This document shows positions 1-64,000 of a stretch of DNA of 64,000 bases, piece by piece. This DNA is from Ignavibacteria bacterium. Lineage in GTDB: Bacteria; Bacteroidota; Ignavibacteria; Kapaibacteriales; UBA4661. Made by a program: the position numbers and the translations under genes. The notes below the pieces were generated by a model that was not told the origin of the DNA, searched no databases, and worked only from the letters and a program-made list of their open reading frames with translations. Each line of letters opens with the position of its first letter. Within the stretch, counting starts at the first letter, position 1. The stretch is taken from the NCBI GenBank assembly GCA_014654705.1, contig JACVZY010000051.1:62001-126000 (forward strand), written 5' to 3'.

Positions 1-155
1 GTATCGTGCAAAGTGCCCAAGCTGGCGTAAAGTTTGGAGAGAAATTCGGACACGGAGTGCTGCTGTCTGCCTATTGGTACGACGGGAAAAGCCTGCACGG
101 TATGTTCTACAACCAGCGTGACAGCTACATCGGGATAGGTTTCCAGGTCGAGTAG
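1..155 (+). CDS. C-terminal end of a probable outer-membrane protein (partial)
   Basis: The reading frame is open from base 3 to a TAG at 153-155 and enters from outside the window, so only about 50 residues are visible. The segment alternates hydrophobic and polar residues, is rich in Gly and aromatics, and ends in YIGIGFQVE. This resembles a last beta-strand of an outer-membrane barrel, although the final residue is Glu rather than the usual Phe. Its stop faces the rlmN stop 11 bases away, so the two genes converge. The family cannot be named from this fragment. Confidence 0.6.
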   Translation, partial: IVQSAQAGVKFGEKFGHGVLLSAYWYDGKSLHGMFYNQRDSYIGIGFQVE

Positions 156-166
156 TTCGGTGCAGT

Positions 167-1312
167 TTATGCAAGTGGCATTTCCACATTTGACAGCGCC
201 AGCTGCCCACACGCCGCATGGATGTCTTTCCCACTGGAAGAGCGAATCATTACCGTAACATCAAGGTCGCGTAAACGCTGGATAAATGCCTGAAATTTTT
301 CGGGGGTAGTGGCGCGGAGACTGGCAGAAACGCCGTCGGGATTGGTGAAATCAATCGGGTGGAAGGGAATGACGTTGATTTTGGAGGGAACACGCCGCGT
401 GATGCGCTGCAAACGCCGTGCGTCTTCCTCGCTGTCGTTCAAGCCTTCGAAAAGAATGTATTCGTAGGTAACGGGACTGCCGGTTTTGCGGTAGTAGTAT
501 TCAAGCGTGTCGCCGAGTTCGCGGAGATTGTGTTTTTTGTTGATGGGCATAAGTTTTGTGCGCAAACCGTCAGTCGTTGCATGGAGCGAAAGCGCGAGTT
601 TGATAGGACGCTTCTCATCCGCCATGCGTCTCATTCCCTCGACCATTCCTGCTGTTGAAACGGTGATGCGGCGTGCACCTAAAAGCTGTACGTCGTCATG
701 GGTGAGGATTTCGACGGCTTTCATCACATTGTCATAATTCAGCATTGGTTCGCCCATGCCCATAAACACAAGGTTTGTGATCGGCTTATCGGTGTGCTGC
801 TGTGCTTGAAGGAATTGCTCTACAATTTCTCCTGTGGTCAAATTACGCTTCATTTTGAGCGATGCAGTGGCGCAAAATTTGCAATTCAGCGCACAGCCAA
901 CTTGCGTAGAAACGCAGAGTGTGAGACGCTTAGGAACACCATCTTCTTCAACTGATTCGCTGGGAATAAGCACTGTTTCGATTTCGCGTCCGTCGGAGAG
1001 CCGAAAAAGAAATTTTTTCGTGCCATCGGCAGACTCTTGTAGGCGTGAGGGGGCAAGGGGATGTATGTCAGCAACCCCGCTCAGATGCTTACGGAGCGAT
1101 GCCGGAAGTTCAGTCATGTCGTCAAAGGAATGCGTTTGCTGGGCGTAAAGTCGCTTGAAAACTTGCTGGGCGCGATATTTGGGTTCACCGATGGAAACAA
1201 AAAATTCCGCTAATTCATTTGGAAGCAAACCTTTGAGTGATTGCTTCGGTTCTGTTGGCGGGGTACTTAGTGGAGAGTTTGATGTGTTAATGGTCATGGG
1301 CTGCTGGGGCAA
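167..1312 (-). CDS. rlmN: Dual-specificity 23S rRNA/tRNA adenine-C2 methyltransferase RlmN
   Basis: Radical SAM enzyme that methylates C2 of A2503 in 23S rRNA and of A37 in some tRNAs, in the cytoplasm. The CxxxCxxC cluster ligands are C140, C144 and C147. The GMGEP S-adenosylmethionine-binding stretch follows near 185-189. The second catalytic cysteine, the methyl carrier, is C368 in the DIHAACGQ segment. The 381-residue length fits the family. The first 20 or so residues are Pro/Ser/Thr-rich and not conserved, so translation could begin at Met6 instead. It lies 28 bases downstream of the sigma-54 regulator on the same strand and may be co-transcribed with it, though no functional link is known. 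Confidence 0.96.
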   Translation of the reverse strand: MPQQPMTINTSNSPLSTPPTEPKQSLKGLLPNELAEFFVSIGEPKYRAQQVFKRLYAQQTHSFDDMTELPASLRKHLSGVADIHPLAPSRLQESADGTKKFLFRLSDGREIETVLIPSESVEEDGVPKRLTLCVSTQVGCALNCKFCATASLKMKRNLTTGEIVEQFLQAQQHTDKPITNLVFMGMGEPMLNYDNVMKAVEILTHDDVQLLGARRITVSTAGMVEGMRRMADEKRPIKLALSLHATTDGLRTKLMPINKKHNLRELGDTLEYYYRKTGSPVTYEYILFEGLNDSEEDARRLQRITRRVPSKINVIPFHPIDFTNPDGVSASLRATTPEKFQAFIQRLRDLDVTVMIRSSSGKDIHAACGQLALSNVEMPLA

Positions 1313-1340
1313 AATCGGTCAGGGTATTCGGCGAGGACTA

Positions 1341-3026
1341 TCACGAAATACCGTATTTTTGGAGTTTCCTGTAAAGCGTCGCAGAGCTGATTCCAAGGAG
1401 CTTTGCAGCCTTTTCGCGGTGCCCGCCGGAGGCTTGGAGCGCGGCAACAATTTCTTGGCGGGCGCGTTCGTCCTCTGCACGGCGCAGGGAAAACTGGGTA
1501 TCTTCTTCCGAAAGTGCTGCTTCTCCGTTTTGTGCTTGCGGAATATCCAGACCACCCGATGGTGGCAGTGGGAAAGGCGCGTAGCCGCTTTGATTGTACC
1601 CGTTTTGGTTATACCCATTCTGGTTGTACCCATTTGGGTTGTACCCATTTGGGTTGTATCCGTTAGGATTATACCCATTCGGCACATAGCCCTGTGGAAG
1701 ATACATCGGCTGGGCATTGTAGGCGTAAGGCTGTCCATTTGGCAGAAAGCCGGGTTGATAACTCGTTGGGAAGCCACCTGCGGTCGTCGTCGGGTAGTTT
1801 GCCGGATAGGGCTGCATTCCGTAGTGTTGCTGCTGAGGATGGCTCTGGAACTGGATGTCGTCGAGTTCCGGTGTGAGCAAATTCGGCGTGAGCATAGTGG
1901 ATGAACAAAGCACCACTGCCCGCTCTATAGAATTGCGCAGTTCGCGAACGTTCCCTTTCCAGCGCCGTGCAGACAGAGCGCGAAGGAAATCAGGGTTTAA
2001 GCCGAGAACATTTTTTTGATATTTTGCAGCGAACATCGTGAGAAAGTATTGCGCCAAAATTTCAATATCTTCGGGGCGTTCACGGAGAGAGGGCAGAATA
2101 ATCGTGAAGCCCTCCAAGCGATAGTATAAGTCTGCGCGGAAGCGCCCCGCGTTTATTTCTTCTTGGGGATTCACATTGGTAGCAGCAATGACGCGAAAGT
2201 CCACATCAATAAGGTCGGTCGAGCCGACGCGCCCGAATTTGCGGGTCTCCAAGACGCGGAGCATTTTGGCTTGGAGCGCCATCGGCATCTCGCCGATTTC
2301 GTCCAGAAAGAGTGTTCCTTCGTGTGCTTCTTCGATGAGTCCTCGCTTGTCGCGGACAGCACCGGAGAACGCGCCTTTTGTATAGCCAAAGAGTTCCGAT
2401 TCCAACAAGTCTGCAGGAATAGCGCTGCAGTTGAGCGCCACAAACGCTTTTTTCGCACGGGTGCTGGAATTGTGAATAGCACGAGCAAAAACTTCCTTTC
2501 CCGTACCGGTCTCACCCAGAAGCAGCGTTGGAATATCGGTGTGGGCAGCGTGCCGTGCCATCTGAATAGCGTCCTGCAGCGCAGGAGCTACACCGATAAT
2601 TGCGCCAAAGGCATCTTGCGAGACAAGCTGCTTTTGCAATTCTTTCACTGCTAATTGAAGTTGTGATTTTTCGGCGGCACGAGCAATAGTGAGCAAAAGC
2701 TGTTCTTGGTCGCCGGTTTTGAGAGCGTAGTCGAATGCACCATTTTTCATTGCCTCCACGCCGTCTTTGACTTCCGCATGAGCCGTCAGAACGACAACTT
2801 CGGTCGCCGGCGAAATTTCCCTGAGATGCCGCACAAGCTCAATTCCGTTTGTGTCCGGCAGATGCACATCAGCAATAGCAACAGCGAATAAAGACTTTTG
2901 GAGTTTTTCTAAGCCTTCTTCGCCGGTTTGCGCAATCGTTACGTCGTAGCCTTCCAACTCAAACAAGTCGGCAAGTAAACGTGATAAACGCTCATCGTCA
3001 TCAATCAAAAGAATTGTTTTATTCAT
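1341..3026 (-). CDS. Sigma-54-dependent response regulator (NtrC/AtoC type) with a pentapeptide-repeat linker
   Basis: Transcription activator of RNA polymerase-sigma54. Residues 1-120 form a receiver with phospho-acceptor D53 and acidic residues D9-D11. Residues about 140-385 form an AAA+ domain with Walker A GETGTGK (171-177), a sigma54-contact loop reading GAFSGA (218-223) instead of the usual GAFTGA, and Walker B FLDE (240-243). Residues 525-561 form a Fis-type helix-turn-helix. Between AAA+ and HTH lies an unusual Pro/Gln/Asn/Gly/Tyr-rich linker of about 130 residues. It contains seven consecutive five-residue units of the form NPNGY or NQNGY (448-482). No histidine kinase is adjacent, so it is an orphan regulator. 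Target genes cannot be deduced here. Confidence 0.93.
   Translation of the reverse strand: MNKTILLIDDDERLSRLLADLFELEGYDVTIAQTGEEGLEKLQKSLFAVAIADVHLPDTNGIELVRHLREISPATEVVVLTAHAEVKDGVEAMKNGAFDYALKTGDQEQLLLTIARAAEKSQLQLAVKELQKQLVSQDAFGAIIGVAPALQDAIQMARHAAHTDIPTLLLGETGTGKEVFARAIHNSSTRAKKAFVALNCSAIPADLLESELFGYTKGAFSGAVRDKRGLIEEAHEGTLFLDEIGEMPMALQAKMLRVLETRKFGRVGSTDLIDVDFRVIAATNVNPQEEINAGRFRADLYYRLEGFTIILPSLRERPEDIEILAQYFLTMFAAKYQKNVLGLNPDFLRALSARRWKGNVRELRNSIERAVVLCSSTMLTPNLLTPELDDIQFQSHPQQQHYGMQPYPANYPTTTAGGFPTSYQPGFLPNGQPYAYNAQPMYLPQGYVPNGYNPNGYNPNGYNPNGYNQNGYNQNGYNQSGYAPFPLPPSGGLDIPQAQNGEAALSEEDTQFSLRRAEDERARQEIVAALQASGGHREKAAKLLGISSATLYRKLQKYGIS
1581..1685. repeat. 15-bp tandem repeat (about seven units) inside the response-regulator gene
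   Basis: Seven 15-bp units in register: 1581-1595, 1596-1610, 1611-1625, 1626-1640, 1641-1655, 1656-1670 and 1671-1685. The units at 1626 and 1641 are identical and the rest differ by a few bases. Each unit is five codons, so copy-number change keeps the reading frame. On the minus strand the units encode the NPNGY/NQNGY linker repeats. Confidence 0.93.
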
Positions 3027-3103
3027 GGTCTCCTCAGACTTGCCAGCGCGGGGGTAAGATATTCACTTGGGTTATCACTCAGTCCAGATACACATTGGCT
3101 CCA

Positions 3104-3130
3104 TAGGCGTTTCTAGGCGTTTCTAGGCGT
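3104..3130. repeat. Short 10-bp direct repeat (about 2.7 units)
   Basis: The unit TAGGCGTTTC occurs at 3104-3113 and 3114-3123, and its first seven bases again at 3124-3130. It lies 78 bases upstream of the start of the sigma-54 regulator, in an otherwise AT-rich intergenic stretch. It could be a regulatory repeat or simple slippage. No known binding motif was recognised. Confidence 0.6.
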
Positions 3131-3245
3131 GTTAATGAATAAGACGTTGGGAACGGAACTAATATCATTGACACAGAACGTAGCCCACAAAGTTATGAAA
3201 AAAAATGGTAATTCGTCAGGGTATTCTTGCGAGGGCAGTAATTTT

Positions 3246-3428
3246 TCACAATGCTTTGTTTTCCTCGTAATCACACGAAGGAGCTATTGGTAATTTTCCT
3301 GAATTGGTAATAATGGAAACTTTGTCCTTGCTATAAATTGCTTCTTTGTCAGTCATACAAAATTCAATATCTTGCGTACCATTGTTTATACACTGCTGTT
3401 TCTGCACTGCGTTTTTAGGTTGAACCAT
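3246..3428 (-). CDS. Small hypothetical protein (60 aa) with a strong ribosome-binding site
   Basis: A 60-residue polar ORF with three Cys and no membrane segment or signal peptide. The start is supported by a strong Shine-Dalgarno on the minus strand (AAAGGAGA, positions 3444-3437) eight bases before the ATG at 3428. Many neighbouring genes lack such a site. It is divergent from the DUF3667 gene and shares an intergenic region of about 118 bases with it. The surrounding DNA is AT-rich compared with the rest of the window. I recognise no family. The size and lone Cys residues would permit a peptide or toxin/antitoxin-like role, but nothing nearby supports that. Confidence 0.5.
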   Translation of the reverse strand: MVQPKNAVQKQQCINNGTQDIEFCMTDKEAIYSKDKVSIITNSGKLPIAPSCDYEENKAL

Positions 3429-3546
3429 GGGTAATTTCTCCTTTTATCTATGAAACTGCTGTGAAGTAGTTCTCGTTATACTCATCGTAACAGAGACGCA
3501 TAAACAGAACTTTCAGTACCACTTTATCAACTGAGTGAGTTTAGGT

Positions 3547-4686
3547 ATGGAAAAGAAAACAGGACGGATAATTATACGCAAGACGCTCTTTGCTATGCTT
3601 TGGAGCATTGTATTCTTCGTTATTACTTCGACATGCTGCCTTATCTACTTTTCTTCAACGGCATACGATTTTGCTGAAGTTGATATTATGGGTGCTGGGC
3701 TGGACGACAGTGGTCACCCTACGAAAGTAATACAGATGGACGACCGCAGTACAATGGCAAAAGTGTACTATGGCTACATGACTATGCAGGATTCGGATAT
3801 TTTCTTAGGACTGTTTCTTTTCAGTATTGTCGTTTCTGCCTTTGGTGCATATGTGGGGATTCTGCCCGGCACCGATAATGAAAGTCTTGCTGAGATGCAC
3901 AAGAAATCTGAGCAAGAAAATATCTCTATATTTTTGCTCTCCCCGAAGTGTCCTAATTGTGGCGAAGAGGTATTCGGAAACTTCTGTGGTAACTGCGGGC
4001 AAGACAGGAAAGCCGCGCAAGAGCTAACGCTCTCAAATTTTATCCGCCATTTTGTTCCTGAGATTTTGAACATTGATGCAAAATTCTTTCGGACATTGCG
4101 CATTCTTCTCACAAAACCCGGTTTCTTGACGCTTGAATACTTGCAAGCTCGCCGAGAACGCTACACCCTGCCAACGCAGATGTATTTCGTAGTGGCGGCT
4201 GCATTCTTTCTCGTGAGTACGAACCTTGACCTGAGTACTGAAGCGCTCTTGAGCCAACCCGCAATCGCTAGTCGCGTGGCGGAAAAAGCAAAAATCAATA
4301 ACAAACCCATTGAACTTATCAAGCAGCAAGTGGACGATACGCTTGAAAATTATATCCCATTTTATACGTTCTTTATTGTTATTGCTTTCGCTTTTTCCTT
4401 GAAAGTCATTTATCCGAACTGGTATTACGTTGAACATTTGATATTTTCGCTGCATTTTATTACATACTTTTTGCTTCTTTGGATGGGACTTGTACTCATA
4501 GCAAGCAAAATACCTGCGCTCGAAGCGCTCGGTCCCGTGTTGCCGCTCCCCTATCTTTACTTTGCCCTCAGAAACACACAGGCAAAGCGAGTGGGTTGGC
4601 GATTTATTCCTATAACGTTCTTCTTCCTTTTTCTCTTTTTCTTTTACGTCGCCTTGACCATGTCGCTTCTGTTTTTCTTTTTGTAA
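3547..4686 (+). CDS. DUF3667-type zinc-ribbon membrane protein
   Basis: Inner-membrane protein of unknown function. I use the ATG at 3547, because the frame's GTG at 3535 adds only four residues. Two hydrophobic segments come first (around residues 15-40 and 75-100). A four-Cys zinc ribbon follows (CPNC...CGNC), then the conserved region running through an IDAKFF motif, and then four C-terminal hydrophobic segments, the last very Phe-rich. The ribbon and following region match DUF3667, common in Bacteroidota. Most family members I know begin directly with the ribbon, so the N-terminal two-helix extension of about 130 residues is unusual. It is followed 78 bases later by the coiled-coil gene on the same strand. 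Confidence 0.8.
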   Translation: MEKKTGRIIIRKTLFAMLWSIVFFVITSTCCLIYFSSTAYDFAEVDIMGAGLDDSGHPTKVIQMDDRSTMAKVYYGYMTMQDSDIFLGLFLFSIVVSAFGAYVGILPGTDNESLAEMHKKSEQENISIFLLSPKCPNCGEEVFGNFCGNCGQDRKAAQELTLSNFIRHFVPEILNIDAKFFRTLRILLTKPGFLTLEYLQARRERYTLPTQMYFVVAAAFFLVSTNLDLSTEALLSQPAIASRVAEKAKINNKPIELIKQQVDDTLENYIPFYTFFIVIAFAFSLKVIYPNWYYVEHLIFSLHFITYFLLLWMGLVLIASKIPALEALGPVLPLPYLYFALRNTQAKRVGWRFIPITFFFLFLFFFYVALTMSLLFFFL

Positions 4687-4764
4687 GAAAACAGCGAGGA
4701 CGGCACGCATTTACCAACAATTCGCAGAATCTCTCGGAACTTTATCATTTCAACATATAGCGCT

Positions 4765-5679
4765 ATGAAAAATCGCATTCTCATTTTTTTGTTTTTTGTC
4801 TTTGCTGTTGTTGCCGTTGCTATCATCGGCTCGTTGCTTAAAGCACGCTCCGACCAGGCGAAAAAACTGGAAGTCCAAAGCCGCGACTTGATACAGTTCA
4901 CAGAAGAGAAAGATAGTATTGCTCAAGTGTTGGGCGATGCTTCGCGTTCAATTGCGAACGTCTATAACCAAGTGTCCAACGTCGCCGGTGCGGTCGCAGT
5001 AACCAAAACACTGGAAAACATTGACAATCTGAACTATAAAAATCAGGTCGCCGGAAAACTTGCCGCAATCAGCGAAGTCGTCACAGGCTACAAACAACAA
5101 ATGAAAACGGCAGAAGACCGCATCGCTACGCTCAAGCAGCGCAATGCCGGATTTGGGCAAAAGCTCACCGTACTGGAAACAACGGTAAAGCAACTGAAAG
5201 CTACGATTGAGCAACAAGAAGCACAAATTGCACAGCTGAACTCTGAGTTAGATATTACTCGCGCCGAACGCGACAAATACAAGGCAGAGGCGCTTGCTAA
5301 AGCGAAGAAACTCATGGAACGTGAAAAAGAACTGACTCTCACACAAGATGAACTTAACACGGCATTTTATATTATCGGTACGACCGATGAACTCAGCAAA
5401 CGGGGATTGATTGAAAAAAAAGGTTCGGTCTTAATCTTCGGTGGTGCGTGGAAACCCAGCGATTCGCTCAAAGTAGATGAGAGCTTTACGAAAATTGACA
5501 TCCGCCAAACATTAGAATTACCGATGAAAACGAAATTTTATCGTATTGTCTCGGCACACGACCAAAAACTTCTTCGTCCGCAACCGAATGAAGCACAAAC
5601 AACTCCCTACACTATCAAAATCAATCGTCCTGAGCGCTTTTGGTCGCAATCGAAAGTGCTGATAATTACAGAAGATTAA
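4765..5679 (+). CDS. Membrane-anchored coiled-coil protein, Bacteroidota-type
   Basis: 304-residue protein of unknown function. A single N-terminal hydrophobic segment (about 4-24) is followed by a long Lys/Glu/Gln-rich coiled coil (about 25-195). A globular C-terminal part starts near LNTAFYIIGT and contains FTKIDIR and RPERFW motifs. This layout resembles a widespread Bacteroidota family of predicted anchored coiled-coil proteins, sometimes annotated as adhesin-like. I recall that resemblance from memory and have not tested it. The helix is probably an inner-membrane anchor with the coiled coil in the periplasm. A clear terminator follows the gene. Confidence 0.75.
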   Translation: MKNRILIFLFFVFAVVAVAIIGSLLKARSDQAKKLEVQSRDLIQFTEEKDSIAQVLGDASRSIANVYNQVSNVAGAVAVTKTLENIDNLNYKNQVAGKLAAISEVVTGYKQQMKTAEDRIATLKQRNAGFGQKLTVLETTVKQLKATIEQQEAQIAQLNSELDITRAERDKYKAEALAKAKKLMEREKELTLTQDELNTAFYIIGTTDELSKRGLIEKKGSVLIFGGAWKPSDSLKVDESFTKIDIRQTLELPMKTKFYRIVSAHDQKLLRPQPNEAQTTPYTIKINRPERFWSQSKVLIITED

Positions 5680-5698
5680 GCAATGACAATGTTTTCAA

Positions 5699-5731
5699 GG
5701 AGTGTAAGCCAAAAGTTTACACTCCTTTTTT
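5699..5731 (+). terminator. Rho-independent terminator after the coiled-coil gene
   Basis: A 9-bp perfect stem (GGAGTGTAA, 5699-5707, with TTACACTCC, 5717-5725) with a nine-base loop is followed by a run of T. It lies 20 bases after the stop codon at 5679. Confidence 0.9.
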
Positions 5732-5926
5732 ATTTCCTATCGAGATAGTGTGTACGTCTAGCGCTTCATTACTGACAGCTTGAGCCGCTTTGGAGATTTC
5801 TCCATCTTTTCTGTCTTTTCTATTTCTCCGCTTTTCTTCTTGCTTTTCAAAGCGCTTTCCGTATTTTCGGGAACAAATATTTATCAGCAACTACCAAATA
5901 CCCTCGCCATTTTTTGGGAGACTACC

Positions 5927-8449
5927 ATGGCAAAACGAGCAGCTCAAGCCAACGAAGAAGAACGTATTCCAAGCCCCAATTCCCTCTTTTTTACCGATAG
6001 CGAAGACCCCGATTCCTATTCGCTGGAGAACCAGTTTGCGGAGAATCTCGAATTTCGTTTGGTCAAAGACCGCGAGACGGTCACGCCACAGGATGCGTAT
6101 AAGGCACTTGCGCTCTCCATCCGTGACCGTATGATTCGCTCGTGGATACGCACGCAGCGCGAGTACGACAAGCGCGACGTGAAGAAAGTCTATTACCTAT
6201 CGCTGGAATTCCTCATGGGACGTTTGCTGGGGAATGCGCTCACCAATATGAATTACCGCGACGAGTGTAAAGACATTATGAAGGCGCTCGGCTACGACCT
6301 TGAAGAAATCCGCGACCTTGAGCACGACATGGGCTTGGGTAACGGTGGTCTTGGGCGTTTGGCGGCGTGTTTTCTGGATTCTATGGCAACACTTGAACTT
6401 CCGGCATTTGGCTATGGTATTCGTTATGAGTATGGTATTTTTAAGCAAGAAATCGAAAATGGTTATCAAGTAGAATATCCGGATAACTGGCTTCGCTACG
6501 GCTCTCCGTGGGAGGTAATGCGCGAAGACTTCACCTACCGCGTCAAGTTCGGCGGACGCGTAACGAGTTACACCGACGAGCGTGGAAATATGCGCTTTTC
6601 GTGGGTGGACACTGAAGACGTACTCGCTGTGGCGTATGATGTACCCGTGCCGGGCTATGGCAATAATACGGTTAATAGTCTCCGCCTGTGGCAAGCCACT
6701 GCCACACAGGATTTTGATTTTAAGGCATTCGATAGCGGCGATTATATGGGGGCAGTGGAAGGCAAAAGTGCTACCGAAACGATTTCCAAAGTCCTGTATC
6801 CAAATGATAGCACCGTTGCGGGTAAGATACTGCGGTTGAAGCAGCAGTATTTCTTCGTGGCTGCGAGCCTGCATGATATTGTGGCGAACTACAAAAAAGT
6901 TCACAAAAATTTTGGCGCGTTCCCGAATAAAATCGCTATTCAGCTGAACGATACGCATCCTTCTATTGCCATTCCTGAACTCATGCGGATTTTGCTGGAC
7001 GAAGAGGGCTTAGGATGGGACGAGGCATGGCATATAACGACAAACACTTTTGCCTATACAAATCACACCGTACTCTCAGAGGCTCTTGAACGCTGGTCTG
7101 TGAGCTTTTTTGAGCAGCTTCTGCCACGCCATTTGCAAATTATTTACGAAATCAACCACCGCTTTTTGAAAATGGTGCATACCTTTTACAGCGAGAACGA
7201 TCCAATTATCTCTCGTGTTTCGATTATACAAGAAGGCGACCATAAAGCGGTGCGTATGGCGAATTTGGCAATTATCGGTTCGCACTCTGTGAATGGTGTT
7301 GCGGAGCTGCATACGAAGATTTTATGTAACGAACTCTTTAACGATTTCTATCGCTTGCATCCGCAGAAGTTCAACAACAAAACTAACGGCATCACGCAAC
7401 GGCGCTGGCTCAAAAAAGCTAATCCGCCGCTCGCAGACCTTATCACAAGCCGCATTGGGGACAAGTGGATAACAAATCTTGACGAATTGCGGAAGTTGGA
7501 AGATTTTGTGCAGGATGACGCATTTTGCGATGAATGGCGCATTGCCAAAAATCTCGCCAAGCAGCGTCTTATTGAGTACATCTACATCCAAAATGACTAC
7601 GAAACCCGCATCAATCCTGATTCAATTTTTGATAGCCAAGTCAAGCGTCTGCACGAATATAAACGGCAGCTTTTGAATGCGCTCCATACTATTTCGCTGT
7701 ACAATCGAATCAAGGACAATCCTAAGGGCGATTTTGTGCCCCGTACGGTCTTCTTTGCAGCCAAGTCCGCACCCGGTTATGCAATGGCGAAGAATATCAT
7801 CAAGCTCATCAATTCTATTGCTACCGTCGTCAACAACGATCCCGATGTCGGCGACCGCCTGAAGGTCTTTTTCCTGAAAAACTATTCGGTGTCGCTTGCA
7901 GAGCGCATTATTCCTGCTTCCGACCTTTCTGAGCAGATTTCTACTGCCGGACTGGAAGCAAGCGGTACGGGAAATATGAAATTTCAATTGAACGGCGCAT
8001 TAACAATCGGTACGATGGACGGCGCAAATGTAGAAATACGCGAAGAAGTCGGCGATGAAAATATCGTTATCTTTGGCTTGCTGTCCGACGAAGTTGCCGC
8101 CCTGCGCTCCAGTTACAATGCGTGGGATTACTACAACGGGAATCACGATTTGAAGCGAGTTCTGGATATGATACGTGATAATTACTTCTCGCGCCACGAA
8201 CCGGGTATTTTTCAGCCAATTGTGGATTCGCTTTTGCGCGATGGCGATAAGTACTTGGTTTGCGCCGATTACGCCGCGTACATTGAGGCACAGAACCGCG
8301 TGAACGAAATGTGGCGTAACCCTGCTGAGTGGACGAAAAAATCTATTCTGAACACTGCCCGCAGTGGAAAGTTCTCCAGCGACCGCACCATCCGCCAGTA
8401 TGCCGATGAAATTTGGCGTATTAAGCCGGTGAAGATTGATGTGGATTAG
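5927..8449 (+). CDS. glgP: Glycogen/starch phosphorylase (GT35)
   Basis: Cytoplasmic enzyme that releases glucose-1-phosphate from alpha-1,4-glucan using phosphate and pyridoxal phosphate. The PLP-binding lysine is K685 in the conserved SGTGNMKF block. The frame is open from 5780, but the first 49 codons are hydrophobic and unlike the family. I choose the ATG at 5927, which has GGGAG six bases upstream and gives 840 residues, the usual family size. All standard landmarks are present, including YLSLEFLMGR and GNGGLGRL. It is a single gene after a terminator. A cytoplasmic alpha-amylase at 58011-59351 probably acts on the same polymer, although no synthesis genes are in view. Confidence 0.96.
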   Translation: MAKRAAQANEEERIPSPNSLFFTDSEDPDSYSLENQFAENLEFRLVKDRETVTPQDAYKALALSIRDRMIRSWIRTQREYDKRDVKKVYYLSLEFLMGRLLGNALTNMNYRDECKDIMKALGYDLEEIRDLEHDMGLGNGGLGRLAACFLDSMATLELPAFGYGIRYEYGIFKQEIENGYQVEYPDNWLRYGSPWEVMREDFTYRVKFGGRVTSYTDERGNMRFSWVDTEDVLAVAYDVPVPGYGNNTVNSLRLWQATATQDFDFKAFDSGDYMGAVEGKSATETISKVLYPNDSTVAGKILRLKQQYFFVAASLHDIVANYKKVHKNFGAFPNKIAIQLNDTHPSIAIPELMRILLDEEGLGWDEAWHITTNTFAYTNHTVLSEALERWSVSFFEQLLPRHLQIIYEINHRFLKMVHTFYSENDPIISRVSIIQEGDHKAVRMANLAIIGSHSVNGVAELHTKILCNELFNDFYRLHPQKFNNKTNGITQRRWLKKANPPLADLITSRIGDKWITNLDELRKLEDFVQDDAFCDEWRIAKNLAKQRLIEYIYIQNDYETRINPDSIFDSQVKRLHEYKRQLLNALHTISLYNRIKDNPKGDFVPRTVFFAAKSAPGYAMAKNIIKLINSIATVVNNDPDVGDRLKVFFLKNYSVSLAERIIPASDLSEQISTAGLEASGTGNMKFQLNGALTIGTMDGANVEIREEVGDENIVIFGLLSDEVAALRSSYNAWDYYNGNHDLKRVLDMIRDNYFSRHEPGIFQPIVDSLLRDGDKYLVCADYAAYIEAQNRVNEMWRNPAEWTKKSILNTARSGKFSSDRTIRQYADEIWRIKPVKIDVD

Positions 8450-8537
8450 TCGGGGTAGACTTCACATTTTGAAAGTATTTGGCAGAAGCGGCGAAAAATC
8501 GTAAGTTTATGGTTCAAATTTTTCTTCAAACGCCGCT

Positions 8538-9905
8538 ATGAATGTTTCTTTTTATACCCTCGGTTGCAAATTGAATTACGCTGAAACCTCGCAATTACAA
8601 AGTATTTTTGAGCGCGATGGTCATTCTGTCGTGCCTTTTGGGCAGCCGACCGATGCCGTGATAATTAACACTTGTACCGTTACCGAAAATGCAGACAAAG
8701 AGTGTCGGCAGATAATTCGGCGTGCGCTGCGCGTTTCGCCTGAAGCATTTGTGGGCGTAACAGGCTGCTATGCGCAACTGCAACCGGAGGAAATTGCTTC
8801 GATTGAAGGCGTAGATGCGGTCTTTGGGGCAAAAGAAAAATTTAAGATTACCAGTCTTATACACAATTTTCGCAAACTCGATACCCCACATTGTTTCGTG
8901 GATGAATTAGACGGAGCGCTCGACTTCGTGGAGGCGCAGTCCACGGAGTCCGACAGCCGCACACGAGCGTTTTTGAAACTTCAGGACGGGTGCGATTACA
9001 AATGTAGTTTTTGCACGATTCCGCTTGCACGAGGCAAAAGCCGCGCAATGGATTTTGCTCTTATTCCTGAGAAAATACGTGCATTAGAAGCAAGTGGGTA
9101 TCACGAGGTCGTGCTTTCGGGCATCAACTTAGGCGATTACCAAGCCCCCACGGGCGAAACTTTTACCGATGTGGTGCGTCAAATTGACGAGATGCAAACA
9201 CGATTGCGTGTGCGGATTTCGTCCATTGAGCCGAATTTATTGACACGAGAAATTATCGAAATTATCGCGCAATCAAACGTGTTTTGCCCATCCTTCCACA
9301 TTCCGCTCCAAAGCGGTTCGCCGGATGTTTTGCGCCAAATGCGCCGCCGTTACAAAGCGGAGTATTACCGTGATCTTATCGAAACAATCAAAGATTATAT
9401 GCCGTCGGCAGGCATCGGAGCAGATGTGATTGTGGGCTTTCCAACAGAAACGGATGCGCATTTTGAGAAAACGTTCGCAATGCTGCACGAACTTCCTGTT
9501 TCGTATTTGCACGTTTTTAGCTATTCGGAGCGAGAAAATACGCCGGCTGCTGAACTTTCCGCGCTGACTGGCGGCGTACCGATGCACGTACGAGCAGAAC
9601 GCTCAAAGCGCTTACGTGCACTGTCGGCAAAGAAAAAGTTTGAATTTTATCAGTCCCAGTGCGGCACAGAACACACAGTCATTCCTGAACAACGGAATCC
9701 GGAAACGGGTCTATGGACGGGCTGGACAGAAAATTATGTTCGCGCCGAATTTGCGGGCGCTGCAAGTCTTGTGCAAGCACCCATGCGTGTTCACCTGCGT
9801 GAACTTAGTGGTGCTGAGACGGTGCTCGGCGATATACTGGAAGACTCGTCTCTTTTTTCGCGTTTTCGGGCAAGCGACGTTTCGTATATCCCAATTATGA
9901 TGTAA
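8538..9905 (+). CDS. mtaB: tRNA (t6A37) methylthiotransferase MtaB
   Basis: Radical SAM methylthiotransferase that converts t6A to ms2t6A at position 37 of tRNAs reading ANN codons. The N-terminal UPF0004 domain carries three cluster ligands, C10, C46 and C77. The radical SAM triad is C152, C156 and C159 in GCDYKCSFC. The opening TLGCKLN motif separates MtaB from MiaB and RimO. A TRAM-like C-terminal part is present and the 455-residue length is normal. No obvious Shine-Dalgarno precedes the ATG. asd follows 41 bases later and may share the transcript. Confidence 0.92.
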   Translation: MNVSFYTLGCKLNYAETSQLQSIFERDGHSVVPFGQPTDAVIINTCTVTENADKECRQIIRRALRVSPEAFVGVTGCYAQLQPEEIASIEGVDAVFGAKEKFKITSLIHNFRKLDTPHCFVDELDGALDFVEAQSTESDSRTRAFLKLQDGCDYKCSFCTIPLARGKSRAMDFALIPEKIRALEASGYHEVVLSGINLGDYQAPTGETFTDVVRQIDEMQTRLRVRISSIEPNLLTREIIEIIAQSNVFCPSFHIPLQSGSPDVLRQMRRRYKAEYYRDLIETIKDYMPSAGIGADVIVGFPTETDAHFEKTFAMLHELPVSYLHVFSYSERENTPAAELSALTGGVPMHVRAERSKRLRALSAKKKFEFYQSQCGTEHTVIPEQRNPETGLWTGWTENYVRAEFAGAASLVQAPMRVHLRELSGAETVLGDILEDSSLFSRFRASDVSYIPIMM

Positions 9906-9946
9906 TGAGATGATGATATTAAGTTTTATTCACAACCAAGATTCTC

Positions 9947-10987
9947 ATGAGTAATCAAACAAATGGCTACGTTGTGGCTGTGGCGGGCGCAACAGGACTG
10001 GTGGGACGCACAATGCTCAAAGTCCTTGAAGAGCGTAATTTCCCTGTCAAATCCCTCAAACTTCTTGCTTCCAAGCGCTCTGCGGGTTCAAAACTCGTAT
10101 TCAAAGGTCAAGAATACATCGTTGAAGAATTGACACATGATTCATTTCACGGTGTTGACATAGCGCTTTTTTCTGCCGGTGGAGCGGCAAGCAAAGAATT
10201 TGCGCCGTCGGCGGCAAAAGCAGGTTGCGTGGCGATTGACAACAGCAGCGCATGGCGAATGCACAAGCACGTACCGCTCGTGGTGCCGGAGGTGAATACT
10301 CATGCGCTTCAGGGGCATCACGGCATCATTGCCAATCCAAATTGCTCGACTATTCAGCTTGTGGTAGCACTAGAGCCTCTCCACAATGAATTTGGGCTGA
10401 AGCGTGTCGTCGTTTCTACATATCAATCGCCAAGTGGTGCTGGGAATCAAGGTGTGGAAACGCTTCATGGTGAGTTGCAGGGTAAGCCCGTGCAGTCACC
10501 ATTTTCTGCGCCGATTGCGTTTAATACCGTCTTTCATACCGTCAAAGAACAGTTTGGTTTTTCCGAGGAAGAAATCAAAATGCTGAATGAAATTCGTAAA
10601 ATTATGGAACTGCCGTCATTACGTCTTGCTGTAACGTGTGTGCGCGTTCCGACGCTCGGTGGGCACGGAGAATCGGTGAATATAGAAACCGAAAAAGCAA
10701 TTTCGCCCGAAGCAATGACAAATGCGCTGAAAGCCTCGCCGGGTATAGTGATTGCAGATGAACCGCACAAAGCAGTCTATCCTACGCCGCAGATGAGCGA
10801 CGGACGGGATGAAGTCTTTGTGGGTCGCATTCGCAAGGACGACTCGGTCGAACACGGTGCGTATATGTGGGTGGTCTCGGACAACATCCGCAAGGGCGCA
10901 GCGACGAATGCGGTGCAGATTGCCGAAGCGCTTGCCGCAAAAGGCTGGGTGAGTGTTACTCCGCTCGCTCAGGGAGAAACATTTTAA
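9947..10987 (+). CDS. asd: Aspartate-semialdehyde dehydrogenase
   Basis: Converts aspartyl-4-phosphate to aspartate-semialdehyde with NADPH, the branch point to lysine/diaminopimelate, threonine and methionine. The NADP-binding loop is GATGLVG (14-20). The catalytic cysteine is C133 in NPNCST and the catalytic histidine is H240 in GGHGES. Length of 346 residues is normal. No other aspartate-pathway gene lies nearby. About 130 bases without a gene separate it from the cyclic-nucleotide-binding pair. Confidence 0.95.
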   Translation: MSNQTNGYVVAVAGATGLVGRTMLKVLEERNFPVKSLKLLASKRSAGSKLVFKGQEYIVEELTHDSFHGVDIALFSAGGAASKEFAPSAAKAGCVAIDNSSAWRMHKHVPLVVPEVNTHALQGHHGIIANPNCSTIQLVVALEPLHNEFGLKRVVVSTYQSPSGAGNQGVETLHGELQGKPVQSPFSAPIAFNTVFHTVKEQFGFSEEEIKMLNEIRKIMELPSLRLAVTCVRVPTLGGHGESVNIETEKAISPEAMTNALKASPGIVIADEPHKAVYPTPQMSDGRDEVFVGRIRKDDSVEHGAYMWVVSDNIRKGAATNAVQIAEALAAKGWVSVTPLAQGETF

Positions 10988-11115
10988 GTTTACGTTTACG
11001 TGAAAAAAGTTTGTTATTAGTGTTGCTTTGTGTATTTTCATGGGCTGAAAAGGTACAGTAACATTGAATAATTGTCATTTATACAGTCTCAATTTTTTCA
11101 TCAGGAGAACAGTTA

Positions 11116-11487
11116 ATGTCGCAGAAAGTGCTTTCATTCCGTCCGGGCGAGGTTATTATTCGTGAGGGTGAACGTGGAAAAGGATATTACATCCTCGAAT
11201 CCGGTACTATTAGTCTAAGCAAGCAAGGCGTAAAAATCTCCGAACTTGCCGGGGTAGGAACAATTTTCGGCGAGATGAGCGATATTCTCGACGAACCGCG
11301 CACCTGCACGGCAACAGCAGAGACTGCTACGCAAGTTGCATATTATCCCTTTAGCCTTGACGATATTATTCGTCAGCATCCCGAAGTGGCGAAACAGCTT
11401 GTGATTGCACTTGCTGAACGTATTTCCACAACCACCGATGCGCTGACACAAGGCAAACTGGCATTCCTCGAACTCACACGCAAGTAA
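11116..11487 (+). CDS. Stand-alone cyclic-nucleotide-binding-domain protein, copy 1
   Basis: A 123-residue protein that is almost entirely one CAP_ED/cNMP-binding domain. It has a jelly-roll with the signature GTIFGEMSDIL and then PRTCT, where Glu and Arg correspond to the ligand-contacting residues of CAP-type domains. No DNA-binding or effector domain is present, so it probably works through a partner. The start is supported by AGGAG upstream (TCAGGAGAACAGTTAATG). The next gene encodes a protein of identical length with obvious sequence similarity, so the two look like a tandem duplication. Ligand and role are unknown. Confidence 0.85.
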   Translation: MSQKVLSFRPGEVIIREGERGKGYYILESGTISLSKQGVKISELAGVGTIFGEMSDILDEPRTCTATAETATQVAYYPFSLDDIIRQHPEVAKQLVIALAERISTTTDALTQGKLAFLELTRK

Positions 11488-11581
11488 TAGCGCTTAGAGT
11501 CCGAGCCATCGAATAACCTATCGTATTCATCGGTACTTTGTAGTTTTCCTCACACTTTTTTATGCTCGAAGGAGCGCTCAG

Positions 11582-11953
11582 ATGAGTAAATCTCTATCTT
11601 TCAAGCCGGGCGACATCATTATGCGCGAAGGCGACCGCGGCGGTGACGGTTTTTACATTCTTGAAAGCGGTAGCTTTGAGGTTATCAAGCAAGGTGTCAA
11701 AATCCGCGAAGTGATTATTGCCGGTACTATTTTTGGCGAAATGTCCGATATTTTGGGACAAGCCCGCTCCTGCACGATTGTTGCGAAAACGCCTTGTACC
11801 GTTACGCACATCACGCAAGGACTGGACGAAGTGATTCGTGCTTATCCGGACACGGCAAAAGAACTTATTACCTCACTTGCCCGCCGTCTTTCCAGCACGA
11901 CGAATCAGTTTACCCAAACGCAGTTCCTTATATGGAAGCACAGCCAAGATTAA
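11582..11953 (+). CDS. Stand-alone cyclic-nucleotide-binding-domain protein, copy 2
   Basis: Also 123 residues and clearly paralogous to the preceding gene. Shared blocks are YILESGS/T, KQGVKI, TIFGEMSDIL and the PR/AR-x-CT ligand-site region. Copy 2 has ARSCT in place of PRTCT. The start is supported by GAAGGAG upstream. The 94-base gap between the copies holds no terminator that I can see, so they may be co-transcribed. A strong terminator follows. No output domain is present, and a switch or scaffold role is only inference. Confidence 0.85.
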   Translation: MSKSLSFKPGDIIMREGDRGGDGFYILESGSFEVIKQGVKIREVIIAGTIFGEMSDILGQARSCTIVAKTPCTVTHITQGLDEVIRAYPDTAKELITSLARRLSSTTNQFTQTQFLIWKHSQD

Positions 11954-11980
11954 GTTTTTTGCTTTTTCAGAAGCCTACAA

Positions 11981-12019
11981 AAATGCCCGCATAAATTTTT
12001 ATGCAGGGCATTTTTTTTT
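11981..12019 (+). terminator. Rho-independent terminator before the SUF cluster
   Basis: A stem of about 15 bp with one bulge (left arm 11981-11995, right arm 11998-12013) is followed by a T run to 12019. It isolates the cyclic-nucleotide-binding pair from the rrf2/SUF transcript. Confidence 0.9.
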
Positions 12020-12095
12020 ACTCGCAAGGATGCCACTCTTGAATCACGACAAAAAAAGTCGTATATTGCAAGTCAAAGTACCACAGCCGTTCATT

Positions 12096-12114
12096 GTGTA
12101 TAAACCTTATACAC
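12096..12114. promoter_or_regulatory. Perfect palindrome upstream of rrf2, putative Rrf2 operator
   Basis: GTGTATAA (12096-12103), a three-base spacer ACC, then TTATACAC (12107-12114) form a perfect 8-3-8 inverted repeat. It ends 30 bases before the rrf2 ATG, where a promoter core would lie. Rrf2/IscR-type dimers bind such sites, so autoregulation of the SUF cluster is a reasonable inference. I found no second copy by eye. Confidence 0.6.
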
Positions 12115-12144
12115 TGAGTACGGATTTCCTTCGTCTTATACGCC

Positions 12145-12609
12145 ATGCTACGACTCTCAAAAAAATCGGAATATGCGCTCATTGCATTGCAGTACATCGC
12201 TTCGCATAAGGGGCGCATTGTCTCGGCGAAGGAAATTGCGGAACATTATGGCATTTCGTTTGAATTTGTCGCCAAAACGCTACAAGCGCTCATGCGGCAG
12301 AAATTTATTATTTCGCAGCAGGGTGCATCAGGCGGATACGAGTTATTACGTCACCCCTCTGAAATTTCTGTAGCGCAGGTCATAGAAGCCGTCGAAGGCA
12401 AGACACAGATTGTAGAATGCTGCGGTGACCATGGCTCGAAGGATTGTTCTATGCAAAGCCGCTGCACTATCAAAACGCCAATGAGCATCCTGCAACGCCG
12501 CATAGACGAAGTGCTTTCTTCCATGACGATTCAGCAAATGGCATTTCCCGAAACAGAGTGCTACTTTACCATTCAAAGCGTATATGCGACCAATGGTATT
12601 ATCAATTAA
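12145..12609 (+). CDS. Rrf2-family Fe-S-type transcription regulator of the SUF cluster
   Basis: 154-residue Rrf2 protein with a winged helix-turn-helix (about 1-65) opening with LRLSKKSEYAL. A cysteine cluster of C92, C93, C101 and C107 corresponds to the iron-sulfur ligands of IscR/NsrR-type proteins. Its position first in the SUF cluster, 43 bases before sufA, suggests it senses Fe-S status or oxidative stress and controls the operon, like SufR or IscR. A perfect palindrome lies upstream. The exact subtype cannot be settled from sequence alone, so no gene symbol is given. Confidence 0.9.
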   Translation: MLRLSKKSEYALIALQYIASHKGRIVSAKEIAEHYGISFEFVAKTLQALMRQKFIISQQGASGGYELLRHPSEISVAQVIEAVEGKTQIVECCGDHGSKDCSMQSRCTIKTPMSILQRRIDEVLSSMTIQQMAFPETECYFTIQSVYATNGIIN

Positions 12610-12652
12610 CAGCCTTTTACAGACTTTTGTTTAACTTTTCAGCATTTTTGCT

Positions 12653-13027
12653 ATGGTTGAAACTATTGCTACCGGAATTGTCGGCACTACTGCTGACGAT
12701 GACATTAAAATCACTGCTCGCGCTATCAGCGAAATTAACAAAATTAAAGAGCAAAATAGTATTCCTGCTACTTACGGATTGCGCGTAGGCGTTAAGGGCG
12801 GCGGTTGCTCAGGCTTGTCTTACACGCTGGGCTTTGATGCCGAGTCACGCGAAAGCGATAAAATTCTGCCTATGGGCGATGTCAATATCTTTGTTGACAA
12901 AAAAAGCCTCTTCTACCTCATGGGCGTTGAACTGGATTTCACCGATGGCTTGAATGGGCGCGGATTCACGTTCAATAATCCCAATGCAACCAAAACCTGT
13001 GGCTGCGGTTCGTCCTTTGGCGTGTAA
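12653..13027 (+). CDS. sufA: A-type iron-sulfur carrier SufA/IscA
   Basis: HesB/IscA/SufA family protein that receives and hands on Fe-S clusters. The three ligand cysteines are C52 in GGGCSGL and C116 and C118 in the C-terminal CGCGSSF. At 124 residues, the N-terminal 18 or so form a short non-conserved extension. It follows rrf2, and only two bases separate it from the DUF4177 gene. ErpA or IscA identity is equally possible by sequence. SufA is chosen from the operon context. Confidence 0.92.
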   Translation: MVETIATGIVGTTADDDIKITARAISEINKIKEQNSIPATYGLRVGVKGGGCSGLSYTLGFDAESRESDKILPMGDVNIFVDKKSLFYLMGVELDFTDGLNGRGFTFNNPNATKTCGCGSSFGV

Positions 13028-13029
13028 AT

Positions 13030-13233
13030 ATGGGCAGCACCCGCTACGAATATACCTTTGTTCGCTTCGGCGAAGTCTGGATGGAAGGCGGCAACGTCGC
13101 GCAAGAAGACTATCGCCATATCATACAGGAACACGCTGCCGAGGGCTGGCGCTTGGTGCAGATATTCGCTCCCGAACCGGGTAAAAGCGATGAGCATTAC
13201 TACGAACTGATTTTTGAGCGTCCGCTTGTGTAA
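13030..13233 (+). CDS. DUF4177 small protein
   Basis: 67-residue protein with the DUF4177 pattern: an N-terminal YEYTFVRF strand, a central HAAEGWRLVQIF block and a C-terminal YYELIFERP strand. Function is unknown. The start codon lies two bases after the sufA stop, so it is probably translationally coupled to sufA. The next gene is a frameshifted paralog. Such short proteins are often scattered in genomes, and a location inside a SUF operon is unusual in my knowledge. Confidence 0.82.
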   Translation: MGSTRYEYTFVRFGEVWMEGGNVAQEDYRHIIQEHAAEGWRLVQIFAPEPGKSDEHYYELIFERPLV

Positions 13234-13253
13234 TTACTTTGAAAGCTAGAATA

Positions 13254-13491
13254 ATGGATGAGCAAGAGTTTGAACGGCAGCAAGAATTTGAATACAAGTT
13301 TGTGCGTCTTAAAGGCTCCTTCTTTGGTTCAGTGAAGGGACCCCGAACAAGAGTACCAAGATGTTATCCATGAACACGCAAAAAAAGGCTGGCGCTTGGT
13401 GCAGATTTTTTCTCCCGGCACAGGCGCTTATGGTACTGCTACATACTACGAAATCGTCCTTGAGCGCTCAATACACAAGAAAACACTATGA
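13254..13491 (+). pseudogene. Frameshifted second DUF4177 gene
   Basis: From the ATG at 13254 the frame reads an N-terminal DUF4177 strand (FEYKFVRL) and then stops at 13371-13373. Removing one C from the CCCC run at 13341-13344 restores a continuous protein. It contains EYQDVIHEHAKKGWRLVQIF and TYYEIVLERS and ends at TGA 13489-13491. The repaired protein of about 78 residues is clearly paralogous to the gene at 13030. The restored stop overlaps the start of the DUF29 gene as ATGA, which indicates the downstream frame was the native one. It may be a genuine pseudogene, a sequencing error or, less likely, a programmed frameshift. Confidence 0.8.
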
Positions 13492-13937
13492 CATCGCAGC
13501 GTGACTGGCATGAACTCGTCTTTTCTTCGCATTACCTGACTGCATCAGCTATTCATTCGGAATTGCAAGATGGTAATGTGGAAGCGGCTATGCTCGGTAC
13601 GGCTGAACTCATGGAATCTATGACCAAAATTGACCGCCGGGCAGTGAAAAGCCATTTGGTGATACTGATGATGCACATTATCAAATGGAAAACTCAAGAA
13701 CACCAACGCTCGCGCTCTTGGACGCGCACTATTCGTAATGCCCGCCGCGAAATCAGTGAAATTCAAGAATCCACGCCAAGCATTACCAATGAAATTATTC
13801 GCGGCTATTGGGACAAAGCTTTCGCCGAAGCCCGCGCCGATGCAGAGGACGAAATGGAACAAAGAACCAATGTCGAACATCTTACATGGCAAGAAGTTTT
13901 CGACGAAGAGTATGTGCTGCCTTTCCCCACACCATAA
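13488..13937 (+). CDS. DUF29 family protein
   Basis: 149-residue, highly charged, mostly helical protein without signal or membrane segment. It matches DUF29: an ELMESMTKIDRRAVKSHL block, HIIKWKTQ, RSRSWTRTIRNARREI and an acidic C-terminus ending near LPFP. DUF29 proteins occur in many cyanobacteria and proteobacteria and have no established function. The start overlaps the end of the frameshifted DUF4177 gene (ATGA), and sufB follows 60 bases later, so it is embedded in the SUF transcript. A cytoplasmic location is inferred. Confidence 0.82.
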   Translation: MTSQRDWHELVFSSHYLTASAIHSELQDGNVEAAMLGTAELMESMTKIDRRAVKSHLVILMMHIIKWKTQEHQRSRSWTRTIRNARREISEIQESTPSITNEIIRGYWDKAFAEARADAEDEMEQRTNVEHLTWQEVFDEEYVLPFPTP

Positions 13938-13997
13938 ACCAAACAACGACAATCTTTCATCGTTATCTTTCATTCTCATTTTTCATTCTCAACACCA

Positions 13998-15470
13998 ATG
14001 GCTAAAGTAGAACAACAGGACATTTTGGACGAGGTAGTTTCCAGTGAGTACAAATACGGCTTCGTGACCGACATTGAGCAAGAAATTGCTCCTATCGGCT
14101 TGAATGAAGACGTCGTGCGTATGATTTCAGCAAAGAAAAACGAGCCGGAATGGATGCTGGAATGGCGCTTGAAAGCGTATCGCCATTGGCTCACGATGAA
14201 AGAACCACAATGGCAAAACGTGACCTTCCCGCAGATTGATTACCAATCAGTCAGCTATTATGCGGCTCCCAAGCAATCTGCAAAACCCAAAAGTCTCGAC
14301 GAAATTGACCCCGAACTCCGTCGCACACTGGACAAACTCGGCATCTCGCTCCAAGAGCAAGAACGTATCACGGGCGTACACGACGGCTTGACGGGCGGTA
14401 TCGCGGTTGATTTTGTGATGGATAGCGTATCGGTGGCTACATCCTTCAAAGAAAAACTTGCCTCGCTTGGCATTATCTTTTGTTCTATCAGCGAAGCAAT
14501 TCAAGAGCATCCTGACTTGGTGAAGCAATACATCGGCTCGGTTGTGCCGCCCAATGACAATTATTTTGCTGCACTCAATTCTGCAGTCTTTTCCGACGGT
14601 TCATTTTGCTACATCCCCAAGGGTACGCGCTGCCCGATGGAGCTTTCTACCTACTTCCGTATCAATGCCGAAAATACGGGGCAGTTCGAGCGGACGTTGC
14701 TTATTGCGGATGAAGGTGCGTATGTCAGTTACCTCGAAGGCTGCACAGCGCCTATGCGTGATGAGAATCAGCTTCATGCAGCGGTGGTGGAACTTATCGC
14801 AATGGACAACGCAGAAATCAAGTATTCGACTGTTCAAAACTGGTATCCGGGCGATAAAGACGGCAAAGGTGGTATCTACAACTTCGTTACCAAGCGTGGC
14901 ACTGCATACAAACACGCGAAAATTTCGTGGACGCAGGTAGAGACTGGTTCGTCTATTACGTGGAAATATCCGAGCGTGATTCTCAAAGGCGATTATTCGG
15001 TTGGTGAATTCTACTCCGTTGCCGTTACGAACAATATGCAGCAGGCAGACACCGGCACGAAGATGCTCCACATCGGCAAAAATACGAAAAGCCGCATCGT
15101 CTCGAAGGGCATTTCGGCAGGCAAAAGCCAGAACAGCTATCGCGGACAGGTGCGTGTGGGAAAAACTGCTGACAATGCACGTAATTTCTCGCAATGCGAC
15201 TCGCTACTTATTGGTGATAAATGCGGTGCGCACACGTTCCCCTACATCGAAGTCGGCAATCCTTCCGGCACAGTGGAGCACGAAGCCACAACCTCGAAAA
15301 TCGGCGAAGACACGCTTTTTTACTTCAATCAACGCGGCATTGACACCGAACAAGCGGTGGCAATGATTGTGAACGGTTATGCGAAAGAAGTAATGAACCA
15401 ACTTCCGATGGAATTTGCCGTGGAGGCACAGAAGCTGCTTGCTATATCGCTTGAAGGCAGCGTTGGATAA
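13998..15470 (+). CDS. sufB: Fe-S cluster assembly scaffold SufB
   Basis: 490-residue scaffold subunit that with SufC and SufD builds Fe-S clusters in the cytoplasm. The C-terminal half has the family hallmarks: [17 protein letters not shown] with C409 in the position of the essential cysteine, then [16 protein letters not shown] and [10 protein letters not shown], ending LEGSVG. Length is normal. It is separated from sufC by a membrane-protein gene, whereas in most SUF operons sufB and sufC are adjacent. Confidence 0.97.
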
Positions 15471-15541
15471 AAAGGTCGCTGTGAAATTGAGATAGATGTT
15501 CAATCAGTTTCAAAAAATACCGCAACTAAATTTTCAAGACT

Positions 15542-16009
15542 ATGCAGGAAATCGTTCTTGGTAATCGAAAAATGAATCGCGGCGAACAACTTGCTGTGGC
15601 TATCGGCGGTGCGGCACTTGTCCTCTACGTTACGCGGTTCGATATTACGACGCTCTGGCTCATCGGCGTTGGTCTGTATGCAACTGTTGTGTTGCTTCTG
15701 CTCTTGCGCTCCCAACGTTTTGTTATCCTCAATGAAGAGGGTATTGATTTCAAGCCAAGTGTTTTCGGGCAAGCAAAATGGTATGCGTGGGCGAATGTTA
15801 TCAAGGTAGTTGCCAACTCTGCCGGCGTCACGCTCTATCTCAAAGATGGCTCCAGTACTGCCTTTGCAGTCGAAAGCTCAAAATGGTTTAACTTCCGTAA
15901 GTTCCGCTCTAATGTTGAACGTCTGGCACGGTATCACGGCATTGATGTTTTTATTCAAGTCGTAGAAATGGCAGGCGAGCCGCCAGATTTGAAGCGGTTG
16001 CAGGAATAA
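15542..16009 (+). CDS. Membrane protein with a PH-like cytoplasmic domain, inside the SUF cluster
   Basis: 155-residue protein not assigned to a named family. Two hydrophobic segments lie close together (about 17-31 and 37-56). They are followed by about 95 soluble residues with short strands (FVILNEEGIDFKPS, WYAWANVIKV, GVTLYLKDGS), resembling the bacterial PH-like domain fold. The ORF begins 71 bases after sufB, and sufC begins 47 bases after its stop, all on one strand. Whether it takes part in cluster assembly or is a passenger is unknown. Confidence 0.7.
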   Translation: MQEIVLGNRKMNRGEQLAVAIGGAALVLYVTRFDITTLWLIGVGLYATVVLLLLLRSQRFVILNEEGIDFKPSVFGQAKWYAWANVIKVVANSAGVTLYLKDGSSTAFAVESSKWFNFRKFRSNVERLARYHGIDVFIQVVEMAGEPPDLKRLQE

Positions 16010-16056
16010 CACACGAAAAAAAATTTTTTACCCATATTCATTAGGATTGACTGTTC

Positions 16057-16821
16057 ATGCTCACCATCACCAATCTGCAAGCCTCCGTAGAAGGCAAAGA
16101 GATTTTGAAGGGAATTAACCTCACCATTGGCAAAGGCGAAATTCACGCCATCATGGGACCCAACGGCTCGGGCAAAAGCACACTTGCCTCGGTGCTTGCC
16201 GGACGGGAAGATTACGAAATTACAGGCGGCACGGTTGTATTTCAAGGTGAAGATTTGCTCGAAATGTCGCCCGAAGCCCGCGCCCGCGAAGGTGTATTTT
16301 TAGCGTTTCAGTATCCGGTCGAAATTCCCGGCGTGAGCAATACCAATTTTCTCAAAGCCGCCGTCAACGAAGTCCGCAAACATCGCGGTTTAGCTCCAAT
16401 GGAGCCGAAAGCATTTCTGAACATGATGCGCGAGAAAATGGCATTAGTGGAAATGGATCAAGCAATGGTTAGCCGCTCGGTAAACGAAGGTTTTTCCGGG
16501 GGCGAGAAAAAACGCAACGAAATCTTCCAAATGGCAATGCTGGAGCCAAAACTCTCCATTTTGGACGAGACTGATTCAGGTCTGGATATTGACGCGCTCA
16601 AAATCGTTGCCAACGGCGTCAACAAGCTGCGCTCCAAAGAAACTTCTACCATAGTCATCACGCACTATCAGCGTTTGCTGGATTACATCGTACCTGACTT
16701 TGTTCATGTACTCTACAAAGGGCGTATTGTCAAGTCTGGCGGTAAAGACTTGGCGTTGGAACTGGAAGCAAAAGGTTATGATTGGATTAAAGAATTGGCT
16801 CAAGAAGAGGTGACTGCATGA
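16057..16821 (+). CDS. sufC: SufC ATPase of the SufBCD complex
   Basis: Soluble ABC-type ATPase that powers the SufBCD scaffold. Walker A is GPNGSGKST (34-42), the ABC signature is FSGGEKKR (from 146), and Walker B ends at E171 in [11 protein letters not shown], the SufC-specific form. At 254 residues it is full length. The stop overlaps the sufD start by four bases (ATGA at 16818), giving tight translational coupling. Confidence 0.97.
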
Positions 16822-18152
16822 GTGAGGTTTTGAACTTGCAAGAAAAACTGGTCAAAGAATTTGTACGGATGGAAGCTATGCTCAACGGGCAAGCACAAAC
16901 ACCCGTTCACACCATTCGCAAGCAAGCAATGGTGCGTTTTACAGAACTTGGCTTCCCGACTATTCGCCATGAGGAGTGGAAGTACACGAACATCATGCCT
17001 GTTGTCAAAAACGACTATGCGTTCAACAACCACACTACCTCAAGCGTTACGAAGTCAGATATTGCGTCTTTTTTACTGCCTGATGTGGAAGCAAACGTAT
17101 TGGTCTTTGTGAATGGCTCTTTTGCGGCTGACCTTTCTACGATTATTTCCCAGAAAGGCGTAGAAGTGATGCCGCTTGCGGAGGCTTTTAAGAAAAAAAC
17201 AACCGTCGTTGAAAAGCACTTTGCCAAATATGCCCTGTGGCAGAATGACGCGATGCTTGCGCTGAATACTGCATTTGCTCTGAACGGCGCATATATTGAG
17301 ATTGCAAGCGGCGCAGTCATAGAAGAGCCTTTTCATCTTCTATTCGTCAACGATTCCCGTTCGCAAAGCACATTTGCTCCGGCACGAAATCTTGTGGTGG
17401 TGGGTACAAATGCCGAAGTAACTATCGTGGAAAGCAATCACACACTGGTTTCCGGCGAAAATTACGGCTTTACCAATGTCGTCAGTGAGGTTGTCCTTGC
17501 CGATAATGCACGTCTCCATCATTACAAAGTTCAGCAAGATGTAGAGCAGTCATATTTTGTCGGTGCTCTTCACGCAGAGCAGGAAGCGACCAGCGTTTTG
17601 AATACGGTCGTCATTACGCTTTCCGGCGGTATCGTTCGCAATAATCTTAGTGCCGTGCTTGCCGGAAAGGGTGCAGATACGCACTTTTATGGTTTATATT
17701 TGGTTAATGGCAAAACGCTTGTCGATAATCACACGCTTGCCGACCACGCCGTAGCTCATTGCACCAGCAACGAACTCTACAAAGGCATTATGGACGACCG
17801 CTCGACGGGTGTTTTTAATGGTAAAATTATGGTTCGCCCCGATGCACAAAAAACATTGGCGTACCAATCAAATCGTAATATTCTCATGTCGCCGAATGCA
17901 ACGGTGAACACAAAGCCGCAGTTGGAAATTTTTGCCGACGACGTGAAATGCAGTCATGGCTGTACATCGGGGCAACTTGACGACGAGTCGGTCTTTTACC
18001 TTCGCGCACGAGGACTGGACAAAGAGCAAGCGCGGGCGCTTCTTCTGTACGCTTTTGCAGGTGAGATTACCGAAAAAATCCAGTTGGGGACACTCCGTGA
18101 GCGCTTGGAGTCTATTATTGCAGAGCGTCTGCATCAAGAATTGGTATCATAA
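16818..18152 (+). CDS. sufD: SufD subunit of the SufBCD complex
   Basis: 444-residue paralog of SufB that forms the SufBC2D complex and helps acquire iron. Hallmarks are the N-terminal helical part with HEEWKYTN, the beta-helix core, and the C-terminal stretch containing [33 protein letters not shown] and [10 protein letters not shown]. It overlaps sufC by four bases. A 265-base gap follows before the next gene. Confidence 0.95.
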
Positions 18153-18177
18153 GATTTTCTGACTATTCTTCCTTCAG

Positions 18178-18214
18178 AACGCTCTGCGGCTTTTTATGAA
18201 AGTCTTGGAGCGTT
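18178..18214 (+). terminator. Weak hairpin after sufD, possible terminator or attenuator
   Basis: AACGCTC (18178-18184) pairs with GAGCGTT (18208-18214) around a 23-base loop and is followed by a short T-containing stretch. A second imperfect hairpin lies at about 18226-18253 (GAGTG...CACTC). Neither has a long T run, so readthrough to sufS is possible. The rest of the 18153-18417 gap shows nothing else recognisable. Confidence 0.3.
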
Positions 18215-18417
18215 TATGTTTAGGAGAGTGTGCTCTGCGCTTGCAGGGCACTCATAAAAATGTTCCGATCATAGAAACTAAAAGATAGAGAATATCGTAG
18301 AATCAACAAAAAATGCTGCTCAATGTTTACCAATCTTTCCATCTTGAGTTTGTGTATCTTGAATAGCTCTTTCATCATGCAGACAGTGCGTTTGCTTTTT
18401 ATTGATAAGGTGTTGTG

Positions 18418-19206
18418 ATGAAACAACTTTATACAATCCGCTTGTTGTTGGCTTTTGTAGTTGTTACGATGTGTGCTGTCCAGATACTGCCCGCACAAGG
18501 AAACATTAGTTTGGGTGGTTATGTGGCTGGGCGTGGTGGCTGGAATGCCTCTCTGACCGCAGCCACACGTGGTGAATTTGCATTTGCAAATCTGCCGGAT
18601 GTAGGCATAGAGGCGTTATATTCCATCACACGCAAGAAAGATGCTGTGGTGGTTGTTAATCTGGGATTGCTTAATTTTGCTGCACGAAGTGTCTCGTACG
18701 ATATTTTCAATGGAAAGCCCAACAACGAATTTATTATGAATGCAAACGCGCTTTATGCAAGTGCATCATTGGGATTGCGATTCTATAAGTTTTTTATTTT
18801 GCCAGAATTTTCTTTGCTTCTCCGCACCGGACTTCCAATTCGTGCTACCTACGAGTCAACAGTGGATGTGTTCGAGGTGCAAGGAACTGCGCAGCTTCCA
18901 ACCGGGCAACTCACGTCGTACACAGTTCCGAATAACCGAATGCAATACTTCACCGAGCTTGCTGCCGATATTGGCGTGGTGTCGCTTCCAATGGGCAACA
19001 GTTATCTTACGCTGTATGTTCAAGGCTCAATGGCAATGACACAACTTGTGCGCAATGCACCGCTTCGTCAAATTCCGGACAACTTTAACATTGTTGGCAA
19101 AGACCCGCTTGCCGGGCTGCGTACAATGAATGTACAGCCAGTTTCAATTAGTATTGGGTTGCGGTATGGAATCGAAGTTGCCAATATACCCATGGCATCG
19201 TATTGA
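18418..19206 (+). CDS. Exported outer-membrane-type protein between sufD and sufS
   Basis: 262-residue protein with a signal peptide (MKQL, a hydrophobic core, cleavage likely after LPAQG). The remainder is rich in Gly, aromatic and alternating beta-strand patterns. This suggests a small outer-membrane beta-barrel or periplasmic beta protein. The family is not recognised. I use ATG 18418 rather than the GTG three bases earlier. Its presence between sufD and sufS is odd, because the other SUF proteins are cytoplasmic. Proximity may be accidental. Confidence 0.7.
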   Translation: MKQLYTIRLLLAFVVVTMCAVQILPAQGNISLGGYVAGRGGWNASLTAATRGEFAFANLPDVGIEALYSITRKKDAVVVVNLGLLNFAARSVSYDIFNGKPNNEFIMNANALYASASLGLRFYKFFILPEFSLLLRTGLPIRATYESTVDVFEVQGTAQLPTGQLTSYTVPNNRMQYFTELAADIGVVSLPMGNSYLTLYVQGSMAMTQLVRNAPLRQIPDNFNIVGKDPLAGLRTMNVQPVSISIGLRYGIEVANIPMASY

Positions 19207-19269
19207 GTTCTTCCTCAAACACAATTTTCGGATATTTTTTTTTCACTGCAGGACAATGATTTTGCCATT

Positions 19270-20517
19270 ATGAATACCGCACCATCACTGGATTTTGACG
19301 TACAAACGCTCCGTGCTGATTTCCCGATTCTCTCCGAACGGGTTCACGGCAAGCCGCTTGTGTATTTGGATAATGGCAACACCTCGCAAAAGCCGCGTCA
19401 GGTCATCGAAACGATAGACCACTATTACCGCGCCATGAATAGCAATGTGCATCGTGGAAATCATTTCCTGAGCCAACAAGCAACAACCGCTCTGGAGGCA
19501 GCACGACGAACAACACAAGCGTTTATCAATGCTGCGGAAGACCGTGAAATTATTTTTGTGCGCGGAACGACCGAGGCTATCAATCTTGTTGCAACATCCT
19601 TCGGTGATGGCATCCAAAAAGGTGATGAAATCCTCATTTCCGGCATGGAGCATCATTCAAATATCGTTCCATGGCAAATGCTGTGCGCCCGCAAAGGTGC
19701 AGAGTTGCGTGTTGTGCCGATAGATGACAACGGTGAACTCATCATGGAAGAATATGAAAATTTACTTTCCGACCGCACGAAAATCGTTGCCATAACGCAT
19801 ATTTCCAACACATTGGGTACCGTCAATCCGGTGAAGCGTATTATTGAGCTTGCACATGAGCACGGCGCCGTGGTGATCGTGGACGGGGCGCAATCCGTGC
19901 CACACACAAGTGTGGACGTGCAGGCACTGGACGCAGATTTCTACGTTTTTTCGGGTCATAAAATCTTTGCTCCCACAGGAATCGGCGTTCTCTACGGCAA
20001 AGCGGCACTTCTTGAAACCATGCCGCCTTATCATGGTGGCGGCGCGATGATTAGCTCTGTTACCTTTGAAAAAACAACCTATAACGATATTCCGTTTAAG
20101 TTTGAAGCCGGAACGCCGCACGTGGAAGGTATTATCGGTCTTGGTGCGGCATTGGAATATGTGCGCGGGGTTGGCTTAGATGCTATTGCCGAGTATGAAC
20201 AGGAGCTTTTGAATTATGGAACAGAGGCGCTTCTGGGTATTGATGGGCTTCGCATCATCGGTACTGCCCGCGAAAAGGCTAGCGTCATTTCCTTCATGTT
20301 GCGGAATCCCGATGGCGATATTCATCCGCACGACGTGGGTACGATACTCGACAACGACGGCATAGCAATTCGCACCGGGCATCATTGCACGCAACCACTC
20401 ATGAAGCGCTTTGGCGTTCCGGCGACGTGTCGGGCGTCGTTTGCTTTTTACAATACCAAAGACGAAATTGATGTCTTGGTACACTCGCTCAGAAAAGTAC
20501 AGAAGATGTTTGCTTAA
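19270..20517 (+). CDS. sufS: SufS-type cysteine desulfurase
   Basis: PLP enzyme that takes sulfur from cysteine for Fe-S assembly. The Schiff-base lysine is K231 in SGHKIFAPTG. The catalytic cysteine is C373 in RTGHHCTQP, the group II (SufS/CsdA) form. The 415-residue length is normal. No sufE or sufU sulfur-transfer partner is present in the window, so the acceptor is encoded elsewhere. It lies 63 bases after the exported-protein gene and ends the SUF cluster. Confidence 0.96.
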   Translation: MNTAPSLDFDVQTLRADFPILSERVHGKPLVYLDNGNTSQKPRQVIETIDHYYRAMNSNVHRGNHFLSQQATTALEAARRTTQAFINAAEDREIIFVRGTTEAINLVATSFGDGIQKGDEILISGMEHHSNIVPWQMLCARKGAELRVVPIDDNGELIMEEYENLLSDRTKIVAITHISNTLGTVNPVKRIIELAHEHGAVVIVDGAQSVPHTSVDVQALDADFYVFSGHKIFAPTGIGVLYGKAALLETMPPYHGGGAMISSVTFEKTTYNDIPFKFEAGTPHVEGIIGLGAALEYVRGVGLDAIAEYEQELLNYGTEALLGIDGLRIIGTAREKASVISFMLRNPDGDIHPHDVGTILDNDGIAIRTGHHCTQPLMKRFGVPATCRASFAFYNTKDEIDVLVHSLRKVQKMFA

Positions 20518-20611
20518 TGCACTCTGAGCGTAAACTGTTCTACGATTGTGCTGATTTTTTGCGTAACTTCGCCTTGCCAATTCAATCATCACGTCATTTT
20601 TTTACCGAGTT

Positions 20612-21475
20612 ATGAAGTTTTTACGAACCGCCGTTGTGTTTATTGCGCTTACAGTGCAGGTATTTGCTCAACCCCCAGCGCCTAAGGGACACTTAGTTAT
20701 CATCGGCGGTGGCGCACGCCCCGAAGCAATTATGAAGAAAATTGTTGAGCTCGCCGGTGGTGCAAAGGCACGAATCCTCATTGTGCCAATGGCAAGTAGT
20801 GAGATGCTTGAGACTGCGAAGGCACAACGTGAGCAGTTTATCAAACTCGGTGTACCGAATGTTGATTTCGTTATCTGTGATTCCGTGAGCGCAAATGCCG
20901 ATTCCAATCTTTCCAAAATCAATGCAGCGACGGGCGTTTTTTTTTCCGGCGGTGACCAAAACAGGTTGATGAAAGCTCTGCGCGGCACAAAATTTCTTGA
21001 GGGTATTTGGAATTGTTATCGCAAAGGTGGCGTTCTCTCCGGCACAAGCGCCGGAGCGGCTGTACAAAGCCACATTATGCTGACGGGCGACGAAGCCATT
21101 AGCAAAGATACCGTCAATGCATACAGCATGGTGCGTAAGGGCAACATTGTCACCACAGACGGATTCGGTTTTGTGCGCTCGGTGATTATTGATCAGCATT
21201 TCGTAAAGCGCAAACGCCAGAATCGTTTGTTGACGCTTGTCTTGGAGCATCCCGAACTGGTCGGTGTTGGTATTGACGAGGCAACATCTATCGTTGTCAA
21301 GCCCAACAACACCTTTGAAGTATTGGGCGACGCAACTGTTCAAATTTTCGATGCCCGCAAAGCAAAAAACATTCGGACAGACAAGAATGGGAACCTTGCA
21401 GCGGATGATATTCGCCTGAGTATTTTGCCTTCCGGCGCGACGTATGCGCTCCCACCGCTCAAGAAAGGACGCTAG
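20612..21475 (+). CDS. Cyanophycinase-like peptidase (S51 family), predicted exported
   Basis: Serine peptidase of the S51 family, which includes cyanophycinase that cleaves cyanophycin into Asp-Arg dipeptides. The nucleophile is S146 in SGTSAGA. Family landmarks are GGG (32-34), FFSGGDQNRL and DQHFVKRKRQNRL with H196. A hydrophobic N-terminus (about 5-19, ending VFAQ) looks like a signal peptide, so the enzyme may act outside the cytoplasm, unlike CphB. No cyanophycin synthetase is present here. The substrate could be external cyanophycin or another peptide. truA follows after two bases. Confidence 0.85.
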   Translation: MKFLRTAVVFIALTVQVFAQPPAPKGHLVIIGGGARPEAIMKKIVELAGGAKARILIVPMASSEMLETAKAQREQFIKLGVPNVDFVICDSVSANADSNLSKINAATGVFFSGGDQNRLMKALRGTKFLEGIWNCYRKGGVLSGTSAGAAVQSHIMLTGDEAISKDTVNAYSMVRKGNIVTTDGFGFVRSVIIDQHFVKRKRQNRLLTLVLEHPELVGVGIDEATSIVVKPNNTFEVLGDATVQIFDARKAKNIRTDKNGNLAADDIRLSILPSGATYALPPLKKGR

Positions 21476-21477
21476 GA

Positions 21478-22257
21478 ATGGCGCGGTTCAAGATGACGCT
21501 GGAATACGAGGGAACACGCTATAGCGGCTGGCAGGTGCAGAACAATGCCCGTACGGTGCAGGGCGATATTATGAAAGCAGTGGAAGCAGTAACAAACTCA
21601 CGTGAGTTTGAGGTCTATGGTGCAGGACGCACTGATGCTGGTGTGCACGCGCTTGGGCAAGTGGCGCATTTGGAAGTGCGGACGCAGCTCGCTCCACAAA
21701 TTCTGCGGATGAAAATTAACGATGAGCTTCCTGCCGATATTAACATTCTCCGCATAGACAAAGCACACCAGAACTTCCACGCCAGATATGATGCACTCTC
21801 GCGCCAGTATGTCTATCAGATTTCGCGCCGCAGGAGTGCTTTTGCCAAGCGCTTTGTCTGGTGGGTAAAAGACCCATTGGAAATAGAGAAAATGCGCTCG
21901 GCGGCGGCTATTTTCACGGGGAAGCGGGATTTTCGCTCCTTCACGGCAGACGACCCCGATGAAAAATCAACGATGACGAACATTGAGCAATTTAGTCTCG
22001 AAGAGTCCGGCAGCCTTATTCTGGTGCGGATTCGCGGTTCGCACTTCCTCTGGAAAATGGTGCGGCAGATGGTTGGCGTTATCACTGAAGTCGGGCGTGG
22101 AAAAATGACTTTGGGCAATGTCCATGAATTTTTTGAAAGTGCCTCCGGCATTCCGGCAAAACTCACAGCGCCACCGAGCGGTTTGTTTTTGGAGCGGGTC
22201 TATTACAAAGGCGATGCGGTTGCGGATGATACGGAGCCGATGATACGGGTAAAGTAA
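21478..22257 (+). CDS. truA: tRNA pseudouridine(38-40) synthase TruA
   Basis: Isomerises uridine to pseudouridine at positions 38-40 of the tRNA anticodon arm. The catalytic aspartate is D53 in GAGRTDAGVHA. Other landmarks are YSGWQ near 15 and FLWKMVRQMVG in the C-terminal half. Full length at 259 residues. It starts two bases after the cyanophycinase-like gene and is probably co-transcribed. It converges with the CDGSH gene. Confidence 0.95.
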   Translation: MARFKMTLEYEGTRYSGWQVQNNARTVQGDIMKAVEAVTNSREFEVYGAGRTDAGVHALGQVAHLEVRTQLAPQILRMKINDELPADINILRIDKAHQNFHARYDALSRQYVYQISRRRSAFAKRFVWWVKDPLEIEKMRSAAAIFTGKRDFRSFTADDPDEKSTMTNIEQFSLEESGSLILVRIRGSHFLWKMVRQMVGVITEVGRGKMTLGNVHEFFESASGIPAKLTAPPSGLFLERVYYKGDAVADDTEPMIRVK

Positions 22258-22273
22258 TGCATAGCCATTTCTC

Positions 22274-22705
22274 TCACCCTTGAAAACCAATCTTCGTATG
22301 AGTTCCGTCGCAATATGGTTTATTTCCTGACCCGCCGCAGCGGCAGAAGGCGGTTACTTTATTCTTCTGCACGGTGTTGCCCGCAGAATCCTTCACATTC
22401 AGGTTGCCATAGACGAGAAGTGGACCATTGGGCATAACTTCCACGATTGATTCTGCCTGCACGGTTTTGTTATCACCCGGTACGTCGGCATTGCGGTAGT
22501 ACGACAGCGCTCCCGACGGGCATTTGTCTATTTGCTCCGTGATGTGCTGCGTTTCGGCTCCGTTCATGTTTATCCACGGGCGAACTTTGGGGTCGAATAC
22601 ATCACTCAAGCCTTTGAAGCAGACCGTTGAATGAATACATACGTTTGGCTTCCAAACGACGGTAATTTCTCCGTTGGTGTAGGTTTTGGTTATATCGCGG
22701 TTCAT
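22274..22705 (-). CDS. Two-domain Fe-S protein: mono-cluster ferredoxin-like plus CDGSH
   Basis: 143-residue soluble protein. The N-terminal half has C23, C29 and C62 in the pattern of the divergent 4Fe-4S mono-cluster domain (Fer4_19). The C-terminal half has the 2Fe-2S CDGSH motif with C121, C123, C132 and H136 (CRCGGSGNKPYCDGTH). Such fusions are known, but their electron-transfer or regulatory role is not established. It lies 1.8 kb from sufS, facing the other way, and could be a client of the SUF pathway. Confidence 0.87.
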   Translation of the reverse strand: MNRDITKTYTNGEITVVWKPNVCIHSTVCFKGLSDVFDPKVRPWINMNGAETQHITEQIDKCPSGALSYYRNADVPGDNKTVQAESIVEVMPNGPLLVYGNLNVKDSAGNTVQKNKVTAFCRCGGSGNKPYCDGTHTKIGFQG

Positions 22706-22732
22706 AGTGTGTTAGGTGAAAAAGGTGAACAA

Positions 22733-23194
22733 TCAAAAGAGGAAAGCAATACCACAACTCACATTTGCAAGAGTAAGCGTACCGTCAACAATAAAAATAA
22801 AACGCATTGGTCCGTGAAGCACATTCCAAAGCGGCTTGCGGGCATTTCTTTCGGCTAATGCAAGAGGAACATTAAAAACAAACTGCGTACAATGTGCGAG
22901 CGCAAACACAAGCGCAAAGACCATGTTCTGTCTCGCGTCAGGAAATATGGCTCGTGACAAAAGAAGAATAAGCGCAAAGACTGAAAATGCGAGATTCATT
23001 CCACCAAGAAATTTCACACTCCACGCAATCGTTGGAAACAGGATGTTGTCTCGCTCGGTACGTGGGGCAAGGATTTTTGCGGCACTTGCGGACTTCATGC
23101 TAAAATACCAAAAAGCCGCGCCAAACCAGAGAGTATTCAGCACGAGCACAATGGTAAAGATATTCATTACATTCAGCATTAGTGAGGCTTTCAA
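22733..23194 (-). CDS. Four-helix membrane protein of unknown function
   Basis: 153-residue protein with four hydrophobic segments (about 8-30, 52-80, 90-112 and 130-152) and no recognised family signature. It lies five bases downstream of the alpha/beta hydrolase and 27 bases upstream of the CDGSH gene on the same strand, so the three probably form a short operon. A start at Met10 would also be possible. It is presumed to be in the inner membrane. Confidence 0.65.
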   Translation of the reverse strand: MKASLMLNVMNIFTIVLVLNTLWFGAAFWYFSMKSASAAKILAPRTERDNILFPTIAWSVKFLGGMNLAFSVFALILLLSRAIFPDARQNMVFALVFALAHCTQFVFNVPLALAERNARKPLWNVLHGPMRFIFIVDGTLTLANVSCGIAFLF

Positions 23195-23199
23195 ATGTT

Positions 23200-23862
23200 T
23201 TAAGGCGTTGTCGCATCAAAAAACTGCACCACTGTAGCGATTTCATCCTGCACAATCGTATGAGGCATATTGGGATACAACCGTGAGGTAACGCTTGCCC
23301 CGAGCCGTTCATAGAGTTCGGCAGTTTCCAGAAAACGTGCTTTCGGAATGTGAGGGTCAATGTCGCTACATCCCATAAACACAGGCGTTCCGGCAAAATT
23401 CCCTGTGTAATCGCGTGCCGTACTGTCAGGACCAATCACGCCGCCGCTAAAGGCATAAATACCACCATAGCGCTGTGCAGTACGAGCGGCAAATTCCAGC
23501 ATCAAGCAGGCTCCTTGCGAAAAGCCTAGAAAATAACGCTGCTCCGGCGGAATACCTGCCCGCCCCGCAGCATCGGAAAGCGCTTGAATAACTGCCAGCC
23601 CTGATGACAAGCCGGGTTCATTTGCCTCAATGGGTGAAAGAAAGGAGTACGGATACCACGTAAAGTTGGTTGCCTGCGGAGCAAGAAAGGCGGTATGGTA
23701 AGTTCCAATGTCGCTTTTTTGAAAGAATGTAGCCAACGAAAGAATATCTTCCGCCGTACCACCGCGCCCGTGCAGCATAATCATTGCGCGTTTTGCTTTC
23801 GTCATCGGTACGCCGTCGCTTCGCACAATGTCGGCAGTGTGAAGATGCTCGGAATTGGTCAT
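23200..23862 (-). CDS. Phospholipase/carboxylesterase-type alpha/beta hydrolase
   Basis: Soluble esterase of the phospholipase/carboxylesterase family. The GRGGT oxyanion region follows MIMLH. The nucleophile is S115 in LGFSQGA, with D169 in the CSDIDPHIP stretch and H201 in NMPHT likely completing the triad. The frame is open to 23973, but homologues begin at the HLHTA...LHGRG region, so I choose Met at 23862, giving 220 residues. Met at 23910 is the alternative. The short start also removes overlap with the upstream lipoprotein gene. The substrate is unknown. Confidence 0.85.
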   Translation of the reverse strand: MTNSEHLHTADIVRSDGVPMTKAKRAMIMLHGRGGTAEDILSLATFFQKSDIGTYHTAFLAPQATNFTWYPYSFLSPIEANEPGLSSGLAVIQALSDAAGRAGIPPEQRYFLGFSQGACLMLEFAARTAQRYGGIYAFSGGVIGPDSTARDYTGNFAGTPVFMGCSDIDPHIPKARFLETAELYERLGASVTSRLYPNMPHTIVQDEIATVVQFFDATTP

Positions 23863-23935
23863 AACATTGGTTCTGTGGAAAAAGCAGAGCGCGGGCAACA
23901 CAGTATTCATGAGCCATCCGCGTTCAAAAAAGCTC

Positions 23936-24802
23936 TTATCGGATTTTCGTTGTAAAGTCCTGCAGCTTTGCAATGTAATTGTTCAAAATCATCGTTTCAG
24001 GAATGCTGCTGTGTCCGGCACCCGGAATTTTGAAAAATTCTTTTGCCGGAGTGAGGTTGTTCGGCGCTGCAGCAAACAGTTTTTCGCCATGACGGGTGAT
24101 GTCAATGAAGCGGTCAGCCGTGCCGTGCATGAGCAGAAGCGGGCAGCGAATTTGTGCAATCCGCACCAGATTCGCAAACTCGTCGCGCATCACAAAGCCG
24201 CCAGGAATATCCAGCAGCGTGCCGCTTTGCACAAGGTCAGAAGTGGAAGCAAAAATTGCTTCGGTGATAAGACCTTTGGGCTGGAAGGTCGCATTGGGAG
24301 CCGCATATTTGCTTGCGAGATAGACCGAGGGCACGCCACCAAGCGAATAACCGTAGAGAATGATGTTGTTTTTGTCCACATCGCGGCGCGAAAGCAGATA
24401 CGCAAGAGCCGCTTCTGCGTCAGACTCCAAACCTTCTTGCGAGGATTGTCCTTCGCTTCTGCCATACCCGCGATAGTCGTATATCAGCACATTATAGCCA
24501 GCTTTGTAAAAGTATTCCATTCTGTCCCAATATGCCTCTATATTTTGTGCGTTGCCATGATGATAGAAAATCGTTGGTGTGGAAGTGGTTGCAGACGGCG
24601 ATTTCACGAAATACGCATAAATCGTATAGCTACCGGACTTGAAGGTGATTTCTTCTCGCGCCGATGCAGGAATAATCTTTTCCGATAGAACGTAAGCGGT
24701 CAATTTTTTGGTATTAAAAAGAAAGCCGTCCATTGTGGCGCAGCCTTGAAGGGCAAAAAGCACAAATGCGGCACTGGCAGCAATAATGCGAAAACGTTTC
24801 AT
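23936..24802 (-). CDS. Lipoprotein alpha/beta hydrolase (YqkD/BEM46-like)
   Basis: 288-residue exported lipoprotein. A hydrophobic signal ends in LQGC, giving the lipidated cysteine C21. The hydrolase domain has the oxyanion region FYHHGNA, nucleophile S153 in GYSLGG, D230 in HGTADRF and H264 in GAGHSS. This complete triad matches serine peptidase S9/BEM46-type hydrolases. It starts the minus-strand group that continues with the smaller esterase. Physiological substrate unknown. Confidence 0.88.
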   Translation of the reverse strand: MKRFRIIAASAAFVLFALQGCATMDGFLFNTKKLTAYVLSEKIIPASAREEITFKSGSYTIYAYFVKSPSATTSTPTIFYHHGNAQNIEAYWDRMEYFYKAGYNVLIYDYRGYGRSEGQSSQEGLESDAEAALAYLLSRRDVDKNNIILYGYSLGGVPSVYLASKYAAPNATFQPKGLITEAIFASTSDLVQSGTLLDIPGGFVMRDEFANLVRIAQIRCPLLLMHGTADRFIDITRHGEKLFAAAPNNLTPAKEFFKIPGAGHSSIPETMILNNYIAKLQDFTTKIR

Positions 24803-24859
24803 GGTCGTGGAAGTAAAAAGCGTGAAAGAATCTGATTTGCTAGGGTAGAAGGGTCTATT

Positions 24860-25621
24860 TTATTTTGCGTCAGTGGCAGTAGTTTTTTGCGCAATCGTCC
24901 AATTGAAGCCAAGAAATACGCCCCAATTACCGGTCGTGCCGATGGTGGACTGTCCGAGAAAAATGCCGTTCATGGTGTTGACATTGGCTGCCATCCATTT
25001 CCATTCACCTTGCAGACTGAACGTCGGCGAAAGTGCGTACTGCAAGCCAACGGTGGGCGTGAGGAAGTAACGTTCCGAGCCGGTAAATTGAAACACATTT
25101 TCCAGCGCGAGGTAGCCTAGAAGCCCTTGTGTGAGTTCGTAACTTGCATTGACGGACAAATATGGCAAAATACGCACTGTGCCTGCCGCTGTCGCTCCAT
25201 CGGGCGAAACAGGGCGAGTAGAAGTGCTGCCGGGCGTGAAGTCGTAAAAACCGTAGAACTGCGCCTTTGCCGTTACTTCCGGCACTGCGCCTTGCTGCTT
25301 AATAAGACGCATTGCTGCGCCCAAGTCCAAACCGAGTACGCCAAAAGGTAGCATAGTGCCGTGCAGACTTCCTGTTAGGGTTACATTCTCCGACACTCCG
25401 TGCATTGCGCCAACATTCAGATATGGGGCGATAATCGCAGGACTTGACTGCGGAAGCCACGGACCTCCGAGCGAACCTGTAATTTGCGTCGTGCCTTCGG
25501 GCAGGACCCGAACAGGCTGCACGACGCTACACGCCAAGCACCCCAGAAGCAAACACAACGCACCCAATGCCCGCAGGCGATGAGCAAGAGAAGAATTTTG
25601 AAAGAAGTATAATTTTGTCAT
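24860..25621 (-). CDS. Predicted lipoprotein or surface beta-barrel-like protein
   Basis: 253 residues from the Met at 25621 (an upstream Met adds three). A signal-like hydrophobic segment ends in LLGCLAC, giving a possible lipidated C31. The rest is Gly-, Thr- and Tyr-rich with repeated beta-strand patterns, resembling a porin-like or outer-membrane barrel protein. No family was recognised. It shares strand with the lipoprotein hydrolase downstream (57-base gap). Confidence 0.65.
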   Translation of the reverse strand: MTKLYFFQNSSLAHRLRALGALCLLLGCLACSVVQPVRVLPEGTTQITGSLGGPWLPQSSPAIIAPYLNVGAMHGVSENVTLTGSLHGTMLPFGVLGLDLGAAMRLIKQQGAVPEVTAKAQFYGFYDFTPGSTSTRPVSPDGATAAGTVRILPYLSVNASYELTQGLLGYLALENVFQFTGSERYFLTPTVGLQYALSPTFSLQGEWKWMAANVNTMNGIFLGQSTIGTTGNWGVFLGFNWTIAQKTTATDAK

Positions 25622-25732
25622 ACCACACATAAAGTAAGAAGTGAAAGGTTGGCTCAGATGCGTCGAGCATTTATGTGCCGAAATATGCGGAATTTCCGTG
25701 AGAAAAGCCAGAAAACTCTACAATAGCTGTGC

Positions 25733-25804
25733 AAAAAAAATTGAGTGCCGCAAGTAGCCACAAGCACGAATAAAACGGGATTGTGTAAGCCTCGCAGCAC
25801 TCAA
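25733..25804 (-). terminator. Long-armed terminator after the sugar transporter
   Basis: Read on the minus strand, TTGAGTGCTGC (25804-25794) pairs with GCGGCACTCAA (25751-25741), followed by eight T (25740-25733). The loop of about 42 bases contains smaller complementary stretches. It lies 43 bases downstream of the transporter stop codon. Confidence 0.75.
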
Positions 25805-25847
25805 AACATAAAATTTCAACGCTCACAATTCAGAACTCACCACTGAT

Positions 25848-27296
25848 TTAGTGCGCACCGCCAACGGCTGCGTCGTGGTCAATTCCTTGTGCTTTCAGAA
25901 CGCGCTGCGTTTGAAGTGTGTAGAACGCCAAGTATGCAAAACAAATAACCGTTATCCAATACGACGAATGGATGTTCACATTATCGGCAATCAAGCCTTG
26001 AAGTGGCGGAATAATCGCACCGCCCAAAATCATCATAATCAGGAATAATGAGCCTTGTGAGGTATATTTACCCAAGCCTGCCACCGACAGCGCAAAAATG
26101 CAGGGCCACATAATGGAACAGCACAGACCGCCGCTAATAAAGGCAAACGTAGCCACCGTGCCTGTGGTGAACAAACCTACAAGCATTGCCATAATTGCCA
26201 GCGAGGTAAAAATGAGCATCGTGCGGGCGGGTTTATCTTTGCTGAGGAAAAAGCCGATAATCTGGATGACGATGCAGACCGCATAAATGTACAAATTGCT
26301 TACATCGTTGCCATTGAGCGCATTTGCACCCAGAATCACCGCAAAGCCGACAAACGGAACAACAACAGTCATAATCTGCTTCATCGTTTTAGACATATCA
26401 AAAACCGCAATCGCGCCCGTCCAACGCCCAATCATTAGGCTTCCCCAGTACAACGAGATAAATTGCGCTATCTGCGATTCTTTGTATGCGCCAAACTCCG
26501 GCAATGCTAGAAGCGCTCCCATATTACTTTGAATGGTAACCTCCACACCGACATAGACAAAAATTGCCGTCATGCCAAGCACCAACTGCGGATATTTCAG
26601 GGCACTGCCTCCTTTTTCGATGTGCTCGTCATTGGTGATGGTCGGTAAATTGGAGAATTGAAAGAATGTCGCCACAGCCGTAAACAGCACTGCCAAGCCA
26701 ATGTACATTTTTACCACCGAACCCAATTCCACGACGACGTTCTGAGCGCCAAGCGAACCAAAGAGAATCACACTCACGACAATAGGTCCGACGGTTGTGC
26801 CGAAGGAATTGACTCCACCGCCAAAATTCAAACGATGCGAACCCGTTTCCGGCGCACCAAGCGCAATGGCAAAGGGCTGGGCGCACGTTTGCTGAATAGA
26901 AAAGCCCAGCGCAATGGCAAAAAACGAGGCAAGAATAAACGGATACGAACCCACATTGATTGCCGCAATCATGAGCAGTGCCCCAGCGGCAGAAAAAAGC
27001 AAACCATAGATGATGCCACGCTTATAGCCGATTTTGTTCAATATGTCAATGCCGGAAATTTTTTCGGCAAGGTAAATAATCAGCGACCCCATGAAATATG
27101 CAAAGTAGAACGCAAGGTCAATAAGCTGCGATTGGAACTGCGAAAGCTGGAAATGCGACTTGCAAAACGGGATAAACACGCCATTAGACGCGGCAAGAAA
27201 TCCCCAAAAGAAAAATACGGTAACGAGTGTCAAAAACTTCGGCATATCGGTCGAAGGCTGAGATGACGATGCTCTCTGGGCTGTATCGGTGGACAT
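25848..27296 (-). CDS. Fucose/glucose/galactose:H+ symporter family transporter (FHS, MFS)
   Basis: Twelve-helix inner-membrane transporter of the FucP/GluP type. The N-terminus [25 protein letters not shown] closely follows the FucP pattern. The Met at 27296 is chosen because AGGAG lies six bases upstream. The longer frame to 27446 adds 50 residues unlike the family. This gives 482 residues. The sugar (fucose, glucose or galactose) cannot be decided. A long-armed terminator follows. No sugar-degradation genes are adjacent. Confidence 0.88.
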
Positions 27297-27411
27297 AGTT
27301 TCTCCTGAACAGATGATAAAACAATGTAATTCTTTCAATAAGCACAATATCCAAAAAAATCCGTGAAAATCCGCTCTTTCCGTGCAGTCCGTGTTCAAAA
27401 TCTCCGCCACA

Positions 27412-29079
27412 TCACTTCCGAAACTGCGCGGCTTTCCACTCTGCAAATACGTGTTTTACGCTATTACGCTGATATTTTCCTGTTGATGTAACGGGCAGTG
27501 CGTCTGTAAAGACCACCACTTTTGGCGCTTTGCTAAAAGGCATCGCGGCAAGACAATACTCCAGAATAGCTTCCTTGCTTGCTTGAGGCGAATCAGGAAT
27601 CACGAGCGCTCCGACTTCCTCGCCGTAAAAATCATTCTCAAATCCCACACAAATACCCGCCTTCACGCCCGGAGCCTGCGCCAATATCTCGTCAATTTCG
27701 AGTGGCGCAAGGTTCACGCCGCCGCGAATGATCAATTCTTTCAGTCTTCCGGTGATAAAAAAGTATTCGCGTCCCGCAGCATCTCGTTTGAAAAAGCCTT
27801 CGTCGCCACTGCGAAACCAGCCGTGCGCAAAGGTTTTTTCGTTTGCGTCGGGGTTTTGATAGTATTCCTTCATTACGTTTGCGCCGCGAATGACGATTTC
27901 GCCACGCTCCATTTCCGCAAGAGCATTGCCGTTGTCGTCGTGAATTGCCATTTCGTTGGCAACTATCGGAACGCCAATACTGGGGAAACCATAGTCTTGC
28001 ATCCAATGACGATGCTCCTCAGCGCTCAAGTCAGTTGGCAAATAGCAAGAGTAACACGTCGTCTCGGAAAGCCCATAACCGTGCAGGATACGCACATCAA
28101 ATGCTGCTTCAAAATTCCCCGCAAGCGAACATGTGAGCGGTCCTGCGCCGCAGATAAGGTAGCACAAGGACTTCGGTACAGTGAGAGCGGCGACTTTATT
28201 TGCTTCCAGCAAGAAAGCCAGTAGCGTCGGCACCACCGACACAATCTGCACATTTTCTGCTGCTATGCGCTTGAAAAAATATTCCGTTTGGAATTTCCGA
28301 TTCAGCACCGTCGAAGCACCTGCCAGCATTGGTGTTGTGTGGGTGACAATCGTGCCGTTGACGTGATGCACCGGCAGGACGCACATGAGCCTCGTATCAG
28401 CACCAATGCTATGCCAAGCGGCAATAGCATCCGAATCTGCGATGATATTGCGCTGCGTGAGTACCACACCTTTTGGGTGTCCCGTTGTGCCGCTTGTGTA
28501 AACGATAAAACATTCGTCGTCAAGATACGACACATTTTCTGATTCTGTGGTAGTGTATGGGGTGAGGTTTTGGCATAAATGGTGCAAACCGCCTTGGGTT
28601 GCAGTATCATCAAAAACACTCACCAATGCTACATTTGCGGAAATAAGCCCCGAAACCCGCTCCGCATAGTCTTCGCGGCAAAAAAGTGTTTTTGCGCTGG
28701 AGTTAGCGAGAATATAGCGTAAGCGCTCATCGTCTTCACTCATGTTGAGCGGCACAACGCACAAGCCTAATAACCATGCGGCAAAGTATTGTGCAATCGT
28801 GTCCGGGTGATTGTGCGCCGCAGTGGCAATGCGGTCTCCACGCTCTAAGCCCAAAGAGCGCATAAACGCAGAGACTCTGCGCACGATACCGATAAAATCT
28901 TGATAACTGTATTCCGTGCGATTGTTCTCTTCGTCGTAATACACAAGGAATATCTTTTCGGCTTGCGTGCGCTCCTGGTGCGCTAAGAGTTCAGCAATAG
29001 AACGGTATGGAAGTGGGTACGATTCTGGTGGAACACCATGCACCGTTTGTGCGGCATGAATTTTTTCGGCAAGCGTCAT
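27412..29079 (-). CDS. Acyl-CoA synthetase/AMP-dependent ligase
   Basis: 555-residue adenylating enzyme that activates a carboxylic acid as acyl-AMP and, typically, acyl-CoA. The P-loop is TSGTTGHPK (195-203). The A8 hinge is [12 protein letters not shown], and the catalytic C-terminal lysine is K535 in STGKYQRN. There is no signal peptide. The substrate is not predictable; a medium- or long-chain fatty acid or related acid is likely. It is followed on the same strand by the sugar transporter after about 115 bases. Confidence 0.88.
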
Positions 29080-29166
29080 AGCAATTACAGCAAGATTCGG
29101 TTAAAAACAAAAGATGTAGCCTATTTTTGCAATGGACTACATCTGGGAGAACAATCAAGAACGACG

Positions 29167-30138
29167 TTACGAACTTGGCAGAGGCGGAAGCGACTTGAGT
29201 TTTTGTCGGAGTGCCAAGAGAACTTTATTAGAGCGTTCTATTTGATGCGGTGTACGAAGCTGTCTATTGGTGATGCGCTCGAAGGCAAGTTGCGAGCAAA
29301 TGAGCGCAATCAAGTATTCTTCGGCGGTTTCGTGGTTACGGAAAGGGAGGTCAATATATGAATCCGGTATATTCCCTGCTTTTGCTTCTGCCGCAAGTTC
29401 TTCACGGATAGAAATGTGTTCATACTTCATGGAGCGCGAAAAGGCATAGCACATAGCGCTAAAAGCAATCAAAACGAGGACAAATCCCATGTAGTTCACA
29501 CCCGAAGAAGTGGACGTCATGAAATAGTTCCAGCCCATATGGAGCAAGATTGCCGGAACAATCCCGTAAAATACCATACGGGTGGGAATGTCGCCATAAC
29601 GCCAGCGCCCGAAGCCCAAGAATGCTGCAAACACCGACGATGAGATAGCGTGCATGATAGCGGTAAAGAACGTGCGATAAATAACAAGTTGCACCCAGCC
29701 TTCATCCGCCGCTGCATTCTGAATAAAATAGACGAGATTTTCTGCAGTAGCAAAACCGAAACCAACAGCTGAACCATACACAATACCGTCAGTAACGTTG
29801 TTAAATTCGCGTATGCCGACACTAATGCCGAAAACAGACGCTTTCAAAAGCTCCTCAATGATAGGACCAAGGAAAGCCATAGAAATAACCAGTAGAACTC
29901 GTTTGTCTGCTGCAAGTGCCGTATTGGAGAGCGACATTCCCGAAACGCCAAACCAGTTTTGTATTTGCCCGTTCAGAAGCGCCGCACCGCTCACGGCGAT
30001 AATTGCTCCCCAGAGGAAGTGGAATGTCATCAGCCATAGGGGTTCAGGGTCGTACTTGTCCAGACGGCGCACGACATAAAGAAAGAGCAGCATCGGGATA
30101 ACTGCACACGGAAAGGCAAGAAGAACTTTAAGTCCCAT
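29167..30138 (-). CDS. PrsW-type intramembrane metalloprotease
   Basis: 323-residue polytopic membrane protein with the PrsW/CAAX-protease-like motifs: EE at 95-96, ENLVY (E133-Y137) and FxxxxMH with H163. These are the predicted zinc ligands and catalytic residues. About eight hydrophobic segments are present and the C-terminal 70 residues are soluble. In Bacillus, PrsW cleaves an anti-sigma factor, but no anti-sigma gene is nearby, so the substrate is unknown. The start ATG at 30138 opens directly into the first helix. Confidence 0.87.
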   Translation of the reverse strand: MGLKVLLAFPCAVIPMLLFLYVVRRLDKYDPEPLWLMTFHFLWGAIIAVSGAALLNGQIQNWFGVSGMSLSNTALAADKRVLLVISMAFLGPIIEELLKASVFGISVGIREFNNVTDGIVYGSAVGFGFATAENLVYFIQNAAADEGWVQLVIYRTFFTAIMHAISSSVFAAFLGFGRWRYGDIPTRMVFYGIVPAILLHMGWNYFMTSTSSGVNYMGFVLVLIAFSAMCYAFSRSMKYEHISIREELAAEAKAGNIPDSYIDLPFRNHETAEEYLIALICSQLAFERITNRQLRTPHQIERSNKVLLALRQKLKSLPPLPSS

Positions 30139-30275
30139 AACACACCGCCCACGCCTAGTGAAGAGTTGAAATAATCAGGAATTGTCCTAAAATATACAAC
30201 AATGTGAACACTCAGAAAATACAAATTTTGGCAAGAGGGAAAGTTTTTAGCAACAGCGCACAATGGTATTGTGTA

Positions 30276-30680
30276 TCAGGTCTCTACTAACTTTGTCGAA
30301 ACTCCGGCAAAGTAGCCATCGGCTGTTTTACCAATAACATACACATCAATATTGACCGTGCCAACGCGATACACAGAAATATCAGTCAAAAGGTCGTCCA
30401 ATGTATCGTGCAACACCTCGAAACGATGGGCTGTTTCGCGTTCGGTGTCATCAAACCATTCTTCCACGTGCTCCACAGGTGCAAAGAAGTCGTCCGGCTC
30501 CATGCCGTCCACAGGTGTATCACGGCTATGCCGCGTGGCAAGGAGCAATTTATCAATCGAAAAATCGCGCATTGTTTCCCATGCAAAGGGGATGAGCGGG
30601 GCATCGGTCTCGCTCGGATAGAGAAGACCGTTTGCCACCGCGCCAAGCTGATTCAAAAGCACTTCAGGCGAAACTTTCAT
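30276..30680 (-). CDS. NuiA-like sugar-nonspecific nuclease inhibitor
   Basis: 134-residue acidic soluble protein. It matches the Anabaena NuiA inhibitor of sugar-nonspecific nuclease NucA across its length. Shared landmarks are a GLLYPSE block, the SDYD/DFF region, the EEWFDD turn, YRVGTVNIDVYVIGKT and the conserved C-terminus STKLVET. NuiA blocks NucA by inserting a C-terminal Glu-Thr into the active site, and this protein ends in the same Glu-Thr. No nuclease gene is nearby. The gene stands alone between PrsW and the FKBP gene. Confidence 0.88.
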   Translation of the reverse strand: MKVSPEVLLNQLGAVANGLLYPSETDAPLIPFAWETMRDFSIDKLLLATRHSRDTPVDGMEPDDFFAPVEHVEEWFDDTERETAHRFEVLHDTLDDLLTDISVYRVGTVNIDVYVIGKTADGYFAGVSTKLVET

Positions 30681-30766
30681 AAATATTATTTCAATGATGC
30701 CTTAAGAAATCTGCGAACATCTGCTCCCTCGCGGCAGCGTCCACATACAACAACTATCCTCGTAAC

Positions 30767-31222
30767 TTAGTCAGAAATTTTCAAAAGTTCTACATCAAAA
30801 ATCAATGTTGCGTTCGGAGGAATTGCTCCGGCGATACCGCGCGGTCCGTAGGCAAGATTGCTCGGAATAATCAAACGGCGCTTGCTGCCTTGTTTCATAG
30901 ATGCTACGCCTTCATCCCAACCTTCGATGACCTGCCCAACGCCGAGTTTGAAGGTAAACGGTTCGTCGCGGTCAACGGAGGAGTCGATCTTGACGCCGTT
31001 TTCCAACACACCTGTGTAGTGAACGGTTACGCGTTGTCCGGCTTTTGGTGTTGCGCCCGTACCTTCGTGAATTTCTGCGTATTGCAGTCCCGATGCGGTT
31101 TTAATGGTATCCATAATTTGTACTTTTTCCAGCTTGGCGATATCGCGCACGGGTTTCCGGCAGGAAACAAGCACACAAACCGCAGCAATGCTGACGATGA
31201 GAGAAAGAATGATTTTGTTCAT
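30767..31222 (-). CDS. FKBP-type peptidyl-prolyl isomerase lipoprotein
   Basis: Envelope foldase. From Met at 31222 it is 151 residues, with a signal ending in VLVSC (lipidated C21) and a complete FKBP domain: TVHYTG, FKLGVGQVIEGWDEGV, LIIPSNLAYG and LIFDVELLKI. The longer frame upstream to 31339 lies inside pyrG and is unlikely. A Met five codons upstream (31237) is an alternative. It lies 43 bases after pyrG on the same strand. Located in the periplasm by lipid anchoring. Confidence 0.9.
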   Translation of the reverse strand: MNKIILSLIVSIAAVCVLVSCRKPVRDIAKLEKVQIMDTIKTASGLQYAEIHEGTGATPKAGQRVTVHYTGVLENGVKIDSSVDRDEPFTFKLGVGQVIEGWDEGVASMKQGSKRRLIIPSNLAYGPRGIAGAIPPNATLIFDVELLKISD

Positions 31223-31265
31223 TGTAGATGTTGTCATAGTTATTTGACTCAACACTATTCGGTAT

Positions 31266-32891
31266 TTATGCCGACTTGCCCTGATGAGTGACTGCCGCGC
31301 CGATAAAACTAACAAAAAGCGGATGTCCACCCACAGCAACCGACTTAAATTCGGGATGGAATTGGCAGCCCACGAACCACGGATGATTGGGCAGTTCTAT
31401 CATTTCCACCAACCGTGCATCCGGCGAAACACCGCTAATAATCAAGCCGCCTTTTTCCAGTTCCTCACGGAAATCGTTGTTGAACTCGTAGCGGTGACGG
31501 TGTCGCTCGCGGATGATTTGCGATTTGTAGGACTCAAATGCCTTCGTGCCTTCCTTCAGAACGCATGGATACGAGCCGAGCCGCATGGTTCCGCCCTTGT
31601 TCGTGATTCCGCGCTGGTCGGGCATGAGGTCAATGACGTTGTTTTTCACTTTCTTAAATTCACCGGAATTAGCATTGGTCAAATCGCACACATTCCTTGC
31701 ATACTCAATGACGGCGCACTGCATACCAAGGCAAATTCCGAAAAATGGGATGCCGTTTTCGCGCACGTGCTGAATCGCCAAGATTTTGCCTTCGATGCCT
31801 CGTGAGCCGAAGCCGGGCGCAACGATGATTCCATGCGTCTCCGAGAGCACTTCCGCAGCAATTTCCGGCGAGGTGATTTTCTCGGAATCAATGTATTTTA
31901 CCTCCACACGAGCATTGTTCATTGCTCCGGCGTGGGTGAGCGCTTCCAGAATACTTTTGTATGCGTCCTGATGCTGCACGTATTTGCCCACAAAGCCGAT
32001 GGTAACTTTGGTTTTGGGCTTTTTGACGCGCTGCACAAACTTTGCCCATTCTGTAAGTGTGGGCTTGGATGTGCGCTGGATATGCAACTTGCGCACGACG
32101 GCATCGTCCAGTTTCGCCTTTGCGTAGTGCATCGGTACTTCGTAGATAGTTTCCGCATCCAACGCTAGAATAACGGCGTCTTCTTCCACATTACAGAAAA
32201 GCGCAATTTTGCTTTTCACATCTTTTTCCAATTCTTCTTCGCATCGGCAGACGAGAATATCAGGCTGTATGCCGTATTCCATGAGCATACGCACGGAATG
32301 TTGCGTTGGCTTAGTTTTGACTTCGCCGGCGGATTTTATGAACGGAACGTACGTCAGGTGGATAAACAGTGCATTGGTGCGTCCTTGCTCCAAGCCAAGT
32401 TGCCGTGCGGCTTCCAGAAATGGCATGGATTCAATATCGCCCACGGTGCCGCCAAGTTCAATAATGACCACATCGAATTTTTTATCGAAGGTCGTCATGC
32501 GACGCTTGATTTCATCAGTGATGTGCGGCACGACCTGAACGGTCTTCCCCAAATACTTTCCTTGGCGCTCGCGCTGAATGACTTCAAAATAGATTTGTCC
32601 TGTGCTGACGCTGTTTTGGCGGGTAACGGGTGCCTGCACAAAGCGCTCGTAATGCCCCAAATCAAGGTCAGTTTCTGCACCATCGTCGGTAACATAGACC
32701 TCGCCGTGCTGGTAAGGATTCATCGTCCCCGGGTCAACGTTGATGTAGGGGTCGAATTTCATAATCGTCACCGAAAGCCCGCGCTCTTTGAGCAAAAGCC
32801 CCAGCGACGCAGAGGTGATGCCTTTGCCGAGCGAGGAAAGAACACCGCCGGTGATGAAAATGTACTTCGTCTTTTTTACTTTAGCCGCCAT
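31266..32891 (-). CDS. pyrG: CTP synthase
   Basis: Makes CTP from UTP, ATP and glutamine. The N-terminal amidoligase domain begins KYIFITGGVLSSLGKG. The glutamine amidotransferase domain holds the nucleophile C387 in FGICLGMQ and the C-terminal H-P-E pair in QFHPEF. Length of 541 residues is typical. It is a single-copy essential gene in most bacteria. The following FKBP gene may be co-transcribed. Confidence 0.97.
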   Translation of the reverse strand: MAAKVKKTKYIFITGGVLSSLGKGITSASLGLLLKERGLSVTIMKFDPYINVDPGTMNPYQHGEVYVTDDGAETDLDLGHYERFVQAPVTRQNSVSTGQIYFEVIQRERQGKYLGKTVQVVPHITDEIKRRMTTFDKKFDVVIIELGGTVGDIESMPFLEAARQLGLEQGRTNALFIHLTYVPFIKSAGEVKTKPTQHSVRMLMEYGIQPDILVCRCEEELEKDVKSKIALFCNVEEDAVILALDAETIYEVPMHYAKAKLDDAVVRKLHIQRTSKPTLTEWAKFVQRVKKPKTKVTIGFVGKYVQHQDAYKSILEALTHAGAMNNARVEVKYIDSEKITSPEIAAEVLSETHGIIVAPGFGSRGIEGKILAIQHVRENGIPFFGICLGMQCAVIEYARNVCDLTNANSGEFKKVKNNVIDLMPDQRGITNKGGTMRLGSYPCVLKEGTKAFESYKSQIIRERHRHRYEFNNDFREELEKGGLIISGVSPDARLVEMIELPNHPWFVGCQFHPEFKSVAVGGHPLFVSFIGAAVTHQGKSA

Positions 32892-33093
32892 GATGATATC
32901 CCTTTGTGGTGTTCTGGTGCAACAAGTTTAGAAACACAAAGGCACAAACTTAGTAAAATTTTCCCAAAAAATCGTATTTTTCCTCCGTGATAACCTTCAC
33001 GTGCAGTCCGCTTCTGAATTCAACGCCCTTTACTGTTGGTCTTCAGTCCTGCTTGCACCCTTTCCTTCCACACACACTATCCCCCAACTCCGC

Positions 33094-34077
33094 ATGAAAG
33101 CTGTACAATTCGACACCGTTGGCGAACCCGCAGAAGTGCTCTCTCTGCGCGAGATTCCGCAGCCCACACCCCAAGAAGGCGAAATTCTCGTGCGCGTAAA
33201 GGCACGTTCCATCAATCCTTCCGACCTAGCGTTTATTCGCGGCAACTATGGTATTCGCCCGAAGCCGCCGTGCGGTGCGGGTTTTGAAGCAATGGGCGTT
33301 GTGGAAGCACATGGCGCGGGCGTGGATGCGGCAAAACTTCCTGCCGGAACGCGCGTTTCCTTCACCGCACTGAATGGTGCTTGGCAAGAGTACGTCTGTG
33401 TTGCGGCAGCAACTGCTATTCCTCTTCCGCCAACGGTCAGCGATGAAGTCGGGGCGCAAATGTTCGTGAACCCTCTCACCGCGTGGGCTATGCTGCACGA
33501 ATGTAAATTGCAAGCGGGCGACTGGCTGCTGCTCACCGCCGGCGCATCCACCTTCAGCCAACTGGTCTTGCAGCTCGCTGTAGAACAAGGAATCAAGGTA
33601 ATATGCACCGTACGCCGCGACGACTTCACGGAACACCTTACCAAACTTGGCGCATCAGCTGTCGTCAATACGGCGAAAGAAAATCTGCAAGCACGTGTCA
33701 AGGAATTGACGAAGTACGGCGCTCATGCCGCTCTGGAGGCAATAGGCGGTAAAGCGGGTGCGGAAGCTATCGAAAGCCTACGGCGAGGCGGAACGATGCT
33801 CATTTATGGAATGTTAAGCATGGAGCCGATTCCGCTCAATAGCGCCATTCTTATTTTCAAAGAGTTGACCGTTCGTGGCTTTTGGCTGACGGAATGGATG
33901 AAAACCGCCGACCCCGTAACGCAACTGAAAGCTGCTTTCCACACGCTTATCACACTTTTTGCAAGCGGAAAACTGAACGTAACAATAGATGCAATCTACT
34001 CGCTGGACGATTTCAAAAAAGCGGTCGTTCATGCGGAGCAGCCCGGACGCGGTGGCAAGGTGATGATTGTGGGGTAG
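33094..34077 (+). CDS. Medium-chain dehydrogenase/quinone or enoyl reductase family protein
   Basis: NADPH-dependent MDR-family oxidoreductase of 327 residues when started at Met 33094 (MKAVQFD). The frame's first 31 codons look non-coding. The GroES-like fold (about 1-120) lacks the cysteine ligands of zinc alcohol dehydrogenases. The Rossmann fold starts near LLLTAGAS. This matches MECR/quinone-oxidoreductase-type enzymes, such as 2-enoyl thioester reductases. Substrate unknown. It is transcribed divergently from pyrG. Confidence 0.82.
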   Translation: MKAVQFDTVGEPAEVLSLREIPQPTPQEGEILVRVKARSINPSDLAFIRGNYGIRPKPPCGAGFEAMGVVEAHGAGVDAAKLPAGTRVSFTALNGAWQEYVCVAAATAIPLPPTVSDEVGAQMFVNPLTAWAMLHECKLQAGDWLLLTAGASTFSQLVLQLAVEQGIKVICTVRRDDFTEHLTKLGASAVVNTAKENLQARVKELTKYGAHAALEAIGGKAGAEAIESLRRGGTMLIYGMLSMEPIPLNSAILIFKELTVRGFWLTEWMKTADPVTQLKAAFHTLITLFASGKLNVTIDAIYSLDDFKKAVVHAEQPGRGGKVMIVG

Positions 34078-34148
34078 GATATTGTCTTTGTTTGTCATTG
34101 ATGCGAGTTAAAAGATGAGAAATTTTGACACAACATGCTTAAGAAAAG

Positions 34149-34181
34149 CGAGATTATTGCCAGCAGTCTTATAATCTCTCG
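34149..34181. other. Unassigned hairpin in a 213-base gap
   Basis: GAGATTAT (34150-34157) pairs with ATAATCTC (34171-34178), flanked by another C-G pair, in the gap between the oxidoreductase and the SDR gene. It has no T run and no obvious role. Nothing else was recognised in the gap. Confidence 0.35.
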
Positions 34182-34290
34182 GTGTGTCGTGAATTGATAT
34201 TACCCATGCAAGCGGGTGTAAGCAACGAGGAAATACAACATCTCTGACGCTTGTAAGCGGCAGATTATTCATCATATCCTTTTGTACTAT

Positions 34291-35058
34291 ATGAATCTCC
34301 ACAACCAAATCGTTTTCATCACAGGCGCATCCGCCGGAATTGGGCGCGAATGTGCAGAACTCTTTGCTGAAGCGGGTGCACGGCTTATTCTCGCTGCACG
34401 CCGTACCGAGCGCTTGACAGAACTTGCAGCGAGCCTTAAAGAGCGCTTCGGTACTGCGACGCATTGCATCTCGCTAGATGTGCGCGACCGAGCCGCCGTG
34501 AAAACCGCCATCGAAGCGCTTCCGGCGGCATGGCAGGAAATTGACATTCTTATCAACAACGCCGGGCTATCGCGTGGAATGGACACCTTCCAAGAGGCGA
34601 ATCTGGACGATTGGGAAGAAATGATTGACACCAACGTCAAAGGGCTGCTCTACGTTAGCCGTTCTGTGCTGCCGGGCATGGTGGCACGGAAACGTGGGAC
34701 GGTTATCAATTTGGGGTCGGTCGCCGGGCGCGAAGTCTATCCTAAAGGCAATGTTTACTGCGCCACCAAGCACGCCGTTCGTGCGCTATCGCAAGCAATG
34801 TACCGCGACACAAACGGCTCGAACATCCGCGTTTGCAATATCGAACCCGGAATGGTAGAAACGGAATTTTCCGAAGTGCGCTTCCACGGCGACAAAGAAC
34901 GTGCGCAATCGGTGTACAAAGGCATTACGCCGCTTTCGGGACGTGACATTGCCGAGGTGATTTTTTTCTGCGCCACCCGTCCGCCGCACGTAACCTTGCA
35001 TGATATTCAAATCATGCCTACGGCTCAGGCATCAACAACGCTCATGCACCGCCAATGA
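34291..35058 (+). CDS. Short-chain dehydrogenase/reductase (YdfG-like)
   Basis: 255-residue classical SDR from ATG 34291. Coenzyme loop GASAGIG (12-18), NNAG motif, catalytic S143, Y156 and K160. The sequence pattern resembles the YdfG/3-hydroxy acid dehydrogenase group, which is NADP-dependent, but the substrate is not certain. It is soluble and cytoplasmic. A TTG three codons upstream is the other candidate start. No operon partner overlaps it. Confidence 0.87.
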   Translation: MNLHNQIVFITGASAGIGRECAELFAEAGARLILAARRTERLTELAASLKERFGTATHCISLDVRDRAAVKTAIEALPAAWQEIDILINNAGLSRGMDTFQEANLDDWEEMIDTNVKGLLYVSRSVLPGMVARKRGTVINLGSVAGREVYPKGNVYCATKHAVRALSQAMYRDTNGSNIRVCNIEPGMVETEFSEVRFHGDKERAQSVYKGITPLSGRDIAEVIFFCATRPPHVTLHDIQIMPTAQASTTLMHRQ

Positions 35059-35125
35059 TATAGTCTTAGCAGGATGCGCTTACTCATTTCCATTCTGAAT
35101 AATTATTTTCTTCGCAGAGGTTTCA

Positions 35126-35869
35126 ATGGACAATATTGTTTTTAATGCTGCCAATCACGTGGTGGCATACTCGTGGCAGGTTTTCTTTTTTGCTCTTGAT
35201 AGTGCAGAAGCGTCGTGGTTGCTTGCCGCAGTAGCATTCGTGGCAATGTGGTTTGCGGGAATATCCGACACACAGAATGCGTATATTCAAAACCTTGGCA
35301 AGGAGAAAAAAGACCAAACATCGGTACGTAGCCATGTTATTCTGTTCTTTTTTGCTATGCCCGTGGCGTTTGTCTCAGCGCGGGCGCTACAACACTTTTT
35401 CCCTCGCCAACGACCTATGGCAATTGCTCCAATGGAAATACCGATAGACCCTGCAATTTGGGATACGATAAAAGCCTCAATCTCGACCCAAGGCTCGTTT
35501 CCTAGCGACCATGCGGTGATGTGGTTTGTCATGGCGACAAGTATTCTCTGGCTTAGTCGTCCTGCAGGTATTATGGCGATTGTACTCGCAGTAATCGTCT
35601 CTGTGCTTCGCGTTGGTACGGGGTTCCACTGGCCCAGTGATATAGCGGGTGGAGCAGTGCTTGGAGTTTCTATCACCATTGCAGCATTGTGGGCATTCCG
35701 AAAGATTCAACCTCTGAAAAACCTTGTGTACTACATTGTTGGCTTATTCGACCGCTATCCCGTTGTTATGTACGCAGTAGGTTTTTTGATTCTGCTGGAC
35801 TTTTCTCGTAAGTTTGCAGGCTTGTTTGGTTTTCTGGCAATAGTGCTTGGAAAATCTGTTTCGCACTAA
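35126..35869 (+). CDS. PAP2-family membrane phosphatase
   Basis: 247-residue membrane protein with the three PAP2 motifs: RQRP (first motif), GSFPSDHA, and RVGTGFHWPSDIAGG. These belong to lipid phosphatases such as undecaprenyl-pyrophosphate phosphatase or phosphatidylglycerophosphate phosphatase. About six hydrophobic segments are present. nadD starts 15 bases after the stop. Substrate is undetermined; recycling of the carrier lipid is a reasonable guess. Confidence 0.85.
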   Translation: MDNIVFNAANHVVAYSWQVFFFALDSAEASWLLAAVAFVAMWFAGISDTQNAYIQNLGKEKKDQTSVRSHVILFFFAMPVAFVSARALQHFFPRQRPMAIAPMEIPIDPAIWDTIKASISTQGSFPSDHAVMWFVMATSILWLSRPAGIMAIVLAVIVSVLRVGTGFHWPSDIAGGAVLGVSITIAALWAFRKIQPLKNLVYYIVGLFDRYPVVMYAVGFLILLDFSRKFAGLFGFLAIVLGKSVSH

Positions 35870-35884
35870 CAAGGAACATACACT

Positions 35885-36526
35885 ATGAAAATCGGTATTA
35901 TCGGTGGCAGCTATAACCCACCGCACATTGCGCATCTCATCATTGCAGACCGCTTCACCGAGCAGATGGGACTGGACTTCACCTTTTTTGTTCCGGCGTA
36001 TCGGTCACCGTTCAAACTTGCAGACGATTCGCCTGAGTCAACAACCTCGGTGCAGCGTTTGGATATGCTGCATCTGGCAATAGAATCGAATGAAAAATTT
36101 GAAGTTGACACTTTCGAGATTGACCGCGAGAGCGTCTCCTACACGATTGACACTCTGAATTATTTCCGTGAGAAATTTGGCGCAGAAGCTGAATTTTTCT
36201 TGCTTGTCGGCGGCGACCAAGCAGCAGCGTTTACGAAGTGGAAGGATTGGGAAGAAATTATTACGCGTGTGCAACTCTGCATTGCTCGCCGTCCCTACAC
36301 TATCTCGCCGGATGTGGAGCGGGCAATCGCATTCCACCTTTCAACAGATGAACGCTCGCCTGTCTGGATAGATGCGCCTATTTTGGCGGTTTCCTCCACC
36401 GAGGTACGCTCCCGCGTCAGTAAGGGGCAGTCTATTCACTACCTTGTGCCGGAGCCGGTCAGGCAGTATATTTACCACAACAATTTATACGACAGCCCCG
36501 ATGCCGGAGACCCGCATTATGACTGA
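35885..36526 (+). CDS. nadD: Nicotinate-nucleotide adenylyltransferase
   Basis: Makes deamido-NAD from nicotinate mononucleotide and ATP in NAD synthesis. The nucleotidyltransferase motif GSYNPPHIAH is at 9-18 and the C-terminal ISSTEVRSR-like stretch reads VSSTEVRSR. Length of 213 residues fits. It is next to the PAP2 gene, with which it is probably co-transcribed. GSYNPPH has a Tyr where many members have Phe, which is common. Confidence 0.93.
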   Translation: MKIGIIGGSYNPPHIAHLIIADRFTEQMGLDFTFFVPAYRSPFKLADDSPESTTSVQRLDMLHLAIESNEKFEVDTFEIDRESVSYTIDTLNYFREKFGAEAEFFLLVGGDQAAAFTKWKDWEEIITRVQLCIARRPYTISPDVERAIAFHLSTDERSPVWIDAPILAVSSTEVRSRVSKGQSIHYLVPEPVRQYIYHNNLYDSPDAGDPHYD

Positions 36527-36632
36527 TTCTATTGCTTGCATTTGGGATTGGTAATTGCAACCAAGATGAAAAAAACAATTTATCCGTCTATGGTAACAAT
36601 CAAACGCTTCATCGCTATTTTTACTCTGAACT

Positions 36633-36899
36633 ATGACCGAGACCACTCTTTCCGCACCCGACGTGTATCTTTTTTCTGAAGAAACGCTCCGCAAACAGCT
36701 TGAAACGGCCGAAACCAAACTCGGCTATAAACTCGTCCATTTTTACGTGGATGAGCACGGCATCATGAGCAAAACAGCAACCGCGCAGGTTGAACAGTTC
36801 TACCTTTCGCCCTCTGGCGGTACACTCCGCGACAAGAATTTCAACCTCGTTACGTATAGCGCTCGCTATGATATGTACAAGGGTTTGGGGAAGTTGTAA
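36633..36899 (+). CDS. Small hypothetical protein (88 aa)
   Basis: Soluble 88-residue protein with no recognised family. It has a helical charged first half (TLRKQLETAETK) and a second half with short strands. Codon pattern and length make it more than a random frame, and no strong opposing frame exists. It stands alone between nadD and plsY, about 106 bases after nadD. No RBS is evident. Confidence 0.55.
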   Translation: MTETTLSAPDVYLFSEETLRKQLETAETKLGYKLVHFYVDEHGIMSKTATAQVEQFYLSPSGGTLRDKNFNLVTYSARYDMYKGLGKL

Positions 36900-37036
36900 A
36901 TTGTTGATATATCAACAGATGAGTGTCTGATTTCGCTGGCAGCAAAATTTTTCTGCCAAAACGCCGAATGTTATTTGATTTTTACGAGGAAATCCGCTAA
37001 GTTTAAGGCAATATCTCTGTTCCACTTCTTTCGACA

Positions 37037-37735
37037 ATGGTTATGGATCCTATTCTGCGTTTAGCAATTGTATCAGTATTGAGCTTCTTCGCCGGTTCAT
37101 TGCCAACAGCGGTGATTATCAGTCGTCGCTTTTTTGGCTTTGATATTCGTGAAAAAGGAAGCGGTAATATGGGCAGCACCAATGCCTTCCGCGTTTTAGG
37201 CGTAAAATGGGGCTTGACGGTGCAGATTGTTGATATTCTGAAAGGTGTTTTGGCGGTAACGGTGATTGCATATTTTTTTCAAGGTGTGCAAATTCCTTTC
37301 CCGAACTATACGCCCTTCCAAGACATGACTCTCGTACGTGTGATTTGTGGCATTGCTGCGGTGATGGGACATATTTGGTCGCCGTGGGTAGGCTTCAAAG
37401 GCGGTAAAGGCATCAATACGGCGGCAGGAATGTTGCTGGGCGTTGCGCCGGTGGAAGTCGCCGTCATCTTTAGCATTTTTCTTATCACCGTCGGTATTTC
37501 GGGTTATATTTCGCTTGGTTCAATTTTGGCTGCGGTGGCGCTTCCCACCACGATGGCTGTGCGGTACAACATTTTCAAAGTTGATATAGAAGGCTATCAT
37601 ACGATTGTCTTTTTCCTCATCGCACTCAGCCTGATTGTGATTTATGCACATCGTCAAAATATACAACGCCTTGTGGACGGGAATGAAAACAAATTTGAAA
37701 ATCTGAGAGTGGCAAATATCTTGAAGAAAAAGTAA
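37037..37735 (+). CDS. plsY: Glycerol-3-phosphate acyltransferase PlsY
   Basis: Inner-membrane enzyme that acylates glycerol-3-phosphate using acyl-phosphate, the first step of phospholipid synthesis. Motifs are SLPTA, EKGSGNMGSTNAFR and GFKGGKGINT. About seven hydrophobic segments are present in 232 residues. ATG 37037 is used; a second ATG two codons later is the alternative. gpsA, which makes the substrate glycerol-3-phosphate, follows 74 bases later. Confidence 0.95.
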   Translation: MVMDPILRLAIVSVLSFFAGSLPTAVIISRRFFGFDIREKGSGNMGSTNAFRVLGVKWGLTVQIVDILKGVLAVTVIAYFFQGVQIPFPNYTPFQDMTLVRVICGIAAVMGHIWSPWVGFKGGKGINTAAGMLLGVAPVEVAVIFSIFLITVGISGYISLGSILAAVALPTTMAVRYNIFKVDIEGYHTIVFFLIALSLIVIYAHRQNIQRLVDGNENKFENLRVANILKKK

Positions 37736-37809
37736 AGAGATAGAGAGATAATGCGCCCGATGAACTTCTACGAAGCACGTACCAATTTCCATTCAGCATA
37801 TTTGATTTT

Positions 37810-38802
37810 ATGAAAATTTCCGTTCTTGGAGCCGGCGGCTGGGGTACAGCGCTGGCTCTTGTTTTATCAGGCAACGACCACGCCGTAACGCTTTGGGCAC
37901 GCAACGAAGACTCCATCGCCCAAATGCGCCGAACTCGCATCAATAGCGCCTATTTGCCCGGTGTGGTCATTCCTGAGACTATCAATCTGACGCACGACGC
38001 AAGCGAAGCAAACGCCGCAGATATGCTTGTAATTGCCATTCCAACGCAGTTTATTCGCCCTGCTTTTGTGGATTATGGATTCGATGCAGAAGGAAAAATC
38101 GTGGTCAGCACTTCCAAAGGCATAGAGCGGGGGACGCTTATGCGGGTCTCGGAAGTACTGAAGGACACCGCCGGAATTGAAATGAAAAATTTTGCCGCCC
38201 TCACCGGACCCAGTCATGCCGAAGAAGTCGCTCGGACACTACCCACTACGGTCGTGGCGGCATCGGAAAACGAAGATATTGCTAAACTTGTCCAACGCTG
38301 CTTTACGCGCTCTACGTTTCGCGTGTACCACTCGACGGATGTGATTGGCGCAGAACTTGGCGGCGCAGTCAAAAATGTCATTGCCATCTCAGCCGGTATT
38401 GTCGATGGCTTGGGTATGGGAGACAACACTAAAGCAGCACTCATAACGCGCGGTTTGGCAGAAATTACACGATTGGGAATTGCACTTGGCGCACAGCCAA
38501 TGACCTTTTCGGGGTTGTCGGGATTGGGAGATTTGATTGTTACTTGCGCAAGCCGCCACTCGCGCAACCGCTCTGTGGGCGAACAGCTTGCCAAAGGCAA
38601 AACGCTCGACCAAATCCATCGCGAAATGCAACAAGTCGCCGAGGGCGTGTTTTCATCGGAATCGGTCTATGCTCTCTCAAAAAAAATTGGTGTAGAGATG
38701 CCTATTGCGCACAAAGTCTATGAAGTTCTTTTTGAGGACAAGCCTGCACCACAGGCAATGTACGAACTAATGACCCGTGAAATGAAGCCGGAGCAATGGT
38801 AA
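37810..38802 (+). CDS. gpsA: NAD(P)H-dependent glycerol-3-phosphate dehydrogenase
   Basis: Reduces dihydroxyacetone phosphate to glycerol-3-phosphate for phospholipids. The coenzyme loop is GAGGWGT (7-13). The catalytic-lysine region is ELGGAVKNVIAI and the C-terminal half has the SRHSRNRSVG block. Full length at 330 residues. It pairs functionally with plsY immediately upstream, the enzyme that uses its product. Confidence 0.95.
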   Translation: MKISVLGAGGWGTALALVLSGNDHAVTLWARNEDSIAQMRRTRINSAYLPGVVIPETINLTHDASEANAADMLVIAIPTQFIRPAFVDYGFDAEGKIVVSTSKGIERGTLMRVSEVLKDTAGIEMKNFAALTGPSHAEEVARTLPTTVVAASENEDIAKLVQRCFTRSTFRVYHSTDVIGAELGGAVKNVIAISAGIVDGLGMGDNTKAALITRGLAEITRLGIALGAQPMTFSGLSGLGDLIVTCASRHSRNRSVGEQLAKGKTLDQIHREMQQVAEGVFSSESVYALSKKIGVEMPIAHKVYEVLFEDKPAPQAMYELMTREMKPEQW

Positions 38803-38851
38803 CGCGATACTTACAAATTAATAATGACGACTACACCAAAGCCAACGAAAT

Positions 38852-39745
38852 ATGACAAGTGGTACACTCATTGATTCCCGCCCTGTTCCCGTTCCTGAGA
38901 CCACAATCAACATGGCGCGTCGGAGTATGGCGGCAGATGACTTTGCGCGATATGCCGCCGTGCAATTACACGAACTGACGTATTGGAGCGAGGGGCTGCG
39001 GATAAAGGCTTATTTGGGTTTGCCGCCTGCTGACAGCGTTCCAATGCCCGCACTGGTCTTCAATCCCGGCGGCACGGGCGAACGCGGCGCACTAAGCGCT
39101 ATTACTGCAGCTGCTACGGTGGGACTCTATGCGAGTTGGGGCTATGTGGTGATTGCCAGCCAATATCGTGGAAGGGGCGGCTCGGAAGGTGCCGAGGAAT
39201 GGGGCGCAGGCGATGTGGATGACGCAATGAACGCACTGGCGCTTCTCCAAACATTGGAGTACGTGGACAAAGACCGCATCGGTATTATCGGCGGAAGTAG
39301 GGGGGGGATGATGGCACTGCAAATGCTGGCTCGGACGAATGTTTTCAAAGCAGCTATTACCTTCGGAGCGCCCACAGAGTTCACCGAGTTGGCGGAAGAT
39401 TCCTATATTTTGCAAACCGCACGGCGCTTCCTTCCTGAGATTGCCAATATCCGCGAGGAACTTGCAAAGCGCTCCGTCACGCATTATGCCGATACTCTCT
39501 GCAAAACCACGCCACTGCTCGTATTGCACGGAAGCGGCGACCGCCGCGTGGAGCCGGAACACGCCTACAAGCTGGGTCGGGCACTCCAGAAAACACTCCA
39601 CCCATACAAACTGATCATATACGATAATGCCGACCACGTCCTTGCCGGGCGGCGCGACGAGAGTAATGCCGATATGAGGGCGTGGGTGGATATGTATGTA
39701 AAGTCCCGCGCACCTTTGCCGCGTGTCGGTCCGCATGGGGCTTAG
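38852..39745 (+). CDS. Prolyl-oligopeptidase-like alpha/beta hydrolase
   Basis: 297-residue hydrolase resembling the catalytic domain of S9 peptidases. The nucleophile Ser lies in IIGGSRGGMMALQ, the acid Asp in HGSGDRRVEPEHA and the His in NADHVL. No signal peptide is seen, so it is probably cytoplasmic. The substrate is unknown. A terminator-like hairpin follows and separates it from the convergent SGNH gene. Confidence 0.85.
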   Translation: MTSGTLIDSRPVPVPETTINMARRSMAADDFARYAAVQLHELTYWSEGLRIKAYLGLPPADSVPMPALVFNPGGTGERGALSAITAAATVGLYASWGYVVIASQYRGRGGSEGAEEWGAGDVDDAMNALALLQTLEYVDKDRIGIIGGSRGGMMALQMLARTNVFKAAITFGAPTEFTELAEDSYILQTARRFLPEIANIREELAKRSVTHYADTLCKTTPLLVLHGSGDRRVEPEHAYKLGRALQKTLHPYKLIIYDNADHVLAGRRDESNADMRAWVDMYVKSRAPLPRVGPHGA

Positions 39746-39776
39746 ATTACGGATATGGACGTAAGATTTTTTAAGC

Positions 39777-39813
39777 AAAAAGGTGCCTGAAAATTGAATT
39801 TTCAGACACCTTT
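39777..39813. terminator. Terminator between the convergent S9-like and SGNH genes
   Basis: A near-perfect inverted repeat (AAAGGTGCCTGAAAAT with ATTTTCAGACACCTTT) with one mismatch and a three-base loop. On the minus strand the stem is followed by five T, so it suits the SGNH gene best. It may also stop the plus-strand transcript. Confidence 0.8.
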
Positions 39814-39842
39814 GGAGAGATAAACAAATAAACGGTCAACTG

Positions 39843-41411
39843 CTAGAATGCTCCTTGACCGATCGGTAAACCGGGCAAGTCAACAAGCGGCACAAGCGGT
39901 ATATTTGCACCGTAGGTTTTATTGATAAGCTTGAGCATTTCGTTTGCCACAGCGCCATAGCCACGCGAGGACGGGTGAACGCCGTCAAGACTGAAGAACC
40001 CACCCGAAACAAAATCAAAGCGCAGTCTGTTGCCGACCACATTGGTTGTGCCGGGCACAGTCGTTTGTCCTTGGAACGGATAGCCGTTCGACCGTATATC
40101 ATTCACGAGGCTGTTTGCATCAAAAAGAACAGCTTGGTTATTGGCGCTGTATTTTGCGACAGCAGCAGCAATAGCCTGATTGAACTCCGTGACAGAGCGG
40201 CGTGCGACGGCTTGCTCTGCTTCATCCAGCACAAGTCCGTTCGGCATGGGGTTGGCGGCAAGCACTTGCTGAAAAAGCGCCGGAGCCATAGCAGGATTGG
40301 CAGCAATTTGTGGAGCAACAGCGCCAACAGCACCGATGAGCTGCTGTGCATATGCGGTAACACCGGCTGGCGAGGTTAGCGGGAAAAGGTCGGCACTGCT
40401 CAGCTGCTTGAGTCCACCGGGAGCGGCAGAACTACGCACAAGAATACCATTCGGGAAGTTTGGCAGTGCCTGTCTGATGAGACCGGCAAGTGCAGCCGGA
40501 ACAATAGCCGTATTATTCAATGTGGCAATGAGTCCTGCACGAAGTTGCGGTCCGACGGTCGTGAAATACGGCGCGGCAAGCACGTCAGGAAGATTACCGA
40601 CAAGGAATTTCGCATTTGGCATACGGCGAACGCAATCGTCCATCAGCGCTGTGAATTGCGCTGTGAAGACTGCTGTTTCGGTGGGAGCAGGTGTAGCACC
40701 CGGCATCAATGCTTGTGTAGCAAAGTTTGTACCGGCTGTGCCGCCGGAGCTGGCATAGCCAAGTACATCATTGTTGCCGATAAAAATAGATACAAAATTT
40801 GGGTTCAACGCCACTGCTTGGTCAACGCACGTACGCCCAAGCGCAGCAGGATTGCGCAAGACAGCACCGAAGAACGGGTTGTAGAGCGGGTTGCCGGTAG
40901 CGGGCGCAAAACGCAAGTTATACAACGGGTCATTGGCGGGCGGGTTCATATCGCGCAGCAAGGCGCCCGGAATACCGAGATTGTTGTATGGGCGGGCAAG
41001 CGTCACATTAGCAGGCGCGGTGGAAAGCGATATTGCTGCGAATTGCGGCGTTCCGGTCGCATCAAACGAAGTGATACGATTCCGTCCGCCTATGCCGCCG
41101 TTATCGGGGAATTTTAGGTATTGGTATTGGTCTGCACCGTCACCAAACGTCAAGCCCATCTGACGTGCCATCAGTGTTGGGTAGGCATATTGTGTTTCGC
41201 TGGCAACAACAGCGCCGGATTGATAACCGGCAGTGAGGCTATTGCCTAAAGCGACGTAACGGAGCGTTGTGCCGGCAGGAACGAGTGTGCCCAGTGAGCC
41301 AGTGCCCGTCGGTGTCAGGACAGGGCTACAAGCCTGAACTAAGACGGCAGCAGAAGCTACAACGCCTGCGAATACACGTTTCCATGAGGATTGTACAGTA
41401 TGAAATTGCAT
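39843..41411 (-). CDS. SGNH/GDSL-type esterase lipoprotein
   Basis: 522-residue exported esterase. The N-terminus is signal-like and ends in VQAC (lipidated C28). SGNH blocks are ALGNSLTAG with nucleophile S58 (the GDSL Asp is replaced by Asn), IGNND, and DGVHP with D476 and H479. The long Ala/Gly/Pro-rich middle is unusual. It sits 26 bases downstream of an OmpP1/FadL porin gene on the same strand, which suggests a paired role with lipids or hydrophobic esters at the envelope. Confidence 0.86.
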   Translation of the reverse strand: MQFHTVQSSWKRVFAGVVASAAVLVQACSPVLTPTGTGSLGTLVPAGTTLRYVALGNSLTAGYQSGAVVASETQYAYPTLMARQMGLTFGDGADQYQYLKFPDNGGIGGRNRITSFDATGTPQFAAISLSTAPANVTLARPYNNLGIPGALLRDMNPPANDPLYNLRFAPATGNPLYNPFFGAVLRNPAALGRTCVDQAVALNPNFVSIFIGNNDVLGYASSGGTAGTNFATQALMPGATPAPTETAVFTAQFTALMDDCVRRMPNAKFLVGNLPDVLAAPYFTTVGPQLRAGLIATLNNTAIVPAALAGLIRQALPNFPNGILVRSSAAPGGLKQLSSADLFPLTSPAGVTAYAQQLIGAVGAVAPQIAANPAMAPALFQQVLAANPMPNGLVLDEAEQAVARRSVTEFNQAIAAAVAKYSANNQAVLFDANSLVNDIRSNGYPFQGQTTVPGTTNVVGNRLRFDFVSGGFFSLDGVHPSSRGYGAVANEMLKLINKTYGANIPLVPLVDLPGLPIGQGAF

Positions 41412-41437
41412 TGAAATATCTCCTTAAATAAATGTCA

Positions 41438-42739
41438 TTAAAAACGATAGCTAAACGAAACCGAAAGCGCATTTGCCCATGAATTATAGATACCATCGAA
41501 GCCAAAAGTGCTACCTGTTACTTCGCGCTGCAAACCATACACGAACATATAGCTTGCATCCATAATCAAGTTGTCGGTCAAGTTAAAACCGACACCGGCG
41601 GTAATACCTATGCGATTTGCGTCCGGCAAGATCGGCTGTGTGTAGCGGGCTTCTACCGGTACGACATCATAGAAGGCACCGCCGCGCACTTTAAGAGTTT
41701 CGCTGGCGATGTATTCCGTGCCAAGACGAAAGGTTGGGGTATTGTAGTAATTACGTGGGTTAATGACCTCACCTGAGCGCGAAGGAGCGCCCGGCAATTT
41801 ATCGAAGCGAATGCGCAAGGTGTCGTAGGACGACCAACCAACATAGTCGAAGCCAAGTTCCATCATAAACTTTTCGCTAAAGCGGTAGGAAATGCCCGTG
41901 CGAAGATCAAAGGGTAAATTAAGCGCCGTGCCACCGGGACCATCGGCAAAAAGGTTATTCAGACCCGCAGGAAGAGCTTGCGTACCTGCGGCATCAGTTG
42001 TGAAGGTAGCTTTACCATCATATTTCATATTGATATTATGACGATAAGCAGCACCAATTTTTAAGCCTTTTACTGGCTCCAGAACCAATCCTGCGTTCCA
42101 TGAAATCACATTGCCTTCGCCCTTGAGGTTCAAAAATGGTTCCGTTCCAAAATTCGGAACACGCTGGCGTAATTCTGCCGAGCCGTGTGAATATGTTCCG
42201 CCGACGGCAATCGAAATTTTGTTGTCCAAAAACGCATATGCAATGGTCGGATTCACCGTAATTGTCTGCAAATATGTTCTGAGAGCAAGATTGCGTCCTG
42301 TCCAATTCTCATTCCAACTTGTTCCTGCTCCGAAAGGCACAAATACTCCCAGCCCGAAAGCGAGACCAGAATTCGGCACTTTATAGGCAGCGTAGAGGTG
42401 TGGCAGAGGGAATGCCCACAAATCCATACTTGTTGTGGAAGAACGGTTCAGATTCGTCGGACCGGTAAAGGTTGCTTGCGGGAGAAGCGGTGTAATACCA
42501 ATCATCAACGAAAAACCATCACGTAAGAATGGTAAACCTGCGGGGTTGTAGAAAATTGTGCTAACATCGCACCCATCTGTACTGGCGACCGCAAAGCCCA
42601 TAGCCATAGCGCGAGCGCCATGTTCATTGAGTTGGAAACCACCTGCCTGGATACTTCGCGGGGTGGACAGCACGACCAAAAAAGCGACAAGAAGCGGCAC
42701 AACAGGTGTCGCCCGAAGAAGCAGAAGAATATGCTTCAT
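41438..42739 (-). CDS. OmpP1/FadL-family outer-membrane transport protein
   Basis: 433-residue outer-membrane barrel of the FadL family, which takes up long-chain fatty acids or aromatic hydrocarbons. A signal peptide (about 1-32) precedes GGFQLNEHGARAMAMG, the typical N-terminal hatch region. Strand-like repeats continue to a C-terminal SFSYRF ending in Phe. A strong Shine-Dalgarno (GGAGG) precedes the ATG. The SGNH esterase gene follows. The substrate is not predictable. Confidence 0.92.
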   Translation of the reverse strand: MKHILLLLRATPVVPLLVAFLVVLSTPRSIQAGGFQLNEHGARAMAMGFAVASTDGCDVSTIFYNPAGLPFLRDGFSLMIGITPLLPQATFTGPTNLNRSSTTSMDLWAFPLPHLYAAYKVPNSGLAFGLGVFVPFGAGTSWNENWTGRNLALRTYLQTITVNPTIAYAFLDNKISIAVGGTYSHGSAELRQRVPNFGTEPFLNLKGEGNVISWNAGLVLEPVKGLKIGAAYRHNINMKYDGKATFTTDAAGTQALPAGLNNLFADGPGGTALNLPFDLRTGISYRFSEKFMMELGFDYVGWSSYDTLRIRFDKLPGAPSRSGEVINPRNYYNTPTFRLGTEYIASETLKVRGGAFYDVVPVEARYTQPILPDANRIGITAGVGFNLTDNLIMDASYMFVYGLQREVTGSTFGFDGIYNSWANALSVSFSYRF

Positions 42740-43415
42740 AAAACCTCCGGTGATGAAAAATTAAAAAAAACGGGAATACTGTTATCCCATAGAGCACACA
42801 CAAGAACGGCGAAGGTAGTCGAACACACGTTTTTGAGAGCGTTAAGGCTACGAATTTGTAAAGAAAAAGTGTTGCATACAAGAGGAAAATTGTATTGGAG
42901 AAAATAGTCAAGGAGGCTTGCCGGAATACTGTCTCTACGCCCGTGTACTTCTCTATTGGTAATGATAAAATCACGATGCCAAAAGCTTATCATACTGTTG
43001 AGTACTTGCTCTATGTCTAATTGTAGCTGAAAAGATATTTTTTGAGTTCTCATTTGGATGTAGTTAAAAACAGTCGCTCCACTGCTTACCTGCAATCAAC
43101 AGAATACGAAATAATTTTTGTGCTCCCCCAACGTTTGTTTCTGCATTTTTCTACCAAAAAATGGTATCAATGTTCATAAAAAAGGGGCTTAAGCCCCTTG
43201 CTATAAACGCGAATCAACACACGTTAGTATTACTTATAATCGTTTCTTTGCCTGATGAGCTTTGGGAGCGCATATACGCTTCGTTTCACAGGATTTGTGA
43301 TAGGGAAATATGCTGAACGCACAAGAAAGCGCACGATGGCAAAGAACAGTCTGGGTACGCATACAATCATAAAAGTGCAGTATACAATACACAATTGTAC
43401 AATGCTTGAGTTGCA
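42740..43415. other. 676-base AT-rich gap without a convincing gene
   Basis: The stretch between the FadL-type gene and the ABC ATPase is AT-rich. Apart from the minus-strand terminator at 43178-43199, I see no RNA gene or known site. The FadL Shine-Dalgarno lies at its lower end. Two open frames inside it (minus strand, 42736-43095 and 43234-43416) are not convincing. Long leader functions cannot be excluded. Confidence 0.6.
43178..43199 (-). terminator. Terminator downstream of the ABC ATPase gene
   Basis: AAGGGGCTTAAGCCCCTT (43182-43199) is a perfect palindrome, followed on the minus strand by six T. The next upstream minus-strand gene is the ABC ATPase, whose stop is about 217 bases away. 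The distance leaves room for a small gene or 3' UTR. Confidence 0.8.
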
Positions 43416-44351
43416 TTACGCCTGAACTACTGCCGGAGGTGCAATGAAGCCTTCCGGTACATTCCCCTTGCCCACAATATCAATGAAAATGCTCAAAAGT
43501 GATGGCTGAACACGCTCAATCTTGGTGAGCGAGAGTTTTGCGATAAGCTGCGGCGCAATATCGTTGAGCGTTACCGACGGCTTCAAATCTATTTCGGCGT
43601 AGTTGGAAAAAATCTCTGCTTTCTGCACGCCTTCCAGACCAGCGATAAACTGCCCGTCGCCCTCGAACTCCACCCGAAGCGTATTCGAGCCAAAGCGCTG
43701 TTTGACGCTTTCTACGGTGCCTTGCACGACGGCTTGACCTTTGTTGTAGAGGATAATTTCATCGCAGATTTTTTCGGCAGATTCAAGTTGGTGCGTACAA
43801 AAAATGATAGCTTTCCCACGATTGCGCAAATCCATCACGACGTCTTTGAATTTGAGTTGATTTACGGGGTCTAAGCCGGAAAACGGTTCGTCCAAGATGA
43901 GCAAATCAGGGTCGTGCAGCGCTGCGGCGATAAACTGGACTTTTTGTTGATTCCCCTTCGAGAGTTCTTCAATTTTTCGTTTTTCCATTCCTTGTAGTTC
44001 AAATCGCGCAAGCCAATCGTCCACAAGCGTCTTTGCTGTGCCGGAAGAACCCTTCAGCGACGCAAAATATGCCAGCGTATCGCCAATGGTGCTTTTTTTG
44101 TACAAGCCGCGCTCTTCTGGCAAATAACCGATAGCATTTTTGGTGTGTTCGCCCACGTGGTCGCCGCGAAAGGTGATGCTTCCTGAGTCCGGCTTGAGAA
44201 TGTTCAATATCATGCGAATAGTCGTGGTCTTGCCTGCGCCGTTGGGTCCTAAAATACCTAAGACTGTTCCGGGTTTGACCTCGAAAGAAATTCCGTCAAC
44301 AGCTTTTAAGCCGCCTTTGTAAGTTTTGTGGATATTTTCAACAATCAGCAT
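43416..44351 (-). CDS. ABC transporter ATP-binding protein (NatA/CcmA type)
   Basis: 311-residue ATPase. Walker A is GPNGAGKTT near 36-44. The signature appears as LSKGNQQKV, the NatA-type variant of LSGGQ. Walker B is LLILDEPFSGLD. A C-terminal domain (DUF4162-like) follows from about 215. Usually a membrane permease such as NatB is next to it, but none is in this window. The ATPase would need a partner encoded elsewhere. Likely at the cytoplasmic face of the membrane. Confidence 0.9.
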   Translation of the reverse strand: MLIVENIHKTYKGGLKAVDGISFEVKPGTVLGILGPNGAGKTTTIRMILNILKPDSGSITFRGDHVGEHTKNAIGYLPEERGLYKKSTIGDTLAYFASLKGSSGTAKTLVDDWLARFELQGMEKRKIEELSKGNQQKVQFIAAALHDPDLLILDEPFSGLDPVNQLKFKDVVMDLRNRGKAIIFCTHQLESAEKICDEIILYNKGQAVVQGTVESVKQRFGSNTLRVEFEGDGQFIAGLEGVQKAEIFSNYAEIDLKPSVTLNDIAPQLIAKLSLTKIERVQPSLLSIFIDIVGKGNVPEGFIAPPAVVQA

Positions 44352-44595
44352 ACGGTAGAAAGGAAAAAAGATGAGAAAGTGGGTGAACTATGCGAAAATA
44401 ATTGTTGGAATTGTGTAATTTAGGCATCATTTGTTGGAATCATTTACAAACAAGACAACTTGTTCTCTCAAACCCGATACAATCTTGCTTTTGCGTAGCA
44501 CAAAGGGGCTTGTTTTTGCTGACAGATTATGCGCTAACGCAAGATAACCACCTTTACGCTAATTTTTGCACATAATCCTCAACAATTTTCGGAAT

Positions 44596-45084
44596 ATGAA
44601 CACCATCTATCTTGTCCGCCACGGTATTGCTGAAGATGCTCAACTTCTCCGTCCTGATTCTGAGCGAGCTTTGACTGAAGTAGGGCGCGAAAAAATGCAC
44701 GGTATTGGTGCACGTCTTCAGCAAATGGGTATCAAACCGCATCTTGTTATTTCCAGTCCCTACAAACGAGCCGTCGAAACGGCAGATATTCTTGTGGAAG
44801 AACTTGGCTACAAAGGCGAGCGATTCCAAGACAATCGCATCACGCCGAGTGGTCGCTATGAGGCGTTCTCTGCGCTTTTCCAAGAACATAAAAGTTTCCG
44901 GGAAATTATGTTTGTTACGCACGATCCGTGCGTAAGTTTCCTTGTCGGGGCACTTTGCAATGGAAATAATTTTAACATTGATTTCAAAAAAGGTGCTGTT
45001 GCCTGCATCGGTATTGGTCGCCAAAGTCCACCTGCCGGAACGCTGCTCTGGTACGCCACGCCTCGTTTGCTTTTGGGCGAATAA
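44596..45084 (+). CDS. sixA: Phosphohistidine phosphatase SixA-like
   Basis: Histidine-phosphatase-superfamily member of 162 residues that, in E. coli, removes phosphate from histidine phosphotransfer proteins. Phosphate-accepting H9 lies in LVRHG and the second His in FVTHDPC. The ATG at 44596 is used because the frame extends upstream only as weak sequence. It lies in a divergent position relative to the ABC ATPase, and the fRMsr gene follows after 102 bases. Confidence 0.87.
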   Translation: MNTIYLVRHGIAEDAQLLRPDSERALTEVGREKMHGIGARLQQMGIKPHLVISSPYKRAVETADILVEELGYKGERFQDNRITPSGRYEAFSALFQEHKSFREIMFVTHDPCVSFLVGALCNGNNFNIDFKKGAVACIGIGRQSPPAGTLLWYATPRLLLGE

Positions 45085-45186
45085 ACCGATTCGCCGTCGG
45101 GGGGATATTCGTTTCTGGTATTCAAAACTGACTACTGCTAAGCACTCAAAACTCATTGCTCAAACCTCAACATTTCTTCAAACATC

Positions 45187-45681
45187 ATGTTTCAATTAGA
45201 CGAATCTCTGCAAACACTTGATAAAACCACGTTCTACAAAGAACTTTTGCAGCAGACCAACGGCTTGCTTCATGGCGAGCGCGATGCGACTGCAAATATG
45301 GCAAATGTGGCTTCATTGCTCTTCCATTCAATGCGTGATATAAATTGGTCAGGTTTTTATCTCTGGAAAAATGGCGAACTGGTCTTAGGACCGTTCCACG
45401 GTAAGCCTGCTTGCGTGCGTATCGCTATGGGCAGAGGTGTGTGTGGCACGGCTGCGGAGACACGCCAAACGCAAGTTGTCGCCGATGTACACGCTTTCCC
45501 CGGGCATATTGCGTGCGATGCTGCTTCGCGTTCGGAAATCGTCATTCCGCTCGTGAAAAATGGACACCTCGTAGGAGTGCTGGACATTGACAGCCCTATT
45601 GAGAGCCGTTTTGATAATGACGACAAGCAAGAACTGGAAAGGCTTGCAGCACTTTTGCTGGATGCTTCGGATGTCGTTTGA
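45187..45681 (+). CDS. msrC: Free methionine-R-sulfoxide reductase (GAF domain)
   Basis: 164-residue GAF-domain enzyme that reduces free L-methionine-(R)-sulfoxide. The three redox cysteines C76, C86 and C110 have the same spacing as in the E. coli enzyme (C84, C94, C118), with C86 in RGVCGT. It is soluble. A terminator follows, separating it from the convergent BNR gene. The E. coli gene is msrC, formerly yebR. The motif match is strong. Confidence 0.9.
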   Translation: MFQLDESLQTLDKTTFYKELLQQTNGLLHGERDATANMANVASLLFHSMRDINWSGFYLWKNGELVLGPFHGKPACVRIAMGRGVCGTAAETRQTQVVADVHAFPGHIACDAASRSEIVIPLVKNGHLVGVLDIDSPIESRFDNDDKQELERLAALLLDASDVV

Positions 45682-45704
45682 CAATGTATTCCAATTCGGT
45701 AATA

Positions 45705-45745
45705 AAAAGCCCGCTTGCAGATATGTCTGCAAGTGGGCTTTTCTG
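45705..45745. terminator. Bidirectional terminator between msrC and the BNR gene
   Basis: AAGCCCGCTTGCAGA pairs with TCTGCAAGTGGGCTT with one mismatch and a four-base loop. T follows on the plus strand and five T on the minus strand, so it can serve both convergent genes. Confidence 0.88.
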
Positions 45746-45788
45746 TTTCTGAAGAAGTCAAGAACCTTCTTCGCGAACTCGCGTTTGC

Positions 45789-48700
45789 TTACCTCTGAGG
45801 CATTGCAAAGAATTCTTCACGCGAAATCATCGGTACAACGGGCAGGCTTTTGGTCTTGAGGGACTCGTTCAGGCTCACAAGGTCTTTGCCCGTCAGTTTT
45901 TCCCACGTAGCGACCGCTACTTTCAAGTCTGCGTCCAGCATGGCAATGTTGTCCAAGTGAACCTTGCTCGGTGCTCCGGCGTGGAAACTAACTACACCGT
46001 AGATTTCAAGCAGTTTCTCGCGTAACTTATTTTCTTTCACACCCACATAATAGCCTTCACCAGCCACCAGCGTTTTGTAGAATTCAGCAAATTGCTTGTG
46101 TGTGGCTTCGATACCAGACTTGACAGCGGGGTCGGAAGCAGCATCCATCCGTGTTTTGAGCGTGTCGCGGGTGCGAACGGTCGTTTCGATAATGTACGCA
46201 AGGCGTTCTTGCATCTCGTAAAGTTGCTTTGCAGTTTTGTATTGTGTGAGGCGCTCAGAAGCAGGATATGGCGACCGTGCATCGCTGACAAGCGTAAGCG
46301 GTCCGGTAAACGTTTTATCGCCTTTGGTAATACGAACTGTGTATTTACCTTCCGGCGCGGTCAATCCCTGACCAAGACCATTCAAGCCGTTTTCGGTCTC
46401 AAAGCTCTCTGCTTTTGCGGCTTTCGGCGGTCGGGTGGACATTCCCCACTGCACACGGTTTAAGCCCTTGCGCTTGCCACCTTGCAGTGTGGTCAAAACC
46501 TCATTTTTATCATTCAAAATATCAACCGTCAGGCTGCCCGAACTCAAGCGTTCTTTCAGAAAGTACGTGATAACCGCGTTACCGCTTAGATTATCGCCAA
46601 TAAATTCGTCGCTGCCCGGAAAATCTTGGAAGCCGATGCCGAAGGATTGCACGGTCGGACGAGCAGGCAGAATTGCCAGTTCGCTATTCAGTATCTCCGA
46701 TGTGATTGCACGAATCGGTGTAATATCGTCAATGATGATAACGCCGCGTCCGTGCGTCGCCAAGATTACGTCATGTTCGCGCGGATGAATTGCAATGTCA
46801 CGAATCCCCACATTCGGGATATTTGCTGTCATTTGCGCCCAGTTCTGCCCGCCATCAAGCGAAATCAGCAAGCCCATTTCTGTGCCCAAGAAGAGGAGGT
46901 TTTTATTGACCAAGTCCTCGCGGATACAGAGCGCATAGCTTTTGAATTCGCTTGAAGCAAAGGCAGTCCATGTCTTGCCGAAATCGGTCGTCTTGTACGC
47001 GTAGGTTTTCATGTCGCCCATCGTGTGACCGTCGAAGGTAACATAAGCAGTTCCTTTGTCGAAATGACTTGCTTCGACGGTTGAAACCCACGTATTTTTC
47101 GGCACACCCGGCACATTTGCGATGACGTTTGTCCACGTCTTACCGCCATTTTGCGTTACTTGCAAGTTACCATCGTCCGTGCCTACCCAAATCACTTTTT
47201 CATCCAACGGCGATTCGGCAACGGCATAAATGGTCGTGTGGTTCTCGGCAGAAGATTTGTCCATTGTTACACCGCCGGATTCTTCTTGCTTTTGCTTCAT
47301 CGGGTCGTTGGTGGTCAAGTCAGGTGAGATTTTTTCCCACGATTCGCCCTTGTCGTACGAGCGGAAGAGGAATTGCGATGCAGCATAGAGCGTTTTCGGA
47401 TTTTTCGGACTTTGCACAATTGGTGTGTTCCAGTTCCAGCGATATTTTGGCTCGCCTGCTTTTTCCAACGGCTTTATCACTTTGATTTCGCCTGTTGGAA
47501 GGTGATGACGAATCATATTGCCGCCTTGCGACTCAAAATAAATATAATTTTTGTCCAATCGGTCGCGTACCACATAGAAGCCATCGCCAAAGCCGACGCT
47601 GCGCCATACCGAATTGGTCAGCGCTCCGGCAGCACGCGAAGGAGCCATCCACGAGCCGTTGTCCTGCAAGCCGCCCATAACATTGTACGGCGTTTCCATG
47701 TCGTAGCTGACGTGGTAAAACTGCGATACGGGCAAATTGCGGAAGAATTGCCATTTTCTGCCTCGGTCAAGCGAACGATACACACCGCCGTCAGTGCCGA
47801 GAAGCAGGTGCATGGGGTTTTTGGGGTCTATCCACAGTGCGTGGTGGTCGGCGTGTGTATCGTTACCAATCGTTTCAAAGGTTTTACCGCCGTCGTTGCT
47901 GACGTTCAGTTGATAGTTTGGCTTATACACGCGGTTTTCGTCCGTCGGGTCAACAGTCAAGACCGCAAAGTAGAAGGGGCGCAGTGTGAGCGATACTTTG
48001 TCTGCCATGAGCTTCCATGTTTCGCCTTTGTTATCGGAGCGGTAAATACCGGTCTTTTTCGATTCGACCATTGCATAGACGACGTTGTTATTGGAAGGTG
48101 CAACAGCAATACACGTCCGACCAATCATGCCCCCCGGAAGCCCGTTTTCAGTGCCAAGTTTTTTCCACGTCTTGCCGCCATCCACCGATTTGAAGAAGCC
48201 GCTCCCGTCGCCGCCCGACGAGAATTCCCAGCCCTTGCGGCGGAATGTCCACATGGACGCATACACGATGTTCGGGTTCATGGGGTCGAGTACAACGTCG
48301 GCGCAACCTGTTTTTGCGTCGCCCGCCAAGATTTTTTCCCATGTTTTGCCGCCGTCAATGGTTTTGTACAAGCCTCTATCATCGCTGTCCGACCAGAGAG
48401 CGCCCATACCAGCCACATACACAATGTTCGCATTGGTGCTGTGAATCGCAATTTTGGCAATGCGCTCCACCTTCTCTAAGCCCATGCGTTGCCAGTTGTC
48501 GCCACCGTCGGTCGTTTTGTAAACGCCGTCGCCGATAGATACGCTATTACGAACATTGGTCTCGCCGGTGCCAATCCAGACCGTTTCGCCTTTCGATGCT
48601 TGGTCAATCGCCAATGCACCGACGGACTGAGTGTATTTATCAAAAACGGGTTTGAAGGTCGTACCGTTGTCGAGTGACTTCCACGCGCCACCTGTGGCAG

Positions 48701-48965
48701 TGCCCACCCAGATAATACGCTGGTCGGGGGATTTGGGGTTTTTCTCGTCAAGTTTTTTGTCAATCACATCTATTGCCGTGATGCGTCCGCTCATAGCGGC
48801 GGGACCGATTTGGCGAGCTTTAATGTCGCCGAACATGGCACTTGTGATTTTGATGGGTGTTGGGGCTGTGCTTGCTTGCTGCGCTTGCGCTGCCATGCCT
48901 GAGAACGCAGCGCTACACACAGCATATACACAAAGCGCCCGTACGAAAGAGCGAAAAAATTGCAT
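45789..48965 (-). CDS. Exported BNR/VPS10-sortilin-like beta-propeller protein
   Basis: 1058-residue exported protein. After a signal peptide (about 1-29) it has numerous BNR-type turns such as SxDGGxTW, YKTTDGGDNW, FKSVDGGKTWKK and SLDGGQNW. These show a multi-bladed propeller over about residues 55-730. The last 300 residues are a different, Lys-rich region with a fibronectin-like segment and a helical end. This resembles the large sortilin-like/WD40-BNR family common in Bacteroidota, typically of unknown role or in peptidase-linked proteins. There is no T9SS sorting domain. Confidence 0.88.
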   Translation of the reverse strand: MQFFRSFVRALCVYAVCSAAFSGMAAQAQQASTAPTPIKITSAMFGDIKARQIGPAAMSGRITAIDVIDKKLDEKNPKSPDQRIIWVGTATGGAWKSLDNGTTFKPVFDKYTQSVGALAIDQASKGETVWIGTGETNVRNSVSIGDGVYKTTDGGDNWQRMGLEKVERIAKIAIHSTNANIVYVAGMGALWSDSDDRGLYKTIDGGKTWEKILAGDAKTGCADVVLDPMNPNIVYASMWTFRRKGWEFSSGGDGSGFFKSVDGGKTWKKLGTENGLPGGMIGRTCIAVAPSNNNVVYAMVESKKTGIYRSDNKGETWKLMADKVSLTLRPFYFAVLTVDPTDENRVYKPNYQLNVSNDGGKTFETIGNDTHADHHALWIDPKNPMHLLLGTDGGVYRSLDRGRKWQFFRNLPVSQFYHVSYDMETPYNVMGGLQDNGSWMAPSRAAGALTNSVWRSVGFGDGFYVVRDRLDKNYIYFESQGGNMIRHHLPTGEIKVIKPLEKAGEPKYRWNWNTPIVQSPKNPKTLYAASQFLFRSYDKGESWEKISPDLTTNDPMKQKQEESGGVTMDKSSAENHTTIYAVAESPLDEKVIWVGTDDGNLQVTQNGGKTWTNVIANVPGVPKNTWVSTVEASHFDKGTAYVTFDGHTMGDMKTYAYKTTDFGKTWTAFASSEFKSYALCIREDLVNKNLLFLGTEMGLLISLDGGQNWAQMTANIPNVGIRDIAIHPREHDVILATHGRGVIIIDDITPIRAITSEILNSELAILPARPTVQSFGIGFQDFPGSDEFIGDNLSGNAVITYFLKERLSSGSLTVDILNDKNEVLTTLQGGKRKGLNRVQWGMSTRPPKAAKAESFETENGLNGLGQGLTAPEGKYTVRITKGDKTFTGPLTLVSDARSPYPASERLTQYKTAKQLYEMQERLAYIIETTVRTRDTLKTRMDAASDPAVKSGIEATHKQFAEFYKTLVAGEGYYVGVKENKLREKLLEIYGVVSFHAGAPSKVHLDNIAMLDADLKVAVATWEKLTGKDLVSLNESLKTKSLPVVPMISREEFFAMPQR

Positions 48966-49053
48966 AATTGCTGGAAAATAATGTTGAAAAATAATGTTGG
49001 GGAAGTGTCAAGGTCGGGCACGCAAATTACAAGAAGGTGCCGGGCTATGAAAA

Positions 49054-49094
49054 AGAAAAAGCATCACCACGCGGGGAGGCGACAGTGATGCTTT
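49054..49094 (-). terminator. Terminator downstream of the LolA-like gene
   Basis: Read on the minus strand, AAAGCATCAC pairs with GTGATGCTTT around a short GC-rich loop, followed by a T-rich tail. It lies 26 bases after the stop of the LolA-like gene. Confidence 0.85.
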
Positions 49095-49119
49095 GTTCGG
49101 AATTGGGCATGATAGGCAA

Positions 49120-49899
49120 TTATTTCTTGATTTCTGCTTTTTCATCAGCTTTTTTTGCGGGGGGCACGAATAAACTTACGTCGTAGGTCTTATCAAACAC
49201 GATTGATTTTACCGTCATCGTACTCATCGTTTGCCCCTTCATTTTTGTTTCCATGGAGTGTGGAATTACTACCCCATTAGGCATTTTTTTGTAGTCGCTC
49301 ATATACGTTTCTGTCTCAAATTCACCGCCTTCTTTGTTCTTCTTTTTTGAGACAACCTTAATCGGTAAGTAGTTGTCAGCACCAACAAAATAATACTTCA
49401 CGTCATTGTGTCTATTTGTTACCTTGATTTTGTATGCCTGTTCTCCGTCAAGGTCTTCTTTACCGGATAGTTCAATTTTATAGCCTTTTGCTTTTGTATC
49501 AATAAAAGGACCATCCATGTCTGCATCGTCCTCTAATTCTTTGAGTTCTTCATCATTTTTAGGTGCAGGGTTCATTTGTCCTTGCATTGGATTGATAGTC
49601 CAACCATTTTTGCCATCGTACCAATCTTTGAAAGTAGCACCTTGAAATACAGCTTCCGAGTACGTATATGCAGGACGTTGTTTAATGGATTTTACTGGTA
49701 ATGTTACGGCGCCTCCATTAAATTTTAGTTCAAGCTGCATCTCCATTGATTTAATGGCACGTTGTGCTTTCTCACCGCCTCCGGCTTCATTGATTTTAGC
49801 AACAACATCGTCAACGCTTTGTGCAGAAAGGCTGCCTATGGTGAAGGCGAAAATAGATGCGCCCGCAAGAGCGGTGCGTTTGAGTGTGGTAAACGTCAT
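49120..49899 (-). CDS. LolA-like outer-membrane lipoprotein-sorting-type protein
   Basis: 259-residue periplasmic protein from Met 49899. The upstream frame extension of 38 residues is unlike a signal peptide. The signal ends near SLSAQ. The remainder has the LolA-like half-barrel pattern with YYFVGADNYLPIKV and alternating strands, ending in a Lys/Glu-rich tail. Typical LolA carries lipoproteins from the inner to the outer membrane, but this type is common in Bacteroidota and the exact cargo is unknown. Confidence 0.75.
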   Translation of the reverse strand: MTFTTLKRTALAGASIFAFTIGSLSAQSVDDVVAKINEAGGGEKAQRAIKSMEMQLELKFNGGAVTLPVKSIKQRPAYTYSEAVFQGATFKDWYDGKNGWTINPMQGQMNPAPKNDEELKELEDDADMDGPFIDTKAKGYKIELSGKEDLDGEQAYKIKVTNRHNDVKYYFVGADNYLPIKVVSKKKNKEGGEFETETYMSDYKKMPNGVVIPHSMETKMKGQTMSTMTVKSIVFDKTYDVSLFVPPAKKADEKAEIKK

Positions 49900-50034
49900 T
49901 GGAAATAAACTCCAAAAGTTTGAAGAAAAGTTGGTTTGTCTGTGGTAGTTGTTTTGGGAATTGGAACGCAAAAGTACGCAAAAGGTTTCACGCTCCCAAA
50001 CAGGTAGAAACAAAATTTTGCAAAAGAAAGCCGT

Positions 50035-50829
50035 TTATTCGGTCTTGACCACAATCGGTACCACGCCAAGTTTGAGGCTTTGTGCGACCTTCGTGAAGGT
50101 CTCCATTGCTTGTTTTGCTTCGGTAATAGTAGAAAAGCAGCCTGCACGAACGCGCTGATACTGTATATTCCGTACTTTCTCGAAGAATGGCTCCACGCGC
50201 GCATCGGCGAGGCGTTTATCCTTGGGAGCGGCACGGCGCAAGGCATCGCGTATCTGGAGTGCATCCTTTTCAAGCGAGAGCGCACAAAATTGGATGATGT
50301 AAGGGCAAGCATTTTGCGCGTCTGCTTTGTAGGAAATCGTTGCGGCATCAGGCTTCAAGAGCGGTTTAGGCGAAGGGGCTTCTGCAACTATATTCTCAGG
50401 GATGGACGCAGAGGTATCGGCAGGAGTAGAGGCACGAATGACAAATTCGCGCTGATAAATGAGGTCATCTTTTTGCGGCTCGCCCGTGCGTACTACTTGT
50501 ACGGGAGAACCTTCTATCAAAAATGATTTGTCCTCGCCCGACACCACGCTCACAAAATATGTGCGTTGCTTACCGATTTCGACCATTTCGCCCGAAAGCG
50601 CGTAGAGATAGGCGTTGGTGGCGCTATCCACAATCACGACCGGTATAAATTCATTGAATGCTGAGGATTTATTGCCCAGAGAGGGTTTCTTTTCTAAGAC
50701 CTCCACTGTCAGCCACACACGCGGTTGTGTGGGCGCATGAATCGGCACGGCTACGGTGTCGCGCATTTGGGCAGCCGAGACCGAAAGGGTAAGAACAACG
50801 GTAAAAAGACAGGTTAAAGCAAATCGCAT
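50035..50829 (-). CDS. Exported SPOR-type protein
   Basis: 264-residue protein with a signal peptide (about 1-20). The middle has strands without a clear family. The last 80 residues match the SPOR pattern (PYIIQFCALSLEKDA ... YQRVRAGCFSTITEA), a peptidoglycan-binding fold that recognises denuded glycan strands at septa. It probably acts in the periplasm on the cell wall. It is 135 bases upstream of the LolA-like gene on the same strand. Confidence 0.8.
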   Translation of the reverse strand: MRFALTCLFTVVLTLSVSAAQMRDTVAVPIHAPTQPRVWLTVEVLEKKPSLGNKSSAFNEFIPVVIVDSATNAYLYALSGEMVEIGKQRTYFVSVVSGEDKSFLIEGSPVQVVRTGEPQKDDLIYQREFVIRASTPADTSASIPENIVAEAPSPKPLLKPDAATISYKADAQNACPYIIQFCALSLEKDALQIRDALRRAAPKDKRLADARVEPFFEKVRNIQYQRVRAGCFSTITEAKQAMETFTKVAQSLKLGVVPIVVKTE

Positions 50830-50918
50830 GAAAAATGGTTAAAATTGAAGAGAAACAAATTGCACCGCCGATAAGGCAAAACCCGCAAGGCAGAGTGGAT
50901 AAGGCTTTCATCGCTTCC

Positions 50919-51335
50919 TTACTGCGCACCCTCGCGTATCCACGTGCGCACACCGTCAATGTGGTTTTGGGTAATGCGGGTTTGAAAAGTCTGCGGGTGC
51001 GAAAGTCGCGTTGCGGAATTGAAATCAATAACGCGCATAAGAACACTGCGTTCAGGGTTTTTTGCTACCACAAGCCCCGGCACATTAAAGACCACCTCGA
51101 AGTATGACGTAAGTGCCACGCCTCCCGCCCGCGATTCTGAACTATGACAGCCAGCACCATTGCAGGTGAGATTAAAAACCGGCAGCAAATGACGCTCAAA
51201 GCTGACATTCGACGAAGGAATGACAATTTCCGCCGGATCGGTAATAGTTCGCCCGCACGCCCACACGCCCAGCAATGAAGCTATAAACGAAGCGGCGAGA
51301 AGAATTGGGATACAGTAATGAAGACAGGTTTTCAT
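50919..51335 (-). CDS. Small lipoprotein with a CxxxxCH haem motif
   Basis: 138-residue exported protein with a hydrophobic N-terminus ending in GVWAC (possible lipidated C27). It has one haem-binding-type motif CNGAGCH (C58, C63, H64), which has four residues between the cysteines instead of the usual two. A Met in SVLMRVI may be the distal ligand. Such CxxxxCH motifs occur in several Bacteroidota/Chlorobi proteins, so a monohaem cytochrome c-like protein is likely. The gene is transcribed before the SPOR gene after a gap of 89 bases. Confidence 0.75.
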   Translation of the reverse strand: MKTCLHYCIPILLAASFIASLLGVWACGRTITDPAEIVIPSSNVSFERHLLPVFNLTCNGAGCHSSESRAGGVALTSYFEVVFNVPGLVVAKNPERSVLMRVIDFNSATRLSHPQTFQTRITQNHIDGVRTWIREGAQ

Positions 51336-51354
51336 CCTGCAAATCTATGAATTT

Positions 51355-52089
51355 TTACGCACTTATTTGCAAAAGTTCGCTCAATGCGAAAATTGTCCTG
51401 TCGGCGCGATTCTCTGTGCGAGGTGTACGGGCGGGATTAAACCAGATGGCACGCCATCCTGCGCCTAAAGCACCTACCACGTCAGTTTCGTAGTGGTCGC
51501 CAATATATACCGCTTCATGGGCACTGACGCCAAGTTCCGCAAGTGCATGATCGAAAATAGCTTTGTGCGGTTTCATGACGCCCAATTCACCCGAAAGTAT
51601 TGCCGCGTCGAACCGTGATTCCCAGCCAAAACGGGCAAGTTTACCGCGCTGCTGCTCGCTAAAACCATTGGTTATCAAGCCCAACGAGAAACGCTCCCCA
51701 AGTGCTCGTACAGTTTCGGCGGCATCAGGAAGAAGCCGCCAGCCATCAGCATAAAGTTCTAGGTAGGTTCTCCCCATGTCTCTTCCAAGCCGCTCTGCAT
51801 CGTGCTCCGTAAATTCCGGCACAAGGTCGCGCAGCGTCAGAGCAAAGCGCTGCCACTTGAGTTCATCCGCAGTGATGCGCTCCATAGCAAGGTCGAGCCA
51901 GAGGCGCTCGTTCCAATGGCGGTAGGCAGCAAGAAAGCGCTCCGGCGCTTCTTTGAATATAGTACCAATACTGGGTTCGTCGTAATAGGCGGGAAGAAAT
52001 TTGCTGATAGCCTCGCGCTCGGCAGCTGAGTGGTCGAGCAGGGTATTGTCAAGGTCGAAGACGATAGCTTTGAGGTTTGGAAAGTGCAT
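51355..52089 (-). CDS. HAD-superfamily phosphatase (YjjG-like)
   Basis: 244-residue HAD hydrolase from Met 52089. Motif I is VFDLDNTLLDH with the nucleophile Asp, motif II is GLITNGFS, and motif IV is VYIGDHYETD. This arrangement with Asn in DNTLLDH is typical of YjjG-type nucleotidases. It is 19 bases from the haem-motif gene. The frame's upstream 15 residues are disregarded. Confidence 0.86.
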   Translation of the reverse strand: MHFPNLKAIVFDLDNTLLDHSAAEREAISKFLPAYYDEPSIGTIFKEAPERFLAAYRHWNERLWLDLAMERITADELKWQRFALTLRDLVPEFTEHDAERLGRDMGRTYLELYADGWRLLPDAAETVRALGERFSLGLITNGFSEQQRGKLARFGWESRFDAAILSGELGVMKPHKAIFDHALAELGVSAHEAVYIGDHYETDVVGALGAGWRAIWFNPARTPRTENRADRTIFALSELLQISA

Positions 52090-52166
52090 GGCAGCTTGAT
52101 TGGTGAAAAAATGTATGCCGCAAATATCGCACAATCAAGAGTTCACGGCAAATGAAAATTGACCAC

Positions 52167-52218
52167 AAAAAAACTCGTAGCTATGAATCCGTTCAGTAAC
52201 GGGAGGTCATGCCACGAG
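52167..52218 (-). terminator. Long structured terminator after the DUF1501 gene
   Basis: On the minus strand an interrupted stem (CTCGTGGC...GCTACGAG, then ATGA/TCAT and CCGTT/AACGG) is followed by seven T (52173-52167). The stem is built of three short helices, with an inner CCGTT-CAGTAACGG hairpin. It lies 34 bases past the DUF1501 stop. Confidence 0.8.
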
Positions 52219-52252
52219 CTGTCTATTGTTCTTTATAGCTGCCTTTGTTAGG

Positions 52253-53542
52253 CTATGCGCTTCTTATGAGTGCAATTCTCTCACCACTCCACCCAGGAAA
52301 GAGCTTTGTGCTATCCATAATGCCAAGGTGTTTGGCGGAAATTTCGGAGAAAATTGCCCGAAAGTCAGTCGTAACAGGCACATCGCGTCCGTCGGCAAGG
52401 TTCTCCCGCACAAGTACGGGTACGCTTCCATGCACTTTCCCGCCATCGGTTTGATTTCCCAGCACAAACAAGCATGATGCCCGCCCGTGGTCAGTGCCAC
52501 CGGAACCATTTTCGCGGACAGTGCGCCCGAATTCTGTCATTGTCATCAGCACCACATCGTCCTGCTGCGGCTCAATATCGCGCCAAAAGGCTTCGATAGA
52601 ATCCGCCAAGTCCTGCGCACGGCGCGAAAATGTACCATTGACAGTGCCTTGCTGCACGTGCGTATCCCAGCCGCCGGATTCAGCGAACGCAATTTCTAAA
52701 CCGACATTTGCTTTGATAAGTTGTGCGATTTGCTTCATACTGTCGCCAAGTGGCGAAGTGGGATAGGTAACGCCTTTGGCGGGGGGGTAACTTTTCAAAT
52801 TTGCTTCGGAAAGAATTTTCATTGCGTCGAAACTGTCCTGCCCCGTGCCACGCAAGATTTTTTGTGAAGTCTGTTCGTAGAGAGATTCAAAGCCTTTGCT
52901 GGAAGAGTTGGCAAGCGCCATTGCGGCGGCATTATTTCCGCCACCCACGCGCACCCCGAAGTCATCCAGCCGCGCAATGGCAAGCGCCGGAGCGTCGCCA
53001 TAGAGCGAGCGTGGCATTGCACTGGTCATCGCAACGGAACTAAAAGGCGTGGCTTCGGTCTTGGGCGCAGTGTTGTGTAGCATTGTGCTTGCGCGGTTCA
53101 GCCAGCCGGAAGGCGTACCTTTGCGGTCAGGGGTGCCGGTTTCCATGTAGTCCTGTGCGTCGAAGTGCGAGCGAGTTGTATTCGGCGACCCCATGCCATG
53201 CACGATAGCAAGGCGCTTCTCGCGGTAAAGGCTCTCTAGTGCCGCGAGCGAAGGATGCAGGGCAAATTTTCCGTCCAAATCTATCAACTGTCCTTTACTT
53301 TTGCCGACTTGCATGCCCAGACGTGGACGCGCTTGCGCGAGATTCGGATCTGCAAAAGGCGTTACTGCCATAAGCCCGTCCATAGCGCCGCGTTGGAATA
53401 TTGTTACCAGAATTTTCTTCCGCTTGGAAGGCGTGTGAAGGGCGGCGGCGGCACGGGTAAGAAAAAACGGCGTTCCACTTGCGCCCAAAGCGACAACCGC
53501 CAAGCCACTTGATTTCAGAAATGTTCGTCGATTCATTGCCAT
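52253..53542 (-). CDS. DUF1501 family protein with Tat signal
   Basis: 429-residue protein with a twin-arginine start (NRRTFLKSSG, the Met two codons in being the other candidate start) and a hydrophobic segment ending in AAA. The DUF1501 features are the AMDGLMAV and HALHPSL-type N-terminal stretch, GGWDTH and EFGRTVREN. Exported by Tat to the periplasm. In many Bacteroidota/Planctomycetes, DUF1501 genes sit beside DUF1800 genes, but none is seen here. Function unknown. Confidence 0.9.
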   Translation of the reverse strand: MAMNRRTFLKSSGLAVVALGASGTPFFLTRAAAALHTPSKRKKILVTIFQRGAMDGLMAVTPFADPNLAQARPRLGMQVGKSKGQLIDLDGKFALHPSLAALESLYREKRLAIVHGMGSPNTTRSHFDAQDYMETGTPDRKGTPSGWLNRASTMLHNTAPKTEATPFSSVAMTSAMPRSLYGDAPALAIARLDDFGVRVGGGNNAAAMALANSSSKGFESLYEQTSQKILRGTGQDSFDAMKILSEANLKSYPPAKGVTYPTSPLGDSMKQIAQLIKANVGLEIAFAESGGWDTHVQQGTVNGTFSRRAQDLADSIEAFWRDIEPQQDDVVLMTMTEFGRTVRENGSGGTDHGRASCLFVLGNQTDGGKVHGSVPVLVRENLADGRDVPVTTDFRAIFSEISAKHLGIMDSTKLFPGWSGERIALIRSA

Positions 53543-53652
53543 ACCTCGAAAAGTGGAGGGAGATTTTTCTGTTTAGACCGCCGTAAGCGCCAAAAGATTC
53601 ATCGGTAATGCTGTCATCATGCAAAGGTTACCGCCGATATCTATTCTGGGAG

Positions 53653-55794
53653 CTATTGTGCTGCTTCTTGCACCTCTATGCGTACACTACGATTGTAAAA
53701 GCGTCCTTCGGGTAGCGTCGCATCATTTTTGATAAGGCTCAAAATCCGCTCTTGCACTTCTTTCGAGACTTTGGAGCGGTCATTGAGAGCGCCGAGCTTT
53801 TGCTGAAAAGCCTGCAACCGCGCCGCACCGGAGTAGGAATCAAGTGCTACGGATGCTTGCGGCGTGAGCCGTGATTTTATACCTTGCAGAACCACATCGG
53901 CTTGCGCATCGGAGTCAAGTAGCCCAATGGTGTAAATGCTGATGCGCTTATCGGGGGCTTTTGTTCGTTTTTTATCAGCAAAACGAACAACCTCGACAGG
54001 TACCGAGATGATAGGCGCTTCTGCATCGCGGTTGTCCACATCGGTGATGCCAAGGTGAATATCCATGCTGCCGGGCGCGGTGGGGATATTGCGCTGGTCG
54101 GCATCAATACTCCATGAATATTGTTCGGGGTAGGTATTCGTACCTGCAAAGGCGTGGAGAGTACGCTCTTCACGTCCTTCAAAACTGGAAATTTCAAGTG
54201 ACCATTGCTTTAAGCCAGTGCCGGCGACGATATTCAGCCCTAATCGTAGGGTTGGCGGATTCACCGTAAGCTGGGTGGACTCAAAACTGACAGGAGCGAG
54301 AATTTCAGGTGTTGTAGAACTGAGTTCCACACGGCGGTTTTCGGCGTGTGCTTCCTCGGGATTAGGCTGTTGCCCGGCGGCTGCAGGTTTTTCAGGCAAG
54401 TCGCGTTTTTGAACAATAATACGCTTTGCTTGAATTTTCCAGACATCTTGCAGATAATCGCTCACCGCTTGCGCTCGTTGCTCGGAAAGGCGCTGATTCC
54501 CTTGTTCTCCGGCAAAATTGCTATTGCAACCTGTCACAAAAAGTACCGCCGCCGGATTTGTCTCCATGCGTTTCCCAACGATATTGAGCAGTGTATAATA
54601 GACTTCGAGCGGTCTGGCTTTTTCCATTGCCTCCATGCGAAAATTAACACGCTCGTTTGCACTGAGGCGACGATAACGTCCGGGAATGACAGACGAATTT
54701 TCGTTAAAGAAAATATAGGGTAACAGTTGATGCTGCCTTGTTGCGCGAAATTCTTCCACACGCACGGTAGGGTTTGGAATTTCCGTTTTGCCGTCTGCCA
54801 AAATACCTTTTACTTCTGTAAGCCGCACTGATAAACCAGATGAGCGCAATTCTCGCAGGTCATTTTGAATTTTGCGGCGTTCCTGTGCGATTTCTTTCTC
54901 CAGATTTTGGAGGCGCTTCAGTTGGTATGCCTCGGCATTGAATCGGGCTGCACGGGCTGGATACCAGCGCATGGCAATGCTGGCATGCACGTTGTCAAGT
55001 TGCCAGAAAATATCACGCCCCGTCACGTCTTGAGCGGTGATGACGTTTGTCAGCCCGCGAGAATAGAAAAATTCCGGTGCTATTGTCAGTGATTGTGCGG
55101 CATTCATAGGCAATTCATATCCGATGCCGCCCATAAGCGCAATGCTGAGATTTGCCACCCCCAGCGCACGAACAATTGGTAGAACGCCTGATTGAAGGTT
55201 TCGTGTTCGGTAATTACCCGACGGCAGACCGTCGGCAAAGCGTCCATAACTTGGGTCTAAGAGCTTCTCAACTTGCTCGTAGCGCTTCAAAAAGAAAAGG
55301 TCGCCCCGTGCGCCAAGAAAGATATTCAAGTTCTGCACGGGACTAATACCAAGAAACATTTGTAAGCCAGCCGTAGCAAGTTGCGCATCCAGTGTGCGCT
55401 GAACGCGACCAATATCGGAGTTGCCGTCTAATGCGCCAACAGGCATGATTTCGGGCACAGCATTTAACGTAGCATTATGCTGCACCACACCAGCTCGCAG
55501 ATCCAGATGCAGCCAAGGAAATATCGGCAATTCGCCCATAACACCTCCAAAGCCTCCAATTCCATTCCCCTCGAAAAAAGGTGTTTTATTCCCTCCCAAG
55601 CCCGGTATCTCGTAGAAATCAACACGTGGGCGGTTAAGATTGCCTCCGGCAAAAATGCCGATACGAGCATCCATGCGCTCATCAGGTGGTACTTGGGTGG
55701 CGGTGGAGTCCGAATATGACCAAAGTACACCATTGGTCAGCAGAATGGCGCACAAGCAGAGAAAAAGAAAGCGTTGGAAACGGTGCATGAACAT
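53653..55794 (-). CDS. Large OmpA-family outer-membrane protein
   Basis: 713-residue protein with a signal peptide (about 1-27) and an N-terminal beta-strand-rich region (about 50-290). A coiled segment at 300-335 follows. An OmpA-C-like peptidoglycan-binding domain (about 365-500) contains IFFNENSSVI and LSEQRAQAVSDYL. Unusually for the family, about 200 residues of beta-rich sequence follow the OmpA domain, ending with a SPEGRFYNRSV-type second OmpA-like tail. A Met two codons later is an alternative start. anmK stops six bases upstream. Confidence 0.85.
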   Translation of the reverse strand: MFMHRFQRFLFLCLCAILLTNGVLWSYSDSTATQVPPDERMDARIGIFAGGNLNRPRVDFYEIPGLGGNKTPFFEGNGIGGFGGVMGELPIFPWLHLDLRAGVVQHNATLNAVPEIMPVGALDGNSDIGRVQRTLDAQLATAGLQMFLGISPVQNLNIFLGARGDLFFLKRYEQVEKLLDPSYGRFADGLPSGNYRTRNLQSGVLPIVRALGVANLSIALMGGIGYELPMNAAQSLTIAPEFFYSRGLTNVITAQDVTGRDIFWQLDNVHASIAMRWYPARAARFNAEAYQLKRLQNLEKEIAQERRKIQNDLRELRSSGLSVRLTEVKGILADGKTEIPNPTVRVEEFRATRQHQLLPYIFFNENSSVIPGRYRRLSANERVNFRMEAMEKARPLEVYYTLLNIVGKRMETNPAAVLFVTGCNSNFAGEQGNQRLSEQRAQAVSDYLQDVWKIQAKRIIVQKRDLPEKPAAAGQQPNPEEAHAENRRVELSSTTPEILAPVSFESTQLTVNPPTLRLGLNIVAGTGLKQWSLEISSFEGREERTLHAFAGTNTYPEQYSWSIDADQRNIPTAPGSMDIHLGITDVDNRDAEAPIISVPVEVVRFADKKRTKAPDKRISIYTIGLLDSDAQADVVLQGIKSRLTPQASVALDSYSGAARLQAFQQKLGALNDRSKVSKEVQERILSLIKNDATLPEGRFYNRSVRIEVQEAAQ

Positions 55795-55800
55795 ATATGT

Positions 55801-57033
55801 TTACTCTGGAAAGGAAATTTTACCCATAGAAACGGTTGGAACGCCTTGTCTATCACCAAAGCCGGTGCGTCCACCGCAAAGCGTTTCATTTGCCAAAACT
55901 GCAAACAGAACGGCTTCTTTTGCATCGCCCGCAATACCGAGGTCGTCGGTCGTACCGAACCTGACTGCACCGGGCAGAAGTTCTTGGAGTGCCGCCACAA
56001 GTGCGGGATTATGGGCGCCGCCGCCGCTCAAATAGACGCTGAAAGACTCTTGAGAATCAAATGTTTGAGTGATGGCATCGGCAACAGTTTCCGCACTAAA
56101 GCGTACAAGTGTTGCCATTACGTCCTCGGCTGGCATGGCGCTCAGGAAAACGCGGTGGTCGGCGGCAACACCGTCTAAATATGCCATATTGAACAATTCA
56201 GGACCGGTCGTCTTTGGAAAAGGCGCGTCGAAAAAGGGATGATTCTTGAGTGCTTTCAAAAGCCGCTCGCTGAAGCGCCCCGCAAGCGCGATGGAACCGT
56301 TTGTGTCGAACGCCTTGCCGTACATACGCCGTGCGTAGGCATCTAGCATGGTATTTCCGGGTCCTGTGTCGGTCGTGAAAATTGCTCCTGCGTCCTGCGT
56401 TTTGGGCAGATAGGTGAAGTTTGCTATACCGCCTAAATTCAGCATGATGCGGTTTTCGGTGCTCGTGGAAAACATGAAATAATCTCCATACACAGCCAGT
56501 GGTGCGCCTTCGCCACCAAGAGCAATATGCTTTTGGCGAAAATCACTGAGCGTGATAATGCCCGATGCGACGGCAACATGGTCTCCATCACCAATTTGTA
56601 GTGTAGCGTTTGGGAAGCCTTCTTCGGGGAAATCATACTTTTTATGGAGTGATTTCGGGGCGTGCATGACCGTTTGTCCGTGCGAAGCTACTGCATCCAC
56701 CTCGTCGGGGTCAATGCCCCAGGAGCGGAGAGCATCGGCGACCATTTGCCCATGCAAACGACCTATCCAAGCGTTCAGAAGCGTAAGGTGCTGAAAGTCC
56801 ACCTGCTCTTTGGCAAAGACACTGCGAATCGCATTCTTCACCTCATCGGAATATGCAACCGTTGTGAAACGCTCCACAACGACCTTCGTATCGCTGCCGG
56901 AACCGGAAATGCGGCAAAGAGCGATGTCCAATCCGTCCAACGACGTACCGCTCATAAGACCAATAATACGGCGCTCCGACTTTTGAGCGCTTGCCAGCAA
57001 CGATTCGAGATTCGTACTGAGAAGTGATTTCAT
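55801..57033 (-). CDS. anmK: Anhydro-N-acetylmuramic acid kinase
   Basis: Phosphorylates and opens anhydro-MurNAc released in peptidoglycan turnover, feeding recycling. The N-terminal GLMSGTSLDGLDIALC is the family hallmark. Other landmarks are SHGQTV, DTGPGN and YLSGGGAHNP. Full length at 410 residues. It starts the segment that continues into the OmpA-like gene six bases later, linking wall recycling with a wall-bound outer-membrane protein. Confidence 0.94.
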   Translation of the reverse strand: MKSLLSTNLESLLASAQKSERRIIGLMSGTSLDGLDIALCRISGSGSDTKVVVERFTTVAYSDEVKNAIRSVFAKEQVDFQHLTLLNAWIGRLHGQMVADALRSWGIDPDEVDAVASHGQTVMHAPKSLHKKYDFPEEGFPNATLQIGDGDHVAVASGIITLSDFRQKHIALGGEGAPLAVYGDYFMFSTSTENRIMLNLGGIANFTYLPKTQDAGAIFTTDTGPGNTMLDAYARRMYGKAFDTNGSIALAGRFSERLLKALKNHPFFDAPFPKTTGPELFNMAYLDGVAADHRVFLSAMPAEDVMATLVRFSAETVADAITQTFDSQESFSVYLSGGGAHNPALVAALQELLPGAVRFGTTDDLGIAGDAKEAVLFAVLANETLCGGRTGFGDRQGVPTVSMGKISFPE

Positions 57034-57081
57034 ATCGCCCCGTGCTTTGTGTCGAAAAATTTGTGTCAGAAAGAAGGTGAT

Positions 57082-57492
57082 TTATTCGTATTTCCGCCAT
57101 GCGCCGAGCATTGCGCCGCAAAGAACGGCATCAACAAAGACATTTCCTGCATTGATGAAACTCAACTCAATCGAACGCAATGAGAAGAGATCAATTTGCG
57201 CAATCGGGAAAAATGTAAAGCCCAGCCAGAGGAGAGCTGCAAAAGCAACACCATGCAATGCGTTGTCAATGTTCAATTTGGTAAAGAGCCAAGCCGTTGC
57301 GTAGCAGGAAATAACTGCTCCCACAAACGAGACGGCATAGGGAAACATGGGCTGATTATTAAAATCCGAAGCCTGTTTTGCAATGAGTTGCATCCAGCGA
57401 TTACCGAAAATACCGTACCAGCCAGCACCAATTCCTTGTTGCAAAACGGCGACGAGCCATACGGCAATGTGGTTGATTTTGAGTGCTTTCAT
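57082..57492 (-). CDS. DUF1761 membrane protein
   Basis: 136-residue protein with four hydrophobic segments (about 8-28, 50-70, 78-98 and 110-132). It matches DUF1761: INHIAVWLVAVLQQGIGAGWYGIFG near the N-terminus and LLWLGFTFFPIAQIDLF in the middle. Function is unknown. It lies 49 bases upstream of anmK on the same strand and downstream of another small membrane gene. Confidence 0.82.
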   Translation of the reverse strand: MKALKINHIAVWLVAVLQQGIGAGWYGIFGNRWMQLIAKQASDFNNQPMFPYAVSFVGAVISCYATAWLFTKLNIDNALHGVAFAALLWLGFTFFPIAQIDLFSLRSIELSFINAGNVFVDAVLCGAMLGAWRKYE

Positions 57493-57550
57493 CTGTTTTT
57501 CCCTTTACGATTGTAGGTGTAAAAATGTATTTCACTTCACTGACGAACTA

Positions 57551-57949
57551 CTACATTTGTCGAGAAAGAGTCCAGCCTACAAAGACAGCCGGAACAAAAA
57601 CCACAATGCCTATGATAACAAACCACGTCGGATGCGGCAAGAGATAGAAATTGACGATGGCAGAAGCCGTAAGTAACGCACCAAGAATAGCAGGAAGGAT
57701 AGTTCCCTCGTGTTTGGAAATTCTATGACAAATGAATCCTGCTTCCAGCGAACCAAGCAACCATCCAGCAATAACAATGATGTATGCACCGAGCGGACGG
57801 CTTTCCATGAACAGTTTCATAGCTGCTTTGTCCTCAAAATTCAATCCTGTGGGCGGAGGATAGACAACGCTTCCAAGCTGCTCTACAATCAGAAATGTTG
57901 CCATTGCGGCAATAAGCCCTGCAAAAACGGCAAGAATACGACGGACCAT
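57551..57949 (-). CDS. Small four-helix membrane protein
   Basis: 132-residue membrane protein, not recognised. Four hydrophobic segments (about 5-25, 53-72, 84-104 and 108-128) and a short polar stretch with YPPPTGLNF between helix 1 and 2. It precedes the DUF1761 gene (58-base gap) and follows the amylase gene on the same strand. The two small membrane proteins could act together, but there is no direct evidence. Confidence 0.65.
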   Translation of the reverse strand: MVRRILAVFAGLIAAMATFLIVEQLGSVVYPPPTGLNFEDKAAMKLFMESRPLGAYIIVIAGWLLGSLEAGFICHRISKHEGTILPAILGALLTASAIVNFYLLPHPTWFVIIGIVVFVPAVFVGWTLSRQM

Positions 57950-58010
57950 GCAATTTTTCTCCTAAAAAACGAGGTGGAACGGGTGATGAGTTCAACGACT
58001 ATTGTTGCTC

Positions 58011-59351
58011 TTACGCTTCTTCGGGGATATACACCGCATAGCCACGCGGTGGTGCCCAGAACTCTCCGCGACCGCTGCCGTCAGTCACTTGCACTTTCGG
58101 TGCGCCGTCGATATTTTCTGTCCAAGCTATCGGCTTGAAGGTTGTATTGCGCCAGCGTGTCTGGACGCGAGCACCGTTCCAACCTTCTTCCGTGGGTTTA
58201 CTATTCAGCACATAGAGCAGCCCTTTGCGTGTGTCCCAGCCGTTTCGCTGCATGATATAGAGCGTATTGTCGAGATAGATGACCGAACTCATGCCGCCTG
58301 CGTGGTCTTGATGTGCTTGGACGAGCGCTGCAATGCCGTTTGGTGTGCCTTCTTTTGCGAGATTCCACGTGAAATAATCCTGCCAAAACACACACGGATA
58401 GCCTTCGTGAGTAAGGATGAAGGAATACGCCATGAGTTTGTCGTTGACAATCGGGTGCTCACGGACAATGTCGTGATTTTCGACAAATGTTACGGCATCG
58501 TCTGCACGGCTTGTGAGGAGCGTTCCCGGATGGGGCAAATTGCGTAGCGACCAGCCGGGCGTGTCGCACATATCCTTCAAGCGCCCGCGCAAGGGGAAAT
58601 CGAACGCTCGGACGGGATTGTCCGATGTAGCATTGACGCGGTTCAGCCAATCATCAATGACCGTTTTGCTGTCCCAGCACTCGCCTACACCAAAGGGCTT
58701 GTAGGGTTCTCCGTTTTTCATGTAGCGCATCCCTTGAATAGCATCAATAAGCCATACACCAAAACCTTTCACAAAATCATACCGAAAGCCGTCAAAACCG
58801 ATATCCTCAATGAGGAAACGTGAAAATTTCAGAATTTCCCCATAGACGTAGGGGTTGTAATGGCACAAATCCGGCATTCCTCCAAAGGGGTCTTCATCGT
58901 GAGTACGGAACGTGGAAGGATGGAAAGCCTCCCAATCACGCGGGAACTTACCGCTTTGCGGAGTGAACTTTGTCCAGCTTTTTTGTCCTGTGATAGGATT
59001 TATTTCTTCAGCATCAGCACCATTGTTGTGATTAAGCACAAGGTCGGCATAAACCTGCATATCATTGTCGTGTGCTGTTTTAATGAGCGCTTCCAATTCT
59101 TTTCTTGTGCCGAACCATGTTGGAATCGTACCTTTTTGGTCGTAATCGCCCAAATCGTAGTAATCGTAGGGGTCGTAGCCCATAGAGTGCCCGCCTACAT
59201 TACCTGCCTTACTGACCGGTGGCAGCCATAGTGCCGTGAATCCAAGTTTGCGAAGTGATGGAATCGTCTCGTTGACAAAATTCCACCATTGATGTTCTTT
59301 GTTCTCAAGTTTTGGGCAATCCCAGTAAAAGGCTTGCATCATTGCGCCCAT
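58011..59351 (-). CDS. Cytoplasmic alpha-amylase (GH13)
   Basis: 446-residue GH13 alpha-glucan hydrolase. Nucleophile D192 in GFRYDF, acid/base E224 in GVGECW and third carboxylate D294 in FVENHD are present, with the upstream DLVLNH region I. No signal peptide is visible, so it acts inside the cell. It may trim glycogen-type polymers also cut by the phosphorylase at 5927. It is the first gene of the minus-strand set that includes the small membrane proteins. Confidence 0.92.
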   Translation of the reverse strand: MGAMMQAFYWDCPKLENKEHQWWNFVNETIPSLRKLGFTALWLPPVSKAGNVGGHSMGYDPYDYYDLGDYDQKGTIPTWFGTRKELEALIKTAHDNDMQVYADLVLNHNNGADAEEINPITGQKSWTKFTPQSGKFPRDWEAFHPSTFRTHDEDPFGGMPDLCHYNPYVYGEILKFSRFLIEDIGFDGFRYDFVKGFGVWLIDAIQGMRYMKNGEPYKPFGVGECWDSKTVIDDWLNRVNATSDNPVRAFDFPLRGRLKDMCDTPGWSLRNLPHPGTLLTSRADDAVTFVENHDIVREHPIVNDKLMAYSFILTHEGYPCVFWQDYFTWNLAKEGTPNGIAALVQAHQDHAGGMSSVIYLDNTLYIMQRNGWDTRKGLLYVLNSKPTEEGWNGARVQTRWRNTTFKPIAWTENIDGAPKVQVTDGSGRGEFWAPPRGYAVYIPEEA

Positions 59352-59723
59352 AATTGTCTCTCCTCAGGAAATAATCATAAAAATAAGTATCGTTGTATTG
59401 ACTGCCCCCTTCGGCTTGCCGCACCACTGGCTGCGAAACACACGGGACAGTATTGTGAGCCAGCGCACACAAAACACCACTGGCAAAAGTACGCAGGCTT
59501 TGGCAGAAAACCAACGTTCTTTGAAGGAGATTGTACATTTTCACAAAATGAGAAACTTCTTCACAAATCGTGTTTGCAGAATTACCTTAAATTCTCTATT
59601 TTCAACATTCTGTATGCTCTCTAATCTCTCATAATGAGCTACTCACAATTTGCGATTCATTAGAACACAATTGTCACAGTGCTAGTTTTTTCTGTGTTGC
59701 GGGTGTTTTATATCAATTTTGCT
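59352..59723. other. 372-base divergent gap between amylase and T9SS cargo genes
   Basis: This region must hold the promoters of the alpha-amylase (minus) and the propeller protein (plus). I saw no convincing promoter boxes, terminator, RNA gene or repeat. Short frames that enter it are not supported. The part nearest the propeller gene is AT-rich. Confidence 0.6.
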
Positions 59724-62072
59724 ATGAACCTTCGAGTCCTCTCTCTTGGTAGAATGGTTACACAAACAATCCTTCTTGTTCTTTGCTGTTGCACTGTGAT
59801 AAGTGCTCTGTCTTTATCCGCCCAAACGCAGACCTATCGGCTGATTGAAACAATAAAAATCGGACAAAAACTTGGACAGCGCTTTCAACCTACCCTTCAG
59901 CCTTGCGCGATTGGCATTGATGAACAGCAACACCGCGCATATTTGGCTTCTGCGATTTCCCCGAATTTCCCGATACTGGATATTGATAGTGCCAAACAAG
60001 TTGGTGTCCTTTCTGCTCCTTTTACGCCCAATGGCGAGCGTCTCAGCATTCTTGTTAATCCCACCAACAGTCTGCTTTATTTCTATTCTACCGAAACACC
60101 GCATGATTCCCTGAAAACTATTTACGCCGTCAATCCCGCACAAAACCTCGTGGTCGCAACGTGTTCTTATTCGGCTGTAATTCGCGATATTGCCTTGCAT
60201 CACAGGCAGAATCGTTTGTACGTTGCCGATGGCTCGGTTCTTCGAGTGCTGGATGGAGCGACGCTTGAGCAGAAGGATACGCTCGTGATGCCCTTTGTAA
60301 TTGGCTGCATAGCTCTCGATTCCCTGCATGACCGCCTCTATGCTGTTGCCAAAGAGCCTACTGCAGGGCAAGGACGCTTCACCATCCACACTCTCACAAG
60401 TCCGCATTCGCTTGTGAAAACGTTGACGTTTCCCAATACGGCTCCGGTCCTGCGCGCTTTTGTTGACACAAACTGGAATCGTTTTTTGCTGGCAACGCCC
60501 ACACAAGTACGAATTTTCCAACTCGGAAGCAATATACCCGTGAAAACTGTTCCTCTCAATGGCACATACTCCCAATTTATCTATGCGCCGTCCAATGAAC
60601 GCTTTTATGCCATGAATGATAATGGATATGCGGCAAATGGCGAGCGCGGGCAATTCGGGAAGCTGCTTTCTCTTGGGTTTATTGACGAGACGCGAGATTC
60701 GGTACGCCTTGGTCTCAAGCCTTCCGGGCTGGCATTGGATGAGACTCGCGCACGTTTGGCGGTTGTTGCTGAGCAGCAAGCAACGGTCTTTTGGTACGAT
60801 ATGAATACGCTCAAGTCGGATATGACAACTGAACTGGCGTTCCACTTCGACGACCTCGCGCTTGCGCCCGATGGGCTGACAATGTATCTGGCAAATCATC
60901 TCGGTAAAAGTCAACGTCTTTGGCTATACAGTTTTATTGGACAAGAGTTAAACGACGTGCCTACTGGAACATGGACGACGACCTTTGCCACCGACTCGGC
61001 ACGCGGGCGCATTTTTGCTTTGGCACACCAAGAAAATGCCGTTTACATTCTTTCGACTTTTACCAATACTGCCGTCGGCAAAACGCCAATTTTTGGATTT
61101 AAGGAACAACGTAGTGAAGCGCTTTCGACGATGTGTTTCGACCGTGCGAAGCAAAAAATGTACGTTGCTATGCCGGAACATAAAAGTATTGCCGTTCTCG
61201 ACCTCGCAACATCGGCTACGGAGAAGTCGCTGAAGATTTGGGGCTACAACTTTAGTGATACAGAACGTGGTTTAGGAAAAATTCAAATGGTGTTTGCTCC
61301 CAGCGTCAACAAACTCTATGTGCTACGCACAAACCAAAAGCGCCTCAATATCTACAATCTCAATACGTTTATTCTCACCGATTCCCTCAATCTTGCCAAT
61401 CATTGGACTCCCACCATGAGTCTGTGGTCGGAAAATCTTCTCACATTTGATGCCGTTGAGAAACGGGTTTTCGTTGGAGGTGTGGGGATTGATTGCAACA
61501 CGAATAAAGTGAGTGGTAAGGTATTGAGCGGCGCGGCGCGTTTTTTAGGATACAACAGTAAAGAAACCATCCTTTATTCGATTGCCCAATCCGGCACGGC
61601 ACTTATTGTACAGGAACATGACCCGCAAACCCTTGCTGTGACTGCATCGCGACCGCTCTATAATACTTCGGAAGCCATCTCGCCGCTTGTTTATCTGGAT
61701 TCACGGCGTAACCAATTGCATCTGCTTGACCGTTTGGAAGGCGTCTTGCATCGCTATGATGTGAAAAATCTTGTTGGTGCTGCTATTGCAAAAACGGACG
61801 GTGAAGGTGATGTAACGCTTTCGGTTTTCCCCAATCCTGTCAACAGCCAAGCAACAGTGCGCTTTGGCGTGAAGCGCAGAGAGAAAGTGCGTCTTGCGGT
61901 GTATGATAGCGTTGGGCGCGAGGTTAGCGTTTTGACCGAACAGGAGTACGAACCCGGTACACATACTATTACGCTCAAAATCGAAAGTACGTCTTTTACG
62001 ACGCAAAATTATACTCTTCGATTGAAATCAGCTACGATGTCGTACACTAAAGTGTTTCAAGTACAAAAATAG
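59724..62072 (+). CDS. Exported beta-propeller protein with T9SS type A sorting domain
   Basis: 782-residue secreted protein from ATG 59724. A signal peptide (about 5-35) is followed by about 650 residues with repeating YVTN-like blade motifs (for example LDGATLEQKDTLV, AVLDLATSATEKSL). The last 75 or so residues, starting SVFPNPVNSQATV and ending in SYTKVFQVQK, form a type A C-terminal sorting domain. This sends the protein through type IX secretion to the cell surface. No T9SS machinery is in the window. The adhesion, binding or enzyme partner is unknown. Confidence 0.88.
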   Translation: MNLRVLSLGRMVTQTILLVLCCCTVISALSLSAQTQTYRLIETIKIGQKLGQRFQPTLQPCAIGIDEQQHRAYLASAISPNFPILDIDSAKQVGVLSAPFTPNGERLSILVNPTNSLLYFYSTETPHDSLKTIYAVNPAQNLVVATCSYSAVIRDIALHHRQNRLYVADGSVLRVLDGATLEQKDTLVMPFVIGCIALDSLHDRLYAVAKEPTAGQGRFTIHTLTSPHSLVKTLTFPNTAPVLRAFVDTNWNRFLLATPTQVRIFQLGSNIPVKTVPLNGTYSQFIYAPSNERFYAMNDNGYAANGERGQFGKLLSLGFIDETRDSVRLGLKPSGLALDETRARLAVVAEQQATVFWYDMNTLKSDMTTELAFHFDDLALAPDGLTMYLANHLGKSQRLWLYSFIGQELNDVPTGTWTTTFATDSARGRIFALAHQENAVYILSTFTNTAVGKTPIFGFKEQRSEALSTMCFDRAKQKMYVAMPEHKSIAVLDLATSATEKSLKIWGYNFSDTERGLGKIQMVFAPSVNKLYVLRTNQKRLNIYNLNTFILTDSLNLANHWTPTMSLWSENLLTFDAVEKRVFVGGVGIDCNTNKVSGKVLSGAARFLGYNSKETILYSIAQSGTALIVQEHDPQTLAVTASRPLYNTSEAISPLVYLDSRRNQLHLLDRLEGVLHRYDVKNLVGAAIAKTDGEGDVTLSVFPNPVNSQATVRFGVKRREKVRLAVYDSVGREVSVLTEQEYEPGTHTITLKIESTSFTTQNYTLRLKSATMSYTKVFQVQK

Positions 62073-62086
62073 TACGACGTGTTCAT

Positions 62087-62389
62087 CTAGTCCAGTAATG
62101 GTGGTTCAATCGTTTCCCAATCGTCCTCGTCGTGAAGATTCACAAACGATACGCCACATTGCTTATTGAATAAGCGGTAAAGGTCGCTGACAAGCTCCTC
62201 AAATGTAGCATCTTCCGCACCACAAGTTTTTCGCCCAAAACCGATATACACTGTCAGGGAATTACCTTCTTCATTATTCCGCAAGATAATATCGTCGCCT
62301 TCACGTGCAACTTGTGCCATTCGTTCGACAATGACACGGCACTTCTGCTCAAGGGTGAGTGCTGGTTTGGAGCGTTGTTGAGTGCTCAT
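62087..62389 (-). CDS. Small hypothetical protein (100 aa)
   Basis: Acidic 100-residue soluble protein, family not recognised. It begins with a helical N-terminal segment and ends with a conserved-looking acidic tail DEDDWETIEPPLL. It faces the propeller gene, convergent with a 14-base gap. cmk ends 172 bases upstream of its start on the same strand. Reading frame and composition make it likely real. Confidence 0.65.
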   Translation of the reverse strand: MSTQQRSKPALTLEQKCRVIVERMAQVAREGDDIILRNNEEGNSLTVYIGFGRKTCGAEDATFEELVSDLYRLFNKQCGVSFVNLHDEDDWETIEPPLLD

Positions 62390-62561
62390 AGTATTTCGTC
62401 AAAAATGAAGTCGGCGGTGGTGAAACGTGCAATAGCAAAGCTCAAACGTAGGAAGTACATAGTTTATCAAAGAGATACAGTCGTCAAAGGTGGAGTACAT
62501 CATACGATAAAATCGCACGATAAATATACAATTTTTTGTGGTTTCACCGCAACTCGTTTTT

Positions 62562-63287
62562 CTAGCTGTTTTTGTCTATGCGCTCGCGGGCAAGTATCAA
62601 AATACGCTCGGTTTGCTCATCAATACTCAATTGCGAGGTGTCAATTTCTATTGCATCGAAGGCTTTGCGGAGCGGACTGACAAGGCGCTCAGTATCTTGC
62701 TTATCGCGTTCGCCGATTTGGTGACACATTTCTTCTAGCGTCATTCTTTCGTCATCCGGTTTACTGCTGTCTGTGCCCGCAAGTTCTGCCAAACGCCGTT
62801 TTGCCCGTTCCTCCAGTGAGGCAATTAAAAACACTTTTAATTCAGCTTCGGGAAAAACTACTGTGCCGATGTCGCGTCCATCCATGACGACACCACCATT
62901 TTGACCCATTTCGCGCTGACGCTTCGTCATTGCTTCGCGCACCGAAGGGAGTGCGCTGACGGCACTGACCATCTTCGTTACCTCCGGCGAGCGAATTTCG
63001 TTGGTTACGTCCTCGCGCCCCAGAATCGTGCGCTGTCCATCCGGCGAAACCGTTAATTCTAGGCGATATTCCTGTACAATCGGTGCCAAATCTGAGTTTG
63101 TCAGCGAACGCTCTTCTCTGAGCGCAGCGAGCGTAATAGCGCGATACATCGCTCCGGTGTCAATGTAGATATAACCAAGCGCTTCGGCTACGCGGCGTGC
63201 TGTGGTGCTTTTGCCCGACCCCGCCGGACCGTCGAGAGCAATGATAATACCTTTTGAGGGTGGAGTATGCAATGGTGCCGTCTTCAT
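62562..63287 (-). CDS. cmk: Cytidylate kinase
   Basis: Phosphorylates CMP and dCMP to the diphosphates with ATP. P-loop GPAGSGKST lies near residues 18-26 and DGRDIGTVVFP in the second half. The Met at 63287 is chosen, giving 241 residues. The longer frame to 63434 overlaps the neighbouring HAD gene. It complements pyrG in pyrimidine metabolism but is not linked to it. The 172-base gap to the next minus-strand gene shows nothing recognisable. Confidence 0.93.
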   Translation of the reverse strand: MKTAPLHTPPSKGIIIALDGPAGSGKSTTARRVAEALGYIYIDTGAMYRAITLAALREERSLTNSDLAPIVQEYRLELTVSPDGQRTILGREDVTNEIRSPEVTKMVSAVSALPSVREAMTKRQREMGQNGGVVMDGRDIGTVVFPEAELKVFLIASLEERAKRRLAELAGTDSSKPDDERMTLEEMCHQIGERDKQDTERLVSPLRKAFDAIEIDTSQLSIDEQTERILILARERIDKNS

Positions 63288-63324
63288 AAAATAGTACAAA
63301 ACAAGTGATGGCGAAGAATGTATC

Positions 63325-64000
63325 TCAAAAATTCGTCGCAATATCCGTAATTGCCCGCACATCCGCAAAATTTTCCACGACGTATTCCGCCCCTGCCGAG
63401 CGTAGTGTTTCCATGCTGACCGTTCCCGTCGCAACGGCTAGAGTCTTGATTCCATTTGCTTTGGCGCAATGAATATCGTTCAGTGTGTCGCCGATAATGA
63501 GCGTGTTTTCGGGGGAAAACTTTTTTCCACTATTGGTAAAATGGTTGTAATGCTTGTTTGCTCTGTGAAGTGCAATCGGCGGCAACATTGCTCGGTCAAT
63601 ATGGTCTGAACCAAAAGCACCAATGGGAAAATGTCCATCCAGCCCGTGCGGACGCAGCTTGAGATATGCTGTTGTTTCTAGATTCCCTGTGAGCAGCGCC
63701 AGTGCAACGTCTTCCCGTGCCGCCAGCGTCTCGACGAGCACACGCACTCCTTCCAGGAGCCGCATAGTTTCTGGATTGGACAGTGGTTCGGTGTGTGCGG
63801 TCAGCGTCACTTGTATTTTTTCTCTCTGCTCTTCTACAATTGTTGTCGGCAAACTCAGTGCTTGTGCTACTTCTGTCATAATTTGATAGTCCGTCTTGCC
63901 GCCCAACTGGAACTCAAAATCCGGCGGCAGCACAATAGAAAATATCTCCTCAACGACGCGCCGAAGCATGGCGCGAGAAGCTGTACGTTCCACAGAAACA
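63325..64000 (-). CDS. HAD-superfamily hydrolase, 5' end outside the window
   Basis: Partial HAD phosphatase. The visible part has motif II (LLTGNLE), the motif III lysine region and motif IV (LIIGDTLNDI). Its N-terminus, with the DxDGT motif, lies beyond base 64000. The visible frame continues in-register to the window edge. Phosphoglycolate-phosphatase-like enzymes share this layout. It lies 37 bases upstream of cmk on the same strand. Confidence 0.85.
   Translation of the reverse strand, partial: VSVERTASRAMLRRVVEEIFSIVLPPDFEFQLGGKTDYQIMTEVAQALSLPTTIVEEQREKIQVTLTAHTEPLSNPETMRLLEGVRVLVETLAAREDVALALLTGNLETTAYLKLRPHGLDGHFPIGAFGSDHIDRAMLPPIALHRANKHYNHFTNSGKKFSPENTLIIGDTLNDIHCAKANGIKTLAVATGTVSMETLRSAGAEYVVENFADVRAITDIATNF

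Follow-up and report, generated by a model that had tools for sequence, protein, structure and literature searches.

A conserved GAC-N7-GTC dyad in the rrf2-suf promoter as the predicted operator of an Rrf2-family regulator in an Ignavibacteria bacterium and its relatives

In Myxococcus xanthus, holo-RisR, a member of subgroup IS6 of the Rrf2 family, footprints a T[t/g]GAC-N7-GTCC[t/a] sequence over the -35 and -10 elements of suf and represses transcription, and mutation of one half-site increases the expression of isc and suf reporters 3- and 4-fold (PMC9973013). The accessible portions of that report also place Chlorobi within subgroup IS6, give arginine as residue 59 of both RisR and IscR, and name Ser40, Glu43 and Gln44 as the base-reading residues of IscR (PMC9973013). 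For Escherichia coli IscR, the accessible part of a second report describes a type 1 consensus with the core GACT-RWWWY-AGTC, which contains GAC-N7-GTC (PMC3899308). A literature search, conducted outside most subscription journals, covered Rrf2 in Chlorobi, Kapabacteria and Bacteroidetes and returned no report on the operator of the bacterial group examined here.

We analyzed a 64,000-nt stretch of DNA from an Ignavibacteria bacterium (the window, whose numbering is used throughout), in which an rrf2 gene (12145–12609, plus strand) is the first gene of a suf cluster. Downstream on the same strand lie genes for a SufA/ErpA-like Fe-S carrier (12653–13027), sufB (13998–15470), sufC (16057–16821), sufD (16818–18152) and sufS (19270–20517), with a gene for a DUF29 protein (13488–13937) between the SufA-like gene and sufB. 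The initial annotation had described the first gene product as an Rrf2 protein with an Fe-S cysteine set, and this holds: the 154-aa protein scores 120.1 bits against the Rrf2 family model PF02082 (gathering score 30) and carries cysteines at positions 92, 93, 101 and 107. All 60 aligned orthologues retain Cys92, Cys101, Cys107 and Lys44. The wing motif Gx2GGx2L is present as GASGGYEL; residue 59, the place of the wing arginine, is Gln here, and among the 60 orthologues it is Lys in three and Arg in none. Two adjacent genes on the other side of rrf2 (11116–11487 and 11582–11953) encode cyclic-nucleotide-binding-like single-domain proteins of 123 aa each, alike in sequence, in which no DNA-binding domain was detected.

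We consider it highly probable that the operator of this protein is a dyad, O1, seated between the -35 and -10 elements of the rrf2-suf promoter and serving Fe-S-cluster-dependent repression, and that a perfect palindrome closer to the gene is a chance repeat. In the upstream sequences of rrf2, a shared GAC-N7-GTC precedes a -10-like GTATATT. In the window this dyad is ACGAC-A7-GTCGT at 12046–12062 (core 12048–12060), and together with the flanking -10 element it reads CACGACAAAAAAAGTCGTATATTG. A promoter scan blind to the motif placed TTGAAT at 12039–12044 and TATATT at 12062–12067 on the plus strand, 17 apart, so that O1 fills the promoter spacer; the -35 element is a consensus match only, the -10 element is conserved together with O1, and the scan overall yielded no more sites than it did in shuffled sequence. 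Judged from the position of the -10 element, the transcription start would fall near 12074. At about 11986–12020, separating this promoter from the upstream gene, there is a terminator-like hairpin with a T run, which the scan calls on the minus strand and which, by eye, has a T run on the plus-strand side as well; rrf2-suf is therefore probably its own unit.

The palindrome, GTGTATAAACCTTATACAC, lies about 50 bases downstream of O1 at 12096–12114. The initial annotation had reported it as a perfect inverted repeat of 8-3-8 geometry, 30 bases ahead of the rrf2 gene, and the sequence agrees: two perfect 8-base arms flank a 3-base spacer (GTGTATAA-ACC-TTATACAC), with the 3' end 30 bases before the ATG at 12145. 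The accompanying claim that such a repeat is unlikely by chance stands in its narrow form, since in the 191-bp gap before rrf2, a test place picked after the palindrome had been noticed, the first-order Markov chance of an 8-3-8 repeat with a loop of exactly 3 is about 0.3%. It does not stand more broadly: any perfect arm of at least 8 with a loop of 0–10 has a chance of about 5% in the same gap, and across the window 11 such repeats occur versus 10.85 expected (sd 4.5, from 20 first-order Markov copies of the window). The palindrome is mildly unusual at its place and ordinary for the window.

Conservation upstream of orthologous rrf2 genes, on which the annotation itself had staked its proposal of an Rrf2 operator, is lacking. 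We compared 65 upstream rows (two from the window's own genome and 63 others from 59 distinct sources, four rows being second copies from genomes already represented; paralogues and G039, whose E values exceeded 1e-24, were left aside), and the palindrome was absent from all 63 others, the best match having 4 mismatches of 16. At up to one mismatch it occurs in one of eight genus genomes, the window's own, and in none of the seven others; at up to three mismatches the own genome contains 17 matches versus 16 for a control read backward. In a sister genome, whose Rrf2 protein is 87% identical, the position reads GTTCATTCACCTTTACAC, yet the DNA-reading helix, GISFEFVAKTLQ, is identical in the two proteins. 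The palindrome has nothing in common with GAC-N7-GTC, and it sits about 22–40 nt downstream of the predicted transcription start, which would place it in the untranslated leader. Set against these observations, the perfect arms near rrf2 and the low chance of exactly that geometry in the gap leave it very unlikely that the palindrome itself is the Rrf2 operator in this species, either newly evolved or besides O1.

We assign just as little probability to some other job for the palindrome, be it an inverted pair of DnaA-box-like sequences, a leader RNA hairpin or the site of another regulator. The arms do resemble such a pair (TTATACACA on the minus strand at 12095–12103 and TTATACACT on the plus strand), with what we take to be an exact TTATNCACA-type DnaA box at 12095, and the predicted fold contains the hairpin. 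However, four boxes of that type occur within the window, the leader fold is no better than that of shuffles (z 0.09), no Rfam family matches and the palindrome is not conserved. We thus found no support for DnaA boxes, nor for an RNA hairpin or known RNA family, as its identity. A search for two outward-placed DnaA boxes 10 apart, an arrangement different from that in the palindrome, gave no match, which carries little weight, and a 40-base stretch compared with phages showed no similarity. Most likely the palindrome is an idle chance repeat in the leader of one species; we stop short of calling this proved because of the small chance, noted above, of an exact 8-3-8 repeat in the gap.

To follow GAC-N7-GTC across relatives, we counted two forms of the site in the 250 nt preceding the head of the suf operon: a strict GAC-N7-GTC in which five or more of the 7 core bases are A/T, and a relaxed GAY-N7-RTC. 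From 61 genomes (the window's own and 60 relatives, the nearest named being Candidatus Kapaibacterium assemblies), 57 were testable; G002, G040 and G050 were cut by contig ends and G059 had no orthologue. The strict site was found in 40/57 and the relaxed site in 50/57, compared with 0.2% and 4.4% of control stretches from the same loci (n=9845) and 1.0% and 6.2% of Markov copies (n=5700), although the motif had been noticed first and was counted afterwards. Seven genomes lacked even the relaxed form (G011, G021, G028, G035, G045, G047 and G054); five of them belong to family f4, in which an imperfect site before sufB can be seen by eye. The consensus from a 34-row alignment (A1) is GACTAAAATAGTC; GAC and GTC are invariant in it because of the choice of rows, which omitted f3, f4, G009, G042 and identical or cut rows.

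The arrangement of the cluster differs in families f2, f4, f6 and f7 (L081–L104), where the order is sufB-C-D-S ... rrf2 and rrf2 is the last suf-cluster gene; this order is complete in 22 of 24 loci, G040 and G050 being the two cut by contig ends. No site stands upstream of rrf2 in these four families. Upstream of sufB it is present in 9/9 testable members of f2, 6/6 of f6, 1/1 of f7 and 1/6 of f4. The operator goes with the promoter at the operon head, not with the rrf2 gene, and since the sufB upstreams were unseen before the site was sought there, these counts are the nearest thing here to a blind prediction. Among nine more distant Rrf2 homologues (L070, L072–L075 and L077–L080) there were 0 strict upstream sites, and L070 has a relaxed GAT..GTC. 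Outside the order, 10 of 21 upstreams (20 of 30 loci plus the Acidobacteriaceae locus L039) carry a site by the same A/T rule, and in two more, L167 and L170, there is a GAC-N7-GTC whose core is richer in G+C. In relatives we also observed CGT[CT] at a distance of exactly 12 bases downstream of the dyad's GTC in 23/50 genomes (e.g., L014, L028 and L069; families f3, f5, f6, f8, f9 and f10); no offset from 0 to 11 showed it more than once. This element, near the expected transcription start there and absent from the window, may represent an additional half-site or start element.

Such conservation would also be seen if O1 were kept only as a promoter element, or were read by another regulator, with this Rrf2 protein not acting there. 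Part of it is indeed promoter conservation, the -10 element standing at a fixed distance from the dyad. But nothing in a promoter calls for a distance of exactly 7 between GAC and GTC, and the two arms read GAT..ATC together in five genomes (L062, L063, L068 and L069 of family f3, and L013). Furthermore, six homologues of family f21, whose loci showed no suf gene within the stretch examined, have no site, and the RisR site has the same form in the accessible text of its report (PMC9973013). We consider this alternative unlikely. The four f3 proteins with GAT..ATC sites have Pro-Tyr at residues 38–39, not Ser-Phe, but the fifth genome with such a site, G009, keeps Ser-Phe; this comparison of arms and helix omitted by hand two extra relaxed sites, at -201 in G049 and at -135 in G053. 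We set aside covariation of helix and operator in f3 as a test of their link, the tree offering at most three independent pairs.

To return to O1 as the operator, genome-wide searches point to a narrow specificity. Profiles built from 34 sites (R1) and from 26 sites with the window's family left out (R2) both had the rrf2 promoter as their best match in 8/8 genus genomes, with 150 candidates scored per genome. The E values for R2 were 1.6e-4 to 0.005 in seven genomes and 0.29 in G003, where the promoter was the sole match at E up to 1. In G002, which is in neither training set, the match lies at the edge of contig C362, the end of which is almost identical to the beginning of the rrf2 contig. 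The window's own genome contains one exact match to GACWRWWWWWGTCGTATATT, namely O1; with up to three mismatches there are 28, versus 31 in a backward control (both strands). No wider regulon emerged among the 150 candidates scored per genome, the second-rank R1 matches across the genus having E values of 0.004 and worse. One of these, G000:C110:18309, falls inside a gene read by eye as a chemoreceptor. Another O1-like site (L139, G005:C89:3219-3241; R1 E 0.004) precedes a 250-aa ORF by about 54 nt and is a possible second target in G005. On the simplest reading of these candidates, the regulon would be one operon.

Downstream of O1 and the palindrome, a decayed second site, O2 (GAT-TTCCTTC-GTC, 12123–12135), stands at -22 from the ATG. 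It is intact in several members of the genus, where the second site likewise lies at -22 from the rrf2 start codon, and beyond the order a site is often found at -19 to -24. When rrf2 is taken as the head, a second GAY-N7-RTC starting 13–36 nt before the start codon is found in 13/36 genomes, compared with 2.2% in the control. Helical phasing of the O1–O2 spacings was considered and discarded as unconvincing (p 0.05 on 10 hand-picked spacings). Two tandem GAC-N7-GTC operators, one within the promoter and the other immediately ahead of the rrf2 start codon, could let a repressor that serves one target or a few block both start and elongation, while the GAC to GAT change in f3 together with Ser38-Phe39 to Pro-Tyr would be a natural specificity switch inside a single repressor family; we hold this combined proposal to be speculative and rather unlikely.

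What was computed is the site, how it is conserved, where it sits in the promoter and how it moves with the operon head; from this we infer binding, a cluster and a direction of control. The Rrf2 protein carrying its Fe-S cluster would bind O1 (12046–12062) as a dimer and shut RNA polymerase out of the rrf2-suf promoter. On iron or cluster shortage, it would lose the cluster and release O1, allowing rrf2-suf to be expressed, and the weaker O2 (12123–12135) just before the start codon may strengthen repression. Autoregulation of suf by Rrf2, which the initial annotation had suggested, is thus well supported by way of the conserved dyad in the promoter, though not by way of the palindrome on which the suggestion was based. 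The eye-catching perfect repeat is probably a decoy, and the candidate for the working site was found only through comparison of relatives.

By analogy, the GAC-N7-GTC site described here is of a known kind, because the RisR site and the IscR type 1 core share the same GAC-N7-GTC. As far as the accessible portions of the two reports allow comparison (PMC9973013, PMC3899308), the IscR type 1 core GACT-RWWWY-AGTC agrees with the consensus GACTAAAATAGTC, whereas the outer bases of the site differ, and the base-reading residues Ser40, Glu43 and Gln44 of IscR are Glu40, Ala43 and Lys44 here. The protein scores 68.7 bits against the IscR model TIGR02010, far below the curated cut-off of 207.55; its best equivalog model, TIGR02944 (SUF system Fe-S cluster assembly regulator), gives 107.2 bits, and 107.1 in a second run, narrowly short of the cut-off of 110.65. 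With RisR, as described in the accessible text, the locus differs in having Gln instead of Arg59, cysteines at 92-101-107 instead of 92-102-108 (a spacing off by one), a second site, in tandem, ahead of the start codon, and no clear target beyond the suf cluster, compared with isc and suf in M. xanthus. It resembles RisR in the core and spacing of the site, its place over the suf -35 and -10 elements (GAC-N7-GTC at 12048–12060, between TTGAAT and TATATT), the three cysteines, and the presence of the rrf2 gene in the suf cluster. The dyad is a candidate operator for the regulator of suf throughout one Bacteroidota order, the relatives of Candidatus Kapaibacterium, and would extend the RisR-type site, footprinted in one species (PMC9973013), to a far wider group.
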